From an uncultured Alphaproteobacteria bacterium (GTDB lineage Bacteria; Pseudomonadota; Alphaproteobacteria; RF32; CAG-239), in contig CALXUP010000007.1 in assembly GCA_944391715.1 (NCBI GenBank), positions 1-64,000 on the forward strand: DNA of 64,000 nucleotides. The letters are read 5' to 3'. A model generated the notes under the pieces. The model was not told the origin of the DNA. It did not search any database and saw only the letters and a list, made by a program, of their open reading frames with translations. Positions within the stretch are counted from its first letter, which is position 1. Each line of letters opens with the position of its first letter. Made by a program: the position numbers and the translations under genes. Below are positions 1 to 64,000 of the stretch, in pieces.

Positions 1-115
1 TTTTACTTAGGAACCTAAGTTCGTTCAGGCCGCTCACGCGTCCTTCACTCTCTAAGGTTTTCTAAGATTTTGCAGATGAAAACAACCGGAGCAGCGGTTG
101 TTTTCACTTAGCAAT
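1..115. repeat. Repeat module end, copy 1 (stem-loop plus hairpin)
   Basis: First of two nearly identical direct copies of about 115 bp (the other is at 210-324). It contains an imperfect inverted repeat, AACCTAAG at 12-19 against CTAAGGTT at 52-59 with one central mismatch. After TTGCAGAT comes a perfect hairpin, GAAAACAACCG (78-88) and CGGTTGTTTTC (95-105), then ACTTAGC. The same TTGCAGAT-hairpin-ACTTAGC core ends the larger repeat modules near 32.2 kb and 57.2 kb. No coding potential was seen. The left edge of the window probably cuts a longer module. Confidence 0.85.
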
Positions 116-133
116 TCTAGATACGCGCCATAT

Positions 134-159
134 AAAACCCCGTTGTTTAGCGGGGTTTT
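134..159 (+). terminator. Intrinsic terminator-like hairpin between the two repeat copies
   Basis: AAAACCCCG (134-142) pairs with CGGGGTTTT (151-159) around an 8-base loop, giving a terminator shape readable on either strand. No gene ending here lies within the window, so it may serve a gene to the left of the window or belong to the repeat array. Confidence 0.5.
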
Positions 160-209
160 GTTGTATCTGCACAATGAAATATTTAATTCTCAAAAGCGCG
201 CCAAGACGA

Positions 210-324
210 TTTTACTTAGGAACCTAAGTTCGTTCAGGCCGCTCACGCGTCCTTCACTCTCTAAGGTTTTCTAAGATTTTGCAGATAAAAACAACCGGAG
301 CAGCGGTTGTTTTTACTTAGCAAT
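210..324. repeat. Repeat module end, copy 2
   Basis: Near-identical to 1-115. The hairpin here is AAAAACAACCG (287-297) with CGGTTGTTTTT (304-314). Compared with copy 1 the basal G-C pair has become A-T on both sides, a compensatory change that supports selection on the fold. It is followed by a CCCC...GGGG hairpin around 327-355 and the phrase that also follows the hairpin at 57.26 kb, so this is the tail of a third module locus. Confidence 0.85.
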
Positions 325-396
325 TCCCCCATCCCCTATTAGCAAAGAGGGGGGAACTGTTTTTAAGCACCGTCATTGCCAACTTTCTTTTCTTTT

Positions 397-425
397 GTCA
401 TTGCCGGGTCAAGTCCGGGGATGAC
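397..425. repeat. Short dispersed palindromic repeat (GTCAT...ATGAC)
   Basis: A 29-bp inverted repeat beginning GTCATTGCCGG and ending CCGGGGATGAC. Related palindromes occur at 22,822-22,868, 22,894-22,917 and 57,424-57,455, so this is an intergenic REP-like family of the genome. No gene lies within it. Confidence 0.6.
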
Positions 426-461
426 TAAAAAAAATAAAGTGCCCGAGGATGACAATAAAAA

Positions 462-489
462 AAGAGGCAAGGGATTTCCCTCACCTCTT
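462..489 (-). terminator. Intrinsic terminator of the 505-1254 gene
   Basis: Read on the minus strand, GAGG-tga-GGGA pairs with TCCC-ttg-CCTC and is followed by a run of seven T. It lies directly after the stop codon of the gene at 505-1254. Confidence 0.6.
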
Positions 490-504
490 CAAAAATTTCA
501 GAAC

Positions 505-1254
505 TCAGACAGTGGCTGTAAGAATTGTTTTTCTGGCTTTCAATTTGTTGAAAAAGCCTTCTACACCAATTCTTTGATAAAAGTCTTTTTTATCAATTTT
601 GTTCCAGCGTTCTTTGAACAACACCGGATAGAGCTGCCATCTTTTCGGCGTGGCGAAGTAGCTGTACAATTCATTGGAATCAATTTCGTTATTCCAATAA
701 ATCATTTGCCAGGCCCAGTTAAAGATATCTTGAGCTTTTACTGACTTCAGACAGGACGAAGACAGCATATAGCCGTTTTTCGTTTCGCCGTCTTTATCAA
801 GATGTTCGGCCAATCCGCAGATGATCTTGGACATATGTCCTTTCAAATTTTTTGACTGCAGGCAGGTTTTGGCCTGTTTGGTTAAAAATTGCCAGCAACC
901 ATCGGTCATCAGTCCCGGTTGATCCCATGCTGCAGAATATTTGTAATATTTTTCCGGCAAAAGATCAAATTTTATTGGTTCGTGCAAGACAGCACCTTTT
1001 GATATGCGCTGCATTGCTATTTCCAACAGAATTTCTCCGCTGACCCAATCTTGTACCCAGAAGTATTCACCGAAATCGGCCATCAGCATCATATAATCTT
1101 CGCTAATGCGCCAACCACGAATATCTTGCCCGCCTTCATGCAGAATTTTGGGAAGAATAATCTGGTATACAATATCATTATGGGACATTGCCTTAATTTC
1201 ATTTTGGGTCTTTCCTGATAATTCAGCCACTCTCTTTACAAATTCTTTGTTCAT
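505..1254 (-). CDS. Hypothetical protein, 249 aa, no recognised family
   Basis: An open frame of 249 codons from an ATG at 1254 to a terminator-like hairpin just after the stop. No family is recognised. The protein is probably cytosolic: no signal peptide or membrane segment is visible and it is rich in Trp, Tyr and Lys. Its N-terminal 30 residues (KRVAELSGKTQNEIKAMSHNDI) resemble a short helical region. No convincing Shine-Dalgarno sequence precedes the ATG; the upstream bases are A-rich. It stands alone between repeat modules on the left and a divergent secreted-protein gene on the right, which suggests an accessory gene. The reading frame is likely real on length and codon use, but the function is unknown. 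Confidence 0.6.
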   Translation of the reverse strand: MNKEFVKRVAELSGKTQNEIKAMSHNDIVYQIILPKILHEGGQDIRGWRISEDYMMLMADFGEYFWVQDWVSGEILLEIAMQRISKGAVLHEPIKFDLLPEKYYKYSAAWDQPGLMTDGCWQFLTKQAKTCLQSKNLKGHMSKIICGLAEHLDKDGETKNGYMLSSSCLKSVKAQDIFNWAWQMIYWNNEIDSNELYSYFATPKRWQLYPVLFKERWNKIDKKDFYQRIGVEGFFNKLKARKTILTATV

Positions 1255-1476
1255 AATTTTTTGTTTTTTTGGGGTTAATAATATAGATAATTTTTAATTT
1301 ACTATATATATGTATCATAAATTTAATGGTTTTGCAATATGTTTTTTGTTTATTTGTCCATATTTAATAAAAATGTCATATTTAATAAACAATTTTTTAT
1401 TAACCCAACTTAAACCATTTTAAAATATATTGTTTTTGAAGGATAGACTTCAGCTTATTTTCTTGGGATTACGAAT

Positions 1477-1908
1477 ATGAATAAAAAATTGGGAGTTTGT
1501 TGTCTGGCTGTTATGATGGCTGTTTCTACGACCGTCCGGGCTGATGTTGTTGATGACTGTATTAACAACTCGGATAAATCCGATGATGCATACAGCCGTT
1601 GCTGGCTAGATGAGGCAAAACGTCTGGGTGTCGAAATCAAAGACAAATATGAGCAACTGGCGGCAAACAAACTGGCTGCAGAATGGAATAAAGGCAACGG
1701 AATGTTCAAGGGTAATCTTAAGGATATGTATGATTCTTGGATCGCATATCGCAACCGTTTCTGTTCATTGTTAGGGGTTGCCGGGCATTATGAAACCGGT
1801 GAAAGTAAGGCTTTTCATCAGTCTTTGTGTTTGGTAACCATTAGCAAAAAACATAATCAGGAATTAAGCGGGCTGCTTTCTACCTTTGCTTCTCAGATGA
1901 TTGATTAA
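1477..1908 (+). CDS. Secreted LprI-like (DUF1311 type) protein
   Basis: 143 aa. Residues 1-22 form a signal peptide with a hydrophobic core and cleavage near VRA-DV. The mature part has Cys residues in the pattern DDCINNSDKSDDAYSRCW...FCSLLG...SLC. This resembles the lysozyme-inhibitor LprI-like N-terminal domain (DUF1311), small periplasmic proteins with paired disulfides and a central YDSWIAYRNRFC helix. LprI proteins are reported to bind lysozyme, but many members of the wider family have no proven role. The gene is monocistronic and ends at a strong bidirectional terminator shared with msbA. Family membership is likely; inhibitor activity is inference. Confidence 0.65.
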   Translation: MNKKLGVCCLAVMMAVSTTVRADVVDDCINNSDKSDDAYSRCWLDEAKRLGVEIKDKYEQLAANKLAAEWNKGNGMFKGNLKDMYDSWIAYRNRFCSLLGVAGHYETGESKAFHQSLCLVTISKKHNQELSGLLSTFASQMID

Positions 1909-1921
1909 TAATTTGCCATAA

Positions 1922-1957
1922 ATAAAAAAAAAGCCTCTTTTCAGAGGCTTTTTTTTA
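1922..1957. terminator. Bidirectional terminator between the LprI-like gene and msbA
   Basis: AAGCCTCT (1931-1938) pairs with AGAGGCTT (1943-1950), flanked by A-runs and T-runs, so it can terminate the rightward gene ending at 1908 and the leftward msbA ending at 1955. Confidence 0.85.
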
Positions 1958-3718
1958 TCGCAGCTGCGTGCGGTAAAGCGATGCATAAATGCTGTCTTCT
2001 TTTTGCATCAGTTCGTCATGGCTGCCGATTTCGGCAATTTCGCCATAATTTACAACAACGATTTTATCCGCATTCCGGACGGTAGACAGGCGATGTGCAA
2101 TAATAAACACGGTCCGGTCTTTCATCAGGTTATCAATAGCCTCTTGCACAACAGCCTCTGACTTATTGTCCAATGCCGATGTGGCCTCATCCAAAATGAC
2201 AATCGGGGCATTTTTGATAAAGGCACGGGCAATGGCAATACGCTGTTTTTGACCGCCGGAAAGCAAAACGCCGCGCTCGCCGATTTCGGTATCAAGTCCT
2301 TTTTCCAGTCCGGAGATAAACTCTTCCAGGCAGGCGCTCTTAACGGCTTGCCGGATTTGTTCCTCACTTGCGCTTTCATCTCCCAGCAGGATATTGTCGC
2401 GGATTGTGCCGGCAAAAAGGAAATTATCCTGAAAGACAATAGCGATTTTATCCCGCAGGGAATTTAGTTCCAAATCCCGGACATCGACTCCGTCTATCTT
2501 GACGGCGCCGGATTTAACATCATAAAACCGGGGCAGAAGGTTAACCATTGTTGTTTTTCCGCCGCCGGAATTGCCGACGAAAGCGATTGTCTCCCCTACC
2601 CTGACTTTCAGCGTAACATCTTTTAAAACCGGTTTGCCTTTTACATATTCAAAACAGACATGGTCATATAAGATTTCATTTTTTACTTCTTTCAGAACCT
2701 TGGCGTCCGGTTTGTTATGAATGGCCGGCTGCTGTTCCAGAAGCGTAAACACACGCTCCATGGCCATCAGCGCCATTTGCACGTTGTTATAATTGTTGCC
2801 GATGGATTTTATCGGATTGTACAGCATAATCAGCGCCGTAATGAAAGATACGAAGTTTCCGGCCGTGATTTCGTGGTGAACAATCAGATAGCTGCCGAGC
2901 CAGATAACGCCGGCAATACCAAAGGAAATGACCAGGTGCATCAACGGCGACATCATTCCCGTCCGCTGGATCATCTTTATGCCCATTTTGAAAACGGTAT
3001 GCAGCGTGCTGCGAAAGCGTTTGCCCTGGTAGTCATAAAGATTATAAGACGTAATAATCCGGTTGCCGGCGAAAGTTTCATTATAATGCGTCATTACGGC
3101 CGAACCGGAAAAAATGGTCTTGTCCATAACGGATTTTATGCGGCGGCGAACCGTTGTCAGCGGGTACAGCGCACCCAACAAAACAACAACGGCGACAATT
3201 GCGAGCTGCCAGGAATTGTAAAACAGGACGCAAATCAGAGAAACGGACGAAAAAACCCGGGTTGTGAACAGTTTCATATTTGAAAGCAAACCGTTGCAGG
3301 CCAAATCAACATCCTGATTGAACCGGAACTGGATGTCTCCGGAATTTGACTTGTCAAAATATGAGGCATCGTAAGTCATCAACTTGTCAAACAAGTCTAT
3401 TTTCACGTCATTGGCGATTTTGCGGCCGACCCAGGTGTTCATATAAGTTGCGGTATAGTTCAACAGGCTTTGTAAGGTGCTGAACAGAATAATCAACAGC
3501 GGAATATAAGATGTTGCCGAGGTGCTTTTTTCCACCATAACAACATCCATGTAAGGTTTGAGCGACCACGCGATGACAGCATCCATCGAGCCGATCGGGA
3601 TTGTGATTAAAACGGCAAGAAGCGCCCTGACCCAATAGGGTTTGATATAAGGCAGCATTTTGCGATAGTTTTTAACAATATATAAATTGTTAAATTTTTC
3701 TTTTATTTTTGCAAGCAT
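1955..3718 (-). CDS. msbA: Lipid A/LPS-type ABC exporter, MsbA family
   Basis: A 587-aa half-transporter with an N-terminal six-helix ABC exporter membrane domain (about residues 25-315) and a C-terminal ATPase. The ATPase shows Walker A GNSGGGKTT, Q-loop VFQDNFLF, signature LSGGQ, Walker B IVILDEA and switch His in IIAHRLS. MsbA-type proteins form homodimers in the inner membrane and flip lipid A-core or related amphiphiles at the cost of ATP. The place at the end of an O-antigen/LPS sugar cluster fits that role. It has its own predicted promoter in the 85-bp gap after the FkbM gene, so it need not depend on the upstream AT-rich operon. The family is certain; the substrate is inferred from context. 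Confidence 0.88.
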   Translation of the reverse strand: MLAKIKEKFNNLYIVKNYRKMLPYIKPYWVRALLAVLITIPIGSMDAVIAWSLKPYMDVVMVEKSTSATSYIPLLIILFSTLQSLLNYTATYMNTWVGRKIANDVKIDLFDKLMTYDASYFDKSNSGDIQFRFNQDVDLACNGLLSNMKLFTTRVFSSVSLICVLFYNSWQLAIVAVVVLLGALYPLTTVRRRIKSVMDKTIFSGSAVMTHYNETFAGNRIITSYNLYDYQGKRFRSTLHTVFKMGIKMIQRTGMMSPLMHLVISFGIAGVIWLGSYLIVHHEITAGNFVSFITALIMLYNPIKSIGNNYNNVQMALMAMERVFTLLEQQPAIHNKPDAKVLKEVKNEILYDHVCFEYVKGKPVLKDVTLKVRVGETIAFVGNSGGGKTTMVNLLPRFYDVKSGAVKIDGVDVRDLELNSLRDKIAIVFQDNFLFAGTIRDNILLGDESASEEQIRQAVKSACLEEFISGLEKGLDTEIGERGVLLSGGQKQRIAIARAFIKNAPIVILDEATSALDNKSEAVVQEAIDNLMKDRTVFIIAHRLSTVRNADKIVVVNYGEIAEIGSHDELMQKEDSIYASLYRTQLR

Positions 3719-3745
3719 AGGATCCTTCTACTTTATTATGCGCGC

Positions 3746-3774
3746 ATCATAACAGGCAATTTGCGCTTTGACAA
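3746..3774 (-). promoter_or_regulatory. Predicted sigma-70 type promoter of msbA
   Basis: On the minus strand, TTGTCA (3774-3769), a 17-bp spacer and TATGAT (3751-3746) lie 28 bp before the msbA start codon. The spacer overlaps one arm of an inverted repeat, ACAGGCAA/TTGCCTGT, that may also terminate or attenuate transcription coming from the FkbM gene. It is followed by GAAGGATCCT before the ATG. Confidence 0.5.
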
Positions 3775-3803
3775 GATTGCCTGTCGTATTAGTCCACAAA
3801 GGG

Positions 3804-4727
3804 TTAATATACCTCGCAAATAAGCAATGTTTCAGATAATATTTGCCCATCTACTGGTTTATGAATATCGAACTTGTATCCTAAATTTAAATTTTCTATA
3901 AAGGGTTTTATATCATAGAAATCGGAATAGTTATGATAAATGCTGATTAATAAAATAGGTTTTTGTTTTTTTATCGTTTGGATTGCCCCCTTCAGAAAAT
4001 TTTGTTCAAATCCTTCAATGTCGACTTTTATCAAACCAACTTTTATATTATTCCGTTCTACATAATCATCTAATGTTGTTACTGTTACCTCTTCTTCAAT
4101 TCCTGTAAAATTGTGTTTAAAACTAGAACCTGAGCCACAAATTGAAATTTTTATATTTTCATTTTTATCACCTAAAGCCATATTTTCGATGACAGTGTCT
4201 TTTATATCGTTTAATTGTATAGTTTTTTTTATAAGATGGATGTTTTCCATCACTGGTTCGAAGCTGTAGATTTGATTTTTTAAATATTTTCTGAAAATAA
4301 GTATAGAATCTCCAATAAAACCTCCAACATCAATAATAGCTTTATTACCAATTTCATTTAAGGTTTTTAAATGAGAAAGATTATGCTCTGAAATAAAAAC
4401 GCTATTTTCAAAGTGATTTATTGGTAAAATCATATTATTAAATTCAAAATTTCCATCTTTTCTTTCTCTTATTCCATTTTTTAATGTATTATTTGCATTT
4501 GTAAATTCTAAAATCTCATCAGAAGAAAATAAATCATTTTTGTTCTTGATTGACTGGTTGGCAATTAATTTTAAACGATTAACTATCGTTTGAAATTTTT
4601 CTGCTACCATAGTATCTAAATTTTTTAGTAAAATATCTAATTTTACTTTGTTACGTTTAGAAAATTTTACAAATTCTTGTAGATAGCGATATTCGGATGG
4701 AGAAATTTGTATACCAGTACTACACAA
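3804..4727 (-). CDS. FkbM-family methyltransferase
   Basis: 307 aa. The SAM-binding core sits in the middle: DVGGFIGDSILIFRKYL (motif I, about residue 137), a SFEP acidic turn, and the post-core stretch IKVDIEGFEQNFLKGA that is characteristic of FkbM methyltransferases. These enzymes O-methylate sugars or other small acceptors, and in surface-polysaccharide loci they typically decorate a sugar residue. The first possible start is TTG at 4727, directly after an in-frame TAG, only 8 bp after the stop of the glycosyltransferase gene. The true start may be further in. The preceding gene ends in a G7 tract, but no slip there would join the two frames. The segment is AT-rich like its neighbours. 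Confidence 0.8.
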   Translation of the reverse strand: MCSTGIQISPSEYRYLQEFVKFSKRNKVKLDILLKNLDTMVAEKFQTIVNRLKLIANQSIKNKNDLFSSDEILEFTNANNTLKNGIRERKDGNFEFNNMILPINHFENSVFISEHNLSHLKTLNEIGNKAIIDVGGFIGDSILIFRKYLKNQIYSFEPVMENIHLIKKTIQLNDIKDTVIENMALGDKNENIKISICGSGSSFKHNFTGIEEEVTVTTLDDYVERNNIKVGLIKVDIEGFEQNFLKGAIQTIKKQKPILLISIYHNYSDFYDIKPFIENLNLGYKFDIHKPVDGQILSETLLICEVY

Positions 4728-4735
4728 CTATTGAT

Positions 4736-5743
4736 TTACCCCCCCATTTTATCGCCTTTTCCTTTTAGGGCAAATTTTATTCCTAAGATTTTAATTACTT
4801 TTTTCCCTGTTTTTCTTTTTAAAGAAAATAATGGTATGCCAAACAGACGGAATTTCTTTTTGTTGTTATTATTTTTGTAAAATAAACAATGTAATAATTT
4901 TTTAAAGATAGGTGTTTGAGTTTTGGGTTTTGTAAATTCTTTAATCTTTTTCATAGTATATTTATATTTTTTTGTAGATCTTAATTTTTTTAAATAATGA
5001 TGCCAGATTTTTGCATTTTTCCCATCCCTAAATTCCCATGGTTTGGGGTATGAAGCATAATGCAATACACAAATATTAGATGTACTTTCATGGGGGGGGG
5101 TATCACAAGTGTAAAAATTATAAATATTTAAATAATTGTATTTTTGGGGTAAAGAAACAACATTTTCTGCAAAAACAACATTAAAAACGTCATTATCCAT
5201 ATATTTTAAACTTTTATTCTGAAATTTTTCATTTATTAATTTTTCATAATAATTTTCTTTTCTTAACTTTGATAGATTCAATAATAATACACCTGAATTG
5301 AAATAATTAGTTAATCCCAGACGTTCATTATCCTTCCAATAATTATGAAAAACGACTCCCGCACAATATCCTGTCAGATCTGTGTTATATAGGGAACTTA
5401 AATCTTCTTGAACTATGACATCACTATCCAAATATAAAACTTTACTCAATTTGTTCAAAATTTCCGGCAAATCAAATTTAAACAATGCCGTTGGAGTAAC
5501 ATAATAGTTGTTGTTAACACGATTATATTTTTCAGATTTTTTGATAATATTTATATTTACGTTCTTTGTTTCTAATTTTTTTAAATCATTGAGCTGTTTT
5601 TCTGGAACATCTACACATAAAATATTAATCTGATATTTTGATGAAGGAGCTTTATTCTCTATAGCACTGTAAATAGCGACCAAAGTAATTGGTGCATATT
5701 TGGCATCTGTGATAAAAGCTAAATTAATTATATTGTTTTTCAT
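4736..5743 (-). CDS. GT8-family glycosyltransferase with internal G/C9 tract
   Basis: 335 aa. The N-terminal GT-A fold has the opening FITDAKYAPITLVAIYSAI, the metal-binding motif YLDSDVIVQEDL (DxD, about residue 102) and FNSGVLLLNL, all typical of GT8 LPS galactosyl/glucosyltransferases such as RfaJ/LgtC types. The C-terminal 60 residues are basic and contain two copies of a K-x-F/I-LFGIPLF-like motif often seen on LPS glycosyltransferases, probably for membrane attachment. Codons for DTPPHE contain nine consecutive C on the coding strand (5,092-5,100). Loss or gain of one base would truncate the protein, so expression may be phase-variable. The stop codon sits in a second tract, G7. It starts 1 bp after the upstream gene, implying translational coupling. 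Confidence 0.85.
   Translation of the reverse strand: MKNNIINLAFITDAKYAPITLVAIYSAIENKAPSSKYQINILCVDVPEKQLNDLKKLETKNVNINIIKKSEKYNRVNNNYYVTPTALFKFDLPEILNKLSKVLYLDSDVIVQEDLSSLYNTDLTGYCAGVVFHNYWKDNERLGLTNYFNSGVLLLNLSKLRKENYYEKLINEKFQNKSLKYMDNDVFNVVFAENVVSLPQKYNYLNIYNFYTCDTPPHESTSNICVLHYASYPKPWEFRDGKNAKIWHHYLKKLRSTKKYKYTMKKIKEFTKPKTQTPIFKKLLHCLFYKNNNNKKKFRLFGIPLFSLKRKTGKKVIKILGIKFALKGKGDKMGG
4739..4745. repeat. C7/G7 homopolymer at the end of the GT8 gene
   Basis: Seven G on the coding strand give the last codons ATG GGG GGG TAA. Slippage would only add a few residues before TAG in either other frame, so it could alter the tail but not fuse the gene to the FkbM gene. Confidence 0.8.
5092..5100. 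repeat. G9/C9 homopolymer inside the GT8 glycosyltransferase
   Basis: Nine G on the + strand (nine C on the coding strand), currently in frame (acc ccc ccc cat). Tracts of this length in surface-glycan genes are classical sites of slipped-strand mispairing. The surrounding region is about 70 percent AT, which makes the tract stand out. Confidence 0.9.
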
Positions 5744-5744
5744 T

Positions 5745-6848
5745 TTAATCTCCTATTTTATTTTTAAATAACGGTAAAAAATTCTGTTTCAGTATTTGTT
5801 TTACATAATCATCTTTAAAATTATGAAGTATTTGTGTTTGGCGAGTTTTTATTTCTTGGATAAACTCATAATCATCAGATAAAATTCTTTTTATTTTTTC
5901 TCTCGCTTCTTCAAAACTATGACATAGTCCAGGCTGTTCTGTTCCGCCTAAATCCTCCAACTCGCCACCATCCATGTAAATTACTGGAACACCCATTATA
6001 ATTGCTTCCAGCGGGTGATAATGGAGATGCCGTTTCTCTTGTGAATGATAAAAAAGAACTGCGTTGTCGATCAAATATTTGTCATATTCTTCACGTGGAA
6101 GATAACCTGTTACCTGCTTATCTTTATATTTTCCACTTTGTTTTCCTAAAATTATATGTGATATATCTGAGAAATTTTGTTTGAATGTTTTGTATACTTT
6201 TTCATAGTATGGATTGTCAATTAATGAACAAACGAAAGCAACTCTTTTTTCTTTACCATTCCACATATTCTGTTTTTGCCATATTGCCTGAGGAATACCA
6301 ATTGGCAGATAAACAGAATGTTTTTTGAAAAAAGGTGTTTCATTATCTATTATTTTTTCATAACTAACACCTAAGTAAAAACGTTTTCCCATTTGATAAA
6401 GGCATTTTGTCATTTTATTGTAATAACGTAAAATTTTTGGTTTAAACAGTTTCCTTATACCTGAGAACTCAGGGCTTTGTATTGTCATACTTTCATAAGT
6501 TTTATCGCCTTCATAACCAAAGGCTCTTATCATAAATAAATTTTGATCAATCTCTGCCATTTTAAATGCTAAAGGATACAGGTTGGGAACGATAATCATA
6601 TCAAAATTTTTATTGATAATCTTAGATAATTCTGGTGTTATCTCATCTGTATAAAAATTTGTTCTATTCAACTTAGCTAAATCTTCTTTTGATATAGTTA
6701 ATGTTTTGTCAAACTTATAAGTCATTGAAGAGAAATGAATATCCTTATGTTCTTTAGACAAGAATAATTCAAATCCTAAATTTTCAAGTAAGACACACTC
6801 ACTTTCCAATAACGTCACATGATTTATTAAATATAAAATTCTAGGCAT
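5745..6848 (-). CDS. GT-B type glycosyltransferase, putative
   Basis: 367 aa from the ATG at 6848 (MPRILYLINHV). A TTG 21 bp further upstream would overlap the previous gene and is less likely. The C-terminal half looks like a GT-B glycosyltransferase: YYEKVYKTFKQNFSDISHIILGK, then HYHPLEAIIMGVPVIYMDGGELEDLGG, which matches the sugar-nucleotide loop with the conserved Pro-Leu-Glu-Ala of GT4-like enzymes. The N-terminal acceptor domain is diverged. The start codon lies 1 bp past the stop of the upstream glycosyltransferase, so the two are co-translated. Donor and linkage cannot be told; transfer of perosamine or a core sugar onto the O-antigen is plausible from context. Confidence 0.7.
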   Translation of the reverse strand: MPRILYLINHVTLLESECVLLENLGFELFLSKEHKDIHFSSMTYKFDKTLTISKEDLAKLNRTNFYTDEITPELSKIINKNFDMIIVPNLYPLAFKMAEIDQNLFMIRAFGYEGDKTYESMTIQSPEFSGIRKLFKPKILRYYNKMTKCLYQMGKRFYLGVSYEKIIDNETPFFKKHSVYLPIGIPQAIWQKQNMWNGKEKRVAFVCSLIDNPYYEKVYKTFKQNFSDISHIILGKQSGKYKDKQVTGYLPREEYDKYLIDNAVLFYHSQEKRHLHYHPLEAIIMGVPVIYMDGGELEDLGGTEQPGLCHSFEEAREKIKRILSDDYEFIQEIKTRQTQILHNFKDDYVKQILKQNFLPLFKNKIGD

Positions 6849-6849
6849 A

Positions 6850-8094
6850 TTATTTTTGTCTTTCTTCAAAAATCTCTAAATATTGTTCTGCTACATTTTT
6901 CCAAGTATAATTTTGTAATGCCTCTTTAGAAACACGGACATTTTCTTTTGCCAATTCGGGATTATCAAGCAGTTTTATTATAGCGCGTGCAATATCATGA
7001 GAATTTTTAGGATCAAATAATTCTGCTTTGACTCCTAATTTATCTATTTGATTTTGGAATGCAGGAATATTGCTCATTACTACAGGCACTCCCATATCCC
7101 AGGCATCAAGTCCAGAACCATTTCCGGCCTCGCATAGCGATGCATTTATAACCATTTTGGCGTTTTGCATCAATGTAGAAAACTCTTCTCCTGATAGGAG
7201 CCCTGTTGATTTGATATCATAATCTTCTTGATTGTTTGTATGATCCATATAGTATGGGGTATTAACTTTTCCCAAAATATCATTATTCCCGTACCCTGAA
7301 AGTATTAGTTTTAGATTTGGATATTTTTGCTTCACATAATACCAAGCACCTAAAACATTGATAAAGTTTTTATGAGGTCCAACGTTACTGGCAAACAGAA
7401 CATATTCGTCTTTAATATGTTCCCGTTCAAAAAAATCTTTGGCCTGGTTGGGCGGTAAACTTGGAAAATCGTTTAATGTTGACAAGTAAACGACATGAGG
7501 TTTTTCCTTACTATTAGGAAATGTATGGTTAAACTCATCTTTAATATAATCGGAAGAAACAATCGGAACAGCTCCTTTTTGCACGAAAGTTTCATGTTCT
7601 TCCAAAGTCGTTTTCCAATAGTTTTTATTATAAAATCCTATTCCTTCCATTCCCCAACTATGTGTATAAATAAAGTCATGCGGAATAAAAAATATTGTTT
7701 TACTTACTTTGGGAGCTTTGATCCGATATGGCCATGCATAAAGAATAACATCTTTATCTTCTAGAAAACTTTCAAAAGATTTATCCTCTTTCTTTCGGAA
7801 AAAATTTTTTAAATTATATATAATTCTTCTTATTTTATTTGAGAATTTATTAATTTTTTCATTTTTAAATTTCTTTTTTTCAACAAACTTTTTGACTTCT
7901 AATTTATTAGGCATTGGACAAACGGCAATATCATAGCTTTTCATTTTGTTAAAAATATCTTCAGCCCCTTCGATTTCCTTAAAAAATACAGTAATTTCTA
8001 TATCAGAACGAAGTTGTTTTAAAGCATTTGAAAGTTTGGCGACATATCTCCAACCGCCAGTTGATGCAATTTGATTTACAATAGCTATTTTCAT
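6850..8094 (-). CDS. Family 4 glycosyltransferase
   Basis: 414 aa with a GT-B fold. Residues 1-20 hold the start IAIVNQIASTGGWRYV, comparable to the G-G-x-x-R/Y loop of GT4 enzymes. The C-terminal Rossmann domain has YVLFASNVGPHKNFINVLGAW (the N/P-x-KN region), LILSGYG, the segment STLMQNAKMVINASLCEAGNGSGLDAWDMGVPVVMSNIPAF with the donor-binding EAGNGSGLDAW, and AELFDPKNSHDIARAI. It probably adds a mannose- or perosamine-type sugar in the O-antigen. It starts 1 bp after the acetyltransferase gene. It lies in the AT-rich part of the cluster, with many AAA/TTT codons unlike the flanking housekeeping genes, which suggests horizontal acquisition. Confidence 0.82.
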   Translation of the reverse strand: MKIAIVNQIASTGGWRYVAKLSNALKQLRSDIEITVFFKEIEGAEDIFNKMKSYDIAVCPMPNKLEVKKFVEKKKFKNEKINKFSNKIRRIIYNLKNFFRKKEDKSFESFLEDKDVILYAWPYRIKAPKVSKTIFFIPHDFIYTHSWGMEGIGFYNKNYWKTTLEEHETFVQKGAVPIVSSDYIKDEFNHTFPNSKEKPHVVYLSTLNDFPSLPPNQAKDFFEREHIKDEYVLFASNVGPHKNFINVLGAWYYVKQKYPNLKLILSGYGNNDILGKVNTPYYMDHTNNQEDYDIKSTGLLSGEEFSTLMQNAKMVINASLCEAGNGSGLDAWDMGVPVVMSNIPAFQNQIDKLGVKAELFDPKNSHDIARAIIKLLDNPELAKENVRVSKEALQNYTWKNVAEQYLEIFEERQK

Positions 8095-8095
8095 T

Positions 8096-8686
8096 TTATC
8101 TTATCTTTCTAACAGGATTTCCTACATAAGTTCCGGCTTTTGTGATATCTTTTATTACGACAGCACCGGCGCCAATTATTACATTTGAGCAAATATGCAC
8201 AGAATCTTTTATTGAAGCCCCTACTCCAACAAAGACATTATCTCCAACTGTTGTTCTGCCGCAAATTGTTGCATTAGGCGCAATATGGCAGAATTTGCCA
8301 ACAGAAACTTCATGCTCAATCACGGCATGTGTATTTATTATAGTACCTGTGCCTATTTGGCTTTGCGGTCCGATATGCGCGCAATGCGCAATAAAACAGC
8401 CGTCTTGCAATATTGCGCCTATGCCAATATGCGCAGTTGTTGCTACAACGGAACAAAGTTTGAGGTTTTGGCTTAATGCTTTTCTTTTTGCATTATCTCC
8501 GACAGCAACAAAATATATTTCGGCTTTCGGACACTCGGATACGACATCAAAATCAAATAATTTTTCATTGGGTTGCGCATTTTCATCAACAAAAACCAAT
8601 TTTGCATCCGGATTATTATGTAAAATAACATCAGCGACACTTCGGGCATGGCCTCCGCAGCCAATAATACATACGGTATTTTTCAT
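8096..8686 (-). CDS. PglD/NeuD/PerB-type sugar O/N-acetyltransferase
   Basis: 196 aa. The N-terminal PglD-type substrate domain begins CIIGCGGHARSVADVI (GxGGHxR). From about residue 85 to the end the hexapeptide repeats of a left-handed beta-helix run through the catalytic-type HAVIEHEVSVGKFCHIAPNATICGRTTVGDNVFVGVGA, with the usual ending GTYVGNPVRKIR. Members acetylate UDP- or GDP-amino sugars with acetyl-CoA. Because a perosamine synthase and gmd lie just upstream, GDP-perosamine N-acetyltransferase (PerB of Caulobacter) is the best guess. The start overlaps the acyltransferase stop by 4 bp. Confidence 0.82.
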   Translation of the reverse strand: MKNTVCIIGCGGHARSVADVILHNNPDAKLVFVDENAQPNEKLFDFDVVSECPKAEIYFVAVGDNAKRKALSQNLKLCSVVATTAHIGIGAILQDGCFIAHCAHIGPQSQIGTGTIINTHAVIEHEVSVGKFCHIAPNATICGRTTVGDNVFVGVGASIKDSVHICSNVIIGAGAVVIKDITKAGTYVGNPVRKIR

Positions 8687-9729
8687 TGCTTTCCCTTTAA
8701 TCTCTTGAGTATCGGTTGTTCAATAACATAGTGCAGAAACAATGAAGCCGCGATTGTCCAGACCGTTGCTGCACCGACACAGACAAACCAATTTGGAATT
8801 ACGGCATATAAATTTGCCATAATTACATAGCCGCAAACACCATGGATTACATAAATCGGATAAGACAGTTTGTTGATAAATTTGAAGAATTTCGTATCGG
8901 CTATTTTTTTTATAACATTCTTGTTTCTCAGAGCATAAAGTCCCCCGAAAACTATCAAGGCATATTCATAATTGATCACGGCCAGCTTAAATTTCTCCGG
9001 ATCCAAGCGTTTGTATTTATAATAAAAAGCATAAAAACCTAATGCAACAACGGAAATAAATTGCTTAAGACTATATTTTCCCAAATACAAATTTGCAAAA
9101 CAAACCCCAATCAGTATGTAAAACAAACAAAAAAACATCCAATAAGTCTTAAATACTAAGCCTAAAACCAATAAAAGCACCATATTCTCAAATTTTTCCA
9201 ATGGGAAATATTTGTTGAATATTGAAACGACAATATAAAAGACAACCAGGCATTCCAGATACCAGCTAATTCCGTCTACGCTGGGAATCCCGGAAAAAAA
9301 CGGCCGAAATAATGTGGCTGTCACAAGAATATCTTTTAAAGAATAGATAAAGGTATCGGTTGCGTGAAAATTATACATCCAAAGCATGGTAATACATACC
9401 CCCCCCCAGTATATTGGATAGATACGTATTGCCTTTCTGGAAAGAAATTCTTTTATGTCTTTTGTTTTTTCCACTGAAAAAACGAATAAAAATCCACTGA
9501 TCAGAAAAAATAATGCCACACCAAACGGCCCTAAATTTAATTTCAGGGCGGTTACGGTATTGCATAGAAAATTATACCAGTCACTGCTATAGGCGACTGC
9601 CGGTGTTAAAAACAATTCTTGTACGATTTTATTTTTTTCCCAAAACAGAAACACAATGTGTGAACAAAAAACACTTATTGTTGCCAGGACACGTACAATC
9701 ACCAGAAAATTTATTTGCTTATTTTGCAT
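8683..9729 (-). CDS. Acyltransferase-3 family membrane protein with G9 tract
   Basis: 348 aa from the ATG at 9729, which has GAGG just upstream; a TTG at 9741 is less likely. About ten hydrophobic helices, an early catalytic-type His in FCSHIVFLFW, and GPFGVALFFLISGFLFVFS followed by RKAIRIYPIYW mark the OafA/NodX-like acyltransferase-3 family, which O-acetylates surface sugars from the inner membrane. The IYWGGVC codons contain nine consecutive G (9,399-9,407 on the + strand as C), a likely phase-variation tract that would switch off O-acylation when shifted. The start overlaps the perosamine synthase stop by 11 bp. Confidence 0.85.
   Translation of the reverse strand: MQNKQINFLVIVRVLATISVFCSHIVFLFWEKNKIVQELFLTPAVAYSSDWYNFLCNTVTALKLNLGPFGVALFFLISGFLFVFSVEKTKDIKEFLSRKAIRIYPIYWGGVCITMLWMYNFHATDTFIYSLKDILVTATLFRPFFSGIPSVDGISWYLECLVVFYIVVSIFNKYFPLEKFENMVLLLVLGLVFKTYWMFFCLFYILIGVCFANLYLGKYSLKQFISVVALGFYAFYYKYKRLDPEKFKLAVINYEYALIVFGGLYALRNKNVIKKIADTKFFKFINKLSYPIYVIHGVCGYVIMANLYAVIPNWFVCVGAATVWTIAASLFLHYVIEQPILKRLKGKQ
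9399..9407. repeat. C9/G9 homopolymer inside the O-acyltransferase
   Basis: Nine C on the + strand, read as TGG GGG GGG GTA in the gene and at present in frame. Same length as the tract in the GT8 gene 4.3 kb away. Confidence 0.9.
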
Positions 9730-10810
9730 AAAACCTCGCAATTTGACTGCAAATATGGTCGATATCCTGTTCTTCCAATCCTGGGTAAGACGGAAGGTTC
9801 AAGCCGCGAGCCGAAATATTTTCAGCGACAGAAAGAGATAAAAAACGCCGATTATATATTGGCATTTGGTGGATGCATGGAAACAATGGACGGGTTTCTA
9901 TGCCATTATTTTTTAAATATTCACGCAATGCGTTTCTTGTTTGATTATCTTGCGTCAAAACAGATATCATCCAATAAGAATGATAAACATCAGAACTTTC
10001 TTTATGAATTTCCAATGGAAGCGTAGAAATTTTTTCTTGATACCATTGAGCAATTTGATGTTTTTGCTTAAGAAATTTATCAATCTGTTCCAATTGCGCT
10101 AATCCGATGGCCGCCTGTATATTGGTCATCCGATAATTAAATGCTGCTATATCATGCCAATATTCTTTCCAATTTACAACACCTTGCCCTTTCATATGTT
10201 CGACTCTTTCATGCAAATCATCATTGTTGCACATAACCATTCCGCCTTCACCACAAGTAATCGTTTTATTTCCAAAAAATGAAAAACATGAAATATCCCC
10301 AAATGATCCAGCTTTTTTCCCCTTATATTCTGAACCGATGGCCTCTGCACAATCTTCTATAACAAAAATATTATTATCACGTGCAATTTTGAGAATTTTA
10401 TCCATATCACACGGATGTCCATATAAATGAACAACAACAATAGCTCTTGTGGCTGAAGTGATTTTTGCCTTAATATCCTTTGGATCCATTTGCCATGTAT
10501 CTTTAAGACTATCACAAAATACTATTTTGCAACCTAATTGAAGGAATGGATTTGCTGAGGCAATATATGTAAACGACGGAACAATTATTTCATCTCCGTT
10601 TCCAAGTCCAAGTGCGGCCCCGGCTAAATGCAACGCAACGGTCCCGTTACAGACTGCTGTTCCATGTTTTACACCAATATAATTCGCAAATTTTTTCTCA
10701 AACTCCTTTATAAAACGCCCTTTAGAAGAAATCCATGTACTTTCTAAGCATTCATTTACATATTTTTTTTCATTTCCCGTTAGACTTGGTTGATAGACAT
10801 TATATTTCAT
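9719..10810 (-). CDS. per: GDP-perosamine synthase (DegT/DnrJ/EryC1/StrS aminotransferase)
   Basis: 363 aa, full length for sugar PLP aminotransferases. It opens YQPSLTGNEKKYVNECLESTWISSKG, has the cofactor region GTAVCNGTVALHLAGAALGLGNGDEIIVPSFTYIASANPFLQLG, VIEDCAEAIGSEYKGKKAGSFGD, and the PLP lysine in CFSFFGNKTITCGEGGMV. It ends with the usual RPLFPCIHQMP and LPSYPGLEEQDID. With gmd immediately upstream (4-bp gap), the product is most likely GDP-4-keto-6-deoxymannose 4-aminotransferase, making GDP-perosamine from glutamate. Other 4-keto sugar substrates are possible, but gmd linkage favours perosamine. Confidence 0.87.
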   Translation of the reverse strand: MKYNVYQPSLTGNEKKYVNECLESTWISSKGRFIKEFEKKFANYIGVKHGTAVCNGTVALHLAGAALGLGNGDEIIVPSFTYIASANPFLQLGCKIVFCDSLKDTWQMDPKDIKAKITSATRAIVVVHLYGHPCDMDKILKIARDNNIFVIEDCAEAIGSEYKGKKAGSFGDISCFSFFGNKTITCGEGGMVMCNNDDLHERVEHMKGQGVVNWKEYWHDIAAFNYRMTNIQAAIGLAQLEQIDKFLKQKHQIAQWYQEKISTLPLEIHKESSDVYHSYWMISVLTQDNQTRNALREYLKNNGIETRPLFPCIHQMPIYNRRFLSLSVAENISARGLNLPSYPGLEEQDIDHICSQIARFYAK

Positions 10811-10813
10811 ATC

Positions 10814-11890
10814 TTACCACTCCTTTGTTATTTGAATATTGTATCCATTATTGGCCAAAAATCTTTCTTTTTGATTCAGTTTCAAATCTTCTTCTACCAT
10901 TTCTTTTGCCAAAGACGCTAAATCATACTTCGGTTTCCAGCCCAATTGGGCGCGGGCTTTAGTGCTGTCACCAAGCAACAGCTCGACTTCTGCCGGGCGG
11001 AAATATTTAGGATTAACGGCGATAACGGTTTTGCCTGTCTTTTTATCAATACCTTTTTCGTTTACGCCTTCGCCCAGCCATTCAATCTCCATTCCTAATT
11101 CTTTGAAAACCAAAGTGCAAAAATCGCGGATAGATGTCGTAACACCGGTGGCCAAAACAAAATCTTCCGGCTTGTCCTGCTGTAAAATCCGCCACATGCC
11201 TTCGACATAATCTTTGGCATGTCCCCAGTCGCGTTTGGCATTCAAATTTCCCAAATATAAGCAGTCCTGCATTCCCAAAGAAATACGAGCCGCAGCCAAG
11301 GTAATCTTACGCGTGACAAAAGTTTCTCCCCGGCGTGGGCTCTCATGGTTGAATAAAATGCCGTTAGCAGCAAAAATGCCAAAACTTTCGCGATAATTTA
11401 CGCAGATCCAATAAGCATACAACTTGGCAACGGCATACGGAGATCGTGGGTAAAACGGTGTTTTCTCGGATTGCACAGGTTCTTGGATCAGACCGTATAA
11501 CTCGGAGGTAGACGCCTGATAAAATTTTGTTTTCTTTTCCAGTCCGTTGATCCTGATTGCCTCCAGCAGGCGCAACGTGCCCAGAGCATCTGTATCTGCC
11601 GTGTATTCCGGACAATCCCAAGATACTTTTACATGGCTTTGCGCGGCGAGATTATAGATTTCATCCGGCTCGATTTCTTTTACCAGGCGGATCAGATTGG
11701 TGCTGTCTGATAAATCTCCGTCATGCAAATGAAGCTTTTTATTGTCTTGCAAATGATCAATTCGCGATGTGTTGAATGAAGATGAGCGCCGTTTGAGGCC
11801 ATGGACTTCATATCCTTTTCCTAATAATAATTCCGTTAAATATGATCCGTCCTGGCCGGTGATACCGGTAATTAAAGCTACTTTTGTCAT
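10814..11890 (-). CDS. gmd: GDP-mannose 4,6-dehydratase
   Basis: 358 aa. An extended SDR with NAD(P)-binding motif [37 protein letters not shown], catalytic STSELYG and YxxxK in [17 protein letters not shown], plus [12 protein letters not shown] and the [17 protein letters not shown] signature of GMD. It converts GDP-D-mannose to GDP-4-keto-6-deoxy-D-mannose, the precursor for perosamine, fucose or rhamnose. No fucose (wcaG) or rhamnose (rmd) reductase is seen here; the aminotransferase is next, which points to perosamine. It is less AT-rich than the downstream glycosyltransferases. Confidence 0.95.
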
Positions 11891-11906
11891 GATTATTCCT
11901 TATTGA

Positions 11907-12341
11907 TTATGCTGTTCTTTTCCAATTTGCCAGAATCCAGGATGAAGAATTGGCTTTGTTTTCGCCGCCGACGCCAAACTCCAGGCTGACATTATATTTT
12001 TTGCAGGCCGGCTCTTCCGGAATGTTCTCTTTGGTTCGGTCGCCACCGTTGGCAAACACAAGCTCCGCGTCGGGGAATTGTTCTCTGGCAAGGCGGATGC
12101 CGTCGCTGGCAGAATTGTCGCTGTCGTCAAAGGCCAGAACATCAATTACGCCTTTTAAATTTTCGCAGATTGTCCGCCGGGTTTTGAAGTTCATAAAATT
12201 TTTGCCCTTTTTGCGGCAAAGCCATTCGTCGGAATTCAGCAGCAAAATTACGCCGTCGCTCCTTTCGCTGCTGGCTTTTATCATTGCAATATGGCCTTCA
12301 TGTATCGGATCAAAACCGCCGCTGACTATGTAATATTTCAT
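11907..12341 (-). CDS. Cytidylyltransferase-like nucleotidylyltransferase (RfaE2/HldE C-domain type)
   Basis: 144 aa from the ATG at 12341 (MKYYIVSGGFDPIHEGHIAMI). The open frame extends further upstream but that part lacks homology. It shows the nucleotidylyltransferase motif GGFDPIHEGH (HxGH type) and LLLNSDEWLCRKKGKNFMNF. The length equals a lone adenylyl/cytidylyltransferase domain such as the C-terminal domain of HldE or TagD/GmhD-like enzymes. It is the first gene of the perosamine cluster, 16 bp before gmd. It could activate a heptose phosphate or another sugar phosphate; no kinase or phosphatase partner is in the window, so the substrate is open. Confidence 0.68.
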   Translation of the reverse strand: MKYYIVSGGFDPIHEGHIAMIKASSERSDGVILLLNSDEWLCRKKGKNFMNFKTRRTICENLKGVIDVLAFDDSDNSASDGIRLAREQFPDAELVFANGGDRTKENIPEEPACKKYNVSLEFGVGGENKANSSSWILANWKRTA

Positions 12342-12672
12342 TCTTGCCCCAATATAAAAAATTGTCTTCCTTTCCAAAAGACAAAAGCGGACAAGAAACC
12401 ATACATCCGGCATTTTCGGGGTATGACAAAATGTAAGGCAATACGGCGGAGAATCTGCCTGCGCGGCCTTACAGCAAAAATATGATACTCTTGTATCTGT
12501 TAAAATCAAAGCTTGTCACGGCTTTTATCCTTTTGGCATAAATACGGGGTCTCCCCGCATTTGCAGACAGCTTATCGCATTTAATTTAATAAGCAAGAAA
12601 AAATTTATATGGTGTGATTAAGTGCAAGTAAAATTTGCTGTTTGTTTTGGCGGCGTAATTATTATTCCGTCA
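12342..12672. other. 331-bp intergenic region upstream of the O-antigen cluster
   Basis: No gene with coding support was seen. It should contain the promoter of the leftward polysaccharide operon, but no clean -35/-10 pair could be assigned. An inverted repeat, CGGGG-tct-CCCCG at 12,545-12,557 with flanking AAAT/ATTT, could end the leftward helicase transcript although its T-run is short. Confidence 0.4.
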
Positions 12673-14199
12673 TTATTCCGCCGGATTTTTTACATTCAAA
12701 ATTCGCTCGATGAGAAAAGTCCTCGGTTCCTGACGCTCCTGACAAAAAGCAAGCAGTCGCCCCTGAAATATCTTTTGCGGCAGAATCCGGCGGCGATAAC
12801 GTTTGCCGTCCGTTTTGCGATAGATAATTTCCATCTCCCGCTGCTGTTTTATCGCCTCGTCCAACTTGCGCCTTTTGAGAAGTTCAGACAATTCGACATC
12901 ATCGCTGTAGTTGCTCATAAATTCGTTTATCCGCTCGTCTATCAAAATATGACGCGGCAGGATTTTCTTTTTGAGGCTGATGCCGTCAAAAGATGTGCAG
13001 CGGCTGAGCGCAACATAGAGCTGTCCGGTGGCAAACGTGCCGGTACCGATATCAATCTCCACATTGTCAAAAGTTTTGCCCTGGCTTTTGTGAATCGTAA
13101 CCGCCCAGGCCAGTTTGAACGGATACTGCGTAAACGAGCCGACGCTTTCGGAGATAATTTCCGTCCCCTCCAGTTTGTATTTGAACATTTCCCAGGTAAA
13201 GGGAAAAACGGCAACCAACCGCTGGCCGGCCTGCAGCCGGACCTCGACATAACGGATGCGGCCGTCGCGCTCCTTTAAACCGACAATCCGCCCGACACTG
13301 CCGTTGACCCAGCGGTTTTTGGCATCATTGTTCAAAAACATAATCTGCGAGCCGATTTTGAAATCCAACTCTTTGGCCGTCGGATAAGTTTCTTTGCCAA
13401 AATCTCCTTCTATCTCGGCTTCCGACGTATAAACCGCCCCGTCGAGCTCATCAAGGCACTGGGCATTGATTTCATCGGCCAGGCGGTTGGTGGTGGTCAG
13501 ACTGATTTTGAAATCTTCGGCGCCGCCGTTTAACACTGCGCCGACCCGGCTGTTTAACTGAGCAATGTCTTCTCCGGTTACGCGGTTGTTGCGGATATGG
13601 TTCAGCAAAGTGATAAAATCTTTATCCTTTTGGCGATAAACTTTCTTTAACTCTATGACTTGCAGCGGAATTTGCCGGAATACGGCTGCGCTGAAGAAAT
13701 AAGGCGAGGCATAATTCAGGGCGAAAAACTCCTGTTCATGATTGCCGATGACAGGCGGCAGCTGGTATAAATCGCCGACAAAAATCATTTGAACGCCGCC
13801 GAACGGCCGACCGGTTTCAGGGCCGTACAGACGCAAAAAAGCATCAATGCAATCCAACAAATCCGCCCTCAGCATTGAAACCTCATCAATTACCACGGCT
13901 TCCAGATTCTTAAAAATCCTTACCGCACGGGGTTTGAACTCTTTGTTTTCTATTTGCTGAACCGAAATATTTACCGGGAAGCCGAAAAAACGGTGGATGG
14001 TCTGGCCTCTGACATTTAACGCCGCAACGCCGGTCGGCGCCAGCAAAACCAGATTTTTTTGAGAATGGTTATAGCAATAATCCAGCAGCGTAGATTTGCC
14101 GGTGCCGGCTTTTCCGGTAATAAAAAGATTCTGCCGGCTGTTTTCTATCAAATCGACAGCCTGCGCGAACTCGTCATTTATTTCCAACTGCAGCGGCAT
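12673..14199 (-). CDS. Pif1-like/RecD-like superfamily 1 DNA helicase
   Basis: 508 aa from the ATG at 14199, chosen because AGGGAG lies just upstream; longer in-frame starts lack a ribosome-binding site. Walker A is FITGKAGTGKSTLLDYC, then APTGVAALNVRGQTIHRFFGFP (motif Ia), Walker B VVIDEVSMLRADLLDCID, VQMIFVGDLYQLPPV (motif III) and the C-terminal AWAVTIHKSQGKTFDNVEIDIG...GQLYVALSRCTSFDGI (motifs V-VI). This set marks Pif1-family 5'-3' helicases found sporadically in bacteria, with probable roles in unwinding G4 or recombination structures. A basic tail of about 60 residues, RRKLDEAIKQQREMEIIYRKTDGKRYRRRIL, follows. It is transcribed toward the polysaccharide genes but is not part of that operon. 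Confidence 0.85.
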   Translation of the reverse strand: MPLQLEINDEFAQAVDLIENSRQNLFITGKAGTGKSTLLDYCYNHSQKNLVLLAPTGVAALNVRGQTIHRFFGFPVNISVQQIENKEFKPRAVRIFKNLEAVVIDEVSMLRADLLDCIDAFLRLYGPETGRPFGGVQMIFVGDLYQLPPVIGNHEQEFFALNYASPYFFSAAVFRQIPLQVIELKKVYRQKDKDFITLLNHIRNNRVTGEDIAQLNSRVGAVLNGGAEDFKISLTTTNRLADEINAQCLDELDGAVYTSEAEIEGDFGKETYPTAKELDFKIGSQIMFLNNDAKNRWVNGSVGRIVGLKERDGRIRYVEVRLQAGQRLVAVFPFTWEMFKYKLEGTEIISESVGSFTQYPFKLAWAVTIHKSQGKTFDNVEIDIGTGTFATGQLYVALSRCTSFDGISLKKKILPRHILIDERINEFMSNYSDDVELSELLKRRKLDEAIKQQREMEIIYRKTDGKRYRRRILPQKIFQGRLLAFCQERQEPRTFLIERILNVKNPAE

Positions 14200-14345
14200 T
14201 TTCTCTCCCTGCCCAATCATAGGACTTTTACCGGTGATTGCAAGAAATTTGTAGACTCTTTGCAAATAGTACTTGAACTTTTGCAGATAATGGATTAGGA
14301 TGCCGGCATATTTTAATTATTACAAGTTTTCGAGTTATAACATAA

Positions 14346-16280
14346 ATGGAAAGTGAAGTACTGTGCCAGGTGCTCCGGGAGGATGTTTTATCCAGACTGG
14401 AAGCTGCCTCTTCCGACGTTTCTATCGTTCGGAAAAAATTTGAACTTATTGAGAATATTGCAAAAAATCTGAAAATCGGTGACAGGTTTAAGGCTAAAGC
14501 GGCCAAAATTCTGTATCCGCTTTGTTTGAAAGACTTTAAAGAGCTGCATGCCACGCTAAAAGCGGCTGAGCGTTTTTCCGTGCTTTTCCCTGACGGACAA
14601 AAAAATGAGGACAAAGAACTCTGCTGGCAGGTTTTCAGCGCCTACTGCGACAACTTTTTGCTCCAGGATCCGGAAAAGGTTATGCTGGACAAGACCATCG
14701 ACACCCTGCCGCGCGTTTTGGACATGGCTGCCGATGAAGATATAAACATCAATGTATTTTATGACAGACCGCGCCGCGAAACCATTTCTTTTACCCGGGG
14801 CGAAGTCATTGACAAGTTCTATTCCGTTCCCTACGGCGTGTGCATTTCTTTTATGGGACAGGTAAAGACCCAAATGTTTTGCGAGCGGCATTTTAAACCG
14901 GCAACCGACGAGGCGCGCCGGCTGGATGCCATGGAGACGGCGCTTGCAAAACTCGGCCCGGCCAAATTTATGCTGTTTGCACTGCATTTTGACAAGTATA
15001 TCGAAAACACCACCAAAATTATGCCAAGCTTTGTAAAAGCCTGTGAAGACAACGTTATTCCGGCTATCCAAAACAACAGCAACAAATATCTCTGTTCGGT
15101 TGGGAATATGTTCGGAGTTGACTTTGTGGATTACGGCAGCAGCGGTTTTTCCTTTAAATGTCTAACAACCAAGTTTACCCCTTACAATATTACCCGTTTG
15201 TGCCGGATTGCCGAACAAATTCCTTCAATCGACGATGATCGTTTTGAAAAAATCCGGATGGATGCCATCTATATTGACGATGTTTTTCCATCTCTGCGTT
15301 CCTATGTTCATAACCAGGGGAAATATGCGCACCGTATTCTGAAACGGATGGATGCTTATTTTAACGCCTTGCAGCATCCCGACGAAGAAAATCCGGAATA
15401 CCGAAAAGAGCGTTTGGAACTTGCCATTGATGAAATCAACGATTCTGACCGCGGATATAATTTTGACAAAGAAAAATATATTGATCCGCAAAACTATCTC
15501 CGCAGAGTCCAGACAAACGGAAAAACCGAACAGGCTTTTGAAGTTTTGCACCGGCTGACAGTTAATACAACACCAAAAACACTCACAACTCCAAAATCTT
15601 CTGACCCGAAGATGAACGCTTATTTTGAAGAAATAAACCGCTATAACGACTTTCCGTTTCTGGCTCACCAGGTCTTTGGCGAATATCTCGGATATTTCAA
15701 CAACAAGCTGATTGAATCCATCGATCAGGAAAAATACGGTATTTCGCACAATATGATTAATACCATTTTGTGGACGGAGCGCAAGGCTTTTAACATTCTG
15801 GAAAATATGGATGCCGGATATCAACTTGGCGCTTTTAAAAATGAATGGTTTAAAAATATCATTATGTTTTACGAGTTGACCAATTCCGCTTCGGTAACCA
15901 AGTTTGACAAAGAAGAATTTAACGCCTTTTTTGACAGTATTAAAAACTTTGAAATGGAAGAAGCTTATCAGGCTCTGTCCAATCGTACGGCCGGGAAAAT
16001 TTATGAATTGTCAAGAAAGCAGCGAAACGGCGGCAACAAATATCAAAATTATCTTGCTTCGCTCCATTTGCCGCCGGAGCAGAACAAATATATCCGCCAC
16101 AAGATGAATAACATCACGCAGCTGAAAATTGACAGCAATTTGTCCGGATATCGATTATCCAAAGCGATATTTAACCTGCTTTCGCCGAGGCGGTGCGATT
16201 ATGAGGCTCTGAAACGTTATATGAAAGAACGGCGCAGCGACAGAATCCCTCTGCCCAGCAAAGATTCTTATTATTACTAG
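14346..16280 (+). CDS. Large hypothetical protein, 644 aa, no recognised family
   Basis: No known domain was recognised. The protein appears soluble and mostly alpha-helical, with charged segments and no signal peptide or membrane span. It has scattered aromatic motifs such as GYNFDKEKYIDPQNYLRRV around residue 375 and a basic C-terminus, MKERRSDRIPLPSKDSYYY. Codon use matches the flanking housekeeping genes, so it looks long-resident rather than recently acquired. It is divergent from the helicase, separated by 146 bp, and its end overlaps the stop of convergent radC by 4 bp. It may be a lineage-specific protein; the function is unknown. Confidence 0.7.
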   Translation: MESEVLCQVLREDVLSRLEAASSDVSIVRKKFELIENIAKNLKIGDRFKAKAAKILYPLCLKDFKELHATLKAAERFSVLFPDGQKNEDKELCWQVFSAYCDNFLLQDPEKVMLDKTIDTLPRVLDMAADEDININVFYDRPRRETISFTRGEVIDKFYSVPYGVCISFMGQVKTQMFCERHFKPATDEARRLDAMETALAKLGPAKFMLFALHFDKYIENTTKIMPSFVKACEDNVIPAIQNNSNKYLCSVGNMFGVDFVDYGSSGFSFKCLTTKFTPYNITRLCRIAEQIPSIDDDRFEKIRMDAIYIDDVFPSLRSYVHNQGKYAHRILKRMDAYFNALQHPDEENPEYRKERLELAIDEINDSDRGYNFDKEKYIDPQNYLRRVQTNGKTEQAFEVLHRLTVNTTPKTLTTPKSSDPKMNAYFEEINRYNDFPFLAHQVFGEYLGYFNNKLIESIDQEKYGISHNMINTILWTERKAFNILENMDAGYQLGAFKNEWFKNIIMFYELTNSASVTKFDKEEFNAFFDSIKNFEMEEAYQALSNRTAGKIYELSRKQRNGGNKYQNYLASLHLPPEQNKYIRHKMNNITQLKIDSNLSGYRLSKAIFNLLSPRRCDYEALKRYMKERRSDRIPLPSKDSYYY

Positions 16281-16978
16281 AAAACCGTGCCTTTTTGGCT
16301 GAAACTGTAAATGCTGTTCCGGCTGATGATTAAATGGTCAATCAGCCGGATATTAACAGCTTTACAGGCTGCATCGATTTTATTGGTAATTTCAATATCG
16401 GCGTGTGACGGCGTTACATCGCCGGACGGGTGGTTGTGCACCATAATAATGGCACCGGCGCCGCGGTTGATGGCCGACTTAATGACTTCCCGCGGGTGCA
16501 GAGATACGCTGTTGATTGTGCCGCGCTGCTGAATTTCTTCGCCAATCAGGCGTAGTTTGGTGTCCAGATAGACAATGCGGAACTGTTCAACGCCCTCATA
16601 AGCCATTGAACTGCGGAAATAATCAATCATAATATCCATTGAATTGATTATCGGCCGGTCAGAGGCTTTTAAGGTTTGATACTGCATCCGGACGGCGCCT
16701 TCCTTAACGGCTTTTAACAGGGCTACGGAAGTTTCCTTTATTCCTTCGCAGGAAAGCAAATCTTCCGTTTCGGCATTTATTACATCGGCAAAACTCCCGA
16801 ATTTGCGGATTAAATTTTTGGCAATCGGCTTAACATCGCGCCGCGGAATAGACATCATCAACAGCAGTTCAAGAAATTCGTAATCCGCCATATCCCTGCC
16901 GCCGCCGGCAAGAAACTTGTCTCTCACTCTTTTGCGGTGTCCGAGATAATCCGGCTTTTGTTCGGCGTCTTTAGTCAT
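16277..16978 (-). CDS. radC: RadC/JAB-domain protein
   Basis: 233 aa. An N-terminal helix-hairpin-helix part (KFGSFADVINAETEDLLSCEGIKETSVALLKAV) is followed by the JAB/MPN metalloprotease-like domain with the metal motif MVHNHPSGDVTPSHADIEIT (HxHPSGxxxxSxxD) and HLIISRNSIYSFSQKG at the end. The cellular role of RadC is unsettled; early links to DNA repair have been disputed. It follows map in the same direction with an 18-bp gap, an arrangement common in Alphaproteobacteria. Confidence 0.93.
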   Translation of the reverse strand: MTKDAEQKPDYLGHRKRVRDKFLAGGGRDMADYEFLELLLMMSIPRRDVKPIAKNLIRKFGSFADVINAETEDLLSCEGIKETSVALLKAVKEGAVRMQYQTLKASDRPIINSMDIMIDYFRSSMAYEGVEQFRIVYLDTKLRLIGEEIQQRGTINSVSLHPREVIKSAINRGAGAIIMVHNHPSGDVTPSHADIEITNKIDAACKAVNIRLIDHLIISRNSIYSFSQKGTVF

Positions 16979-16996
16979 CTGCAGTCCTTTTTGCCG

Positions 16997-17803
16997 TCAG
17001 TCAACCTTATAAGGCGGCTTGTCCAGCCCTTTCGGCGAATAGGTAAAGACCTCGTATCCGTCTTTGGTTACGCCGAGCGAATGCTCGAACTGGGCGGAAA
17101 GAGACTTGTCCCGGGTTACCGACGTCCAGCCGTCTTTTAATATAATTGCATCTTTTTTACCGATATTAATCATCGGTTCAATGGTAAAGAACATCCCCTC
17201 TTCCATTACCGGGCCGGTTCCTTTGCGACCACAGTGCATAACGTTCGGGGCATCATGAAACACTTTTCCCAGACCGTGTCCGCAAAACATATCGACAACG
17301 GAATAGCCGTATTTATGAGCATATTCCTCAATTACCGCACCGATATCGCCGAAACGGGCACCGGGTTTTACAACGTCAATGCCGCGCATCAGGCATTCAT
17401 ACGTTACTTCGCATAAGCGGGTGGCTTTCAGCTTGGGTTTTCCGGCGTAATACATCCGGCTGGTATCGCCGTACCAACCGTCCAAGATTACCGTAACGTC
17501 AATGTTCAGGATATCTCCGTCGGCCAGTTTGCGCTCATAGCTCGGAATGCCGTGGCAGATGACATGGTTGATGGAAGTACACAGCGTTTTGGGATAACCA
17601 TGATATCCCAAACAAGCCGGTATAGCACCATGCGACGTAATAAATTCACGCGCGAGGTCGTCAATCTCGCCGGTTGAAACGCCGACTTTTACATACGGCG
17701 TAATGTAATCCAGGCACTCGGCCGCAAGTTTGCCGGCTTTGCGCATTCCTTCAAAATCGGCATTGTCATAAATCATAATGCCGTCTTTTCTTTTTATTGC
17801 CAC
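16997..17803 (-). CDS. map: Type I methionine aminopeptidase
   Basis: 268 aa. A pita-bread fold enzyme that removes the initiator Met. The metal ligands are visible in order: D in LNIDVTVILDGWYGDTSRMYYAG (two Asp), H in FCGHGLGKVFHDAP, E in FFTIEPMINIG and E in AQFEHSLGVTKDGYEVFT. The His of HGIPSYERKLADGDIL is the conserved substrate-binding residue. The start is GTG at 17803, preceded by GAGG; an internal ATG nine codons in (MIYDNADF) is an alternative. It is followed by radC. Confidence 0.95.
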   Translation of the reverse strand: MAIKRKDGIMIYDNADFEGMRKAGKLAAECLDYITPYVKVGVSTGEIDDLAREFITSHGAIPACLGYHGYPKTLCTSINHVICHGIPSYERKLADGDILNIDVTVILDGWYGDTSRMYYAGKPKLKATRLCEVTYECLMRGIDVVKPGARFGDIGAVIEEYAHKYGYSVVDMFCGHGLGKVFHDAPNVMHCGRKGTGPVMEEGMFFTIEPMINIGKKDAIILKDGWTSVTRDKSLSAQFEHSLGVTKDGYEVFTYSPKGLDKPPYKVD

Positions 17804-17938
17804 TTTTTGCCTCTTTAATTTCTTTACAAACTGTCCTGTTGTACACTTTATTTATATATAATGCAATAGTTCTAAAAAATTTATGAATCATTTAAAACCC
17901 TTTTATCAGCATTATGTCATATACAAAAGGGGGAAATT

Positions 17939-18430
17939 ATGATAAGAAAGTTTAAGATATTTGTCTACAGCGCTCTTGTTGTATTAATTTGCGCTTATGT
18001 TACAAGTTATTTTACCATGACAGGGGTTAACGGCTGGTATATTCTCAGCCAGAAACCGACCTTTATGCCGCCGGATAGCTGGTTTGCCCCGATATGGAGC
18101 GTTCTTTATGCCCTGATGATTATTTCTTTTTACCTTGTCCTGCGGTATTCTTATAAACCCGAGGCGGCGGAGGCCAACAGCTATTTTCTGACTCAGCTTC
18201 TTTTGCAGATTATCTGGAGTTTTACGTTCTTTTTCAAAGGCTATACGGCTTTGGCGCTGCTGGTCATTCTTTATCTGGATTATGTTGTTTTCCGTATGCT
18301 GGCGGTCTTTAAAAACATTCGTCCGCTGGCCGCTTATCTTTTGTATCCGCTTTTTGTCTGGCTCGTTTTTGCCACGATATTAAACTTCTCCTTTATTCTG
18401 ACAAACGGGATGGTTGTTTTTGAGCAATAA
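17939..18430 (+). CDS. tspO: TspO/MBR family membrane protein
   Basis: 163 aa with five hydrophobic helices. The family signature WYILSQKPTFMPPDSWFAPIWSVLYALM (W-x5-KPxFxPPxW-x6-WxxLY) is clear, as is LLLQIIWSFTFFFKG, the equivalent of the W-x-xLFF motif. TspO proteins bind porphyrins and are implicated in tetrapyrrole handling and stress responses, mostly known from Rhodobacter. The ATG is preceded by GGGGGAAA. It is divergent from map and in tandem with alaS, 83 bp away. Confidence 0.9.
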   Translation: MIRKFKIFVYSALVVLICAYVTSYFTMTGVNGWYILSQKPTFMPPDSWFAPIWSVLYALMIISFYLVLRYSYKPEAAEANSYFLTQLLLQIIWSFTFFFKGYTALALLVILYLDYVVFRMLAVFKNIRPLAAYLLYPLFVWLVFATILNFSFILTNGMVVFEQ

Positions 18431-18513
18431 ATTCCCAAAAAATGCTAGACAATTATATAATTTTGCCTTAGATTGGCAAGGTTATTAAAGTTTATATTTT
18501 TTGGGAAGAAAAA

Positions 18514-21159
18514 ATGACTGCAACATTAAAAGATATCAGAAACACTTTCTTGACTTTTTTTGAAAATCACGGGCACAAGGTTGTGCCTTCCAGCTCTCTG
18601 GTTCCGAACAACGACCCGACACTGATGTTTACCAACTCGGGCATGGTGCAATTTAAAAATATTCTGGCCGGTAATGAAACCCGCGATTATACACGAGCGA
18701 CTTCTTCCCAAAAATCCGTTCGCGCAGGCGGCAAGCATAATGACCTGGACAGCGTCGGTTATGACGTGCGCCATCATACTTTTTTTGAAATGCTCGGCAA
18801 CTTTTCTTTCGGCGATTATTTTAAAGAAGAAGCCATTTTATGGGCTTGGGAACTGTTGACCAAAGAATTTGACATGGATAAATCCCGCCTGGCCGTTACG
18901 GTTTATCATACGGACGACGAGGCTTATAATATCTGGAAAAAAGTTTCCGGACTGCCTGACGACCGCATTATCCGCATTGCGACAAAAGACAACTTCTGGC
19001 AGATGGGCGATACCGGTCCCTGCGGCCCCTGCTCCGAAATCTTTTTTGACCACGGACCGGAAGTTTGGGGCGGTCTGCCCGGTACGCCGGAAGAAGACGG
19101 CGACCGCTGGATTGAAATCTGGAATCTGGTGTTTGACCAGTTTGAAGACCTGCCGGACGGCTCCCGTATTCCGTTAAAACGTCCGTCCATTGATACCGGT
19201 ATGGGATTGGAGCGTTTTTCCGCTATTTTACAAGGCGTACATTCCAATTTTGACATCGATTTGTTCAAAAACCTGATTAAAGCGATTGCCGACCTTTCAC
19301 CGGTTGATCCGGAAGGCAAATATATTCCTTCGTTTAACGTTATTGCCGACCATTTGCGTTCGGCCGCATTCCTGATTGCCGACGGCGTTCTGCCGTCCAA
19401 CGAAGGCCGCGGTTATGTTTTGCGCCGGATTATGCGTCGTGCCATGCGCCACGTCAGCCTGCTCGGCGTGAAAGACACGATGATGTACAAACTGGTTCCG
19501 GCTCTGCAAAAAGAAATGGGAGAAGCCTATCCCGAACTTATCCGCGCCGGTGCGTTAATCACTGAAACGCTGAAACTGGAAGAAAACCGTTTTAGAAAAA
19601 CCCTGGACAAAGGACTGCGCCTGCTTGATGATGCGACTGAAAACCTTAAAGAAGGCGATACCTTGGACGGCGAGACGGCATTCAAACTTTATGATACCTA
19701 CGGTTTTCCGCTTGATTTGACCCAGGATGCTCTCAAGAATAAAAAAATTGCCGTTGATACGGCCGGTTTTGATGCCGCGATGGCCCGTCAAAAAGAAGAA
19801 GCCCGCAAGAACTGGGCCGGTTCAGGCGATGCCGGCACAGAGAAAATCTGGTTTGAGATGAAAGACAAGCTTGGTCAGACCGAATTTCTGGGCTACACGA
19901 CCTTGTCTTCCGAATGCCAGGTTACCGGACTGGTTCAAAACGGACAGGAAGTTTCTTCCGTCAGCAGCGGCGATTTTTATCTGATGGCAAATCAGACGCC
20001 GTTTTACGGCGAATCGGGCGGACAGGTCGGCGACAAAGGCAAAATTTTCGGCAAAGATGTTGAAATTGAAGTTTCTGACGTCAAAAAGAAACTGGACGGA
20101 ATGTTTGTTCATAGCTGCAAACTTATTAAAGGCACCGTTAAAACCGGCGATATGCTCAGCTTTGAGGTCGACGAACAAAACCGGAAGGCTATTGCGGCTA
20201 ACCACTCCGTTACGCATATTCTGCATCATGTTTTGCAGGAAAAATTCGGTTCGACCGTTACGCAGAAAGGTTCTCTGGTTGCAGCAGACCGTATGCGTTT
20301 TGATATTTCTTATCCGAAGCAGATTAGCGAAGACGAATTGCGCGAGATTGAGGACGAGGTCAACCGTCTTATCAGAGAAAATGCTCCGGTTAATACCAAG
20401 CTGATGAGTCAGGAAGATGCGATTGCCTGCGGTGCAATGGCATTATTCGGTGAAAAATACGGCGATGAAGTCCGTGTTGTTTGCATGGGCGAGGACGTTA
20501 ACGCCCCCTTCTCTATGGAGCTTTGCGGCGGTACGCATGTTAAACATACCGGCGATATCGGCTACTTTAACATTGTTTCCGAAGGTGCGGTTGCGGCCGG
20601 TATTCGTCGTCTGGAATGTGTAACCGGTCACGGCGCCGAAAAATTTGTGCAGGATATTGAGGACAAGCTGCACCGCGTCGGTCATGCTTTGAAAGCCAGC
20701 TTTAACGATATTGAAATGCGGGTTCAGCAGCTGCTTGACGAGAAGAAAAAACTTGAACAGCAGATATTTGAACTCAAAAAATCTTTTGTCAGCCACAAAG
20801 CTGCCGATAATCAGGATAAAGTTGAAGTTGTCAACGGCATCAAGTTTGTCGGGCGCGCCGTGCCGAATATTCATCCGAAAGAATTGAAGGCCTTTATTGA
20901 CGAAATCAACAATACCATTGGTTCCGGTGTGGTTGTTCTGGCTACCAACAAAGATGACAAAGCCAGCATTGTTGTTGGTGTTACCAAAGACCTGACTAAC
21001 AAATTCTCGGCAATCGATCTGGTCAAAATTGCTTCCGGCGTGGTCGGAGGACAAGGCGGCGGCGGACGTCCGGATATGGCACAGGCCGGCGGCCCGGACG
21101 GGGCTAAAATTGCCGAGGCGATAGAGGCTGTTAAAAACGAGTTGGCAAAAGCCGTGTAA
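18514..21159 (+). CDS. alaS: Alanyl-tRNA synthetase
   Basis: 881 aa, normal full length. The class II catalytic domain (residues 1-240) has [13 protein letters not shown] (motif 1), [23 protein letters not shown] (motif 2) and TGMGLERF (motif 3). The editing domain carries the zinc/editing residues in [12 protein letters not shown] (HxxxH) and [16 protein letters not shown] (CxxxH). The C-terminal C-Ala/DHHA1 domain ends [19 protein letters not shown]. It charges tRNA-Ala and clears mischarged Ser/Gly. It is preceded by GGGAAG and ends with a terminator at 21,165-21,194. Confidence 0.98.
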
Positions 21160-21164
21160 ACAAC

Positions 21165-21194
21165 AAAATCCGCTGGAATCCGGCGGATTTTTTA
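21165..21194 (+). terminator. alaS terminator
   Basis: AAATCCGC (21,166-21,173) pairs with GCGGATTT (21,183-21,190), followed by a T-run, immediately after the alaS stop. Confidence 0.8.
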
Positions 21195-21213
21195 TATCTT
21201 AAAACGTAAAAAA

Positions 21214-21241
21214 ACACGACAAACTTCACAGTTTGTCGTGT
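21214..21241 (-). terminator. Minus-strand terminator ending a possible small RNA
   Basis: ACACGACAAAC and GTTTGTCGTGT form a perfect 11-bp stem with a 6-base loop. On the minus strand the stem is followed by seven T. A TATAAT (minus, 21,313-21,308) and a 20-bp palindrome at 21,264-21,283 lie upstream in that direction, so a transcript of roughly 90 nt is possible. Confidence 0.55.
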
Positions 21242-21263
21242 TCAAAATAAAAACCTTAATTTT

Positions 21264-21283
21264 AAACAGTCTGCAGACTGTTT
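21264..21283. repeat. Perfect 20-bp palindrome
   Basis: AAACAGTCTGCAGACTGTTT is self-complementary without a loop. It could be a dimeric regulator site or a hairpin within the putative small RNA that ends at 21,214. Confidence 0.6.
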
Positions 21284-21365
21284 TGGCAAATTTACAAACA
21301 CAATTAAATTATATGGAAAATAATTCATAAACCGAACAGCCGGTCTATTTGCTGTATTTTTCTGT

Positions 21366-21396
21366 TAAAAACGCCCAAACAAGTGTCTGAGCGTTT
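21366..21396 (-). terminator. Minus-strand terminator ending a second possible small RNA
   Basis: On the minus strand, AACGCTCAGAC pairs with GTTTGGGCGTT (two G-U pairs, 4-base loop) and is followed by a T-run. The G-U pairs exist only on the minus strand, which argues for that direction. Upstream in that direction lies a TATAAT at 21,547-21,542. Confidence 0.5.
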
Positions 21397-21545
21397 CGAA
21401 ATACTGCTGTTTCGCAACAGAAATATTTCTCTGGCTAAAAGAAATTTTTTCTTTTATTCATGACATGCAAAACTGTATTACAGGAACTATAAAAAGAATA
21501 AAGCGAACCTCCCGGTGAACTTTATTCCCCCTCTTCAATATATTA
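21370..21545 (-). ncRNA. Candidate small RNA, about 170 nt
   Basis: Speculative. A minus-strand TATAAT (21,547-21,542) is followed about 15-20 bases on by an 8-bp stem, GAATAAAG/CTTTATTC (21,527-21,496), whose 16-base loop carries GGGAGG. The stretch ends at the terminator at 21,396-21,366. No open frame of note was found. The weak -35 region and lack of homologues make this a hypothesis. Confidence 0.25.
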
Positions 21546-21617
21546 TAAACAATAATCTTCATATCCTTAACAAAACAATTAATCTTTAATCTTTTTCTCT
21601 TGTTTTGTCAAGTTCAA

Positions 21618-21643
21618 AAAAACGCCCAAACTGATGTTTGGGC
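21618..21643 (-). terminator. Minus-strand terminator-like hairpin
   Basis: GCCCAAAC (21,643-21,636 on the minus strand) and GTTTGGGC (21,631-21,624) form a perfect 8-bp stem with a 4-base loop. On the minus strand it is followed by G and seven T. A TTGACA (minus, 21,611-21,606) begins just beyond it. Confidence 0.55.
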
Positions 21644-21723
21644 ACCGGCATTTCAGACAATCTCAGCCCTATTTTGCCGAGACAAGCCTTTCGTTATTCT
21701 GCAGATTCAATACAGAGTATAAA

Positions 21724-21751
21724 AATTTCTGCAAAAAAACGAGCAGAAATT
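21724..21751 (-). terminator. Minus-strand terminator-like hairpin
   Basis: AATTTCTGC and GCAGAAATT form a 9-bp stem with a T-rich loop, followed by TTTAT on the minus strand. Confidence 0.4.
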
Positions 21752-21816
21752 CGGCGGGTTTCACAACAGACCGAATCATGAATCTAAAAAACTATCGCTA
21801 TGTTTTTCTTGTTTAT

Positions 21817-21848
21817 AAATAAGACTAACTTCACAGTCTGTCTTATTT
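21817..21848. repeat. Hairpin related to the one at 21,214-21,241
   Basis: AAATAAGAC and GTCTTATTT form a 9-bp stem around ACTTCACAGT-containing sequence; the same ACTTCACAGT core occupies the loop of the 21,214 hairpin. The two are therefore relatives rather than chance hairpins. Confidence 0.5.
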
Positions 21849-21975
21849 CCAGTATATGTATCATGATTTCGAAGTTGTATTTCGTCTGAAAACATTATGA
21901 TAATAAGCCTAATAATTTGAAATCATCAGCGATTTATCATAAATTTATCCCCCTGTCAACTTGTTTTTCACAGCA

Positions 21976-22001
21976 AAAACGCCCGGCATATACCGGGCGT
22001 T
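21976..22001 (-). terminator. Terminator of the 22,015-22,572 gene
   Basis: AACGCCCGG and CCGGGCGTT form a strong stem around a short loop, followed by T-rich sequence on the minus strand, 14 bp after the stop codon. Confidence 0.75.
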
Positions 22002-22014
22002 TAAAGGCTTTTGC

Positions 22015-22572
22015 CTACACAAGCACTAACACCTTTTTGTTTTTGGCATCGTGCTCAATTTTGTACTTTACTCCGTTAATTTCAACTGACTTTTTTGCTG
22101 TTGTGTTGTTCAGCATATTTTCCAGCGGAATAACGGCACGATTTTTGTTGCTGTTAAAAGTGAAAATGACGGCAACTTTTGTTTCGCGCTGCCGGCCATA
22201 AAACTTCCAGCACAAAATTGGTACTCCGGCAGGAAGCTCGTTTTTATCGGCATTGGAAGACTTTTTTGCTTTATGAGCCTGTTTTCCGGGTTTGTTTTCC
22301 CAGCCAAACTGGTCATGAATTTCTTCTTCGCGCAAAACCTCGACGTTTTCTTTTTCCGTTTTGGGCTTTAAGATTACCGTACCAATCTCTCCGACGCCGG
22401 TTAATGAAATGTTCTGTGTCTTGGCAAATTTTTCTGCCAAGTTGAACATTGTGGCCTCATCGGTCAGAAAAATATCCAGTGTTTTTTTCTTAGAATTTTT
22501 TCTGTCCTTTACGATGATTTCTTCACTGTTTGCAACCAGGTTGTCTACTGTTTCAAATTTTACCTTACACAT
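22015..22572 (-). CDS. Hypothetical protein, 185 aa
   Basis: The ATG at 22572 (MCKVKFETVDN) is preferred over a TTG nine codons upstream; neither has a strong ribosome-binding site. No family is recognised. The protein is soluble and very Lys-rich, with a beta-rich C-terminus (KVAVIFTFNSNKNRAVIPLENML, then KSVEINGVKYKIEHDAKNKKVLVLV) that might form a small OB- or Tudor-like barrel. The middle (residues 85-125) is charged and probably unstructured. It has its own terminator and is transcribed toward the terminator-dense region after alaS. Confidence 0.6.
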   Translation of the reverse strand: MCKVKFETVDNLVANSEEIIVKDRKNSKKKTLDIFLTDEATMFNLAEKFAKTQNISLTGVGEIGTVILKPKTEKENVEVLREEEIHDQFGWENKPGKQAHKAKKSSNADKNELPAGVPILCWKFYGRQRETKVAVIFTFNSNKNRAVIPLENMLNNTTAKKSVEINGVKYKIEHDAKNKKVLVLV

Positions 22573-22739
22573 AATATTTAGTTTTATGCTTTGGGACAAA
22601 ACCCGCAGCGGATTAATAATTCAGATAATTTTTAGTGATTTTTATTATAAAAGCACATTTTTTAGAAAAAATCAAGCACAAAATTGACAAAAATATTTTA
22701 TTTTACACCCAAAATCCCCAGCATACTTTTCAAATATGC

Positions 22740-22768
22740 TTGACACTCACGTTTTGTTGTGATATAGT
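22740..22768 (+). promoter_or_regulatory. Promoter of the first cysteine-rich protein gene
   Basis: TTGACA (22,740-22,745), a 17-bp spacer and TATAGT (22,763-22,768). The spacer and the following GGTCTTTGATGATAA are almost identical to the promoter at 49,833-49,861 before the paralogous gene. Here about 250 bp with two palindromic repeats lies between promoter and start codon, against about 50 bp in the other copy. Confidence 0.75.
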
Positions 22769-22821
22769 GGTCTTTGATGATAATTCTTCTGCTTTGTCAT
22801 TCTCGGACAGCTTATTTGCTT

Positions 22822-22868
22822 GTCATTCTGCGTCACCCTAAGGGTGTGACCCGGGGATCCAGAATGAC
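22822..22868. repeat. Palindromic repeat in the leader of the cysteine-rich gene
   Basis: An inverted repeat beginning GTCATTCTG and ending CAGAATGAC, with an inner GTCACCCT/GGTGTGAC hairpin. It belongs to the GTCAT...ATGAC family dispersed through the window. It lies within the extra leader segment missing from the paralogous locus. Confidence 0.65.
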
Positions 22869-22893
22869 AATAAAGCTGATTTATTTGACTTGG

Positions 22894-22917
22894 ATTGCCG
22901 GATCGAAGTCCGGCAAT
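22894..22917. repeat. Palindromic repeat in the leader of the cysteine-rich gene
   Basis: ATTGCCGGA and TCCGGCAAT form a perfect 9-bp stem with a 6-base loop, followed by GAC. It is the second dispersed repeat in the same leader. Confidence 0.65.
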
Positions 22918-23053
22918 GACAAGTAAAGAAAAGAATTTTTATTAACCATTCTGAGCACAATGCTGCTCAAGAAAAAGAAAAGAGCAACGCGAAAGCTTTG
23001 GCTCGATGATGATAAACGATCGGGTCAAGCACGTTTGCTTGGGGAGAAGACCG

Positions 23054-24796
23054 ATGAGAAATTATAATACTATGCTACACATGAAACTTAATTCTGCGGT
23101 ATCAGTCTTTGCTGTGGCCGCTGCTTTCTCGGTTCTTCTCCCACCTTCCAATGCCTATGGTGGTATCTGTTTTTTGCCCGACTGTATGGATGAAGACGTC
23201 GTCCAGGGCGACTTTAATATGAACGTCAATGAAGACACTGAGTTTTGTGAGAAGGAAGGTTATACTTATTACGCTTCCGGTGAGTGTCCGCAGTATTATG
23301 CCAAAATCGGCACTTGTTCACGTGATGACCATTACCTCAAATGCGATGCCGCCCAGTGGTGTAAAAATAACGGATATAATACTCAGACCTGTTCCCTGCC
23401 GTCTTTTGTTGACGAACAATGCCCGAACGGACAGCCTTATTACAAACAATGTAAAGAAGACCGACCGCGAGCTTGTCGTGAACAAGGATATGTCAATTCT
23501 TGTTCTCCGGGACGCCTTTATGCAACTTCAAACCGCTGTCCGTGGGATTCTTCTTATGGTAAATGCTGTACCGCATCGCCCTCTTCCGGATGTCCGTCTA
23601 ACTACGGTGTTGACTGTACCGGTTCTGCCTCCGGTACCGATGCCTGTGGTTACACCTGTTACCGTTGTTGTTCCGATACCTGTTCTTCCGGTTCTAAAAA
23701 CTATTCCGGCTCCCTGGCCGGATATACCGAATGCGGTACACCTTGTTACAGATGCAAAGACTGTACTTCCGGCAGCACTTCTTATTCCGGTTCTTATGTC
23801 GGGTCTTCCGAATGCGGGTCTTGTTATGCTTGTTCCGATACCTGTCGGACGGGCTCTAAATCCGTCTCTTGTTCTTCAACCGAAGACAAGGTTCGGGTTT
23901 CTTCTACCGAATGCGGCTCCAGTTGTTATGAATGTCAATATAACTCAGATTGTTCCGTAAGCTCTAAGTCTTGTTCTTACGGTTGTGCTTCTTACAACTC
24001 CTGCGGTAAGTGTACCTCTTGCGAATCCGCTCCGGCTTGTACACATTCATCCCACAAAAATTGTGCTTACGGATGTGCAACCTATTGTCCTTGCTGCTCT
24101 TCTTGTAAAACATGCAATTCTGCCCCGGATGACGGTGATGACAACAATACTGGCGGTGGAGGAACTTGTACCGATACCTGTGCAAGCAAGGGGTATTCTT
24201 CTTCCAAACCCAGCGGAAAAACTTGCTCCACAACAACTGTTTGCGGAAAAACTTGTTATTATAATTGCCAAATAATACACACGCATAGTTACACCTGCCC
24301 GAGCGGATATTCAACTTCCTCCAGCGGATGTTCTAATGGTTATACCACCGCAAGCAAGACCTGCTCCTGTGGCGCTAAATCCGGTACTTGCTATAAGTGC
24401 ACGGCTCACACCCATAGTTATACCTGCCCGAGCGGATATCAATCAAGCTCCTGCGGTTCCGGATATACTCAATCTGGAACAACATCAAAGAAATGTTCTT
24501 GCGGGGCAACATCCGGTACCTGCTATAAATGCACGGCTCACACCCATAGTTACACCTGCCCGAGCGGATATCAATCAAGCTCCTGCGGTTCCGGATATAC
24601 TCAATCTGGAACAACATCAAAGAAATGTTCTTGCGGGAAAACGGGCAGTGGAACATGCTATAAGTGTAAGAAAAAAGTTACACTTACGTGTCCGGGCGGC
24701 CCTCACGGTAGCGTCTGTCGTTGCGGAGGAAAGCATCCAAGTACAGTTATGGTGACAAGGCCTCATACTTGTGGTGGTGTTATACCAATGCAATAA
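23054..24796 (+). CDS. Secreted cysteine-rich repeat protein, 580 aa
   Basis: The start is ATG 23054 after GGGGAG, matching the paralogue at 49911. A signal peptide (to about SNAYGG, residue 37) precedes a conserved N-domain of about 150 residues (GICFLPDC, DEDVVQGDFNMN, CEKEGYTYY, YYAKIGTCSRDDHYLKC). Then come many Cys-rich modules: C-x2-TC-x2-GS...TECG-x2-CY-x-C units, SYGCASYNSCGKC-x2-C units, and three 43-44 residue HTHSYTCPSGY...GTCYKC repeats, the last two almost identical at DNA level. Cysteine, Ser and Gly dominate. It is probably an extracellular or cell-surface protein held by disulfides or metal ions. No enzymatic motif was seen and the function is unknown. A terminator follows. 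Confidence 0.8.
   Translation: MRNYNTMLHMKLNSAVSVFAVAAAFSVLLPPSNAYGGICFLPDCMDEDVVQGDFNMNVNEDTEFCEKEGYTYYASGECPQYYAKIGTCSRDDHYLKCDAAQWCKNNGYNTQTCSLPSFVDEQCPNGQPYYKQCKEDRPRACREQGYVNSCSPGRLYATSNRCPWDSSYGKCCTASPSSGCPSNYGVDCTGSASGTDACGYTCYRCCSDTCSSGSKNYSGSLAGYTECGTPCYRCKDCTSGSTSYSGSYVGSSECGSCYACSDTCRTGSKSVSCSSTEDKVRVSSTECGSSCYECQYNSDCSVSSKSCSYGCASYNSCGKCTSCESAPACTHSSHKNCAYGCATYCPCCSSCKTCNSAPDDGDDNNTGGGGTCTDTCASKGYSSSKPSGKTCSTTTVCGKTCYYNCQIIHTHSYTCPSGYSTSSSGCSNGYTTASKTCSCGAKSGTCYKCTAHTHSYTCPSGYQSSSCGSGYTQSGTTSKKCSCGATSGTCYKCTAHTHSYTCPSGYQSSSCGSGYTQSGTTSKKCSCGKTGSGTCYKCKKKVTLTCPGGPHGSVCRCGGKHPSTVMVTRPHTCGGVIPMQ
24399..24650 (+). repeat. 132-bp tandem repeat inside the cysteine-rich gene
   Basis: Unit 1 is 24,399-24,530. 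Unit 2 starts at 24,531 and is nearly identical up to about 24,640. A diverged 129-bp unit precedes them at 24,270-24,398. Each unit encodes a 43-44 residue module with six or seven Cys. Such near-identical units can expand or contract by recombination. Confidence 0.9.
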
Positions 24797-24803
24797 TTGT
24801 AAA

Positions 24804-24834
24804 AACTCCCCGGCTTTGAAGCCGGGGAGTTTTC
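24804..24834. terminator. Bidirectional terminator after the cysteine-rich gene
   Basis: AACTCCCCGGCTT and AAGCCGGGGAGTT form a perfect 13-bp stem with a 2-base loop, with A- and T-runs. It serves the cysteine-rich gene and the convergent flavodiiron gene ending at 24,845. Confidence 0.9.
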
Positions 24835-24844
24835 TATTGCTCAG

Positions 24845-26020
24845 TTATTTTTCAATCATCGTTTTGACATGTTCTTTTAACTTGGCAACCACGTCTGATT
24901 TTGGCGTGTATTTCTCCTCAAACGGCGGAATCGTTTCCCAGCCCAAGTCTTCATAAACTTTTTGAATCTGGTTGACAACGCCCGGTTTCCAGCCATAAGA
25001 GCCAAAAGCAAAAGCCTTTTTGTTCTTGGGTTTCAGGCCTTTCATATAAGTTACAAAAGCGGCAACGCGCGGAAACATCTCGTTGTTCAGGGTCGGCGTG
25101 CCGATACAAACGTAACGGGCATCAAGAAAATCGACAATCGCTTCCGAAATATGGGTTTCGGTCAGGCAGCGTTTGACGATCGGAATGCCAGCATCCTGGA
25201 AAACTTCCATAACCGCATTGGCCAGAGTGGCGGTCGCGCCCCACATTGTATCATAAACAATAACAGCTTTGCCCTTGTTTCTGCCGGAAGCCCATTCGTC
25301 ATAAAGTTTCAAGATTGTACCGACTTCTTTTTCGCCCGACCAGATGCAGCCATGCGACGGCGCAATCATATCTATCTCCAGACCATCCAACCCGCTCAGG
25401 GCTTTTTCCGCCTGAGCGCCGAACGGAAACAGGATGTTGGCATAATATTTTTTGGCCTCTTCGCACACAACGTCAAACGGCTGGTCTTTTACAAAAATGC
25501 CGTCCGAGCAGAAATGTTGTCCGAATCCGTCGTTCGGCAGCAGCAGCTTGTCTTCAGCCACATAAGTTACCATAGAATCCGGCCAGTGCAGCATTGGCGT
25601 GGTTACAAAAGTCAACGTCCGTTTGCCGATGGAAACGCTGTCGCCGCTTTTGACAATCTGAAATTTCCAGCCGGTCGTATCATAATGGTCATTCAACGCT
25701 TTTTCGCCGGCGGCATTGGTCAGAATCGTCGCCTGGGGCGCCAGTTTCATAATTTCCGGCATATTGCCCGAATGATCCATTTCAACATGGTTGACAACAA
25801 CATACGCGATTTTTGAGAAATCGGTAACGCTTTTGACGCGGGCAATCTGTTCATCGGACAGATAATGTTTTGCACCGTCGACCAGCGTGATTTTTTCATC
25901 CATAATCAGATAGGAATTGTATGTTGAACCGCGCGGGGTCTTGTAGCCGTGGAACTCGCTCAAATTCCAGTCTTTCACGCCTGTCCAATAAATGTCTTTT
26001 TTGATTTCTACTGCGTTCAT
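24845..26020 (-). CDS. Flavodiiron protein (A-type; O2/NO reductase)
   Basis: 391 aa, the length of class A flavodiiron proteins. The N-terminal metallo-beta-lactamase-like domain carries the diiron ligands in NHVEMDHSGNM (HxExDH), TPMLHWPDSM and PSHGCIWS. The C-terminal flavodoxin domain begins AVIVYDTMWGATATLANAV and includes GTPTLNNEMFP and FGSYGWKPG for FMN. These soluble enzymes reduce O2 to water or NO to N2O, usually taking electrons from rubredoxin or a rubrerythrin-type partner, and protect anaerobes and microaerophiles. Divergently placed from a PerR-like regulator and rubrerythrin, with a shared control region at 26,021-26,141, it forms an oxygen-defence cluster. Confidence 0.95.
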   Translation of the reverse strand: MNAVEIKKDIYWTGVKDWNLSEFHGYKTPRGSTYNSYLIMDEKITLVDGAKHYLSDEQIARVKSVTDFSKIAYVVVNHVEMDHSGNMPEIMKLAPQATILTNAAGEKALNDHYDTTGWKFQIVKSGDSVSIGKRTLTFVTTPMLHWPDSMVTYVAEDKLLLPNDGFGQHFCSDGIFVKDQPFDVVCEEAKKYYANILFPFGAQAEKALSGLDGLEIDMIAPSHGCIWSGEKEVGTILKLYDEWASGRNKGKAVIVYDTMWGATATLANAVMEVFQDAGIPIVKRCLTETHISEAIVDFLDARYVCIGTPTLNNEMFPRVAAFVTYMKGLKPKNKKAFAFGSYGWKPGVVNQIQKVYEDLGWETIPPFEEKYTPKSDVVAKLKEHVKTMIEK

Positions 26021-26104
26021 ATTTCTCTCCTTAAACAGATTTATCGGTTTTCTTTTAAATAATACCGAAAATCTTTATTGACAACGGAATTTTTTAATTA
26101 TAAA

Positions 26105-26125
26105 CAATAATAGTAATCATTATTG
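26105..26125. promoter_or_regulatory. Predicted PerR/Fur-type operator
   Basis: CAATAAT-AGTAATC-ATTATTG is a 7-7-7 palindrome similar to PerR/Fur boxes. It lies 16 bp before the regulator's ATG and in the shared upstream region with the divergent flavodiiron gene. A TTGACA at 26,078-26,083 and TATAAA at 26,099-26,104 (15-bp spacing, short) lie just before it, so a bound dimer would block transcription. Confidence 0.6.
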
Positions 26126-26141
26126 ATTTTGATGAAGTGTT

Positions 26142-26528
26142 ATGAATTACTCCAGACAACGTGAACTTATTCTAAAAATCGTGCAGGCTGATATGAGCCA
26201 TCCGACCGTTGATGCCGTTTATCAGGCTTTGCGCAAAGAAATTCCGAACGTGAGTCTGGCAACAGTGTATCGGAATCTTAACCTGCTGGCCGAAAACGGC
26301 GATATCCGCAAGATAGAATCGCTCGACGGCACGGCTCATTTTGATTTTAACACCGGAAATCATTATCATTTCATTTGCATTAATTGCAATAAAGTTTATG
26401 ATATTCCCTGCGACGTTGCTCCGGATGCGGTAAAAAAAGCCGAAGAACTGAGCGGGTGTCATATTATCTCTCATGACCTTACCTTTCAGGGTATTTGCCA
26501 TGAATGTTTGAAACTCAAGAAAAATTAA
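26142..26528 (+). CDS. Fur-family regulator, PerR-like
   Basis: 128 aa. The winged-helix DNA-binding half has [35 protein letters not shown] with the recognition helix SLATVYRNL. The C-terminal half has the regulatory-metal motif [23 protein letters not shown] and a CxxC-type Zn site (CINC, CHEC). The rubrerythrin and flavodiiron neighbours and an upstream palindrome indicate a peroxide/oxygen sensor rather than an iron regulator. The pairing is common in anaerobes. It likely represses itself and both neighbours. Start chosen at the first ATG, 20 bp before which sits the box. Confidence 0.88.
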
Positions 26529-26547
26529 ATTTAAGGAGTCTTGTACT

Positions 26548-27087
26548 ATGGAACTAAAAGGATCTAAAACCGAAAAAAACCTGATGGAAGCATTTGCCGG
26601 CGAATCTCAGGCTCGCAACAAATATACCTATTATGCTTCCAAAGCCAAAAAAGAAGGCTATAACATTATTGCCGACAAGTTCGAGCAAACCGCCAATAAT
26701 GAAAAAGAACACGCAAAAATCTGGTTCAAGCTCCTGCACGGCGGCGAAGTCCCCTCTACCATGGACAATCTGAAAGATGCCGCGGCCGGCGAAAATTATG
26801 AATGGACCGATATGTATGCCCGCATGGCCAAGGAAGCCCGCGAAGAAGGTTTTGAAAAAATCGCTTTCTTGTTTGAAGCCGTCGGCAAAATCGAAAAAGG
26901 CCACGAAGAAAGATATCAGGCTTTGCTCGACTCTTTGTGCGAAGGCAAAATTTTTGAACGCCCGACCAAAGTTATTTGGGAATGCGCTAACTGCGGACAT
27001 CGGGTAGAATCTCCGAAAGCGCCGGAAAAATGCCCGGTTTGCGACCATCCGCAGGCTTATTTCTTTGAGTTGCAGGAACAATTCTGA
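26548..27087 (+). CDS. rbr: Rubrerythrin
   Basis: 179 aa. The N-terminal ferritin-like diiron domain has [22 protein letters not shown] and [15 protein letters not shown], with a second ExxH pair in [14 protein letters not shown]. The C-terminal rubredoxin domain has [29 protein letters not shown] with two CxxC pairs. It reduces hydrogen peroxide to water in the cytosol. It is preceded by AAGGAG and lies 19 bp after the PerR-like gene, so the two form an operon. Confidence 0.96.
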
Positions 27088-27113
27088 TTTTTTTGGAAAT
27101 AATCCTGAAAAAA

Positions 27114-27143
27114 AACCTCGTATTTTTGATTAAATACGAGGTT
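27114..27143 (+). terminator. Terminator after rubrerythrin
   Basis: AACCTCGTATTT (27,114-27,125) and AAATACGAGGTT (27,132-27,143) form a perfect 12-bp stem followed by TTTAT. Confidence 0.85.
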
Positions 27144-27153
27144 TTATTTATGA

Positions 27154-27633
27154 ATTTTACGCAGATCCTGTTCAAACACCTGCTCAACAGGCTCGACGTC
27201 TTCTTCCTGTTCTTCCGGATACAGTGCCAAAGCCGTAGGAACAACCCAATGCGGCAATACTTGCTATTCTTGTGAACAAGATTGTACTTATTCTTATACG
27301 GCGGCAAGTTGTTCTTCACAATGCAAAAATGTTGGTTCAAGCTCCTGTGTCAGAAACGGCACGACTTATTATGCCTCCTGCGGTTCTTCAAAGTGCTCAA
27401 GCTCTCAGACTTGCAATAATGGGACGTGCAAAAATATCGTTCCTATAAAACAATATTTTTATGGCTGTACAGGAGATTGTATAAAAGATGAATATCCTAA
27501 TTGTTATCTATATTATGACGATTTTGGAGTTGGAGAAAACGCTTGTATATCTCAGGGTGGCACTGTAACAGCTACTGTTCGTTTGTGTGAAAGAGATTAT
27601 TGTGTTGTACAAGGAACTTGTACAATTTATTAG
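27154..27633 (+). pseudogene. 5'-truncated cysteine-rich secreted protein gene
   Basis: A 159-codon open frame without a start codon (the codon before it is TGA) that encodes a Cys-rich sequence plainly related to the proteins at 23,054 and 49,911: CSNTCSTGSTSSSC...TTQCGNTCYSCEQDC matches the C-x2-TC-x2-GS...TECG-x2-CY-x-C module of the 23,054 gene. The signal peptide and conserved N-domain are missing. The frame begins 10 bp after the rubrerythrin terminator and ends in TAG followed by a terminator. The remaining frame is intact, so the loss of the 5' end may be recent, or it is kept as a donor cassette. Not likely to be expressed as a secreted protein. Confidence 0.75.
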
Positions 27634-27651
27634 AAAACTCTCTATAAAAAA

Positions 27652-27691
27652 AACACCCTCTCGGTTCGTTATCGAAATCCGGGAGGGTGTT
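27652..27691. terminator. Terminator after the cysteine-rich fragment
   Basis: AACACCCTC and GAGGGTGTT pair around a loop with further TCGG/CCGG pairing, followed by a T-run. It may also end the convergent membrane protein gene. Confidence 0.75.
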
Positions 27692-27693
27692 TT

Positions 27694-28446
27694 TTAAACA
27701 GCTTTGTTTTTGGCTGTTTCCAATGTTTTTTTGCGGTGTAAAAGCTGTTCTAAATTAAACTGTTCCAGTTCACAGCCACGAATATAGTCATTGGACTGCA
27801 GCTTTACACTCGTCTGATACCGACAGCGCCCCTCAGCATTACGGCAATTTCCGCAATCACATTTTTTGCCGCTCGGCAGCAGGCGCTGTTTGCTTTTGAC
27901 GATTGCCCTTTTTAAGATTTCTACATCGGTTATTTCCGAAATTTCTTCTTTTAGCCGTCTCAGATTGTTTTCTTTGCGCAAAACGGCATAATCTGTCTCC
28001 AGTTCTTTTTGATATTTGCGGGCGCGTATTTTATTTCTGATGATAAAATATGCCGCAGCTCCCAAAACCCAAAGACAAGGCAGGATGATGATGAAACATC
28101 CCGGCAGGCAGAACAAAATTGCAATGGCTGCCCAAACCGGAACCGACAACAGCATCGCGGCTGTTTCCGTACGGATAATTCCCGGTAAATCTCCGATTTT
28201 TTCGGCCAGGGGCATTGCCAAAGCCATTGTCCAAAGGATAATGCCGGAAGATATGCCGCGCCAGAAAAAGCTTTTTGCCAGACTAAATTCGTCAAACACC
28301 CACCAGATTATCAAAACCAAAAGAGCATAAATCAAGAACCTGCGATTCACGACATCACGCGCTTTTACATTTTCCGCGGTTTTCACCATGGTTTTAAATG
28401 CAAATAACACGGTCAAAAGCATTAAAATAATATTTAACCCGTCCAT
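27694..28446 (-). CDS. Membrane protein of unknown function, 250 aa
   Basis: The ATG at 28446 (MDGLNIILMLL) is preferred; the upstream extension would run through the cspA terminator. It has about five hydrophobic segments in residues 1-150, then a basic, coiled-coil-like cytoplasmic part, and near the C-terminus a Cys cluster, CDCGNCRNAEGRCRY, that could bind zinc or iron-sulfur. The tail SNDYIRGCELEQFNLEQLLHRKKTLE is helical. No family is recognised with confidence. No good ribosome-binding site was found. Confidence 0.6.
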   Translation of the reverse strand: MDGLNIILMLLTVLFAFKTMVKTAENVKARDVVNRRFLIYALLVLIIWWVFDEFSLAKSFFWRGISSGIILWTMALAMPLAEKIGDLPGIIRTETAAMLLSVPVWAAIAILFCLPGCFIIILPCLWVLGAAAYFIIRNKIRARKYQKELETDYAVLRKENNLRRLKEEISEITDVEILKRAIVKSKQRLLPSGKKCDCGNCRNAEGRCRYQTSVKLQSNDYIRGCELEQFNLEQLLHRKKTLETAKNKAV

Positions 28447-28527
28447 AATTATATAAATTTTAATATTTGTCTGAGGGTCTTTATAGCTTAATTTGACAAA
28501 ATTGTCAATTATAAATTCCGGCAGCAA

Positions 28528-28554
28528 AAAACCCGGACTGCACATCCGGGTTTT
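28528..28554 (-). terminator. cspA terminator
   Basis: AAAACCCGGA and TCCGGGTTTT form a 10-bp stem with a 7-base loop, 20 bp downstream of the cold-shock gene stop. Confidence 0.8.
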
Positions 28555-28573
28555 GGCCTTGCGCTTAAAAGAC

Positions 28574-28777
28574 TTATGCGAGTTTTAAGTTTCCGGCAAC
28601 AGTTTTGCCCCTTTCTTCCAAAAGCTCGTAGGTGATTTTAACCCCCTCTTCCAAAGAACGAAGCCCGGCTTTTTTGACTGCCGTTATATGAACAAAAATG
28701 TCTTGTCCGCCAGCATCCGGCGTGATGAATCCAAAACCTTTTTTGTTGTTAAACCATTTTACTGTTCCTGTTGCCAT
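28574..28777 (-). CDS. Cold-shock protein (CspA family)
   Basis: 67 aa, a single cold-shock domain. RNP1 KGFGFI and RNP2 DIFVHI are intact, and the protein starts MATGTVKWFNNKKG. It binds single-stranded RNA/DNA and acts as an RNA chaperone. The upstream region is about 250 bp without a gene (28,778-29,028), which leaves room for the long cold-regulated leader usual for this family; no specific element was identified there. Confidence 0.95.
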   Translation of the reverse strand: MATGTVKWFNNKKGFGFITPDAGGQDIFVHITAVKKAGLRSLEEGVKITYELLEERGKTVAGNLKLA

Positions 28778-29028
28778 TTGTAATTTTCCTTATAAAAAAC
28801 AGGTTGATACGATATAACTATCTTATTGTGGAAAACTGTCTGGCCAATAGTTTATCAACTCAACAATTATCAGAAGCATACACTCTCTGACCACAGAGCT
28901 TAGTTATAGGGAAGATTCTAAACTTTATATTTCAGATTGCAAGAAAATTATTTTAAATTTGTTGTTTTTCGGATTTTGCTGATTATATCCGCACTGCGTA
29001 AAAAAACTCTTTTGAAAGGAATAATCTG

Positions 29029-29445
29029 ATGAAAAAAATGTTTTATATTATGTCGGCGATTTTGCCGGTCGTCCTGCTGGCTAATTTGTCGGAAGCCCAG
29101 GCTCAGCGCAAAAATTCTACCGATAAAGAGATGAAAGCCGCCGTTGAAATGGTGGACAAGAAAGACGCCAAAATCAAACACTGGATGAGCGAAGAAAACA
29201 ACGAAATTTCCGAAGACTACAACAAGGCCATTAAAAAAATTGATAAATCGAGCTTTTCCGCCGCCAATAAAGATATTTTAAAAACGCAGGCCCAGCACAA
29301 CAAAGAGCTGATGCAAAAACAGGTTCAGGAACGCGGCGATTTGATGATGAAACACTGGCAGGAACGCGAAGGTATGCGCGCCGAAATGAAACAAAGCAAA
29401 GAAAACCGCAAGGCCGTTAAAGAAGTAAATGATATTCTTGACTAA
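29029..29445 (+). CDS. Small secreted coiled-coil protein
   Basis: 138 aa. Residues 1-25 form a signal peptide with cleavage near EAQA-QR. The mature part is highly charged and predicted all-helical (KEMKAAVEMVDKKDAKIKHWM, then KQVQERGDLMMKHWQEREGMRAEMKQSKENRKAVKEV), so it is a periplasmic helical protein, perhaps a Skp- or Spy-like chaperone by general character. No specific family motif was found. It has its own terminator and an AAAGGA ribosome-binding site. Confidence 0.65.
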   Translation: MKKMFYIMSAILPVVLLANLSEAQAQRKNSTDKEMKAAVEMVDKKDAKIKHWMSEENNEISEDYNKAIKKIDKSSFSAANKDILKTQAQHNKELMQKQVQERGDLMMKHWQEREGMRAEMKQSKENRKAVKEVNDILD

Positions 29446-29465
29446 AGTCTTTGAATTTTTATAAA

Positions 29466-29501
29466 AAAACGGGAAGATCTCAAAAGAGATCAACCCGTTT
29501 T
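29466..29501. terminator. Bidirectional terminator
   Basis: AAAACGGG...CCCGTTTT with an inner GATCTC/GAGATC stem; serves the genes ending at 29,445 (+) and 29,503 (-). Confidence 0.8.
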
Positions 29502-29502
29502 C

Positions 29503-29781
29503 TTATTTGATGAACGAATGCCAGACAAACGCCGCCGTCCACAAAATTGCAGAACCTATCAGCGATACCAGGCAAACATCAAGGAAGCCGGAGAATGAAA
29601 ATTCTGCGCCGGGCATAAAACGGTACAGAAAAAATATTCCCAAGAAAAAGCTCAGGCAGAATGAACCGCCCAGCGGTGCTTCTTCTTTTCCATTCGCGTA
29701 ATCTTTATTGGTGATCCAAATGCAATAAATTGCAAAAACCATCAATACTAACGCGAAGATATTCCATAAGATTGTCATCAT
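29503..29781 (-). CDS. Small membrane protein, 92 aa
   Basis: Three predicted transmembrane helices (about residues 4-24, 42-58 and 66-88) and a short charged loop, NKDYANGKEEAP. No family is recognised. It starts with two consecutive ATG codons. It is convergent with the coiled-coil protein gene and divergent from proS. Confidence 0.5.
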   Translation of the reverse strand: MMTILWNIFALVLMVFAIYCIWITNKDYANGKEEAPLGGSFCLSFFLGIFFLYRFMPGAEFSFSGFLDVCLVSLIGSAILWTAAFVWHSFIK

Positions 29782-29961
29782 AGTTGTAATAATTTTATGA
29801 AACAGTTACCGAAAGGCAGCCGTTTCCGGTTAATAATAATAAAAAAACTAATATATTTTAGAATTTTATTATATCACAATTTTCAGAGTCGGACAATATT
29901 AAATTTTCTGCAAAAATAAGGTCTTCACAAACGGCAATATTTCTGTTAAATTGCTTTTCGT

Positions 29962-29985
29962 GTCTGCGGCAACGGGGCTGCGGAC
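29962..29985 (+). other. Possible hairpin in the proS leader
   Basis: GTCTGCGGC and GCTGCGGAC pair with two G-U wobbles in RNA of the + strand, 37 bp before the proS start codon, followed by a weak T-stretch. It might be a leader control hairpin; there is no further support. Confidence 0.25.
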
Positions 29986-30021
29986 CTTTAATTATGTCAT
30001 ATTAAAAAAAGGAATAAACTT

Positions 30022-31539
30022 ATGGTATTAAAATCCACTAGAGCAGGCAACTATCCTGAATGGTATCAAAATGTTATTAACGAAGCCGATATGGCCGAGA
30101 ACTCGTCTTCTCCGGGATGTATGGTCATCAAGCCGTGGGGATACGGCATTTGGGAACGCATCCGCGACGTTTTTGACGAGAAAATCAAATCAACCGACCA
30201 CGAAAACTGCTATTTTCCAATGTTTATTCCGCTTTCGTTCTTTCAGAAAGAGGCTGAGCACGTTGACGGTTTTGCCAAGGAAATGGCGATTGTTACTCAT
30301 TCCCGCCTGTCTATGAAAGACGGCAAGCTCGTTCCGGACTCAAAACTTGAAGAACCGTTAATCGTTCGCCCGACTTCCGAGGCCATTATTGCAGACTCGT
30401 TCTCAAAATGGGTCAAATCTTACCGCGATTTGCCGGTGTTGGTTAATCAATGGGCAAACGTCGTCCGCTGGGAGATGCGTCCGCGCCTGTTTTTGCGCAC
30501 CCGCGAGTTTCTCTGGCAGGAAGGCCATACCGCCCATTCGACCGCCAAAGAAGCCGAAGAAGAAACCAAACGTATGCTGGAGGCTTATCGCGAACTTTGT
30601 GAAGAAACGCTGGCCATGCCGGTTTTGATGGGCCGCAAACCGGAACACGAAAAATTCCCCGGCGCAATCGACACTTATTGCGTGGAGGCCATGATGCAGG
30701 ACGGAAAAGCCCTGCAAGCCGGTACGTCGCACTTCCTCGGGCAGAATTTTGCAAAATCCGCCAATATCTCTTTTGTGAACAAAAACAACGAACAGGAATA
30801 TGCTTATACGACTTCCTGGGGTGTTTCTACCCGGCTTATCGGCGGCGTTATCATGACCCATGCCGATGATGACGGAATGGTCGTTCCGCCCCGGATTGCG
30901 CCTTATCAGGTTGTGATTATTCCGGTCATTAAAAATCCGGAAGACGAAGACAAGATTATGGCTTATATTACCAAAATCCAAGCCACGCTCAAGTCTTTGA
31001 CGCCGTTTGGCGAAAAAATCCGCGTTAAAGTCGACAAACGCGACCGCAAGAGCGTGGACAAGTTTTGGGAATGGACCAAGAAAGGCGCTCCGATTGTTTG
31101 TGAAATCGGTATGCGCGACGTGGAAGGCGGCAAGGTTATGGTTAAAGAGCGTCTCAAACTCAACACGCCGGAAGGCAAGCAAATCGTCTCGGCCGAGGAA
31201 TTTGAGCAATCGGTTGTTTTCCGGCTGGAAAATATTCAATCCGAGATGTTCGCCCGTGCTAAGGCTCGCTTAACGGACAATATCCGTACAGACATTGCTT
31301 CTCCGGAAGAATTTCGTCGCTATTTTGCCCAATCCAATGAATGGATTCCCGACAACAAGCAAGGCAAAGTTGCTTTTGTTCGCGGCAAGTGGTGCGCCGA
31401 TCCGCAGACGGAAGACATTCTTAAAGAAATGAAAATCACAATCCGCTGTATTCCGTTTGACCAGAGCAACAGCGAAGGCATTTGTCTGCTGACCGGAAAA
31501 CCGGCGACGATGGATGTGATTTACGCCAGATCTTATTGA
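30022..31539 (+). CDS. proS: Prolyl-tRNA synthetase, archaeal/eukaryotic-type
   Basis: 505 aa. A class II synthetase with the core YPEWYQNVI, GCMVIKPWGYGIWERIRD, NCYFPMFIPLSFFQKEAEHVDGF (motif 1 region), RPTSEAIIADSFSKW (TxE motif 2) and GTSHFLGQNFAKS / TTSWGVSTRLIGG (motif 3). It lacks the bacterial INS editing insertion and has the extra C-terminal domain ending in Tyr (VIYARSY), both features of the archaeal/eukaryotic-like ProRS. Most Alphaproteobacteria use a short bacterial-type enzyme, so this gene is probably an old horizontal replacement. It attaches proline to tRNA-Pro. Confidence 0.95.
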   Translation: MVLKSTRAGNYPEWYQNVINEADMAENSSSPGCMVIKPWGYGIWERIRDVFDEKIKSTDHENCYFPMFIPLSFFQKEAEHVDGFAKEMAIVTHSRLSMKDGKLVPDSKLEEPLIVRPTSEAIIADSFSKWVKSYRDLPVLVNQWANVVRWEMRPRLFLRTREFLWQEGHTAHSTAKEAEEETKRMLEAYRELCEETLAMPVLMGRKPEHEKFPGAIDTYCVEAMMQDGKALQAGTSHFLGQNFAKSANISFVNKNNEQEYAYTTSWGVSTRLIGGVIMTHADDDGMVVPPRIAPYQVVIIPVIKNPEDEDKIMAYITKIQATLKSLTPFGEKIRVKVDKRDRKSVDKFWEWTKKGAPIVCEIGMRDVEGGKVMVKERLKLNTPEGKQIVSAEEFEQSVVFRLENIQSEMFARAKARLTDNIRTDIASPEEFRRYFAQSNEWIPDNKQGKVAFVRGKWCADPQTEDILKEMKITIRCIPFDQSNSEGICLLTGKPATMDVIYARSY

Positions 31540-31540
31540 T

Positions 31541-31561
31541 AAAAGGGGCTCTGCCCCTTTT
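31541..31561 (+). terminator. proS terminator
   Basis: AAAAGGGGC-tct-GCCCCTTTT hairpin directly after the stop codon. Confidence 0.85.
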
Positions 31562-31667
31562 ATTATATCCCCAAGAATATTTCTTTCTTTTGTTACTTTT
31601 GGGTGAAAAAATTTTTTCTTACTTCTTGTTTTTTATAATTTATTTTTATTACATGCTTTACAGAAAA

Positions 31668-31782
31668 CCCCGAGTTTACTCGGGGCTGAATGCCAAGGTA
31701 TCGTTAGATACCGTTCCACGCCAACGAGCGTGGTCAAACCTCTAGGTTTGTAACGACTATAGAACCCCCAGTTTACTGGGGG
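31668..31782. mobile_element. Array of five tight hairpins, possible IS200/IS605-derived mini-element
   Basis: Five short hairpins in 115 bp: CCCCGAG-ttta-CTCGGGG (31,668-31,685), GGTATC-gtta-GATACC (31,697-31,712), CCACGC...GCGTGG (31,716-31,733), CAAACC-tcta-GGTTTG (31,735-31,750) and CCCCCAG-ttta-CTGGGGG (31,765-31,782). The outer two share the loop and GTTTAC core. Subterminal hairpins of this kind, and the GTAACGACTATAGAACCCCC phrase, recall ends of IS200/IS605-type elements and their palindrome-associated mini-derivatives. No transposase or tnpB is present. The assignment is inference from structure only. Confidence 0.35.
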
Positions 31783-31791
31783 ATATCTATT

Positions 31792-31818
31792 GTTACTTTT
31801 TGAGTGCCAAAAAGTAAC
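31792..31818. repeat. Inverted repeat opening repeat module 1
   Basis: GTTACTTTTT and AAAAAGTAAC form a perfect 10-bp stem with a 7-base loop. The same element opens module 2 at 56,694-56,720, marking a shared left boundary. Confidence 0.85.
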
Positions 31819-31843
31819 CAAAAAGGCAGCCCTACGCTCATTT

Positions 31844-31944
31844 GCTAAGGTTTCAGAGCAAAAGCCGGGAGGCCGGCAGCCACAAAACTCGCTACGCTCT
31901 CTACCATTGTGCTTCATTTTCAGGTTTTGCTCCAAAACCTAAGC
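31844..31944. repeat. Covarying stem-loop A of module 1
   Basis: Arms GCTAAGGTTTCAGAGCAAAA (31,844-31,863) and TTTTGCTCCAAAACCTAAGC (31,925-31,944) pair at 17 of 20 positions; the two adjacent CA mismatches become G-U pairs if the minus strand is transcribed. The loop of about 60 nt contains CTCGCTACGCTCTCTACC. Identical arms recur at 56,746-56,827. Confidence 0.8.
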
Positions 31945-32020
31945 CATTCGCAAAGGGTACCTAGTCGTGCCGGATGAGAGATTGTGCTTTAAGAGCAAAA
32001 GTCAAGCCCAACCTCATTTT

Positions 32021-32101
32021 CTAAGCTTTCAGCCCAAAGTTAAGGTCACTACGTTCCAAGGCTTAGTGCTTCACTATTACCTCTTTGGGCCAAAAGCTAA
32101 G
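32021..32101. repeat. Covarying stem-loop B of module 1
   Basis: Arms CTAAGCTTTCAGCCCAAAG (32,021-32,039) and CTTTGGGCCAAAAGCTAAG (32,083-32,101) pair at 16 of 19 positions, with unpaired positions exactly equivalent to those of stem-loop A. The variable triplet is CCC/GGG here, AGC/GCT in A and GAA/TTC at 56,948-57,028. Confidence 0.8.
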
Positions 32102-32144
32102 AAATCATTCGGTAATCGGGCTGGTCAACTCTCCCCAGCTTAGG

Positions 32145-32192
32145 CATCTAAGCTCGCTGCGGTTGCTAAAGCTTCCCTTGCTTGCTAAGATG
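32145..32192. repeat. Covarying stem-loop C of module 1
   Basis: CATCTAAGC (32,145-32,153) and GCTAAGATG (32,184-32,192) pair except for one central A-A. The copy at 57,159-57,206 has CATCTAGGC/GCCAAGATG, a compensated A-T to G-C change. Confidence 0.75.
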
Positions 32193-32203
32193 TTACAAAG
32201 GGC

Positions 32204-32246
32204 TTGCAGATAAAAACAACCGGAGCAGCGGTTGTTTTTACTTAGC
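32204..32246. repeat. TTGCAGAT hairpin, copy 3
   Basis: TTGCAGAT, then AAAAACAACCG (32,212-32,222) paired with CGGTTGTTTTT (32,229-32,239), then ACTTAGC. Copies at 70-112, 280-321 and 57,218-57,260. The A-run before and T-run after make it terminator-like on both strands. Confidence 0.85.
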
Positions 32247-32394
32247 GCCCTCTTTCAAGAGAGGGGGAATTATTTTTAAGTACTGTCATTCTCGGGCTTG
32301 ACCTGCACGGCAGGCGCGCGGCAGATTGAAAGCATTGTGCTACAGAGACCGCGGTACTCCGGCGTTTTTTATGAGGGGCTTTGTGTCTTGTTAT

Positions 32395-32736
32395 TTAATC
32401 CTCTATCTCTTCTTCCAAAGCCTCAAAATTGTCGCAAGGGTCTTCATTGAAGTCTTCCGGTATGGCGTCAGTCGTTTCATTCGGATTTGGCTCAACCAAA
32501 CGCAGTTCTATTCTTCTGTTATAAAACTTCAGAAGTTTCTTTAACACACTTAATTTCAGAACACCGCGGCCAAGCTCAATGTCATCAAGTTCTCTTTCCG
32601 TTATTTTTAATTTTTTACATATCTGCCACACCCGAAGATGGCGTTCGTGGCGTTCAAAGAACAACGCAAAACCTAATGTCTTGTTGAAATTTCTTAGATG
32701 ATCCTGGGCTGTAGTATGATAATAAAAATTTCCCAT
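32395..32736 (-). CDS. Small HTH (Xre-like) protein encoded in repeat module 1
   Basis: 113 aa. Residues about 30-75 (LRVWQICKKLKITERELDDIELGRGVLKLSVLKKLLKFYN) fit a Cro/CI-type helix-turn-helix, although the spacing is somewhat unusual. The C-terminal 30 residues are very acidic (NEDPCDNFEALEEEIED). The ribosome-binding site GAAGGAG lies 9 bp before the ATG. The long structured leader upstream (32,754-32,924) and the first nine codons are duplicated at 57.5 kb, where the rest of the gene is missing. It is likely a regulator or antitoxin-like protein; no partner toxin was seen. Confidence 0.65.
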   Translation of the reverse strand: MGNFYYHTTAQDHLRNFNKTLGFALFFERHERHLRVWQICKKLKITERELDDIELGRGVLKLSVLKKLLKFYNRRIELRLVEPNPNETTDAIPEDFNEDPCDNFEALEEEIED

Positions 32737-32753
32737 TTCTTTTTAGCTCCTTC

Positions 32754-32924
32754 GTTTTGTTAAAACAAAACCACCTTAAAAGCTAAGGTGGCGGAGCTGA
32801 AAAACTGTGAAAAAGCAGTCATCCTTATTCGTCGTGTGGGCACGCTTATCTGACTACACTCCACCCGAAGTGGAAAAACAGTGAGATGTTTTCTAGACAC
32901 CACAACCGGTCTCCCGGCTGCGGT
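32754..32924 (-). ncRNA. Candidate structured 5' leader RNA of the HTH gene, copy 1
   Basis: About 170 nt on the minus strand, highly conserved with the copy at 57,503-57,676. Stems, given by + coordinates: 32,899-32,909 with 32,914-32,924 (11 bp, GAGA loop; two pairs are G-U only on the minus strand), 32,861-32,864 with 32,870-32,873, 32,833-32,836 with 32,841-32,844, 32,771-32,778 with 32,784-32,791 (CCACCTTA/TAAGGTGG), and 32,754-32,761 with 32,764-32,771 next to the ribosome-binding site. One stem shows a compensatory A-T to G-C change between copies. It might be a cis-regulatory leader or an independent RNA. No Rfam family is recognised by eye. Confidence 0.5.
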
Positions 32925-33058
32925 TTTTATCTTAAACAAATCTTTTCCTTTTGCAAGTTGAATTTTATCTTTTGCCGTACAATATTACAGTAATCAAATA
33001 TTAATCTTTTAGGTTTATTTTGATTTGGAATATAGTTGTTTTTTGGGGAGAAATCAGA

Positions 33059-33424
33059 ATGAATAAATTTAAATATGCCCTGCTCTGCGGACTGCTTGCA
33101 ATTCCGACTTTGGCTCGTGCCGACGTCTCGACCAAGACGCCGTCCCAACAGATTGATTTTGCACAACTGCAGGCAAAGCTGCAGGAAATCAGCGATGAAG
33201 AATTTAACAAGCTGGATACCGACAAAGACGGAAATATCTCACAAGAAGAATATATTGAATATATGGTTCAGGAAACCCGCAAAAAGTCTGCCAAGTCTTT
33301 TTCCCAGCTTGATACAAACAAAGACGGCAAAATTTCTAAAGACGAATATAACGAATTTGTAAATCAGGCTACGGGGCAAATGGGAAAATTTTTGAAAATG
33401 ATGCAGGATCAGGTTCAAAAATAG
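33059..33424 (+). CDS. Secreted EF-hand protein
   Basis: 121 aa from the ATG at 33059, which follows GGGGAG. A signal peptide (residues 1-20, cleavage near ARA-DV) precedes two EF-hand loops: DTDKDGNISQEE (about residues 49-60) and DTNKDGKISKDE (about 83-94), each with the Asp, Asp, Asp, Gly, Ile, Glu ligand pattern. It probably binds calcium in the periplasm or outside the cell. The amidohydrolase gene follows after 24 bp. Confidence 0.85.
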   Translation: MNKFKYALLCGLLAIPTLARADVSTKTPSQQIDFAQLQAKLQEISDEEFNKLDTDKDGNISQEEYIEYMVQETRKKSAKSFSQLDTNKDGKISKDEYNEFVNQATGQMGKFLKMMQDQVQK

Positions 33425-33448
33425 GCAATTATTTCTGACGGACTTTTT

Positions 33449-34699
33449 ATGACAATTCTGATTAAAAATGTTTTGCACGGACAAAACAAGGTTGATGTTT
33501 TTATCGGTGATGACGGGCGTTTTTCCCGGATAGCGCCGGATTTGAATCTGGCGGCAGATAAGGTTATTGAGGCGGAAAACAAGGCCATTCTGCCGGCGTT
33601 TTATAACCTGCACACTCATGCGGCGATGAGTCTTTTGCGCGGACTCGGCGATGACAAAAAGCTTTTTTCCTGGCTGTCGCAGGATATTTGGCCGCGGGAA
33701 GAAACTTTTGACGATGAAATCATTTATTGGGGAACAAAACTGACTGCTTTGGAGATGATCCGTTCCGGTACGGTGGGTTTTTCCGATATGTATTTTGAGC
33801 AAAAAGCCATTATGCAGGCGGTTTGCGATATGGGAATGCGTGCGGCCGTTTCTTTTGTTGAGATGGATTTGTTTGAGCCGGATAAAACCAAAGCCAAAAA
33901 GGAAGACACCGAAAAGTTTTTGGCGCTTGAAAATCCCTGCCCCGAACGCATCAGCAAATTTCTGGCCGTTCATGCCGTTTATACAACTTCGGAAGAACTT
34001 ATCCGTTTTGCGGTCGAAACGGCCGGACGCCACAAGATGAAACTGCATATTCACGCCTGCGAAACCCGCAAGGAGGTTGACGACTGTCTGGCGGCACACG
34101 GCTGCTCGCCGATTGTGTATTTGGAAAAACTCGGCGCTCTCTCGCCTCAGACTATTCTTGCCCATGCCGTCCATCTTGACGACCGGGATATTGATATCAT
34201 CTTAAAACACGGCGTAACGCTTTGTACCAATCCGGCCTCGAACCTTAAACTTTGTTCCGGTGCATTTATGTTCAAAAAGCTTTGGGACAAAGGCGCATTT
34301 ATCACGCTCGGAACGGACGGCAGCGCCTCTAACAACAATGTCAGTATGCTTGACGAGATGAAACTGGCGGCCTTGTCTGCCAAGATGCAATCCGGCGACC
34401 CGACGGCGGGTTCGGCCGAACAGGTCTTTCAAACAGCAACGAAAAACGGTGCCGCGGCGCTCGGGCTTGATGCCGGAGTTATTGCCGAAGGAAAGCTCGC
34501 TGACTGTCTTTTGGTCGACCTGAACAATCCGCTGCTGGTTCCGAACTATAATCTGATTTCCAATATGGTATATTCGGCAGACAGTTCGGTGATTGACACG
34601 GTTATCTGTAACGGCCGGGTTTTGATGCAAGACAAGAGAATTGACGGTGAAGAAGAAATCCTCCGGCAGGCAAAAAAAATTGCGGCCAAGCTTGCCTAG
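33449..34699 (+). CDS. Amidohydrolase, ATZ/TRZ family (SAH/MTA deaminase-like)
   Basis: 416 aa. The TIM-barrel metal ligands are visible: NLHTHAAM (HxH), KLHIHACETRKEVDD, ILAHAVHLDD and TLGTDGSASNNNVSML. The order LHTHxxM...HxHxxET...HxxH...GTDGxASNN matches the 5-methylthioadenosine/S-adenosylhomocysteine deaminase group of the ATZ/TRZ amidohydrolases. These remove an amino group from adenine nucleosides or related ring amines in the cytosol. The exact substrate cannot be told. It follows the EF-hand gene and precedes an EamA transporter, possibly an operon. Confidence 0.85.
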   Translation: MTILIKNVLHGQNKVDVFIGDDGRFSRIAPDLNLAADKVIEAENKAILPAFYNLHTHAAMSLLRGLGDDKKLFSWLSQDIWPREETFDDEIIYWGTKLTALEMIRSGTVGFSDMYFEQKAIMQAVCDMGMRAAVSFVEMDLFEPDKTKAKKEDTEKFLALENPCPERISKFLAVHAVYTTSEELIRFAVETAGRHKMKLHIHACETRKEVDDCLAAHGCSPIVYLEKLGALSPQTILAHAVHLDDRDIDIILKHGVTLCTNPASNLKLCSGAFMFKKLWDKGAFITLGTDGSASNNNVSMLDEMKLAALSAKMQSGDPTAGSAEQVFQTATKNGAAALGLDAGVIAEGKLADCLLVDLNNPLLVPNYNLISNMVYSADSSVIDTVICNGRVLMQDKRIDGEEEILRQAKKIAAKLA

Positions 34700-34756
34700 T
34701 CCTTTAATTCCGGTATTGAACACTTATATCTTTCGCAAAACAGACGGGAGAAAAAG

Positions 34757-35677
34757 ATGTTTAATGCCGGATATTTTTATGCGCTTGCCGCTACTTTTTT
34801 CTGGAGTTTTAACCTTGTTATCGCCAGTTATTTTGCCGATACGCTGACGCCGTGGGAGATTGCCGTCGGCCGGTGGTTGGTTGCGGCCGTTATTCTGGCT
34901 CTTGCGGCCCGGAAAGGCTTAACGGAAAATTTCGCCCTGCTGCTGGAAAACCGCTGGCTTGTGCTGTGGTTGGCTCTGACCGGAATCGTTTTGGACAATA
35001 CGCTGATTTATTATGCCGGGCGGACGGCATCGGCCGTCGATATGGGGCTGCTTGACGTTACCGGTCCGATTTTTCTGGTCATTCTGTCGCGTATTTTCTT
35101 AAAAACGCATATTTCCGGACTGCAGATTATGGGTTTGGCTATTGCCATTTTCGGCGTTATCGTCATTATTCTGAACGGAGATCTGACACAAATCAGTCAT
35201 TTTCAATTTGTCGGCGGGGATTTCTGGATGTTGCTCAATACGTTTTGTTTTGCCGTTTATTCTCTTTTGCAAAGCAAACGCCCGGCAGAACTTTCGCAAA
35301 CGGTTACGCTGGCGGCAACGGCAATTGTCGGCGTTATCATAATGCTGCCGATTTTATTTTTCAGCGTGCCGGAAAGTAAGTTGCTCAGTCTGAATATGGA
35401 AGAAATCGAGGTAATGCTTTATCTTGGCATTTTTAACTCGGTGCTGGCTTATCTGGCCTGGAATACGGCCTTAAACAAAATCGGCAATGTAAAAACCGGA
35501 ATTATCTATTATCTTTTGCCGATTTTCAGCGGCATAGAAGCCTATTACCTCCTCGGCGAAAAAATTGTGGCGGCGGAAATTTACGGCGGACTTCTGGTGA
35601 TTGGCGGAATTGCCCTGGTCAGCCTGCAAAAACAGCCGAAGAAAATTTTTGCCAAAAAACAACCCCGCATCGGTTAA
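34757..35677 (+). CDS. EamA/DMT-family transporter
   Basis: 306 aa with ten hydrophobic helices in two homologous EamA halves. The first half has ATFFWSFNLVIASYFADTLTPWEIAVGRW and a later GRTASAVDMGLLDVTGPIFLVILSRIFL; the second half has YSLLQSKRPAELSQTVTLAATAIVGV and LAYLAWNTALNKIGNVKTGIIYYLLPIFSGIEAYYLLGEKI. These are typical drug/metabolite-type inner-membrane exporters; the substrate is unknown. It is preceded by CGGGAG. Confidence 0.87.
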   Translation: MFNAGYFYALAATFFWSFNLVIASYFADTLTPWEIAVGRWLVAAVILALAARKGLTENFALLLENRWLVLWLALTGIVLDNTLIYYAGRTASAVDMGLLDVTGPIFLVILSRIFLKTHISGLQIMGLAIAIFGVIVIILNGDLTQISHFQFVGGDFWMLLNTFCFAVYSLLQSKRPAELSQTVTLAATAIVGVIIMLPILFFSVPESKLLSLNMEEIEVMLYLGIFNSVLAYLAWNTALNKIGNVKTGIIYYLLPIFSGIEAYYLLGEKIVAAEIYGGLLVIGGIALVSLQKQPKKIFAKKQPRIG

Positions 35678-35703
35678 GATACGGGGCTGCCGCTACACAC
35701 GGG

Positions 35704-36168
35704 TTATGCATAGGTCTCCTGACGCAGATGCTGCTGTTCAAGCGTCCGTTCGGGAGCAAAAATCCGTTTCACGTCTTTTTTGAAGTCATCGGCCGACCCA
35801 AAACCCTTTTCAAGATAGGCGTCCATTCCTATCATGGCGTAATCTTGCGCTTTGGGAAACATTTTTTCGGTTTGAAGATATTTGTGAAGGAGTTTTTTGA
35901 CCTGCTCTGGCTTTTTGGCCGCAGCCAATGTTTTTTGAAATTTTATTTCGGCATTATTAAGGCGGACGCGCGCCATTGTCGCTTTAAGTTTTGCCACCTC
36001 TTTTCCGGTCGGAAAATCCATTCTTTCCAGCTCTTTTTCCACTTTTTCCCGAGAGGCCGTTTTGCAACAGGCATCTTTCAGCGCCGTCAGCAGTTCTTTT
36101 TTGTCTTTGGCTTTGGAAACGTCATCCATCAATTTGCGACCAATGGTCTTAAAATTCATCCCCTTCAT
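35704..36168 (-). CDS. Hypothetical protein, 154 aa
   Basis: The start at 36168 (MKGMNFKTIGRKL) has AGGAG seven bases upstream. The protein is soluble, basic and all-helical with many Lys/Ala (KDKKELLTALKDACCK, KFQKTLAAAKKPEQVKKLLHKYLQTEKMFPKAQDYAMIGMDAYLEKGFGSADDFKKDVKRIF). No family is recognised. It is convergent with the EamA gene. Confidence 0.6.
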   Translation of the reverse strand: MKGMNFKTIGRKLMDDVSKAKDKKELLTALKDACCKTASREKVEKELERMDFPTGKEVAKLKATMARVRLNNAEIKFQKTLAAAKKPEQVKKLLHKYLQTEKMFPKAQDYAMIGMDAYLEKGFGSADDFKKDVKRIFAPERTLEQQHLRQETYA

Positions 36169-36307
36169 GGCTGGGCTCCTCTTAATAATATCTTTCCGTA
36201 TGATGTTATTGTAACATAACTGTAACATTATTTAAATAGCTTTGGCATAAGAAAAGGCGCTTTTTTTCGTATTTTATGCAAATTTTTTGCTTGACTTTCG
36301 TTATTTT

Positions 36308-37357
36308 TCATATTCGGCGTAAACGGCGGCGCAGCTTTCGGAATAAGAGCGTATAAAACGGCGTAAAATAGCCGCGGGGGAGCGTATGCTCATGAAAATG
36401 ATAATGCAGGCTGTTGCGCCGGATTTCAATGCGCAAAGGGTTTCTTTCCGCCGTAATGTCGCTTTGCTTGTTCAGCGGCAATTCCAACAAGGTCAGACGC
36501 GGACAATTAAGGACAACGATTTTGCCGCGGCAGCCGTTGCCGGCCCGGATATATTCAATGTCCGACCCGCTTAAATCGGCTATTCCGCTGAAAGCATCCT
36601 CAAATTTTAGAAATTTCAATCCCCGACAACCCGGAAGATTAAAGTTTCCGGAAGCAAAACTGCCGACTTCGATTTTTTCCGCCTGTCCTTCCGAGCTCAA
36701 ATCCAGGGTTCCGGCAAAATCGTCAAGAATATTCAGGCGGCCGGTATGTTCTTTGTCGCTCTGCCCCGACAAGACTATCCGCCCGCGGCAGTCGTGCCCT
36801 ATCTTAAACAACGGAATGCTCAGCCCGGTTACGCTTATTGTCCCGCGAAAAGAGGCGCCGACCGACAGCCTTTTTTGTCCGCGGATATTTTCCATTTTTA
36901 TATCGGCATAACAATAGTATCCAACGCTGAGGCTGTGAAAGCAGGAATTTTTTATTTTCAGGCGGCCGCTGAAAACATCTCCGGCCTTAAAAACAAAGCA
37001 ATTCAAACAATCTTCCAGCGTCAAATCGCAGCGGCAATTGGCGCCGATTGTGATTTTGCGTATGCTGCTGCGCGCCAGATTGATGCTGCCGGAAAAACCG
37101 TCTTCCACAATCAGCTCCCCGATATAGGGGTTATCACGCAAATCAACCGTCAGGCCGCTGTTTTTGCCGATTTTGAGTTTTTTTATTTCAGAAAAATGCA
37201 GCTCCAACCGACTGTTATACGATTCCGGAGGAATTTGCAGCGTATGTTTTTTCAGGTCATTGGCGATCAGAACCGTATTGATAAGCGGGCGCCTTATATG
37301 TTTGATGATTTTATTGCCGTCCTGATACCTGATTATATTGCCGTTTGCCGTATTCAC
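36308..37357 (-). CDS. Predicted repeat-solenoid protein, GTG start, 349 aa
   Basis: The reading frame opens further upstream, but GTG at 37357 (VNTANGNIIRYQDGNK) with GGGAG eight bases before it is the best start. The longer frame would overlap the opposite gene at 37,505. About ten loose repeats of roughly 20-24 residues follow, e.g. IGELIVEDGFSGSINLARSS, IRKITIGANCRCDLTLEDC, FHSLSVGYYCYADIKMEN, GRIVLSG, IEYIRAGNGCRGKIVVLNC. The spacing of hydrophobics and Gly/Asn suggests a right-handed beta-solenoid like bactofilin or pectate-lyase folds. No signal peptide was seen; the C-terminus is strongly basic (LFRKLRRRLRRI). Unrecognised family; function unknown. Confidence 0.6.
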   Translation of the reverse strand: MNTANGNIIRYQDGNKIIKHIRRPLINTVLIANDLKKHTLQIPPESYNSRLELHFSEIKKLKIGKNSGLTVDLRDNPYIGELIVEDGFSGSINLARSSIRKITIGANCRCDLTLEDCLNCFVFKAGDVFSGRLKIKNSCFHSLSVGYYCYADIKMENIRGQKRLSVGASFRGTISVTGLSIPLFKIGHDCRGRIVLSGQSDKEHTGRLNILDDFAGTLDLSSEGQAEKIEVGSFASGNFNLPGCRGLKFLKFEDAFSGIADLSGSDIEYIRAGNGCRGKIVVLNCPRLTLLELPLNKQSDITAERNPLRIEIRRNSLHYHFHEHTLPRGYFTPFYTLLFRKLRRRLRRI

Positions 37358-37504
37358 GTCTGTTTTCTCCCTGTTGCCGTTTTGACTGACGGAATAAAAA
37401 TTTATGCCGCTTTCCGGCAAAGACAAGGCATAGATAAAAATTTTTATTGTTTTGCTTCGTTTTGCTCTTATATCGGTTGCATCATCCACAGAAAGGAGAA
37501 AAAT

Positions 37505-37750
37505 ATGGAGAAAAACGAAGATTGGCAGAAACATATCCAAATTCATCATCATCCGCCGGTCGGAACCTTTACCCAGCCGGCCGGTGTGATTGTGCGAACA
37601 CTTTTGCAGAGTGCCAACAACAACCCGACTCTGGCTTTGCACCGGCTTATGTTTTATATGAACAGAGCCGGCAAAAATCTTGAAAACGCAGAACAACTCG
37701 AACTGGCCAAAAAGAAGCTGGAAGAAATCATAAAATCCCGCTGGCATTAG
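37505..37750 (+). CDS. DUF3175-like protein, 81 aa
   Basis: Starts MEKNEDWQKHIQIHHH after GAAAGGAG. The C-terminal part, HRLMFYMNRAGKNLENAEQLELAKKKLEEI, closely follows the DUF3175 pattern (MLnFYiNRAGKNL..x..LExAKxEL), and FTQPAGVIVRTLLQSA fits its upstream part. DUF3175 proteins are small cytosolic proteins of unknown function. It is divergent from the solenoid gene. Confidence 0.7.
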   Translation: MEKNEDWQKHIQIHHHPPVGTFTQPAGVIVRTLLQSANNNPTLALHRLMFYMNRAGKNLENAEQLELAKKKLEEIIKSRWH

Positions 37751-37842
37751 ATTTTTCATGACTTGAAAAAGTTTGTTTCGGGCTTAGATAGGTAAGGCCA
37801 AACAAACTAATACGAAAATCAACTTTTTTAATCGGAGGAAAC

Positions 37843-38331
37843 ATGAGAAACTCTTTAACAACAAAGGACAGAGCATCGGAATATGATGTGCCGATACACG
37901 CCTCATCCGGCGGAGACCTGCGCAATCTGATGTCTCATCTCTGGCATATGGTCGATTTTCCGCGATTTAACGATACGATTAATCTGGAACCCAAAATAGA
38001 GGTTTCGGAAAACAAGTCTAACGTTACAGTTACGGCCGAGATGCCCGGCGTGGCGGAAAAAGACATTGATTTGCAGATTTCTTCGGACGGATATCTAACC
38101 ATCAGCGCCGAAAAGAAAGACGAAACTTCTTCTCAGGACAAAGACCACTATTTTTCTGAAATTTCTTACGGGATAATCCGGCGAACCATTCCTCTGCCCT
38201 GGGATCTGGATTATAACAAAGCCGACGCCGAATATAACGACGGCCTGCTCAGGGTTGCCATTCCGAAATTCGGCCTTGAAAAACAAAAAGTCAAAAAAAT
38301 CAGCGTCAAAAAATCTAAACCTTCCAAATAA
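37843..38331 (+). CDS. Small heat-shock protein, Hsp20/IbpA family
   Basis: 162 aa. The alpha-crystallin domain covers about residues 45-148: PKIEVSENKSNVTVTAEMPGVAEKDIDLQISSDGYLTISAEKK, SYGIIRRTIPLPWDLDYNKADAEYNDGLLRVAIPK, with the usual E-x-PG and G-x-L-x-I features. It holds unfolded proteins for refolding, usually under heat control. GGAGG precedes the ATG. A terminator at 38,336-38,362 follows. Confidence 0.93.
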   Translation: MRNSLTTKDRASEYDVPIHASSGGDLRNLMSHLWHMVDFPRFNDTINLEPKIEVSENKSNVTVTAEMPGVAEKDIDLQISSDGYLTISAEKKDETSSQDKDHYFSEISYGIIRRTIPLPWDLDYNKADAEYNDGLLRVAIPKFGLEKQKVKKISVKKSKPSK

Positions 38332-38335
38332 TCCC

Positions 38336-38362
38336 AACAGCCTGCTTAAACAACAGGCTGTT
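38336..38362 (+). terminator. hsp20 terminator
   Basis: AACAGCCTG (38,336-38,344) and CAGGCTGTT (38,354-38,362) followed by TTT. Confidence 0.75.
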
Positions 38363-38670
38363 TTTAAAACTCATTAATTGTTACAATATTTAAATACCTG
38401 CTTTGCTTGAAAAACAGCTATAAATGTCTGAATTTTATAAAACATACTATTTTATGATTGCAATTTTTTGAATGCATAAGTACTATATATAAAATTTTAT
38501 ATGTTTTATAGTTGATTTAGGAAAAGGTAATAAGAGAAGACAATCTCGGCTATTCAATAAATCGGCAGCATAATACATAAAAAACAACCAATTTTTGTGC
38601 AGCTAAAGTTTATATTATTCTTGTTTTTCTTTTTTGAAGTGTATTACGAGGTTATACTATAAAAACTAGA
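38363..38670. other. AT-rich intergenic region
   Basis: About 300 bp without coding support, AT-rich. It should hold the promoter of the ribbon-helix-helix gene, but no clear -35/-10 pair stands out. Nothing else was seen. Confidence 0.4.
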
Positions 38671-38991
38671 ATGGTGCGAGAAGAGATGACGAGACTCATT
38701 AATAAGGTTGTAATCGTGAATGACAGAAGAACAAGCATCCGTTTATGTCATAAAGAATGGGAGGCTTTGGACGAAGTTTGCGATATGGAAAAAATCACTA
38801 AAAATGATTTGTTGAGCCTGATAGAGAATGGCAAGCGCAATTCTTTAGGGCTGACTTATTCTGCGCGCTTGTTTATTATTGAATATTTTCGACAAGCAGC
38901 AACGACTGAAGGCCATCTTTCCGCCAAGCACTGTATTGAAGACAATTTTGTTTCTTTACGCAAGAATATTCAAAAAGCAATTAATGAATAG
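38671..38991 (+). CDS. Ribbon-helix-helix (RHH_4-like) protein
   Basis: 106 aa. The core VNDRRTSIRLCHKEWEALDEVCDMEKITKNDLLSLIENGKRNSLGLTYSARLFIIEYFR follows the alphaproteobacterial RHH_4 pattern (rTSvrLe..fWeaL.eia...g..l..Li..id......lsSalRlfvl.y), a small DNA-binding fold. These occur widely in Alphaproteobacteria with unknown targets. The longer start ATG 38671 is given; ATG 38686 (MTRLINK) is equally possible. Confidence 0.7.
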   Translation: MVREEMTRLINKVVIVNDRRTSIRLCHKEWEALDEVCDMEKITKNDLLSLIENGKRNSLGLTYSARLFIIEYFRQAATTEGHLSAKHCIEDNFVSLRKNIQKAINE

Positions 38992-39033
38992 GCAATAAAA
39001 ACATCTCTGCATTTACCGGGCAAATTCCGCAAG

Positions 39034-39675
39034 TTACCGGCTACGATTATGATAAGGCAACGGCATATTCAGACTTTTTTCGTTTTGCGCCAACCGGTTC
39101 AGAAGTTCTTCCAAAGAGCCTTCATATTCCTGAACCAAAGAAATCAGCCGGGCATATCTTTTTGACAACTCGTCATATTCTTTCGGATTTTCAAACTGCA
39201 AGGCATATAATCTTTCTTCAACCGGCAGAATTTTTAAAATTTCTGTATCCTTTTGCATCATGGCAGACCAATGTTCGGCCTTCTCAACATAAATCGTTCC
39301 CGGTGAAGTACTGAATGCTCCGCCCAAGGTTGCCACAACCGGCTGGTGCGTTACAAAATGAATATGGCGGTATTGTCGGTCTTCTGCTTTGGAAATGATA
39401 TTTTCTTTAAAATCAAGCACCTCGTCCGAAGCGGCATCTTCCTGCAGTGCGTTGGTAACGATGATTTCCGGGCAGTCGACGGATTTTCCGCGAACGGCGG
39501 CCGTTGCTTTTGCCCTGGCGAGCGGCGACGTGTATATCACGTCTATCGGACAGGAAAAATCCTCCAGCACAGGCCCGCTTATCCAGGCGTCGGCTATTCC
39601 GGCCGAGGTTATCGGATATCCGGCGCTATAACGTTCATAAGGTTCGTGGCGGGAATATGAAAAAAATACCGTCAT
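39034..39675 (-). CDS. Histidine phosphatase superfamily-like protein
   Basis: 213 aa. It starts VFFSYSRHEPYERYSAGYPITSAG, matching the RHG catalytic motif as RHE, then YTSPLARAKATA (the conserved S/P-L-x-R-A-x-xTA) and HFVTHQPVVATL, which aligns with the second catalytic His (GHxx). It is therefore a phosphoglycerate-mutase-like phosphatase or a diverged inactive member, since the first His is followed by E rather than G. A C-terminal helical stretch, KRYARLISLVQEYEGSLEELLNRLAQ, is extra. Substrate unknown. Confidence 0.6.
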   Translation of the reverse strand: MTVFFSYSRHEPYERYSAGYPITSAGIADAWISGPVLEDFSCPIDVIYTSPLARAKATAAVRGKSVDCPEIIVTNALQEDAASDEVLDFKENIISKAEDRQYRHIHFVTHQPVVATLGGAFSTSPGTIYVEKAEHWSAMMQKDTEILKILPVEERLYALQFENPKEYDELSKRYARLISLVQEYEGSLEELLNRLAQNEKSLNMPLPYHNRSR

Positions 39676-39831
39676 CTGACTTTTCCTTGCAAATTTTATA
39701 TCTACTTGTTTTTACCGTAACATTTTCTTTTGGATTCTGCAACAATTTCAGACCGGACGGAAGAAATTTTTTATAAGTGAAAAAAATGCTTGCTTTTTTT
39801 CTGCCAAGGCCGTATAGATTATTTTTGACGA

Positions 39832-39869
39832 CGGGATGTAGCGCAGCCTGGTAGCGCATTTGCATGGGG
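39832..39869 (+). repeat. Detached 5' half-copy of tRNA-Pro
   Basis: 38 bases identical to the first half of the complete tRNA-Pro at 40,041 (from the acceptor 5' arm through the D-arm to the anticodon GGGG), then unrelated sequence. It cannot form a tRNA. The 171 bp between the copies has no gene, and includes GTGAACGAAGTGAACTTAGG-type repeat sequence. It may be the trace of an insertion or recombination at the tRNA gene. Confidence 0.85.
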
Positions 39870-40040
39870 CTGAGATGCTAAAAATGCTCCGGGGGAGGAT
39901 TTTTAGGATTTCAGGCGACAGGGAGCCGGAGAGCAAACGAAGTTTTATGAAGTTTGCGATACGTTGCGAACCGAGCCGGAGTGAACGAAGTGAACTTAGG
40001 GGCCGCGGCTCCTTGCTTTGAGATTATTATTTTTTACTTT

Positions 40041-40117
40041 CGGGATGTAGCGCAGCCTGGTAGCGCATTTGCATGGGGTGCAAGGGGCCGCTGGTTCAAA
40101 TCCAGTCATCCCGACCA
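40041..40117 (+). tRNA. tRNA-Pro (anticodon GGG)
   Basis: 77 nt with encoded CCA. The acceptor stem CGGGATG pairs with CATCCCG, the D-arm is GCGC-AGCCTGGTA-GCGC, the anticodon stem TTTGC/GCAAG carries the loop ATGGGGT, and the T-arm is GCTGG-TTCAAAT-CCAGT (one terminal G-T pair). It reads CCC and CCT codons. A terminator follows at 40,166-40,195. Confidence 0.95.
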
Positions 40118-40165
40118 AATTACGGCGGCAGCGGTCAAAGCTGGCCAATACCGCGGAAAATGATT

Positions 40166-40195
40166 AAAAGAGTCAGTTTGTCTGGCTCTTTTTTT
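40166..40195 (+). terminator. tRNA-Pro terminator
   Basis: AAAAGAG-t-CAG pairs with CTG-g-CTCTTTT around TTTGT, followed by T-run. Confidence 0.75.
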
Positions 40196-40277
40196 ATTGC
40201 GCAAAGTTAGAGAAAAAAAGCAAAAGGGACCGATTTTCGGTTTATCCTGAGAAAAAGACAAAGATTTTTATCAAAAA

Positions 40278-40310
40278 AATAACCGACGACCTCAAGCCGT
40301 CAGTTATTTT
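40278..40310 (-). terminator. Terminator of the 40,311-40,721 gene
   Basis: AAATAACcGACG and CGTCaGTTATTT pair around a 9-base loop; read on the minus strand it ends in T-run directly after the stop codon. Confidence 0.7.
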
Positions 40311-40721
40311 TTATACTAAAAGAATTTTTTCTTTCAGTACGTTTCTGATAAAAACATACATTAATGTCGGCAAACAAACGGCTGAATAGTGATAGTATAT
40401 GGAAATCGCCAACAACGACTTATCAGCCAGCATTTCTTCTTCGTGAGCATATAGGTTCTGTTTCATTTTTTTTAACAATTCTTCTATTGTTTTATAAAAC
40501 AAGGCATGCTGTACGGACAGATATTTACTGTCATTCAGACAACCGGCTTGTCTTACAACAAGGGATTTCAGCCTTTCTTCAAAACCCTGGCTATTTGCAA
40601 TTTTTTGCGAAAGCTCATCTTTATCGAAAATAAAAAAATTTCTTTCGATAGCCTTTAACAAATAACTTCTGTCCATAATGATTTCAGGTTTGTTTAGCGA
40701 GGGGGTATTCCTTTGATACAT
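40311..40721 (-). CDS. Hypothetical protein, 136 aa
   Basis: No known family. A possible hydrophobic stretch near the C-terminus (SLLAISIYYHYSAVCLPTLMYVFIRNVL) might be membrane-associated; the N-terminal two thirds are helical and charged. The first ATG (40721) follows AGGGACAGG; ATG 40676 (MDRSYLLKAIERNF) is an alternative. Confidence 0.5.
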   Translation of the reverse strand: MYQRNTPSLNKPEIIMDRSYLLKAIERNFFIFDKDELSQKIANSQGFEERLKSLVVRQAGCLNDSKYLSVQHALFYKTIEELLKKMKQNLYAHEEEMLADKSLLAISIYYHYSAVCLPTLMYVFIRNVLKEKILLV

Positions 40722-40908
40722 CCTGTCCCTCTTTAAAGAATTATAGAAATAAAAATAAATTTTATATGTTCTGTTTACTATTTATTTTTACAGATTTCAA
40801 TATTTTTATCCCCTGAAACACCACTCCATACGCTCAGAGAAAACTTTAATTTGGCATATAAAAAAACAGCCGGCAGGATTTGAGTCCCCGGCTATTTTGA
40901 GATACCCC

Positions 40909-41169
40909 CTATTCTCCCCGGCGCCTTTTATACTCGGCAACCAGCATTTCATACTCCAAGGCTTTTTCCGGCGAATAGCAATCTTCCAACTCGTCAAACA
41001 AAATACTGCTCCGGATAGTTATTTCAGAATCGGTCATATCCGGAATTTGTTCGGAAAAGCGTTTTTTGTATTCGGAAAGTGATACCCGCCGAGCTTTGTA
41101 ACGTCTCCAAATTACAAAAAATGCCACGGCTAAAACAGCAATTGCAATAACTGGTACGGTCATAATCAT
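40909..41169 (-). CDS. Single-pass membrane protein, 86 aa
   Basis: One N-terminal transmembrane helix (VPVIAIAVLAVAFFVIW) followed by a basic cytoplasmic tail, RRYKARRVSLSEYKKRFSEQIPD, and a C-terminal acidic/helical stretch. No family recognised. A small inverted repeat (AGCCGG/CCGGCT, 40,868-40,893) lies after its stop. Confidence 0.5.
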   Translation of the reverse strand: MIMTVPVIAIAVLAVAFFVIWRRYKARRVSLSEYKKRFSEQIPDMTDSEITIRSSILFDELEDCYSPEKALEYEMLVAEYKRRRGE

Positions 41170-41275
41170 AAAGTTTTAATTGTTAAACATAATTATAAGA
41201 TTTTGTTTTATATTAAAATATTATTTGCCAGATGCAAGAATATTTTTTATATTTCTTATTAAAAAGGGAAAATAT

Positions 41276-41770
41276 ATGAACACCATACATCACATAACTT
41301 GTCGCCAAGCAACGGAAAAAGATGCCGCTTTGCTTGCACAAATCCATGTCGAGACTTGGAAACATTCTTATCGCAATTATGTTCCGCAAGAAGTTCTCGA
41401 CGACAGAAAAGTTACGAAAGAACGCCTGGAGAAAATGAAAAACGACATTCGGCAAGGTTTGGTATTTGTGGTGTCGATAGATGACCGGCCGGCCGGTTTT
41501 CTGACACTGGCTTCCGGTTTCGGAGAAGAAGCGAAGATTGCCGCTTTTTATATTGCACCGGCTTATCAGCGGCAGGGGCTGGGCGGGAAACTGCTGGATT
41601 TTGTTCTGGAAAAGCTTAAACATAACGGCGGCAAAAAGGTATTTTTATGGACGATGAAAGATTTTCCGGCCTCTAATTCCTTTTACCGAAAAGCGGGCGG
41701 CAAGGCTACCGGCGAGGAACAAGAATGGAAATATGGCATTAAGGTTATGAAATTTGAGTTTTTTCTTTAA
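41276..41770 (+). CDS. GNAT-family N-acetyltransferase
   Basis: 164 aa from the ATG at 41276; the longer frame upstream has no matching sequence. The GNAT fold is clear: ITCRQATEKDAALLAQIHVETW at the start, then FLTLASGFGEEAKIAAFYIAPAYQRQGLGGKLLDFVLEKLK with the acetyl-CoA loop QRQGLGG (Q-x-x-G-x-G/A), and FPASNSFYRKAGGKATGEE near the end. The acceptor is unknown. Confidence 0.85.
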   Translation: MNTIHHITCRQATEKDAALLAQIHVETWKHSYRNYVPQEVLDDRKVTKERLEKMKNDIRQGLVFVVSIDDRPAGFLTLASGFGEEAKIAAFYIAPAYQRQGLGGKLLDFVLEKLKHNGGKKVFLWTMKDFPASNSFYRKAGGKATGEEQEWKYGIKVMKFEFFL

Positions 41771-41855
41771 TCCGGCTTGACATTCCAGATGCTTTCCAAG
41801 TATATTTTGAGGACTTAACCATCAGCGGCAACAAATTATCCGGTGCGACTATCTT

Positions 41856-42998
41856 ATGGCTGTCAGAATACTGAAATCTATTTTATTCTCAGGCGCAATT
41901 TGTTTTTTGCCGCAATTATCCGCAGCGCAAGGCTGGGAATTTTCGCAATCGGGGCTGGCCGGGCTCTATTACGGCATTATGGAAACGCGGGACAGCAATA
42001 ATCTTGACAATCTCTCCAATCGTACCGTTTTTCGGGCAGACGGCAAAGCTGAAGCCGCTTATCTTACCGATGATTTCGGACGTTTCGGGCTGCATGCCGA
42101 TTACACGGTCGTTTACCGCCAGCATTATCATGATTACTCGGAAGGAGACTGGCGCTTTTATCCGTATCTGCTGGCCGAAAATCCCGATTACGGGCGCTTT
42201 ACGGCCGGTTACAGTTACAGTGCGGCTTATCAGCTGCATCAGGGTGCCGGGAAAATTTCGTTTATCGGCGTGCAAAACAGCAATCTGACTTATTTTCTTT
42301 CCAGTGCCAACTGGAGCAACCGTTTTAAACGCGTGAAATTTGTTACCCCTAAGTCGACCAATATTATGGATGACGGCCGCGCCTTAAAATTTAACTATTT
42401 TACACCGGAAATCGGCAATACGATATTCGGGTTCAGCTATACGCCGGACAATGCCAACCGGCGCGGTATGGTCAGCAGATATGCAAAATATCAAACCAAA
42501 GAAGACGGCTATACCGCCGGGATGAAAAACCGTTGGGAGCTGCCGGAGGGAACGCTTTATACTTCCGTTACGCACGGATTGTTTAATCGTACGGATAAAG
42601 AATGGGCTTTCGGCGCCCGCTGGGAACTCAACAAATTTTATGTTTCGGCCTCGTACAAAAAGGCTTATATCGACGGCGACCGCAATCCGATTTCGACTCA
42701 GGCGGTCAATTCTCATCTGCCGGCTTATTTTGACAATTACCGCGAAGGACAGGCCTGGGATTTTAGCATCGGGTATGATTTTGGGCGGTTTAAGACACAG
42801 TTTGCCTATTTGCATACCGAAGCCGAAAATACCCGCAACAGCGACGACTTGTTTGTGCAGGAAAACCGCTTTTCTCTCAACCGGTATTTTGAGCTCTTTC
42901 TGATTAACGGCTATATCAACTCAAAAGGTTTTGAGCGCCATTCCTACAATAACAACAAAGGTTATACGATTATCAGCGGCCTGGCGGTTAAATATTGA
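41856..42998 (+). CDS. Outer-membrane beta-barrel protein, putative porin
   Basis: 380 aa with a signal peptide (residues 1-24, cleavage near SAA-QG). The rest is rich in alternating aromatic/small strands (GLAGLYYGIMETRD, GKAEAAYLTDDFGRFGLHADYTVVYR, WDFSIGYDFGRFKTQFAYLHTEAEN) and ends YTIISGLAVKY, with the terminal aromatic (Tyr) expected of outer-membrane proteins. About 14-16 strands are likely. It resembles general porins of Alphaproteobacteria but no family motif was found. Confidence 0.65.
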   Translation: MAVRILKSILFSGAICFLPQLSAAQGWEFSQSGLAGLYYGIMETRDSNNLDNLSNRTVFRADGKAEAAYLTDDFGRFGLHADYTVVYRQHYHDYSEGDWRFYPYLLAENPDYGRFTAGYSYSAAYQLHQGAGKISFIGVQNSNLTYFLSSANWSNRFKRVKFVTPKSTNIMDDGRALKFNYFTPEIGNTIFGFSYTPDNANRRGMVSRYAKYQTKEDGYTAGMKNRWELPEGTLYTSVTHGLFNRTDKEWAFGARWELNKFYVSASYKKAYIDGDRNPISTQAVNSHLPAYFDNYREGQAWDFSIGYDFGRFKTQFAYLHTEAENTRNSDDLFVQENRFSLNRYFELFLINGYINSKGFERHSYNNNKGYTIISGLAVKY

Positions 42999-43056
42999 CA
43001 TTTTTTAATTCGGCGTTTTTAATAACCTCGTAAATAAAACTCCTGAAAGGTATCAG

Positions 43057-43536
43057 ATGCCGCAAAGTTTTGCCCCGTTGATTGATGAAAAAACCAAAAT
43101 CCTGATTATCGGGACGATGCCCGGAATCGCATCGTTGGATGCTGCAGAATATTATGCCCATCCGCGGAATGCCTTTTGGAAGATTATGTCAGAAACCTTC
43201 AACAACGGACAGATGTTCCAGTCTTACGAAAAGAAGAAAAAATGCCTGCTGGCGCACGGAATTGGTTTATGGGACAATTTGCAATATTGTGAAAGAAGCG
43301 GCAGTTTGGACAGCAATATCCGAAAAGAAATCCCCAATGATTTTGAGACGCTACTGGCCCAATATCCCAAAGTGCAAAAACTGCTTTTTAACGGACAGAA
43401 GTCTTTTCTGTTTTTCAAAAAATATCATTCCGGTTTGTTGGAAAAACTGGAGCATTATACCCTGCCCTCGACCAGCCCGGCGAATGCAACGCTTTGTTTT
43501 GATAAAAAATTAGCAGAATGGCGAAAATTTATATAA
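43057..43536 (+). CDS. DNA-deoxyinosine glycosylase (UDG family 6)
   Basis: 159 aa. The Mug/UDG-like motifs are typical of the hypoxanthine-DNA glycosylase group: ILIIGTMPGIASLDAAEYYAHPRNAFWKIM (GTMPGxxSL...YYAHPRNxFW), HGIGLWDNLQYCERSGSLDSNIR and LPSTSPAN near the end. It removes deaminated adenine (hypoxanthine) from DNA. A shared terminator separates it from the convergent MerR gene. Confidence 0.85.
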   Translation: MPQSFAPLIDEKTKILIIGTMPGIASLDAAEYYAHPRNAFWKIMSETFNNGQMFQSYEKKKKCLLAHGIGLWDNLQYCERSGSLDSNIRKEIPNDFETLLAQYPKVQKLLFNGQKSFLFFKKYHSGLLEKLEHYTLPSTSPANATLCFDKKLAEWRKFI

Positions 43537-43567
43537 AAAATGCGCCATGACTTTGGCGCTTTTTTTT
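43535..43567. terminator. Bidirectional terminator
   Basis: GCGCCA and TGGCGC stem with a 6-base loop, A-run before and long T-run after, between the glycosylase gene and merR. Confidence 0.75.
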
Positions 43568-43973
43568 ATTCGGCGGCGATTTCCATCGTCTTTTGCATTT
43601 CCGTCCGGATTTCTTTTAACTCACTGACAATCCCGCTGACAAGCTCGCGGCAGTTGTCATCCAAGGCCGAAGGATCAACATCTTCAAAAAAATCTTTTTG
43701 AATTTCCTCTCCGACCAGCTTTTTGGTTCCTTTTTCCTTAAAAAGCTTTTGAACGCCCTCAATGGTGTAGCGCTTGTCATAAAGGTATTCTTTTATCGTC
43801 CTGACCAATTCAACGTCATCCGGCCGATAATAGCGCCGGCCGCCGCTTCTTTTCATCGGCTTAATCTGAGAGAACTTGGTTTCCCAAAAACGCAGGACAT
43901 GGGTTGCCACGCCAAGCTCTTCCGCAACTTCTGCAATTGTTCTGAAAGCAGATTTACTTTTGTTGACAACCAT
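43566..43973 (-). CDS. MerR-family regulator
   Basis: 135 aa. The N-terminal winged HTH is of MerR type: [74 protein letters not shown]. The C-terminus is short and acidic. In Alphaproteobacteria a regulator of this kind regularly follows ihfA; its target is not established. The gap to ihfA is 17 bp. Confidence 0.9.
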
Positions 43974-43990
43974 TTGCTTTTCCTAAAAAA

Positions 43991-44275
43991 TTATGCGTTG
44001 ATTGTTTTTCTCATCGTCTGGGACGGCTTGAACGAAATTACACGGCGGGAGGTGATAACAGCCTCGACTCCGGTTTTCGGGTTGCGGCCGGAACGAGCCT
44101 TTTTATCGCGCAGGGAAAATGTTCCGAAAGAAGACAATTTCACGTCATTGCCGCGAGCCAGCTCTTGCACAATCTCATCCAAAACCATATCCAAAATTTC
44201 ATTAGAATCTTTTCTAGAAAGACCGATTTCTTCATAAATAGTCTCAGCAACATCTGCACGAGTAATTGTTTTCAT
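43991..44275 (-). CDS. ihfA: Integration host factor alpha subunit
   Basis: 94 aa, close to normal length. HU/IHF fold: TITRADVAETIYEEIGLSRKDSNEILDMVLDEIVQELARGNDVKLSSFGTFSLRDKKARSGRNPKTGVEAVITSRRVISFKPS, with the GRNPKTGxxxxI-xxRRVxxF arm that inserts in the DNA minor groove. It pairs with IHF-beta to bend DNA. It follows fabH in the conserved plsX-fabH-ihfA-merR order. Confidence 0.95.
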   Translation of the reverse strand: MKTITRADVAETIYEEIGLSRKDSNEILDMVLDEIVQELARGNDVKLSSFGTFSLRDKKARSGRNPKTGVEAVITSRRVISFKPSQTMRKTINA

Positions 44276-44394
44276 CTCATATTCCTTTAATATTACTAAT
44301 AACGATATCTTTTTTCTTTTGCTCGAAATATTTAGCTTAATTTATTTCAGATGACAAGCCGAATCAGCAATTTAATAAACAGAAAAAACTCCCG

Positions 44395-45372
44395 TTAAAT
44401 TCTGATTAAGGCTCCGCCCGAGGTAAATCCGGCGCCCATGGCGGTCAGCACAATAAGATCGCCTTTTTTGATTTTGCCGTTTTCAAAGCTTTCGGATAAT
44501 GCCAACGGAATGGAGGCTGCCGAGGTGTTGCCGTGATTGTTGACGGTAACAACAACTTTTTCTTCCGGCAGGCCGAGTTTTTGGCCTACCCCGTTGATAA
44601 TGCGGATATTTGCCTGATGAGGAATCAGCAAGTCAATATCTTCAGCTTTGACGCCGGCATCGGCCATAACGTCTTCAGCGGCCTGGCTCAAGGAATTGAT
44701 TGCATATTTGAAGACTTCTTTGCCGTCCATCCAGATAAAACCGGCCGTCTGGGTTGAAGAAACGCCGCCGGTGGATTTCAAACTGTCATAATGGCTGCCG
44801 TCAGAATAAAGGCGGGTTGCCAAAATGCCGGTATCGGTATTGTCGCCTTTGCCTTCACAAGCGCGCAGAACAACGGCCCCTGCCCCGTCGCCGAACAAGA
44901 CGCAGGTATTGCGGTCTGTCCAGTCAACAATTTTAGACAAGCTCTCAGCACCGATGACAACCGCGCATTTTGCCTGTTTGAGACGAATCATATTATCCGC
45001 CATAGTCAGGGCATATACGAATCCCGAACAAGCCGCCGAAATGTCAAAAGTCGGCGTACCGGCCTTAACCCCCAGCTTTCCGCCGATTTTGGCAGAAACG
45101 GCCGGCGTGGTGTTATCCGGCGTTACGGTTGCAACCACAACCAAATCAACGTCTTCAACGGAGATTCCGGCAGAAGCAATGGCTTTTTGCGCTGCCGCAA
45201 CGGCCATATCCGATGTCAGCTCGTCCGTAACGATGTGGCGCTGCTTAATCCCGGTGCGGGTGCTGATCCATTCGTCATTGGTTTCGACCATTTTGGAAAG
45301 GTCGTCATTGGTTAAAATTTTAGCCGGCAGATAGTGCCCATGGCCGATAATTTCAGATCTAATAAGCGTCAT
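44395..45372 (-). CDS. fabH: 3-oxoacyl-ACP synthase III
   Basis: 325 aa. KAS III with active-site Cys in FDISAACSGFVYAL, His in LLIPHQANIRIINGVGQKLG and Asn in VNNHGNTSAASIPLAL. It condenses acetyl-CoA with malonyl-ACP to start fatty-acid synthesis. The start overlaps the plsX stop by 14 bp, implying coupled translation. Confidence 0.97.
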   Translation of the reverse strand: MTLIRSEIIGHGHYLPAKILTNDDLSKMVETNDEWISTRTGIKQRHIVTDELTSDMAVAAAQKAIASAGISVEDVDLVVVATVTPDNTTPAVSAKIGGKLGVKAGTPTFDISAACSGFVYALTMADNMIRLKQAKCAVVIGAESLSKIVDWTDRNTCVLFGDGAGAVVLRACEGKGDNTDTGILATRLYSDGSHYDSLKSTGGVSSTQTAGFIWMDGKEVFKYAINSLSQAAEDVMADAGVKAEDIDLLIPHQANIRIINGVGQKLGLPEEKVVVTVNNHGNTSAASIPLALSESFENGKIKKGDLIVLTAMGAGFTSGGALIRI

Positions 45373-46426
45373 AGATAATTTCCTGTGAGAGTTCGTCCAA
45401 ATCTACTTTTTCCAGTTCCGCCCTGATGGTGGCGACAAAGTTTTGTCTGACCAGCGAAATGGCATTGCCGACGGCAACGGAATATCCCAAAGCGTCTGTT
45501 CCGCCATGGCTTTTTACCGACAAGCCGTTCAGGCCGACAAACATTGCCCCGTTATACAGGCGGGGATCCATTGTTTTTTTCAGGCCGAGCATTGCTCCCA
45601 GCATAAAAGGCATTCCGAGTTTGGCCAGCCAGGATTTCTGAACCGAGCTTTTCATCAGACGCAAGACCAAACGCGCCGTTCCTTCAATCGATTTGAGGGC
45701 AATATTGCCGGTGAAACCGTCGGAAACGATAACATCCGCCACCCCGTTCGGGATTTCGTGCGGCTCGATATAACCGATAAAATCAATATCGAGACGGGAG
45801 GTTTTAATCAGATGCGCGGCATGGCGAATCTCTTCCTTGCCTTTCATTTCTTCCGCCCCGATATTCAACAGGGCAACCCGTGGACGCGAAAGTCCGAGGG
45901 CATGGCGGGCAAAGATATCGCCCATCAATGCAAATTCGGCCAGATTCAGGGCATCACATTCCGTGTTGGCGCCCAAATCGAGCATAACGTATTTGCCAAA
46001 CTGATGCGGCATTATGCTGACAATTGCCGGACGATGGATTTTTTGGATGGTACGGAGCACAAGCTTGGAAATTGCCATCAAAGCACCGGTATTGCCGGCG
46101 GAAACAACCGCCTGAGCCTCACCGTTTTTGACGGCATCAATCGCCATATGCATACTGGTGTTGCGGTTGCGGATAACCTGTGAGGGCTTGTCATCATTGC
46201 TTACGACTTCGTCGGAATGACGGATTTCGCAGACTTCCTGCAATGACGGGTAATTTTTCAACTGGGCTGTGATTTTATCCTTATCGCCAAACAATAAAAA
46301 CCTGGCGTCCGGATTTTTTTTTGCGGCCAACGCAAGCCCCTCAATTACGACTCTGGGGGAATTATCTCCCCCCATCGCATCGATTGATATGACCAGATTA
46401 TTCGTATCAGACAACATCTGCTCCAT
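45359..46426 (-). CDS. plsX: Phosphate acyltransferase PlsX
   Basis: 355 aa. ISIDAMGGDNSPRVVIEGL at the start, VVSAGNTGALMAISKLVLRTI, DLGANTECDALNLAEFALMGDIFA and VADVIVSDGFTGNIALKSIEGT are characteristic. It makes acyl-phosphate from acyl-ACP for phospholipid synthesis at the inner membrane. ATG at 46426 is given; MLSDT three codons later is an alternative. The gap to rpmF is 22 bp. Confidence 0.97.
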   Translation of the reverse strand: MEQMLSDTNNLVISIDAMGGDNSPRVVIEGLALAAKKNPDARFLLFGDKDKITAQLKNYPSLQEVCEIRHSDEVVSNDDKPSQVIRNRNTSMHMAIDAVKNGEAQAVVSAGNTGALMAISKLVLRTIQKIHRPAIVSIMPHQFGKYVMLDLGANTECDALNLAEFALMGDIFARHALGLSRPRVALLNIGAEEMKGKEEIRHAAHLIKTSRLDIDFIGYIEPHEIPNGVADVIVSDGFTGNIALKSIEGTARLVLRLMKSSVQKSWLAKLGMPFMLGAMLGLKKTMDPRLYNGAMFVGLNGLSVKSHGGTDALGYSVAVGNAISLVRQNFVATIRAELEKVDLDELSQEIIYDAY

Positions 46427-46448
46427 ATTTATACAGATTTATAATAAA

Positions 46449-46637
46449 TTATTCAGCTGAAGCTTTCTTAGCAACAACTTCTTTACCGTCATAGTATCCG
46501 CAGGAAGCGCATACGTTATGCGGTCTCTTCAGCTCTCCGCAGTTCGGGCATTCCTGATAGGAATTAGCCTTCAGAGCATCGTGGGAACGACGCATATTGC
46601 GGCGCGAAGGAGTAGTTTTCTTTTTAGGTGTAGCCAT
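46449..46637 (-). CDS. rpmF: 50S ribosomal protein L32
   Basis: 62 aa. [23 protein letters not shown] at the N-terminus and the zinc ligands [20 protein letters not shown] (two CxxC pairs). It is a component of the large ribosomal subunit. Preceded by the DUF177 gene with 146 bp between. Confidence 0.98.
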
Positions 46638-46783
46638 TTTCTTATACTCTATTAATTGTTATTTACACTTTTTTCAAAGCTATTCATAAACCATTTAGTT
46701 TTTAAATGCAACTAAATTAATGAGGTTTAAAAATTCCTGAAATCCTTTTAGCCAATATTTTTACATTTTGCAAGCACAAAATA

Positions 46784-47302
46784 TTACTTCTTTAATTTTT
46801 TTAGAACGTTGAACGGATTCATCGCTTCCGTCGTTTCGGCATCAAATTCCGACTCAAAAACAAAAACCTCTCCGTCTTTGCGCGGATAATCTTCAATCAT
46901 CAGCGCCACCTGCTCGATGATGATGTCGCCGAGGTTGATTTTTCCGTCTTCAACAATATCCGGCACGTCATCGTCAAACTCCGGTTCCATATCGCGGATA
47001 TCCTTATAAGTGGCTTTGGTGTCGTAATGAAGCGCAAAGTCTCCCTCATAGACCTTGTCAAAATTCTCAAGGCTGATAACGCTGGTCAGTTCCAGTTCGG
47101 CTTTGACTTTGCCGGTAACATTCAACGCGTGTTCCCGGCGGTTATGTTTTAAGTATATCTCCGCCGTGCAGGATTTTACCGCCGGAACCTTTAAAACTTC
47201 CGTCAGATAGACTAAATCTTTAGCCGAGGCCGTGATTTGATATTTTTTAACCGAAGAAGATAATCCGTCTACTTCTATCGGATAAGAAAAAAGATTTTGC
47301 AT
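46784..47302 (-). CDS. DUF177/YceD-family protein
   Basis: 172 aa. The family core is visible in VKAELELTSVISLENFDKVYEGDFALHYDT and DDVPDIVEDGKINLGDIIIEQVALMIEDYPRKDGE (the conserved I/VDLGDIVxEQxxLxLPxxP region). The bacterial homologue upstream of rpmF is implicated in 23S rRNA metabolism/ribosome assembly. It is divergent from the BamE-like gene. Confidence 0.9.
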   Translation of the reverse strand: MQNLFSYPIEVDGLSSSVKKYQITASAKDLVYLTEVLKVPAVKSCTAEIYLKHNRREHALNVTGKVKAELELTSVISLENFDKVYEGDFALHYDTKATYKDIRDMEPEFDDDVPDIVEDGKINLGDIIIEQVALMIEDYPRKDGEVFVFESEFDAETTEAMNPFNVLKKLKK

Positions 47303-47364
47303 AAATCGTTTCCTTATGTTATAAAGTGGAAAACTGTTGTGATATTAGCGTCAAGGATTTTCAG

Positions 47365-47823
47365 ATGTCAACAAACAAAATACTTTTCAGCATTCTAACG
47401 GCAGCTGCGCTCTGCTCTTGTTCAAGCGATGTTTTTGTGTCGCACAACGGCAATATGCCGACAAACGACAGAATCTCCCAGCTCAAACCCGGACAAAGCA
47501 AAGAGGAGGTTTTGAGCCTGCTCGGCGCTCCGTCTTCCGTGGTTTCGCTGGATAAAAACACTTGGATTTATATGTCATCCGAAGTCAAGCAGGTGGCTTT
47601 TTTCAAGCCTACCGAAATTGACCGCGATGTTTTGACAATCAAGTTTGACAAATATGACCAGGTGGCCGATATTGACCGTCTGAACAAAAAGAACGGAACG
47701 GAAGTGGCCGTCAGCACCGACGCAACGCAGACCCTCGGGCAGGAACCCGGCTTCTTTGAAAAATATTTCGGCGGAGTCGGACAATATATGCCGTTTGCTA
47801 CCCGAAACCGCGAAAATTTGTAA
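47365..47823 (+). CDS. bamE: BamE/SmpA/OmlA-family outer-membrane lipoprotein
   Basis: 152 aa from the ATG at 47365. A lipoprotein signal peptide (ILTAAALCSCSSD, lipobox with lipidated Cys about residue 18) is followed by the SmpA/OmlA domain: RISQLKPGQSKEEVLSLLGAPSSVVSLDKNTWIYMSSEVKQVAFFKPTEIDRDVLTIKFDKYDQVADIDR. BamE helps BamA insert outer-membrane proteins. The gene lies divergent from the DUF177-rpmF block, a standard alphaproteobacterial position. The longer reading frame upstream of the ATG is not needed. Confidence 0.92.
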   Translation: MSTNKILFSILTAAALCSCSSDVFVSHNGNMPTNDRISQLKPGQSKEEVLSLLGAPSSVVSLDKNTWIYMSSEVKQVAFFKPTEIDRDVLTIKFDKYDQVADIDRLNKKNGTEVAVSTDATQTLGQEPGFFEKYFGGVGQYMPFATRNRENL

Positions 47824-47828
47824 GCAAA

Positions 47829-47856
47829 AAGCCTTGGTTCCAACCAAGGCTTTTTT
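47829..47856. terminator. Terminator after bamE
   Basis: AAGCCTTGGTT and AACCAAGGCTT pair around CC, followed by T-run; also serves the convergent gene at 47,867. Confidence 0.85.
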
Positions 47857-47866
47857 GTTAAAGCGT

Positions 47867-48301
47867 TTACCCTTCAACGGCTTTTTCCAGATATTCTTCA
47901 CTATCGGCTTCCAATCCGTAATAGTCGTTTTTCAAACGGGGCGATGCTTTTTTACGGCGGTTGCGATACAAAACCTGTTCGGCCTCGCCGTCTTGTCCGT
48001 AATGTATGCCGACTACCCCGCAGTCAAGCGTTGTTCCGGTGGGAATCGGATAAAATTTGAATGTACCGACCTCAATGGTCATTACGTTTTTATCAACATA
48101 AAGGAAAAGATGGTAAGATTTGCGTTCTTTGTCTTTTAACGTCATTGCCCAAACGTTTTTCCGTTCTCCCTGCTGATAAAAGCAAACCAACCGGGGATGG
48201 CAGACTATTTTGGTTTTCGGCACGCCAAAACTGTCGATAAAATTTAACATCTCCCGTTCAATACCCGATGCCGTTTCGGCATATAAACCCAGCTCTTTCA
48301 T
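47867..48301 (-). CDS. Hypothetical protein, 144 aa
   Basis: No family recognised. Soluble, mixed alpha/beta, with GVPKTKIVCHPRLVCFYQQGE, ERKSYHLFLYVDKNVMTIEVGTFKFYPIPTGTTLD and a charged C-terminal tail. No signal peptide. It starts with ATG 48301 and is convergent with bamE. Confidence 0.5.
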   Translation of the reverse strand: MKELGLYAETASGIEREMLNFIDSFGVPKTKIVCHPRLVCFYQQGERKNVWAMTLKDKERKSYHLFLYVDKNVMTIEVGTFKFYPIPTGTTLDCGVVGIHYGQDGEAEQVLYRNRRKKASPRLKNDYYGLEADSEEYLEKAVEG

Positions 48302-48465
48302 TTTGCTTTTGTTTTTAATTAATAATTTTGTTAATAATTCTCGAAATGTTTGCTGAGTATAGACCTCAGGCTTCTTTTGTCAATAAGTTTCTCCAACGTC
48401 TTTAATTATCAATTTTTGCTTATATATGAATCTGCGAATTTAATTTTTCAGATAAGGATTGGAAA

Positions 48466-49737
48466 ATGTTTAAAAACAAAATCGGTTACTTTGTTTCCGC
48501 CCTCTCCTGTGCGTTGTTGTTCTCGGCGGCGGACGGGGCGGCCAGCCTGACAGAAACTCCGGCAGACGACGGTTCTTTGTCTGCCAGAGACACGCATCAG
48601 CCCAAGTCGGCCAAGCAACGCGCAACCGCCGGCAAAATCCGCCGAAACCACAGCTTTAGCGATTTGGGTCAGGCCTATACGGATTTTAAGAATAAGCTCA
48701 GCAAAAAATACGGCTTTGATTATTCGATAGACATTTCATATATGGCGCAGCGCGGCGCTCCAAACGGCAGAAAAACGGCTTATCAGACAATTATCTATCC
48801 GTCTTTTACCTGGACGACTTTTCAAAACGAATACGGAACCGGAACGTTAAACTTTGCTTATAACATTGCCCGTTACGGCGGTTCCAGCGGAGAAAGAATC
48901 GGAAACAATATCGGTGTTGCGTCTGCCATTAACGATTATACCACGTCGTCCAATGCCTTTGACGAACTTTATTACAGCTATCAACTCGGCGGAAAATGGA
49001 ACTGGCTGACCATTGGAGCCGGACAATTTCCGTTGTATAATTTTGACGGAACGGCTTACGACTCTAACCAACAGGTCAACTTTATCAACTACTCGCTTTC
49101 GCAAAACGCTACTTCAACCTATTCAACCTCCGGAGTCGGCCTCTTTACTCAGATTGCGCCGAATGACGAATGGTCTTTGACCATCGGTGCCCAAGATGCC
49201 ACAAATATTGACGGCATCAGCGTCAGGGTAAATCATTTGAACGAAGAACATTATACCACTTTTGCCTCGCTCTCTTATACGCCGACAATCAAAGGACTGG
49301 GCAGCGGACAATATTCCGTTATGGTTTATAACCAGCCTGCCGTTAAAGAGCAGCCGCAGACCACCAACGGCTGGTCGCTGAATGCATCTCAGAACATCGG
49401 TGAAAAATGGGCCGTCTTTTCCAGACTGAACGGTGTGTCCGGAAGTACTGCCTTTACCGACCTTTCTTTTGTGCTCGGTGCGGTTTATAATGATCCTTTA
49501 GACAGGAATCCGCTTGATCAGATTGGTCTGGCCGCCGCTTATAATAAAATCGACAAGACCGGCGTCGGCGACGAATCCGCCCGTCCTGACGAAACCGTGC
49601 TGGAAGCTTATTGGGCTTTCGGCATCTCAAAATGGGCCACCATAACGCCGGATATCCAATTTTATATTAAACCGGCGCTTAACCCAAAATCAGATTATGA
49701 TACGGTCTTTTCTTTGCGCGCTTCTCTGTTCTTTTAA
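48466..49737 (+). CDS. OprB-like outer-membrane porin
   Basis: 423 aa with a signal peptide (residues 1-26, cleavage near GAAS). A barrel of alternating strands follows, ending LEAYWAFGISKWATITPDIQFYIKPALNPKSDYDTVFSLRASLFF, which matches the C-terminal signature of OprB carbohydrate-selective porins (ELYYrfqltpWltlqPdlQYi..P....d..v..LR..l.F, terminal Phe). The N-terminal 60 residues are basic and Ser-rich and may be periplasmic. Substrate unknown, presumably sugars. Confidence 0.8.
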   Translation: MFKNKIGYFVSALSCALLFSAADGAASLTETPADDGSLSARDTHQPKSAKQRATAGKIRRNHSFSDLGQAYTDFKNKLSKKYGFDYSIDISYMAQRGAPNGRKTAYQTIIYPSFTWTTFQNEYGTGTLNFAYNIARYGGSSGERIGNNIGVASAINDYTTSSNAFDELYYSYQLGGKWNWLTIGAGQFPLYNFDGTAYDSNQQVNFINYSLSQNATSTYSTSGVGLFTQIAPNDEWSLTIGAQDATNIDGISVRVNHLNEEHYTTFASLSYTPTIKGLGSGQYSVMVYNQPAVKEQPQTTNGWSLNASQNIGEKWAVFSRLNGVSGSTAFTDLSFVLGAVYNDPLDRNPLDQIGLAAAYNKIDKTGVGDESARPDETVLEAYWAFGISKWATITPDIQFYIKPALNPKSDYDTVFSLRASLFF

Positions 49738-49753
49738 TTTAACCTGCCCTTGC

Positions 49754-49786
49754 AAAAACCCCGCTATTTTTCGGCGGGGTTTTTGT
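49754..49786 (+). terminator. Terminator after the OprB-like gene
   Basis: AAAACCCCGC and GGCGGGGTTTT pair around a T-rich loop, followed by TTG. Confidence 0.8.
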
Positions 49787-49832
49787 TATCTCTTTTCTTA
49801 GCCAAAATCCATATTCAACCTTTCAATACTGC

Positions 49833-49861
49833 TTGACACGGACGTTTTGTTGTGGTATAGT
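49833..49861 (+). promoter_or_regulatory. Promoter of the second cysteine-rich protein gene
   Basis: TTGACA (49,833-49,838), a 17-bp spacer and TATAGT (49,856-49,861), nearly the same as the promoter at 22,740-22,768. The leader is only about 50 bp, with AAGGGAGAAAGCCG before the ATG. Confidence 0.78.
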
Positions 49862-49910
49862 GGTCTTTGATGATAAGCAAAGAAAAGAATTTTTATAAGG
49901 GAGAAAGCCG

Positions 49911-51320
49911 ATGAGAAACTATAACACAATGCTACACATGAAACTTAATTCTGCGGTTTGTCTGACCGCGTTGTTGGCCTTTCTCCCATCCTCCGCTTTT
50001 GCCGGCATCTGCTTTTTGCCAGATTGTCAGGACGAAGACGTCGTTCAAGGTGATTTTAATATGAACCTTAACGAAGACACCGAGTTTTGTGAAAAAGAAG
50101 GTTATACCTATTACTCTTCCGGCGAATGTCCGCAATATTACGCCAAAATCGGAACCTGTTCCCGCGACGACCATTATCTGAAATGCGATGCCGTCAAATG
50201 GTGCAAAGATAACGGTTATAACACCACGTCCTGTTCCATTCCGCAATATGTCGACGGGCAATGTCCGAACGGAAAACCTTATTATAAACAATGTAAAACA
50301 GATAATGACCGGGCTTGTAAAGAACTCGGATACACCAAAACTTGTTCTTCCGGGCAGAAACTTTATCAAAATTCCGGACGTTGCGCTTATGATTCTTCTT
50401 ACGGGACTTGTTGCACACCTTCCGGATGTCCGAGTTATACCTCTACATCTTATTCTTCTTACGGGACTAACGGCACCGACGGATGCGAATACACCTGCTA
50501 TTACACCTGCGATATGGACTGCCCGTCCGGCACGTCAACGTCCAATCCGGGAGGCTGCGGCGGTTCGACCCGAAACGGCTGCGGCACAAAAACCTGTTAT
50601 TATCCTTATGAAGCCTGCTGTTATCCTTATTCCAGCGAAACCGGATGTTCCTGCGGAACCTATTCCTGCTCTGACGGCTGCGGCGGCACCAGAACCTGTT
50701 GTTCTTCCTGTCCCGACCCGGAACCGGAAGAAGATCCTTGCGATTACTCCGGCGTATCTTGTACATATGGCTGCGCTTCTCATGATTCCTGCGGAAAATG
50801 TTCTTCTTGCAAATCTGCTCCGCCAATAGATGATGATGAGGATGAGGACACCGGCGTCGTTGAAATTAATCCGGGTTGTAACGTTACATCTTTGTCTTGT
50901 TCGTATGGATGTGCTTCTTACAACTCCTGTGGCAAATGCGTTTCTTGCAAATCCAATCCGGATTGCAATGTGTCATCTTTGTCTTGTACATACGGGTGTG
51001 CTTCTACCAACACCTGCGGAAAATGTACTGCTTGTAAACCTAACCCCTGCGAAGGGCATTATTGTCCAAGCGGCGTACAATGCGGCAAAGCCGGATGTGC
51101 TACATATGGCACTCCTGACAGCTCTGGTTGTTGTGGCGTTGTATGTCTAGGTTGTAATATAACACAAGAACCAGGAAGTGGTTCTGATAAATATGACAAT
51201 CCCGGTAAAGATACTGGAGCCGTAGATCTTAAGCCTACAACGCCTGGAGGCGGTGGAATGAGTATAGATGATTTTCATCGCGAAGAATTTGATGGCTCTA
51301 CCAGTCTTGCTCCTTCTTAA
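49911..51320 (+). CDS. Secreted cysteine-rich repeat protein, 469 aa
   Basis: Paralogue of the 23,054 gene. The first 15 residues MRNYNTMLHMKLNSA and the N-domain (GICFLPDC, DEDVVQGDFNMN, CEKEGYTYY, YYAKIGTCSRDDHYLKCDA, CPNGKPYYKQCK) are near-identical, after which the proteins diverge. The C-terminal half has three SYGCASxxSCGKCxxC modules of about 30 residues separated by acidic or Pro linkers, then a non-Cys tail, GSDKYDNPGKDTGAVDLKPTTPGG. It is a secreted, disulfide- or metal-rich surface protein of unknown function. It has its own promoter and terminator. Confidence 0.8.
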   Translation: MRNYNTMLHMKLNSAVCLTALLAFLPSSAFAGICFLPDCQDEDVVQGDFNMNLNEDTEFCEKEGYTYYSSGECPQYYAKIGTCSRDDHYLKCDAVKWCKDNGYNTTSCSIPQYVDGQCPNGKPYYKQCKTDNDRACKELGYTKTCSSGQKLYQNSGRCAYDSSYGTCCTPSGCPSYTSTSYSSYGTNGTDGCEYTCYYTCDMDCPSGTSTSNPGGCGGSTRNGCGTKTCYYPYEACCYPYSSETGCSCGTYSCSDGCGGTRTCCSSCPDPEPEEDPCDYSGVSCTYGCASHDSCGKCSSCKSAPPIDDDEDEDTGVVEINPGCNVTSLSCSYGCASYNSCGKCVSCKSNPDCNVSSLSCTYGCASTNTCGKCTACKPNPCEGHYCPSGVQCGKAGCATYGTPDSSGCCGVVCLGCNITQEPGSGSDKYDNPGKDTGAVDLKPTTPGGGGMSIDDFHREEFDGSTSLAPS

Positions 51321-51336
51321 TATCTTTACACTAAAA

Positions 51337-51367
51337 AAACTTCCGTTTCATTTAGAAACGGAAGTTT
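51337..51367 (+). terminator. Terminator after the cysteine-rich gene
   Basis: AAACTTCCGTTTC and GAAACGGAAGTTT form a 13-bp stem with a 5-base loop, T-run follows. It may also serve the convergent hydrolase gene. Confidence 0.85.
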
Positions 51368-51369
51368 TT

Positions 51370-52578
51370 TTATATTGCTTTATATTTATATTTTGCAAAT
51401 AACGGTCTGGCATCATAAGTTGAGTCATCTTTCGGACGGTCAAAAAATGCTACCAGCTTTTCAAACTCGGCATTTTTTCTCTCCTGAGCCTTGTTTCTGG
51501 TCCAGCGGGCTGCCAGTTGGAATTTGCGTTTTAACACGATTTTGTTTTTAGCCAAAAAGAATACCGGACCGGATTTGCGTTTTTTGCTGACAGCCGTCCA
51601 CACCGGCGTCTCCGTTTTTTTGGTTTTGACCGGGGCAATCATAAGCGTTTTTTGGACTTGCAAGGACGAAACCGGCAAAGAAGAAACCCGGGATTTTATC
51701 TTTTTAATATTTGGCATCTGCGGATTCTCACGGTTTTGATACATCATCGCCAGAAATTCCACTTTATTGCAGTTTTGAGTTTTCTTTTCCAAAGAGGCCT
51801 TATACATTCCGTATAAATCAACCACATATCCTTTGACCGGAGCGCCTTTGTTCCAAAAAGACAGCGGCGTTATCCGTTCGCTGTTATAGCTCATAAACTG
51901 GGCAACCCCTTTGTTATCTTTACCGATATATGTAATGGCATGATAGCCGCTGGAATTGTTTTCTTTACTTTCAATGATAAAGATTGCGCCTTTTCCGACC
52001 TTATCTATTTCTTTTTTAAGGTTAGAACTTTTGATGACAAATTTATTATCATATTCCTGTTTTGACTTTTTGAGCATATAGTCAACAAAGCCTTTGCAAT
52101 GCGCTTTGGTATAAGAATCCCCGGAGGACAAATCGGGCAGAATGTCTGTCAGATCCTGAGAAATTTGATTGTTACGGGCATAGTTTGACATTGTGGCAGC
52201 CAGACAATAAAAGGTATTGCCTCCTTTTATATTCAGGTCGCCGAAAAACTTTTCTTTAATCATTTTGTTTTTCTGCGATTTCTTTAATGAAGTGAACTCA
52301 TCATACTGACGGCGCAGGGAATCAATCGCATTGTCAAAGAACCAGTCAGCGCGTTTGGCAATTTCCGCCTCGCGGTTTACATTGCTGAAAGGAATATTCT
52401 TAATCGTACGGGCAATCTGGTTCGGATTATACGTCATGGCAGACGCTCCCGGACGGCCGGGGCTGATCAACGTGGCGGCGCTTGCCCCCACGCACAGAAT
52501 CAATCTGGTGAAGAAACGGTTTTTTTTAATCCGATTTAACCGTTTCAGCACGTCTTTTTTCTTGGCTGTTTTGGTCAT
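51370..52578 (-). CDS. Putative secreted cysteine hydrolase, 402 aa
   Basis: The N-terminus has a long basic stretch (KTAKKKDVLKRLNRIKKNRFFTR) then LILCVGASAATLISPGRPGASA, a probable signal peptide with an extended n-region. The middle contains GGNTFYCLAATMSNYARN and, about 100 residues later, SSGYHAITYIGKDNKGVAQFMSYNSERI. A Cys in an FYCLAATMSNY helix followed by a GYHAI strand resembles papain-fold enzymes (NlpC/P60, CHAP or C39 type), so cysteine peptidase or amidase activity is plausible. The last 150 residues are basic, without Cys, and low in motif content. It lies convergent to the cysteine-rich gene. Family assignment is tentative. Confidence 0.45.
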   Translation of the reverse strand: MTKTAKKKDVLKRLNRIKKNRFFTRLILCVGASAATLISPGRPGASAMTYNPNQIARTIKNIPFSNVNREAEIAKRADWFFDNAIDSLRRQYDEFTSLKKSQKNKMIKEKFFGDLNIKGGNTFYCLAATMSNYARNNQISQDLTDILPDLSSGDSYTKAHCKGFVDYMLKKSKQEYDNKFVIKSSNLKKEIDKVGKGAIFIIESKENNSSGYHAITYIGKDNKGVAQFMSYNSERITPLSFWNKGAPVKGYVVDLYGMYKASLEKKTQNCNKVEFLAMMYQNRENPQMPNIKKIKSRVSSLPVSSLQVQKTLMIAPVKTKKTETPVWTAVSKKRKSGPVFFLAKNKIVLKRKFQLAARWTRNKAQERKNAEFEKLVAFFDRPKDDSTYDARPLFAKYKYKAI

Positions 52579-52795
52579 TTTACTTTACCTAATTTTTGGA
52601 TGTGTTAACTCTTGAACAAGTTGCCTTCCTTCTAAAAAATTTTATTTAAAAAATCATTAAATTTTTCTGCGTTGGGGATAAATCGGATTGTTTATTTTAT
52701 TTCTTAATTTTGTGTAAATTTTGCTTTACAATAAGGCGCAAAAAATTGTAAAAGTTTTTTAACATTTCGTGTAATCTGTCGGAAAGTTTTTTAAG

Positions 52796-53323
52796 ATGTT
52801 AAAGATATTTCGTTTATCAGCACTTTGCTGTGCCGTTATTTTTTTCTCGGGATGCCGTACTCAGGTTCAGCCGGCGATTGTTCCGGCCGTGGAAGTCCCG
52901 CAGGTCAAGCAGACAAAACTCGGCATTATCGGCGCCGTGGAACCGGTTTATTTTCTGCCGATGAAATCTCCTTTTGAAGCCAGAATCGATACCGGAGCGG
53001 AAAATTCTTCCGTGGACGTTACATCTATGAAAACTTTTGAACGCGACGGCGAAAAATGGGTTTCTTTTATTCTGACCAATGATGACACCGGAGAAACTCA
53101 TCGTTTTGAAAAAAAAGTCGTCCGTCAAACGGTTATCAAACGCAAACACCAAGACGAAAAAAGACTGGTTGTTAATATGGACGTGAAATTCGGCAACGAA
53201 ATCATTACGGCCGTATTTTCTCTGGCTGACCGTGAAAAGTTTGAATATCAGGCTCTTATCGGGCGCAATATTCTGACCGGGCGCGCCATTGTCGACACTT
53301 CTGTTTCTCATACGCTAAATTAA
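52796..53323 (+). CDS. Retropepsin-like aspartic protease (RimB/ATP-dependent zinc protease-type)
   Basis: 175 aa. A lipoprotein-like signal peptide (LCCAVIFFSGC, Cys about residue 20) and the retropepsin-type core GIIGAVEPVYFLPMKSPFEARIDTGAENSSVDVTSMKTFERDG with the catalytic DTGA. The second half, VVNMDVKFGNEIITAVFSLADREKFEYQALIGRNIL, ends with the family GRN. These occur beside RimK-like ATP-grasp ligases. It is the first gene of the operon, 13 bp before the next. Confidence 0.85.
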   Translation: MLKIFRLSALCCAVIFFSGCRTQVQPAIVPAVEVPQVKQTKLGIIGAVEPVYFLPMKSPFEARIDTGAENSSVDVTSMKTFERDGEKWVSFILTNDDTGETHRFEKKVVRQTVIKRKHQDEKRLVVNMDVKFGNEIITAVFSLADREKFEYQALIGRNILTGRAIVDTSVSHTLN

Positions 53324-53336
53324 CCGGACAATTCTC

Positions 53337-54884
53337 ATGAAAAAGTTTTTTTCCGTTCGCTGCATTCTGACTTATCTTTTGATTCTTTCGGCCGTTTATG
53401 CCGCATATGCCGCCTATTATAAAATAGAGTACTGGGGCTTTAACTTTGCTCCAAAGCAAAACACCAATGTCTGGACAATCGAGGCTCATGTCTTCTTTAC
53501 CCCGAACGGAGAACCGATTAAGGTTTCGCTTGCCCGTCCGACGGCCAGTAACGAATTTAAGATTTTGGAAGAAGATATGGTGGCTAACGGTTTCAAAGTC
53601 AAGGAAATTAACAAAAATGACTCGCGGGTTATTGCAACGGCCAAAGCCGGTACCGAAGGCGAACAAAACCTTTATTACCGCGTTTTGCTGTTTGACAATG
53701 TTGACGGTAAAGGCCGGGTAAAGGCTAATCCGCCTCAAAAACCGGAAATGCCCGTTATGGATGACCAGCTCAAAGCCGTGGCCGAGGAACTCTTGGCCAT
53801 TGCCAAACGGCAGTATCCCAATGACGAGTGGCCGGCAAAAATCATCAAACTGTTTAACCAGGTACCGCCCGAACCTACCGTTGTGGCGTTTCTGCCGATG
53901 AAAAAAACGCAAAAAGACGTTGCCGAGGCGGTGAAGACGCTGTTGGCCATGGAAGGTGTTTCTTCGCGAATTGTCCGGGGCATTAAACTGGAAGAAAACA
54001 AAAAATCTATGGCGGCCGATTTGATGCTGGAGGCTTATGTTAACGGTAAGTGGAAACTTTTTAACCTCCAAACCGGCGAAAAAGGCCTTCCGAAGAATTT
54101 TGTTATTTTTCAACGCGGCGGCGACTCCCTGCTTGACGTGGAGGGCGGAGAAAACTCAGCCGTCAAATTCTCAGTGCTGAAATCCATTACATCGTCTTTC
54201 AAGCTGGCCGGAAAACGCGCCGAACTGGCTGACCAGAAGATCCGCTTTGACTATTCTATTTATAACCTGCCGCTGACCGAACAAAATACGCTGAAATGGC
54301 TCTCCATCTTTCCGTTGGCAATCTTGATTGTCGTGCTGATGCGGAATGTGGTCGGCATTCAGACGATGGGAACTTTTACGCCGATGCTGCTGGCCATGGC
54401 CCTGACTAAAACCGGCTTTGTTCCGGGGTTGATTGCTTTCGGCATTATCATTGTGCTCGGGCTGAGCATTCGTTTCTGGCTGTCCAAGCTGAATCTGCTT
54501 CTGGTGCCGAGAATCTCCGCCGTGGTTATTTTTGTTATTCTGATTATGCAGATTCTGACGATTTTCGGTTATCAATTTGACTTCAAAATCGGTCTTTCGG
54601 CCATATTCTTCCCGATTATCATTATGGCGTGGATTATTGAGCGCGCCTCAATCACCTGGGAAGAAGACGGTGCCGCAAATGCCTGTCGCGAAATCGTTTA
54701 CAGCCTGGTTGTGGCCGTTATTACTTATTTTGTGGTTAATAACGAGTATATCCGCCATATTATGTTTGCCTTTGACGAGCTGAATCTGGTCATTTTGTTT
54801 ATGGTTATGCTGCTCGGCACTTATACAGGCTATCGTCTGACCGAATTGTCTCGTTTTGCGCCGCTGGTGAAGGATAAAGAATGA
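53337..54884 (+). CDS. Inactive transglutaminase fused to seven transmembrane helices
   Basis: 515 aa. One N-terminal transmembrane helix (residues 7-27) leads into a periplasmic domain of about 290 residues related to the transglutaminase-like fold (KTQKDVAEAVKTLLAMEGVSSRIVRGIKLEENKKS), which lacks the Cys-His-Asp triad. From residue 320 on, seven hydrophobic helices follow (LSIFPLAILIVVLMRNVVGIQTMGTFTPMLLAMAL and others). This is the domain combination described for the RimK-like operon. It probably senses or presents a peptide substrate. Overlaps the next gene by 4 bp (ATGA). Confidence 0.85.
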   Translation: MKKFFSVRCILTYLLILSAVYAAYAAYYKIEYWGFNFAPKQNTNVWTIEAHVFFTPNGEPIKVSLARPTASNEFKILEEDMVANGFKVKEINKNDSRVIATAKAGTEGEQNLYYRVLLFDNVDGKGRVKANPPQKPEMPVMDDQLKAVAEELLAIAKRQYPNDEWPAKIIKLFNQVPPEPTVVAFLPMKKTQKDVAEAVKTLLAMEGVSSRIVRGIKLEENKKSMAADLMLEAYVNGKWKLFNLQTGEKGLPKNFVIFQRGGDSLLDVEGGENSAVKFSVLKSITSSFKLAGKRAELADQKIRFDYSIYNLPLTEQNTLKWLSIFPLAILIVVLMRNVVGIQTMGTFTPMLLAMALTKTGFVPGLIAFGIIIVLGLSIRFWLSKLNLLLVPRISAVVIFVILIMQILTIFGYQFDFKIGLSAIFFPIIIMAWIIERASITWEEDGAANACREIVYSLVVAVITYFVVNNEYIRHIMFAFDELNLVILFMVMLLGTYTGYRLTELSRFAPLVKDKE

Positions 54885-55840
54885 TGTTTGGCTGGTTTTC
54901 TTCCCTTGCTTCGCCCAAACGCCTTAAAGAAGCCGGCGTTATGGGTATGAACGACCGGAATTACAGCATTATTGCCAAATATAACAAACGGTGTTTGTAT
55001 CCGCTGGTTGACGACAAGGTGCAGACAAAGATTCTGGCCAACAAAATCGGCATTAATACGCCGCATATGATCGGGGTCATCAAATATCAATACCAGGTCA
55101 AAAATATTTTAAGTATTGTCAGCGGGCACAAAGAGTTTGTCGTCAAACCGGCGCACGGCAGCGGCGGACAGGGGGTTTTGGTCATCCGCTCTTACACGCC
55201 GGACAGTTTTGAAACGCCGTCGGGCAGAAAAATCTCGTTCAAAGAGCTTTATCAGCATATTTCAAACATTTTAAGCGGGCTCTATTCCCTCGGCGGAAAA
55301 TATGACGTGGCGTTGATTGAAGAACTTGTTCATTTCAGCGATATTTTCAAAAACTTCAGCTATCAGGGCATTCCCGACGTGCGCGTTATTGTCTACAAGG
55401 GTTTTCCGGCGATGTCGATGATGCGTTTGTCGACAGCGGCCTCCGGCGGACGAGCCAATCTGCACCAAGGCGCCGTCGGCGTCGGACTGGATATCAAGAC
55501 CGGGCTGCCGCTCAGAGCCGTGATGTACAACAAGCCGATTTTAAAACAGCCGGATACCGGTGCAGACCTGATGGATCTGCGCGTTCCGTTTTGGCGCGAG
55601 CATCTGGAGATTGCCTCGCTCGGCTATGATATGACTGGCCTGGGCTATATGGGCGCCGATATTGTGCTTGACCGCGATCGCGGACCGATGATGCTGGAAT
55701 TAAACGCCCGTCCCGGTCTGGCTATTCAGATTGCCAACGGAATCGGACTGGCCGGACGGCTGAAGGAAATTGACAAGACCTATCCGTCCGGGTTAAACGC
55801 TCAGGAGCGTGTTGACTATGTGCTCGGGCGCTTAAAATAA
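54881..55840 (+). CDS. RimK-like ATP-grasp ligase (alpha-L-glutamate ligase-like)
   Basis: 319 aa. ATP-grasp core: ILSIVSGHKEFVVKPAHGSGGQGVLVI (ATP-binding K and Gly-rich loop), YDVALIEELVHF, DVRVIVYKGFPAMSMMRLSTAASGGRANLHQGAVGVGLD and GADIVLDRDRGPMMLELNARPGLAIQIANG with the Mg-binding E-x-N-x-R. It is likely to form an amide bond with an amino acid, such as Glu or Asp, on a peptide or other substrate. Cotranscribed with the protease and transglutaminase-like genes. Confidence 0.87.
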   Translation: MMFGWFSSLASPKRLKEAGVMGMNDRNYSIIAKYNKRCLYPLVDDKVQTKILANKIGINTPHMIGVIKYQYQVKNILSIVSGHKEFVVKPAHGSGGQGVLVIRSYTPDSFETPSGRKISFKELYQHISNILSGLYSLGGKYDVALIEELVHFSDIFKNFSYQGIPDVRVIVYKGFPAMSMMRLSTAASGGRANLHQGAVGVGLDIKTGLPLRAVMYNKPILKQPDTGADLMDLRVPFWREHLEIASLGYDMTGLGYMGADIVLDRDRGPMMLELNARPGLAIQIANGIGLAGRLKEIDKTYPSGLNAQERVDYVLGRLK

Positions 55841-55932
55841 AATTCTTCAAAACTTTAGTGCAATTTTAATTTATAGTCCCTATATTAATTTTCAGATACA
55901 ACATATTGATATTTGCGAAAGAGGATTATGAA

Positions 55933-56583
55933 ATGAAAGCCGTAAAAAAAGTTGTCGACAGCGACAAAATTAAAGAAAAAAGCCCGAAACTTCCGAAATC
56001 GGAAACCAAGACTTTGAAAAAATCTGAGACAAAAGGTCTGAAATCTCCGGAAACCAAGAAACTTTCCGTCAGCAAAACCAGAGCCAAGAAAATTAAGCAT
56101 TCGTATAAGGTAAAAGATGCCGAAAACGCCCTGCTCCTTAAGCTGAAAGACGGTGATGTCGTGATTGAGATGTTTCCGGATGCCGCTCCGAATCATGTTG
56201 AGCGGATTAAGGAACTTGTTCGGGCCGGTTTTTACAACGGTTTGAAATTTCACCGCGTAATTGACGGTTTTATGGCGCAGACCGGCTGTCCGTACGGTAC
56301 GGGTACCGGCGGCACCGGCAAAAAACTGAAAGCCGAATTTAACCGCAATCCGCACAAACGCGGGACGGTTTCTATGGCGCGGGCAATGCATCCGGATTCC
56401 GGCGACAGCCAGTTCTTTATCTGTTTTGCCGATTGTCCGTGGCTGGACGGGCAATATACCGTTTGGGGTGAAGTTACTTCCGGCATGGAGTTTGTTGATT
56501 TAATCAAACGCGGCAGCGGCGATAACGGTATGGTATCGGATCCTGATGAAATTATCAGTTTGGCGGTTATTGCTGATTTGTAA
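55933..56583 (+). CDS. Cyclophilin-type peptidyl-prolyl isomerase with Lys-rich N-terminus
   Basis: 216 aa from the ATG at 55933, with GAGGA eight bases upstream; a TTG nine codons earlier is less likely. Residues about 10-60 are low-complexity and basic (KSETKTLKKSETKGLKSPETKK). The cyclophilin domain has VERIKELVRAGFYNGLKFHRVIDGFMAQTGCPYGTGTGGTG, SMARAMHPDSGDSQFFICFADCPWLDGQYTVWGEVTSGMEFVD, with R in FHRVIDGFM and QFFI preserved. It isomerises X-Pro bonds. No signal peptide, so cytosolic. The charged extension is unusual for bacterial cyclophilins and could bind nucleic acid or ribosomes. Confidence 0.92.
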   Translation: MKAVKKVVDSDKIKEKSPKLPKSETKTLKKSETKGLKSPETKKLSVSKTRAKKIKHSYKVKDAENALLLKLKDGDVVIEMFPDAAPNHVERIKELVRAGFYNGLKFHRVIDGFMAQTGCPYGTGTGGTGKKLKAEFNRNPHKRGTVSMARAMHPDSGDSQFFICFADCPWLDGQYTVWGEVTSGMEFVDLIKRGSGDNGMVSDPDEIISLAVIADL

Positions 56584-56590
56584 TAAACAG

Positions 56591-56617
56591 AAAAGGGGGA
56601 ACTTGCTTCCCCCTTTT
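56591..56617 (+). terminator. Cyclophilin gene terminator
   Basis: AAAAGGGGGAA (56,591-56,601) and TTCCCCCTTTT (56,607-56,617), perfect 11-bp stem with a 5-base loop, then T. Confidence 0.85.
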
Positions 56618-56745
56618 TCATATCCCCCGAGGGAGATTTTTTTTCTTTTCTTATTTCTTGTTTTGTTTTTGTTATAAAGTTTATTTTTCCTTTGTTACTT
56701 TTTGGGTGCCAAAAAGTAACCAAAAAGGCAGCCCTACGCTCATTT

Positions 56746-56827
56746 GCTAAGGTTTCAGAGCAAAATTAACCTCGCTACGCTCTCTACCATTGTGCTTCAT
56801 TTTCAGGTTTTGCTCCAAAACCTAAGC
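56746..56827. repeat. Covarying stem-loop A of module 2
   Basis: Same arms as at 31,844-31,944 (GCTAAGGTTTCAGAGCAAAA and TTTTGCTCCAAAACCTAAGC), with a 42-nt loop containing CTCGCTACGCTCTCTACC. The loop is shorter by about 20 nt than in module 1. Confidence 0.8.
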
Positions 56828-56947
56828 CATTCGCAAAGGGCACCCAGTCGTGCTGAATGACAGGTTGTGCTTTAAAGTCTGCTTTTCTTATGTCCATCCC
56901 CGGGCTTGCCCCGAGAATCCACAAAAGTCAAGCCCTGAACTCGCTTT

Positions 56948-57028
56948 CTAGGCTTTCAAGAAAAAGTTAAGGTCGCTACGCTCTACGGCATTGTACTTCA
57001 ATTTTACCCCTTTTTCTTAAAAGCCAAG
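56948..57028. repeat. Covarying stem-loop B of module 2
   Basis: CTAGGCTTTCAAGAAAAAG and CTTTTTCTTAAAAGCCAAG pair at 17 of 19 positions. The variable triplet is GAA/TTC. The loop shares TTAAGGTCGCTACG with its relative in module 1. Confidence 0.8.
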
Positions 57029-57217
57029 AAGTTGCTCGCGAAGGGCGAGATCTAACTCCCCCTTTCCCCCTCTTATCAAAGAGGGGGAGGTAAAGTGCTT
57101 CAATTTCAGGTTTTGCTCCAAAACCTAAGCCATTCGCAAAGGGCGAGGTCAACTTAGGCATCTAGGCGCGCTGCGGTTGCTAATGCTTTCCTTGCTTGCC
57201 AAGATGTTCCAAAGAGC

Positions 57218-57260
57218 TTGCAGATAAAAACAACCGGAGCAGCGGTTGTTTTTACTTAGC
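57218..57260. repeat. TTGCAGAT hairpin, copy 4
   Basis: TTGCAGAT, AAAAACAACCG (57,226-57,236), CGGTTGTTTTT (57,243-57,253), ACTTAGC, as in the other three copies. Confidence 0.85.
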
Positions 57261-57418
57261 GCTTCCCCATCCCCCTCTTAGCAAAGAGGGGGAACTGTTT
57301 TAAGCACTGTCATTCTCGGGCTTGACCTGCACGGCAGGCGCGCGGCCAGTTGATGACATAGTGCTGCAGAGACCGCGTTGCTCCGGCGGGGTTTATGAAA
57401 GGCATTGTGCTTTGAAGT

Positions 57419-57487
57419 TTATGTCATTCTCGGGCTTGACCCGAGAATCCACGTTAATAAAGCGGTATGATAATAAAATTTTCCCAT
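57419..57487 (-). pseudogene. Remnant of the module HTH gene (first nine codons only)
   Basis: ATG at 57487 is preceded by the same GAAGGAG and leader as the HTH gene at 32,736. It reads MGKFYYHTA, against MGNFYYHTTA in the intact copy, then runs into a dispersed palindromic repeat (57,424-57,455) and stops at TAA. The body of the gene is absent. Confidence 0.75.
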
Positions 57488-57502
57488 TTCTTTTTAGCTC
57501 CT

Positions 57503-57676
57503 TCGTTTTGTTAAAACAAAACCACCTTAAAAATTAAGGTGGCGGAGCTGAAAAACTGTGAAAACGCAGTCATCCTTATTCGTCGTGCAGGCACGCTTAT
57601 ATCGGATACTCCGCCGGAGCGGAATTTTTGTTTTCAAGATGTTTTTCAGACACCACAACCGGTCTCCCGGCTGCGT
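57503..57676 (-). ncRNA. Candidate structured leader RNA, copy 2 (orphaned)
   Basis: Closely matches the leader at 32,754-32,924. The stem CCAC/GTGG there is CCGC/GCGG here (57,611-57,614 with 57,619-57,622), a compensatory change. Other stems: 57,652-57,662 with 57,667-57,676 (one base shorter), 57,590-57,593 with 57,598-57,601 region, and CCACCTTA/TAAGGTGG around 57,532-57,552. Its downstream gene is gone, so it is either a decayed copy or an RNA with its own function. Confidence 0.4.
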
Positions 57677-57791
57677 TTTTTATCTTAAACAAATCTTTTT
57701 CTTTTGCAAGAATTTTATTCTGGACAAAATTGTAAAAATATGTTATACAATATACTTGAATACGGATTATTAATCAAAAATTATTATAAAT

Positions 57792-58109
57792 ATGAAAAAA
57801 AAAGTTGTAAAAGTATCGTTGTTTTGTCTGGTAATTCTAGTAATCGCGTTAAACCTCGGTACAACAGCCACAGCTATTGTTCTGAGTTTGTTCGGAATGG
57901 CTATTCTGACATATGTCTGTTGGAATATATTTAATACCGAGCACAACTGGTTTACATTTACCATGTGCTTTTTGCTCGGTGCCATATGCCTTATCGGATT
58001 TTATGGCTGCTTATCTTTGAGCGGGCATATTGTCTGGTTTTACAGGATTTTATTTCTGGAGATCATAATGGCTTTCATCGGAGCGATTTACCGAAAAGCC
58101 AGAGCATAA
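57792..58109 (+). CDS. Small membrane protein, 105 aa
   Basis: Four predicted transmembrane helices (VSLFCLVILVIALNLG, ATAIVLSLFGMAILTYVCW, FTFTMCFLLGAICLIGFYGCL, WFYRILFLEIIMAFIGAIY) and a short basic tail. No family recognised. It starts ATG 57792 and has a terminator, ACGCCG/CGGCGT, near 58,118-58,141. Confidence 0.55.
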   Translation: MKKKVVKVSLFCLVILVIALNLGTTATAIVLSLFGMAILTYVCWNIFNTEHNWFTFTMCFLLGAICLIGFYGCLSLSGHIVWFYRILFLEIIMAFIGAIYRKARA

Positions 58110-58117
58110 CTTTTTAT

Positions 58118-58148
58118 ACGCCGTCCCTCCCCGGGTCGGCGTTTTTTT
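58118..58148 (+). terminator. Terminator after the small membrane protein
   Basis: ACGCCG...CGGCGT with inner CCC/GGG pairing, followed by eight T. Confidence 0.75.
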
Positions 58149-58251
58149 TATTTCATTATTGACAAAAAAACACATTTTATTTTGTTGATTTTTCTTTTTT
58201 TGGTGATATTTTTGTTCTGTTAATTTTATTATTAATTAAACAGACATTATT

Positions 58252-59103
58252 ATGGAAATGAGAAGTTTACCTCAGGAATTTTTTGAAGGTCTTTTAGACA
58301 AGCGTCTTACTCCCGACGAAGAATATGCGTTGTTTACTTTGGCATCGCCGGAGCAGCTTAAAGAATTTTTTAAACATCAGAGATTGAATTCCACTTATGA
58401 AGAACTTTTGCCGCAGCTTTTTGACGAATCTGATGAAGGTTTGGAGGCTGTGCGCGAATATTTTGATCGTTATGAACTGGAATACAGATCTTTAATGAAT
58501 GTTATGCGTTCACATAACACTGTTGCTATCGGTTATTATATTGCCCGCCATCCGTTAACCAAAGAAGCTCTGGACTATCTGGAATCCGGCATCATCCCCA
58601 ATTATGAGGATTTGCTGGCCGTTTATCAGGAAAGGCAGAAAAAACTGCTTTCCAATTGTTCTTGTGACGATTTTGTTCAATTTATCCGAGAAAACAAGCT
58701 GTCTTCTTATCAGATTAAGTCGTTGATAGATGAGAATAATCTTTCTTTTTGGTATTTATTCTTGAAGGATCTCTTGGGTAATCAAGCTATTGATGATGAA
58801 AATCCACTTTTGTCAGACGATATTTTGACTTATTTGCTTCAAAACGGTTCGGATGATGCAATCATCATATATTTTGAATTTGGAAAACTCAGCCCATTAA
58901 TGGTTAAGAAACTGATTGATTCAAGAAAAAAATTTCTTATTCTGGCTTATTGTTATGAACATCAGTCAGACGATGACCTTATAAACCTTTTGTTATCAAC
59001 AGGTGATATTGGTTTGATGCTTCTTTCCGGATGTTTACCTTATTGTTATTCCGAAAAGCTAAAAGACCTCATTCCTGAATTTATTGAACAAGGAATTTCG
59101 TAA
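58252..59103 (+). CDS. Hypothetical helical-repeat protein, 283 aa
   Basis: No family recognised. Acidic, all-helical and Leu-rich, with loosely repeated stretches of 30-40 residues (LTPDEEYALFTLASPEQLKEFFKHQ, HPLTKEALDYLESGIIPNYEDLLAVYQ, LSDDILTYLLQNGSDDAIIIYFEFGKLSPLMVKKLIDS), suggesting an alpha-solenoid scaffold. No signal peptide. A terminator at 59,126-59,157 is shared with the convergent efflux gene. Confidence 0.55.
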   Translation: MEMRSLPQEFFEGLLDKRLTPDEEYALFTLASPEQLKEFFKHQRLNSTYEELLPQLFDESDEGLEAVREYFDRYELEYRSLMNVMRSHNTVAIGYYIARHPLTKEALDYLESGIIPNYEDLLAVYQERQKKLLSNCSCDDFVQFIRENKLSSYQIKSLIDENNLSFWYLFLKDLLGNQAIDDENPLLSDDILTYLLQNGSDDAIIIYFEFGKLSPLMVKKLIDSRKKFLILAYCYEHQSDDDLINLLLSTGDIGLMLLSGCLPYCYSEKLKDLIPEFIEQGIS

Positions 59104-59125
59104 TAATTCCAAGAAAAATCAAAAA

Positions 59126-59157
59126 AAAGCGCCTCTGAAAAGAGACGCTTTTTTTTT
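59126..59157. terminator. Bidirectional terminator
   Basis: AAGCGCCTCT and AGAGACGCTT (one mismatch) flanked by A- and T-runs, between the solenoid gene and the efflux pump gene. Confidence 0.7.
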
Positions 59158-59162
59158 GCAGA

Positions 59163-62100
59163 TTATCTGCCCGTTCCTTTGAGTTGGGGACGTCCGAGTT
59201 TCTCTGCCCGTTTGCGTATCTTGCGGCGGAGAATATTCTCCTCGTCAAAAGTTTCTCCGATAATGGCAAACATCATCGGCACAAACAGGGTTGCCACAAA
59301 GGTTGAGAGAATCATACCGCCGATCATACCGGTACCGATAGCGTGACGGCTGCCCGCCCCTGCCCCGGTGCTGATTGCCAGCGGCAAAACACCAAAGGTA
59401 AAGGCCAGTGAGGTCATGACAATCGGGCGGAACCGCAGTTTGGCCGCCTCAAGCGCTGCCTGGGCATAGTTTAAGCCGGACTGAACCTGCATAACGGCAA
59501 ATTCCACAATCAGAATAGCGTTCTTGGCCGCCAAACCAATCAGGGTAACCAATCCGACCTGGAAATAGAGGTCGTTTTCAATACCGCGCAGCCAGGTTGC
59601 CAGCAGCGAACCGAGAACCGCAAACGGAACGGACAGGATAACCACAAATGGCAAAGACCATTTTTCGTATTGAGCCGACAAAATCAGGAAGATCATTATC
59701 AGACCAAAGACGAATGCCTGAGTGGAAGCGCCGCCGGTTAATTTTTCCTGATAAGCGGAACCGACCCAAGACAGCGCATAATCCGTACCGAGGACTTCTT
59801 CCGCCACCTCTTCCATTGCCGCAATGGCCTGGCCGGAGCTGTAGCCGTTGCCCGGATCACCCATAATTTTGGCAGCAGGGAAGATGTTAAAGCGGTTAAT
59901 CAGTTCCGGACCGGTTACACGCTCAACATTTACCAGCGTTGACACCGGAACCAGCTGCCCGCTGTTGGACTTGACATAGACATAACGCAAGTCGTCCGGC
60001 GTGCGGCGGAATTGAGATTCCGACTGCAGCAAAACGCGGAAATTGCGGCCCATATAGGTAAAGTCGTTGACATACAGGTTGCCGAAGGTTGACTGCAAAA
60101 CCGAATAAATGGAATCAATCGGAATATCAAGCGCGCGGGCTTTTACCCGGTCCAGATCAATCCGGTATTGCGGCGTCGAAACAGAAAACGTTGTTTTGAC
60201 ATTTTGCAGTTCCGGGCGTTTTTCGGCCGCGGCAATAAACTCCTCGACCTTTGCCATCAACTCCGCCGAGCTATGTCCGCCGCGGTTTTGGATATATCCC
60301 TCAAAACCGCCGGTGGTGCTCATGCCCATAATCGGCGGCATACCGAAAGAAAAGCCAACGCCTTCCGGACGGCTCATTCCTATTCCGGTAAACGTTCCGG
60401 CCAGCGCATCGGCAGACTGATCTGCGTTTTTGCGTTTTTCCCAGTCTTTTAACGTAATAAAGCTAATGCCGGAATAAGTATTTTGGGTGGCAGAAAGCAT
60501 ATTGAAACCGTTAATCGTCAATACGTCTTCAACATTCGGGTTCTGCTTTACCATTTCCGAGATTTTATCCGTAAAATCGACGGTTCGCGGCAAAGAAGAT
60601 GCCGGCGGCATATTATAAGCCATCAGCAGATTGCCCTGGTCTTCGTTCGGCACCAGGCCGCCCGGGATAATCCGGAAAAGTCCGATAATGGCAACGATGA
60701 CGGCCAAAAAGCTTAATATTGCCGTTTTGCGGTGTTCCAGAAAATATTTGACCCCGGCCAAGTAACAATTCGTTACTTTTTCAAAAAAGACATTGAACCA
60801 GCGGAAGAAAAGCATCGGCTCTTTTTTACCGTGGTCCGGCTTGATAATCAGCGCGCACAAAGACGGCGTCAAAGTCAAGGCCACCAAGGCGGAAATCAGC
60901 ACCGATACGGCAATTGTGACGGAGAACTGTTTATACATCACACCGGTCATTCCGCCCAGAAACGCAATCGGCAGAAACACGGAAGACAAAACCAGCGCAA
61001 CGGCGACAACCGGGCCGGAAACCTCTTGCATGGCTTTGATTGCGGCTTCTTTCGGCGAGAGTTTTTCTTCCTTCATCAGGCGCTCGACGTTCTCCAGTAC
61101 GATAATGGCGTCATCGACCACGATACCGATTGCCAAAATCAGTCCGAACAGCGTCAGCAGGTTGATGGAAAAGCCCAAGACGTACATTCCGGCAAAGGCT
61201 CCGATAATTGAAACCGGCACGGCCAGAATCGGAATCAACGTTGCCCGGAAGTTTTGCAAGAACAGATAAACAACGGCAATAACCAACAGAACCGCTTCAA
61301 AAAACGTATGGACCACCTCGTTAATCGATACGTTTACGAAGATAGTCGTATCATACGGGATTTCATAAGTTATTCCTTGCGGGAAGTTTTTGGAAAGTTC
61401 CTGCATTTTGGCTTTGACCAGATTGGCGGTTTCCAAAGCATTTGCTCCCGGCTGCAGATATACCGCCATTGCAACGGCATCTTCACCGTTAAACTTGGAA
61501 CTGACGCTGTAATCCTGTGCGCCGAGCTCGATGCGGGCAACGTCTTTCAAACGCAGCATTCCGCCTTTGCCGTCGCTGATCAGGATAATGTCGCCGAACT
61601 CTTTCTCATTCACCAGGCGGCCTTTGGTGTTTACGCTGTATGTATAAGCAATGCTCTTGTCCATCGGCTGCTGTCCGAATTGTCCGGCGGCAAACTGGGA
61701 GTTTTGTTCCTTAATGGCGGCAATAACATCCTGCGGCGTTAAGTTAAAATCAGCCAGTTTGTCCGGGCTCAGCCAAATGCGCATTGAATAGTCCTGCGAC
61801 GAGAACAGAGAAGCGCTACCGACGCCTTTGATACGTTTTAACTCGTCCAGCACATTCAGCAAAGCATAGTTTGATACATAGACCGTATCATACTGCGGAT
61901 TGTCTGACTTCATCGTCAGCACCTGCAGAATGGAGTTGGACTTTTGTTCTACGGTAACACCCTGCTGAGTAACTTCCGGCGGTAATTTTGCCGTGGCGGC
62001 CTGAACTTTGTTGTTTACGTCAATCGTCGCCTGGTCGGGATCGGTTCCGATGTCAAAGACGACACCAATGGTCAGATAGCCGCTGGAAGTGGCATTGGAA

Positions 62101-62339
62101 TACATATAAATCATATTCTTGACGCCGTTGACTTCCTGCTCTATCGGCGCGGCTACCGTATCGGCCAGGACTTCGGCCGTGGCGCCCGGATAGGTTGCCG
62201 AAATCTGAATTTCGGTCGGAACGATGTTCGGATACTGCTCAACCGGCAGAACTTTCATCGAAACCAGCCCGGCGAGGACGATTATCAATGAGATAACCGT
62301 AGCAAAAATCGGCCGATCAATAAAAAACTTTGAAAACAT
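59163..62339 (-). CDS. RND multidrug efflux transporter (AcrB/MexB-like)
   Basis: 1,058 aa, normal for HAE1-type RND pumps. Motifs: FIDRPIFATVISLIIVLAGLVSM at the N-terminus, VEQYPNIVPTEIQISATYPGATAE, GIVVDDAIIVLENVERLM (the proton-relay Asp pair), FLGGMTGVMYKQFSVTIAVSVLISALVALTLTPSLCAL, and the second-half VTLIGLAAKNAILIVEFA with the conserved Lys. It is an inner-membrane trimer that exports drugs or other amphiphiles with a periplasmic adaptor and outer-membrane channel. No channel gene or TetR regulator is next to it in the window. Twelve bp separate it from the adaptor gene. Confidence 0.96.
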   Translation of the reverse strand: MFSKFFIDRPIFATVISLIIVLAGLVSMKVLPVEQYPNIVPTEIQISATYPGATAEVLADTVAAPIEQEVNGVKNMIYMYSNATSSGYLTIGVVFDIGTDPDQATIDVNNKVQAATAKLPPEVTQQGVTVEQKSNSILQVLTMKSDNPQYDTVYVSNYALLNVLDELKRIKGVGSASLFSSQDYSMRIWLSPDKLADFNLTPQDVIAAIKEQNSQFAAGQFGQQPMDKSIAYTYSVNTKGRLVNEKEFGDIILISDGKGGMLRLKDVARIELGAQDYSVSSKFNGEDAVAMAVYLQPGANALETANLVKAKMQELSKNFPQGITYEIPYDTTIFVNVSINEVVHTFFEAVLLVIAVVYLFLQNFRATLIPILAVPVSIIGAFAGMYVLGFSINLLTLFGLILAIGIVVDDAIIVLENVERLMKEEKLSPKEAAIKAMQEVSGPVVAVALVLSSVFLPIAFLGGMTGVMYKQFSVTIAVSVLISALVALTLTPSLCALIIKPDHGKKEPMLFFRWFNVFFEKVTNCYLAGVKYFLEHRKTAILSFLAVIVAIIGLFRIIPGGLVPNEDQGNLLMAYNMPPASSLPRTVDFTDKISEMVKQNPNVEDVLTINGFNMLSATQNTYSGISFITLKDWEKRKNADQSADALAGTFTGIGMSRPEGVGFSFGMPPIMGMSTTGGFEGYIQNRGGHSSAELMAKVEEFIAAAEKRPELQNVKTTFSVSTPQYRIDLDRVKARALDIPIDSIYSVLQSTFGNLYVNDFTYMGRNFRVLLQSESQFRRTPDDLRYVYVKSNSGQLVPVSTLVNVERVTGPELINRFNIFPAAKIMGDPGNGYSSGQAIAAMEEVAEEVLGTDYALSWVGSAYQEKLTGGASTQAFVFGLIMIFLILSAQYEKWSLPFVVILSVPFAVLGSLLATWLRGIENDLYFQVGLVTLIGLAAKNAILIVEFAVMQVQSGLNYAQAALEAAKLRFRPIVMTSLAFTFGVLPLAISTGAGAGSRHAIGTGMIGGMILSTFVATLFVPMMFAIIGETFDEENILRRKIRKRAEKLGRPQLKGTGR

Positions 62340-62351
62340 TTCTTTTTCCTT

Positions 62352-63521
62352 TTATTTCTCTTCTTTTTCCGGAACGGCTTCCTGATCATAAACCACTTCA
62401 GGGTTGACCGTCATTCCCGGCCGCAGTTTCATAATTCCACCGGTAATAATTTTATCGCCGGGTTTTAAGCCCTCGTCAATAATCCAGCCGCCGTCTTTGG
62501 TCATCAATCCGGCCTGAACGGAAACGGATTCAATTACGTTATTAGCGTTAACACGGTAGACAAATGTTCCGTTCGGGCTTTGCATAACAGCTTCCTGCGG
62601 AACGACCAGCGCATTTATTCTGACCAGGCCTTCCATCAGCAGACGCAGAAATTGTCCCGGACGAATGCGGCCTTCCGGGTTCGGGAAAACGGCTCTGAGT
62701 TTGATTGTTCCTGTTTTTTCATCTACTGTCGGATTGATAAAGTTAATTTCACCTTCTTTATTATAAACCGTATCATCACCGAATTTGACTTTGGCTTTAA
62801 TTTCCTTGGCTTTGGTATCGGGATATTTTATCAGGCCGCGGTCTACCATATTGGTCAAAGACAAGATCTCGTTTTCAGAAGCGGAGAAAATGACATAAAT
62901 CGGATCAAGCTGCGTGATGTGGGTCAACAGGCTGGCATCGCCGGTTGAAGAGATCAAGCTGCCTTCCGACTGGGTTTCCATACTGGTAATTCCGCTGATC
63001 GGCGCCGTAACTTTGGTATAATCCAAATTCAGCTGAGCGGCATCGAGATTGGCCTTTGCCAGCATGGCCGCAGCCTTGGCAGAATCGTAAGCGGCTTTGG
63101 TGCTGTCATAATCTTTGCCGCTGGCGTAGCCTTCCTTATGCAGTTTTTCAATCCGGTTCCACTGGCTTTCGGCCTGAGACAAAGTGGCTTCGGCATCTAT
63201 CAGGTTGGCTTTGGCCTTGTCCAGCTCAATGGCATATTGTGCCGGGTCAATCTCAAACAACAGCTGGCCTTCTTCCACACGGGAACCCTCGACATAGTTT
63301 CTCTTCAACAAAATGCCTCCGACGCGGGCGCGGACTTCCGTTTCCTTTGAGCCCTGAGCACGGGCGGCAAACTCAAATGCCAGCGGAATATCCTGCGGTG
63401 CGACCTGAACAACGTCTACGGCAGGGACCTGCGATGCTTGTTGGGTTTTGTCTTCTTCTTTACATCCGGCCAGCGCCATTAAGGCCGCAGCCGCGACGAG
63501 CAGCTTGTTTTTTAATAACAT
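62352..63521 (-). CDS. RND efflux periplasmic adaptor (AcrA/MexA-like lipoprotein)
   Basis: 389 aa. Lipoprotein signal (LLVAAAALMALAGC), then the typical adaptor sequence EFAARAQGSKETEVRARVGGILLKRNYVEGSRVEEGQLLFEIDP, a coiled-coil region rich in Lys/Ala/Glu (ANLIDAEATLSQAESQWNRIEKLHKEGYASGKDYDSTKAAYDSAKAAA), lipoyl half LNLDYTKVTAPISGITSMETQSEGSLI and a beta-barrel end with IITGGIMKLRPGMTVNPEV. It joins the RND transporter to an outer-membrane channel. It is the first gene of the operon. Confidence 0.95.
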   Translation of the reverse strand: MLLKNKLLVAAAALMALAGCKEEDKTQQASQVPAVDVVQVAPQDIPLAFEFAARAQGSKETEVRARVGGILLKRNYVEGSRVEEGQLLFEIDPAQYAIELDKAKANLIDAEATLSQAESQWNRIEKLHKEGYASGKDYDSTKAAYDSAKAAAMLAKANLDAAQLNLDYTKVTAPISGITSMETQSEGSLISSTGDASLLTHITQLDPIYVIFSASENEILSLTNMVDRGLIKYPDTKAKEIKAKVKFGDDTVYNKEGEINFINPTVDEKTGTIKLRAVFPNPEGRIRPGQFLRLLMEGLVRINALVVPQEAVMQSPNGTFVYRVNANNVIESVSVQAGLMTKDGGWIIDEGLKPGDKIITGGIMKLRPGMTVNPEVVYDQEAVPEKEEK

Positions 63522-63737
63522 TTTTCTATCCTCAGTTTATTGTTTTTCCTGCCTATAAAATTACTATAACTAATTTAAAATACAATCCCATTAGCTTCTT
63601 GTGGATAGTTATGAATGTTTTTATAGCAATAGGTTTTAGTTTTTATTGAAATCCGCCATTCCGGCATTACCTCCTTTCGCAGCTGATATTCCCAGCAATC
63701 AGACTTTTTTAACAAAAATTTATAAAGGAGATTGATT

Positions 63738-64000
63738 ATGGTACAAGAAGTTCACGGCGTACGCTATCCGACTTTTGCATTTATCACCGGCGGTGCCGGA
63801 CAAGCCGACGACGGTATTCCGCCGCAACCGTTTGAAACTTTCTGCTACGACTCTGCCCTGATGCAGGCGAAAATCGAAAACTTTAACGTTGTTCCTTATA
63901 CTTCGGTGCTGCCGAAAGAGCTTTTCGGAAAGATTGTGCCGATTAACGACAAAATTGTCAGCCAGTTCAAACACGGGGCGGTTTTGGAAGTCATTATGGC
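63738..64000 (+). CDS. Pyruvoyl-dependent arginine decarboxylase, AaxB-like (5' part, runs off window)
   Basis: 88 codons are visible; the gene continues past the right edge. ATG 63738 follows AAGGAG by eight bases. The sequence [59 protein letters not shown]...[10 protein letters not shown] matches the pyruvoyl-dependent arginine decarboxylase family and is especially close to the chlamydial AaxB pattern as I remember it. These enzymes cleave themselves at a Ser to form the pyruvoyl group and make agmatine from arginine, for acid resistance or arginine use. The self-cleavage site is beyond the window edge. Confidence 0.9.

Follow-up and report, generated by a model that had tools for sequence, protein, structure and literature searches.

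Candidate phase-variation tracts of nine G/C bases in a surface-glycan locus of an uncultured gut alphaproteobacterium

The surface-glycan locus

The window, that is the whole 64-kb stretch of DNA analysed here, carries a surface-glycan cassette which is bounded by genes for an MsbA-like ABC transporter and GDP-mannose 4,6-dehydratase (gmd) and lies about 7 kb from alaS. The relatives of this alaS belong to uncultured gut Alphaproteobacteria, including Azospirillum sp. CAG:239 and bins from deer, goat and buffalo. All the genes of the cassette are on the minus strand. The transporter gene (1955-3718; TIGR02203 2.9e-154, below cut-off) is conserved, marks the left edge of the variable cassette and is adjoined by a gene encoding an FkbM-family methyltransferase (3804-4727; PF05050 7.2e-16, TIGR01444 over cut-off). 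The next gene (4736-5743) encodes an LgtC-like GT8 glycosyltransferase (Glyco_transf_8 2.4e-42) whose best PDB match is Neisseria LgtC (5e-15), and its membership of the family is clear from the PF01501 profile, with 145.7 bits against a cut-off of 24.3 over model positions 1-250 of 253. Two further glycosyltransferase genes were found, one with a weak GT4-like match (5745-6869; PF00534 3e-5, below the gathering score) and one of the GT4 family (6850-8094; PF00534 3.7e-15), along with a gene for a sugar N-acetyltransferase of the NeuD/PglB/VioB family (8096-8686; TIGR03570 over cut-off). Gene 8683-9741 encodes an acyltransferase-3 membrane protein, a putative O-acyltransferase (Acyl_transf_3 1.2e-21), which belongs to PF01757 with 77.6 bits against a cut-off of 31 over model positions 3-324 of 326. 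A perosamine-synthetase-like DegT aminotransferase gene (9719-10810; best PDB matches to perosamine synthetases, 1.5e-108) and gmd (10814-11890; TIGR01472 566.9 bits, cut-off 415) complete the cassette. The gmd gene, the perosamine synthetase-like gene and the sugar N-acyltransferase gene are thus all present at the locus, as in a perosamine-type O-antigen set, and this gene content suggests that the locus makes GDP-N-acylperosamine for O-antigen.

Homopolymeric tracts within the coding sequences

On the plus strand, positions 5092-5100 read GGGGGGGGG and positions 9399-9407 read CCCCCCCCC; each is a pure homopolymer of nine and not a mixture of G and C, and no other G/C homopolymer of at least eight bases occurs in the window. 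On the coding (minus) strand the first is a C9 tract in the GT8 gene (ACC CCC CCC CAT, T-P-P-H), near residue 215 of a frame that is open to its full length of 335 aa, and the second is a G9 tract in the acyltransferase-3 gene (TGG GGG GGG GTA, W-G-G-V), the frame of which is likewise open over its full 352 aa. Both genes are therefore ON and their domains are full length. Between 4 and 10 kb the GC content per 2-kb bin is 26-37%, compared with 43% for the whole window. By translation, a one-base slip cuts the GT8 product at 217-218 or 250 of its 335 residues and the acyltransferase product at 122-135 of 352. The original prediction, which described uninterrupted nine-base G/C tracts in frame within an AT-rich stretch, both genes ON and either protein truncated by a slip of one base, is borne out in all these respects.

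Alignment of the GT8 protein to Neisseria LgtC places the HY..KPW segment after the tract, so that a slip removes it. In the structure of LgtC the His of this segment is a metal ligand, and with this residue lying downstream of the tract the OFF products should be inactive.

A G7 run (coding strand) also lies in the last codons of the GT8 ORF (4739-4745, minus strand). It was considered as a switch for a GT8-FkbM fusion in the window genome and rejected, as a nearby stop is met in every frame across it; as judged from these frames the run looks inactive in that role. The third G9 of the genome (contig C4:66090-66098) sits towards the 3' end of a gene for a methyltransferase, and by translation a slip there would change the C-terminus alone. 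No full-length orthologue of this methyltransferase was found in the 49 family genomes.

The corresponding locus of sister species

The flanks of the locus have about 80-93% DNA identity in the sister species G005 and G006, and the right side likewise in G001, with the middle replaced. The MsbA-like transporter gene itself shows 81-84% DNA identity between the window and G005 and G006. The swapped cassettes at this locus are again tract-bearing and OFF alleles are among them. In G005 a G11 tract splits an acyltransferase-3 gene, the two halves matching model positions 3-143 and 159-325 in different frames, which makes it OFF, and a C9 tract at the same locus splits a hexapeptide-type gene. The G005 acyltransferase belongs to the family only distantly and has its tract elsewhere, and so the tract has a separate origin. 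In G006 a G9 tract occupies the position homologous to the G7 of the window, with 78% DNA identity around it, and puts the GT8 and FkbM domains into a single frame of 633 aa (L061:8615-10513). The nearest homologue of the window GT8 (44% identical), also in G006, does not contain the C9 tract, and no relative of the window acyltransferase was found among the 49 family genomes. A GT8 scan of genome contigs, made for strain comparison, found no relative.

As a separate observation, positions 1-326 of the window match the corresponding flank in both G005 and G006 several times, at overlapping sites and with 88-95% identity, and these matches point to a repeat at the locus's left border.

Are the tracts beyond chance?

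Pattern searches of the whole 1.55-Mb genome of the window (G000) counted 34 G runs of exactly six, 2 of seven, none of eight and 3 of nine. This spectrum is not that of chance, since a decaying chance series would not climb again at nine. Moreover, three of the five runs of at least seven in the genome sit inside 4.7 kb at the window locus (simulated P ~3e-4), and when the codons of the locus genes were shuffled synonymously the mean was 0.11 nine-runs, the observed two being reached in 1 of 2000 trials. Isolated G runs of at least ten are common in the class, being present in 80 of 114 Alphaproteobacteria genomes, and bare tract counts were rejected as evidence after this control. For this reason it is the clustering, the spectrum and the coding context that carry the argument, and not the presence of long runs. 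The two window tracts are not random.

The strongest alternative is that the glycan genes, being AT-rich and recently acquired, contain these G/C runs by chance, and that the runs are static or slow to change and serve no selected switching. It can draw on the small number of tracts of nine in the genome, the wide distribution in the class of long G runs in low numbers, the lack of conservation of the GT8 tract in G006 and the ordinary nature of the residues encoded, Pro-Pro and Gly-Gly. Against this stand the three clustered nine-runs in a genome with no eight-run, the outcome of the synonymous shuffle and, in sister species, independent tracts at this locus, some of them OFF, and we consider this explanation unlikely.

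Tracts across the family and two lengths in one assembly

G runs of at least nine were found in 31 of the 49 family genomes. Genus g5, a sibling of the window's genus, is the extreme case, with 51 such tract instances in G010 (32 G9, 16 G10, 2 G11 and 1 G12) and with 2, 0 and 2 runs of six, seven and eight in the 205 kb around the tracts. By frame, 17 of the 32 G010 tracts that are flanked on each side by 35 or more open codons are ON and 15 are OFF, the OFF set including gene junctions besides broken genes. The OFF state is secure for genes whose two halves lie in different frames and match a single family, and this holds for the DegT and N6 DNA methyltransferase genes of G010 and for the acyltransferase-3 gene of G005.

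The tract-bearing genes of G010 are mostly surface-glycan genes. Among the tract genes are GT2, GT4, GT6, GT10, GT11, WbsX, pyruvyl transferase, epimerases and aminotransferase, as well as NeuD-type and hexapeptide acetyltransferases, AlgX-type proteins, acyltransferase-3, KASIII, SDRs, methyltransferases, and N6 and C5 DNA methyltransferases. The N6 DNA methyltransferase genes of G010 (L081:10242-11029) and G049 (L068:8848-9649), which belong to different genera, are 85% identical over the downstream half. A G9 falls on the same codons in both and leaves each out of frame, in the opposite direction from the other; on this comparison their tracts look phasevarion-like. In G010 a C5 DNA methyltransferase gene (L095:2718-3767) also has a G10 near its start. 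Tracts are present as well in G010 genes of the fucosyltransferase families GT10 (L083:2802-3860) and GT11 (L059:19006-19998) and of GT6 (L059:18278-19060). These genes recall the fucosyltransferases that vary by phase in Helicobacter pylori, and host-like glycans are a possibility.

Two pairs of contig ends in the G010 assembly differ in the tract only. In the first pair, the start of C36 matches the reversed start of C18 over 94 letters (the tract collapsed to one letter), the sole difference being G10 and G9, respectively; this tract is inside an epimerase-family gene, which is in frame with G9 and out of frame with G10. The 104 letters common to the end of C22 and the start of C1 differ solely in the tract, G12 and G10, respectively, at a GT2-GT11 gene junction. 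A mixed population would cause the assembler to break at the tract and to retain both lengths, and these pairs appear to reflect mixed tract lengths in the population, though error is conceivable. G142, G012 and G007 also have poly-G close to the ends of contigs, but these cases were left out, as their coding context was doubtful or there was no partner contig to set beside them.

These allelic differences also bear on a second alternative, in which transcriptional or translational slippage on the tract gives two products per gene and there is no genetic switching. Homopolymers can indeed make RNA polymerase or the ribosome slip. However, the ON frame of the window genes is already full length, so that a slip would yield dead fragments only, and slippage in expression alone fails to explain the OFF alleles of relatives and the two DNA lengths at one site, which makes this explanation very improbable. 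Still less credible is that the tract lengths are assembly or sequencing errors, for although homopolymer lengths are error-prone and this is a draft genome of 35 contigs, both tracts are interior to a 68.8-kb contig, their full-length frames match the domains and comparable tracts occur in relatives that were assembled independently.

Proposed phase variation at the window locus

We regard it as likely that the two window tracts make these genes contingency loci, with phase variation of the simple-sequence-repeat type brought about by slipped-strand mispairing. As expected of such loci, C9 and G9 are uninterrupted in-gene repeats that reach the published cut-off lengths, they exceed what composition predicts by spectrum, clustering and shuffle, and by translation a change of one unit turns the product off. 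During replication, slipped-strand mispairing would add or remove single bases in the runs, and the change in length would reversibly shift the GT8 and the acyltransferase genes out of and into frame. The population would then be a mixture of surface glycans with or without the sugar added by GT8 and with or without the acyl group. The proposal further supposes that the window tracts slip at a useful rate, that GT8 and the acyltransferase may act on one displayed glycan, probably O-antigen with N-acylperosamine, and that variation would be selected by phage, host immunity or competitors. The four surface forms foreseen at the outset would require the two enzymes to modify one and the same glycan on the surface.

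The original prediction that phase variation is likely is partly supported. The indirect support is strong and comes from the enrichment and clustering of the tracts, from the tracts of sister species including OFF alleles, from the G7/G9 difference and from the mixed contig ends of G010, whereas the prediction is weakened by the absence of the GT8 tract from the nearest homologue in G006 and by the acyltransferase being without a relative in the 49 family genomes. Other points count against it as well. Nine bases is the lower end of the mutable range, both genes are ON, like any ordinary gene, isolated long G runs are common in the class and tracts of nine number just three in the window genome. 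In addition, mismatch repair is represented by mutS (mutS1) in G000 and in 48 of the 49 family genomes, and the loss of mismatch repair was rejected on the same grounds as the cause of the tracts.

Relation to known systems

The mechanism is already known and its host is apparently undescribed for it. In Helicobacter pylori homopolymer slippage switches LPS enzymes. Phase-variable fucosyltransferases of this species have been reported (PMC2583950) and tract-bearing genes of the GT10 and GT11 families are found in G010, whereas the window genes encode GT8 and acyltransferase-3 and the bacteria are of another class. For Neisseria the phase-variation cut-off is at least nine G, which the window tracts reach, and lgtA, lgtC, lgtD and lgtG are known, LgtC being among the listed phase-variable LOS genes and the best solved relative of the window GT8 (PMC5953494). 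Unlike this system, the tract of the window GT8 is C9 on the coding strand and the second window gene encodes an acyltransferase. In the Campylobacter poly-G phasome described with PhasomeIt (cut-off of at least seven) 53% of the tracts are of nine and 26% of ten (PMC6321876). G010 is similar, as poly-G/C tracts are mostly of nine and ten in surface-glycan genes (63% G9 and 31% G10 in G010) and ON and OFF alleles stand side by side between genes. Campylobacter is however of another phylum or class, and the window genome has 3 tracts of nine where G010 has about 50.

Among the Alphaproteobacteria, variation of a surface structure by slippage or recombination in long repeats has been proposed for badA of Bartonella henselae (PMC8859334). 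That case differs from the window in having long repeats in an adhesin gene and no homopolymer tracts in glycan genes. It is the nearest alphaproteobacterial case that searches of open-access papers brought up, and these gave no report of phase variation in this uncultured gut lineage, in agreement with the view that the phenomenon is rarely described in the class.

With moderate confidence we propose that an order of uncultured gut Alphaproteobacteria possesses a poly-G contingency system of its own that spans multiple loci. Its richest genus would have about 50 genes in the system, encoding glycosyltransferases (GT6, GT10 and GT11 among them), O-acyltransferases and phasevarion DNA methyltransferases and including fusion switches at gene junctions, and the window would represent a member with a small repertoire, whose O-antigen cassette can be swapped and comes with switches of its own. 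A 2025 review treats it as an open question whether phase variation at multiple loci occurs in pathogens only, and for this reason the result at the family level has greater interest than the two tracts by themselves. The question becomes directly testable from existing metagenomic reads through an apparently commensal gut lineage of which at least one genus has a repertoire like that of Campylobacter. If the proposal is true, the surface glycans of these gut bacteria would vary within a host, which bears on the pressure exerted by phage, antibody and competitors.

Other tract arrangements

Besides the G006 tract between GT8 and FkbM domains, junction tracts were seen in G010 at L059/L080 (contigs C22 and C1) and at L058:7333-8950. 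These are possible phase-variable gene fusions, in which one length would fuse GT8-FkbM or GT2-GT11 and another would separate them. In G040 two tandem and near-identical genes of AlgX/DHHW type (L060:1548-3364 and L060:3462-5284) have a G11 at the same place and both are out of frame.

A different arrangement was observed in G195, from another alphaproteobacterial family, where at least seven loci have the intergenic motif TCATCTATAAAAACAT-G(12 to 16)-CATATTTGTAACAAAAG. These include L242, L247, L249, L250, L252, L258 and L260, with most of the tracts near contig ends, and the right half of the motif alone is present at two further loci (G16 and G21). Twice, a gene whose start resembles a signal peptide (MEGSMKKFLLF...) begins 50 bases from the motif on the opposite strand. 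The motif looks like a multi-copy promoter with a poly-G of variable length, as in phase variation of the promoter type.
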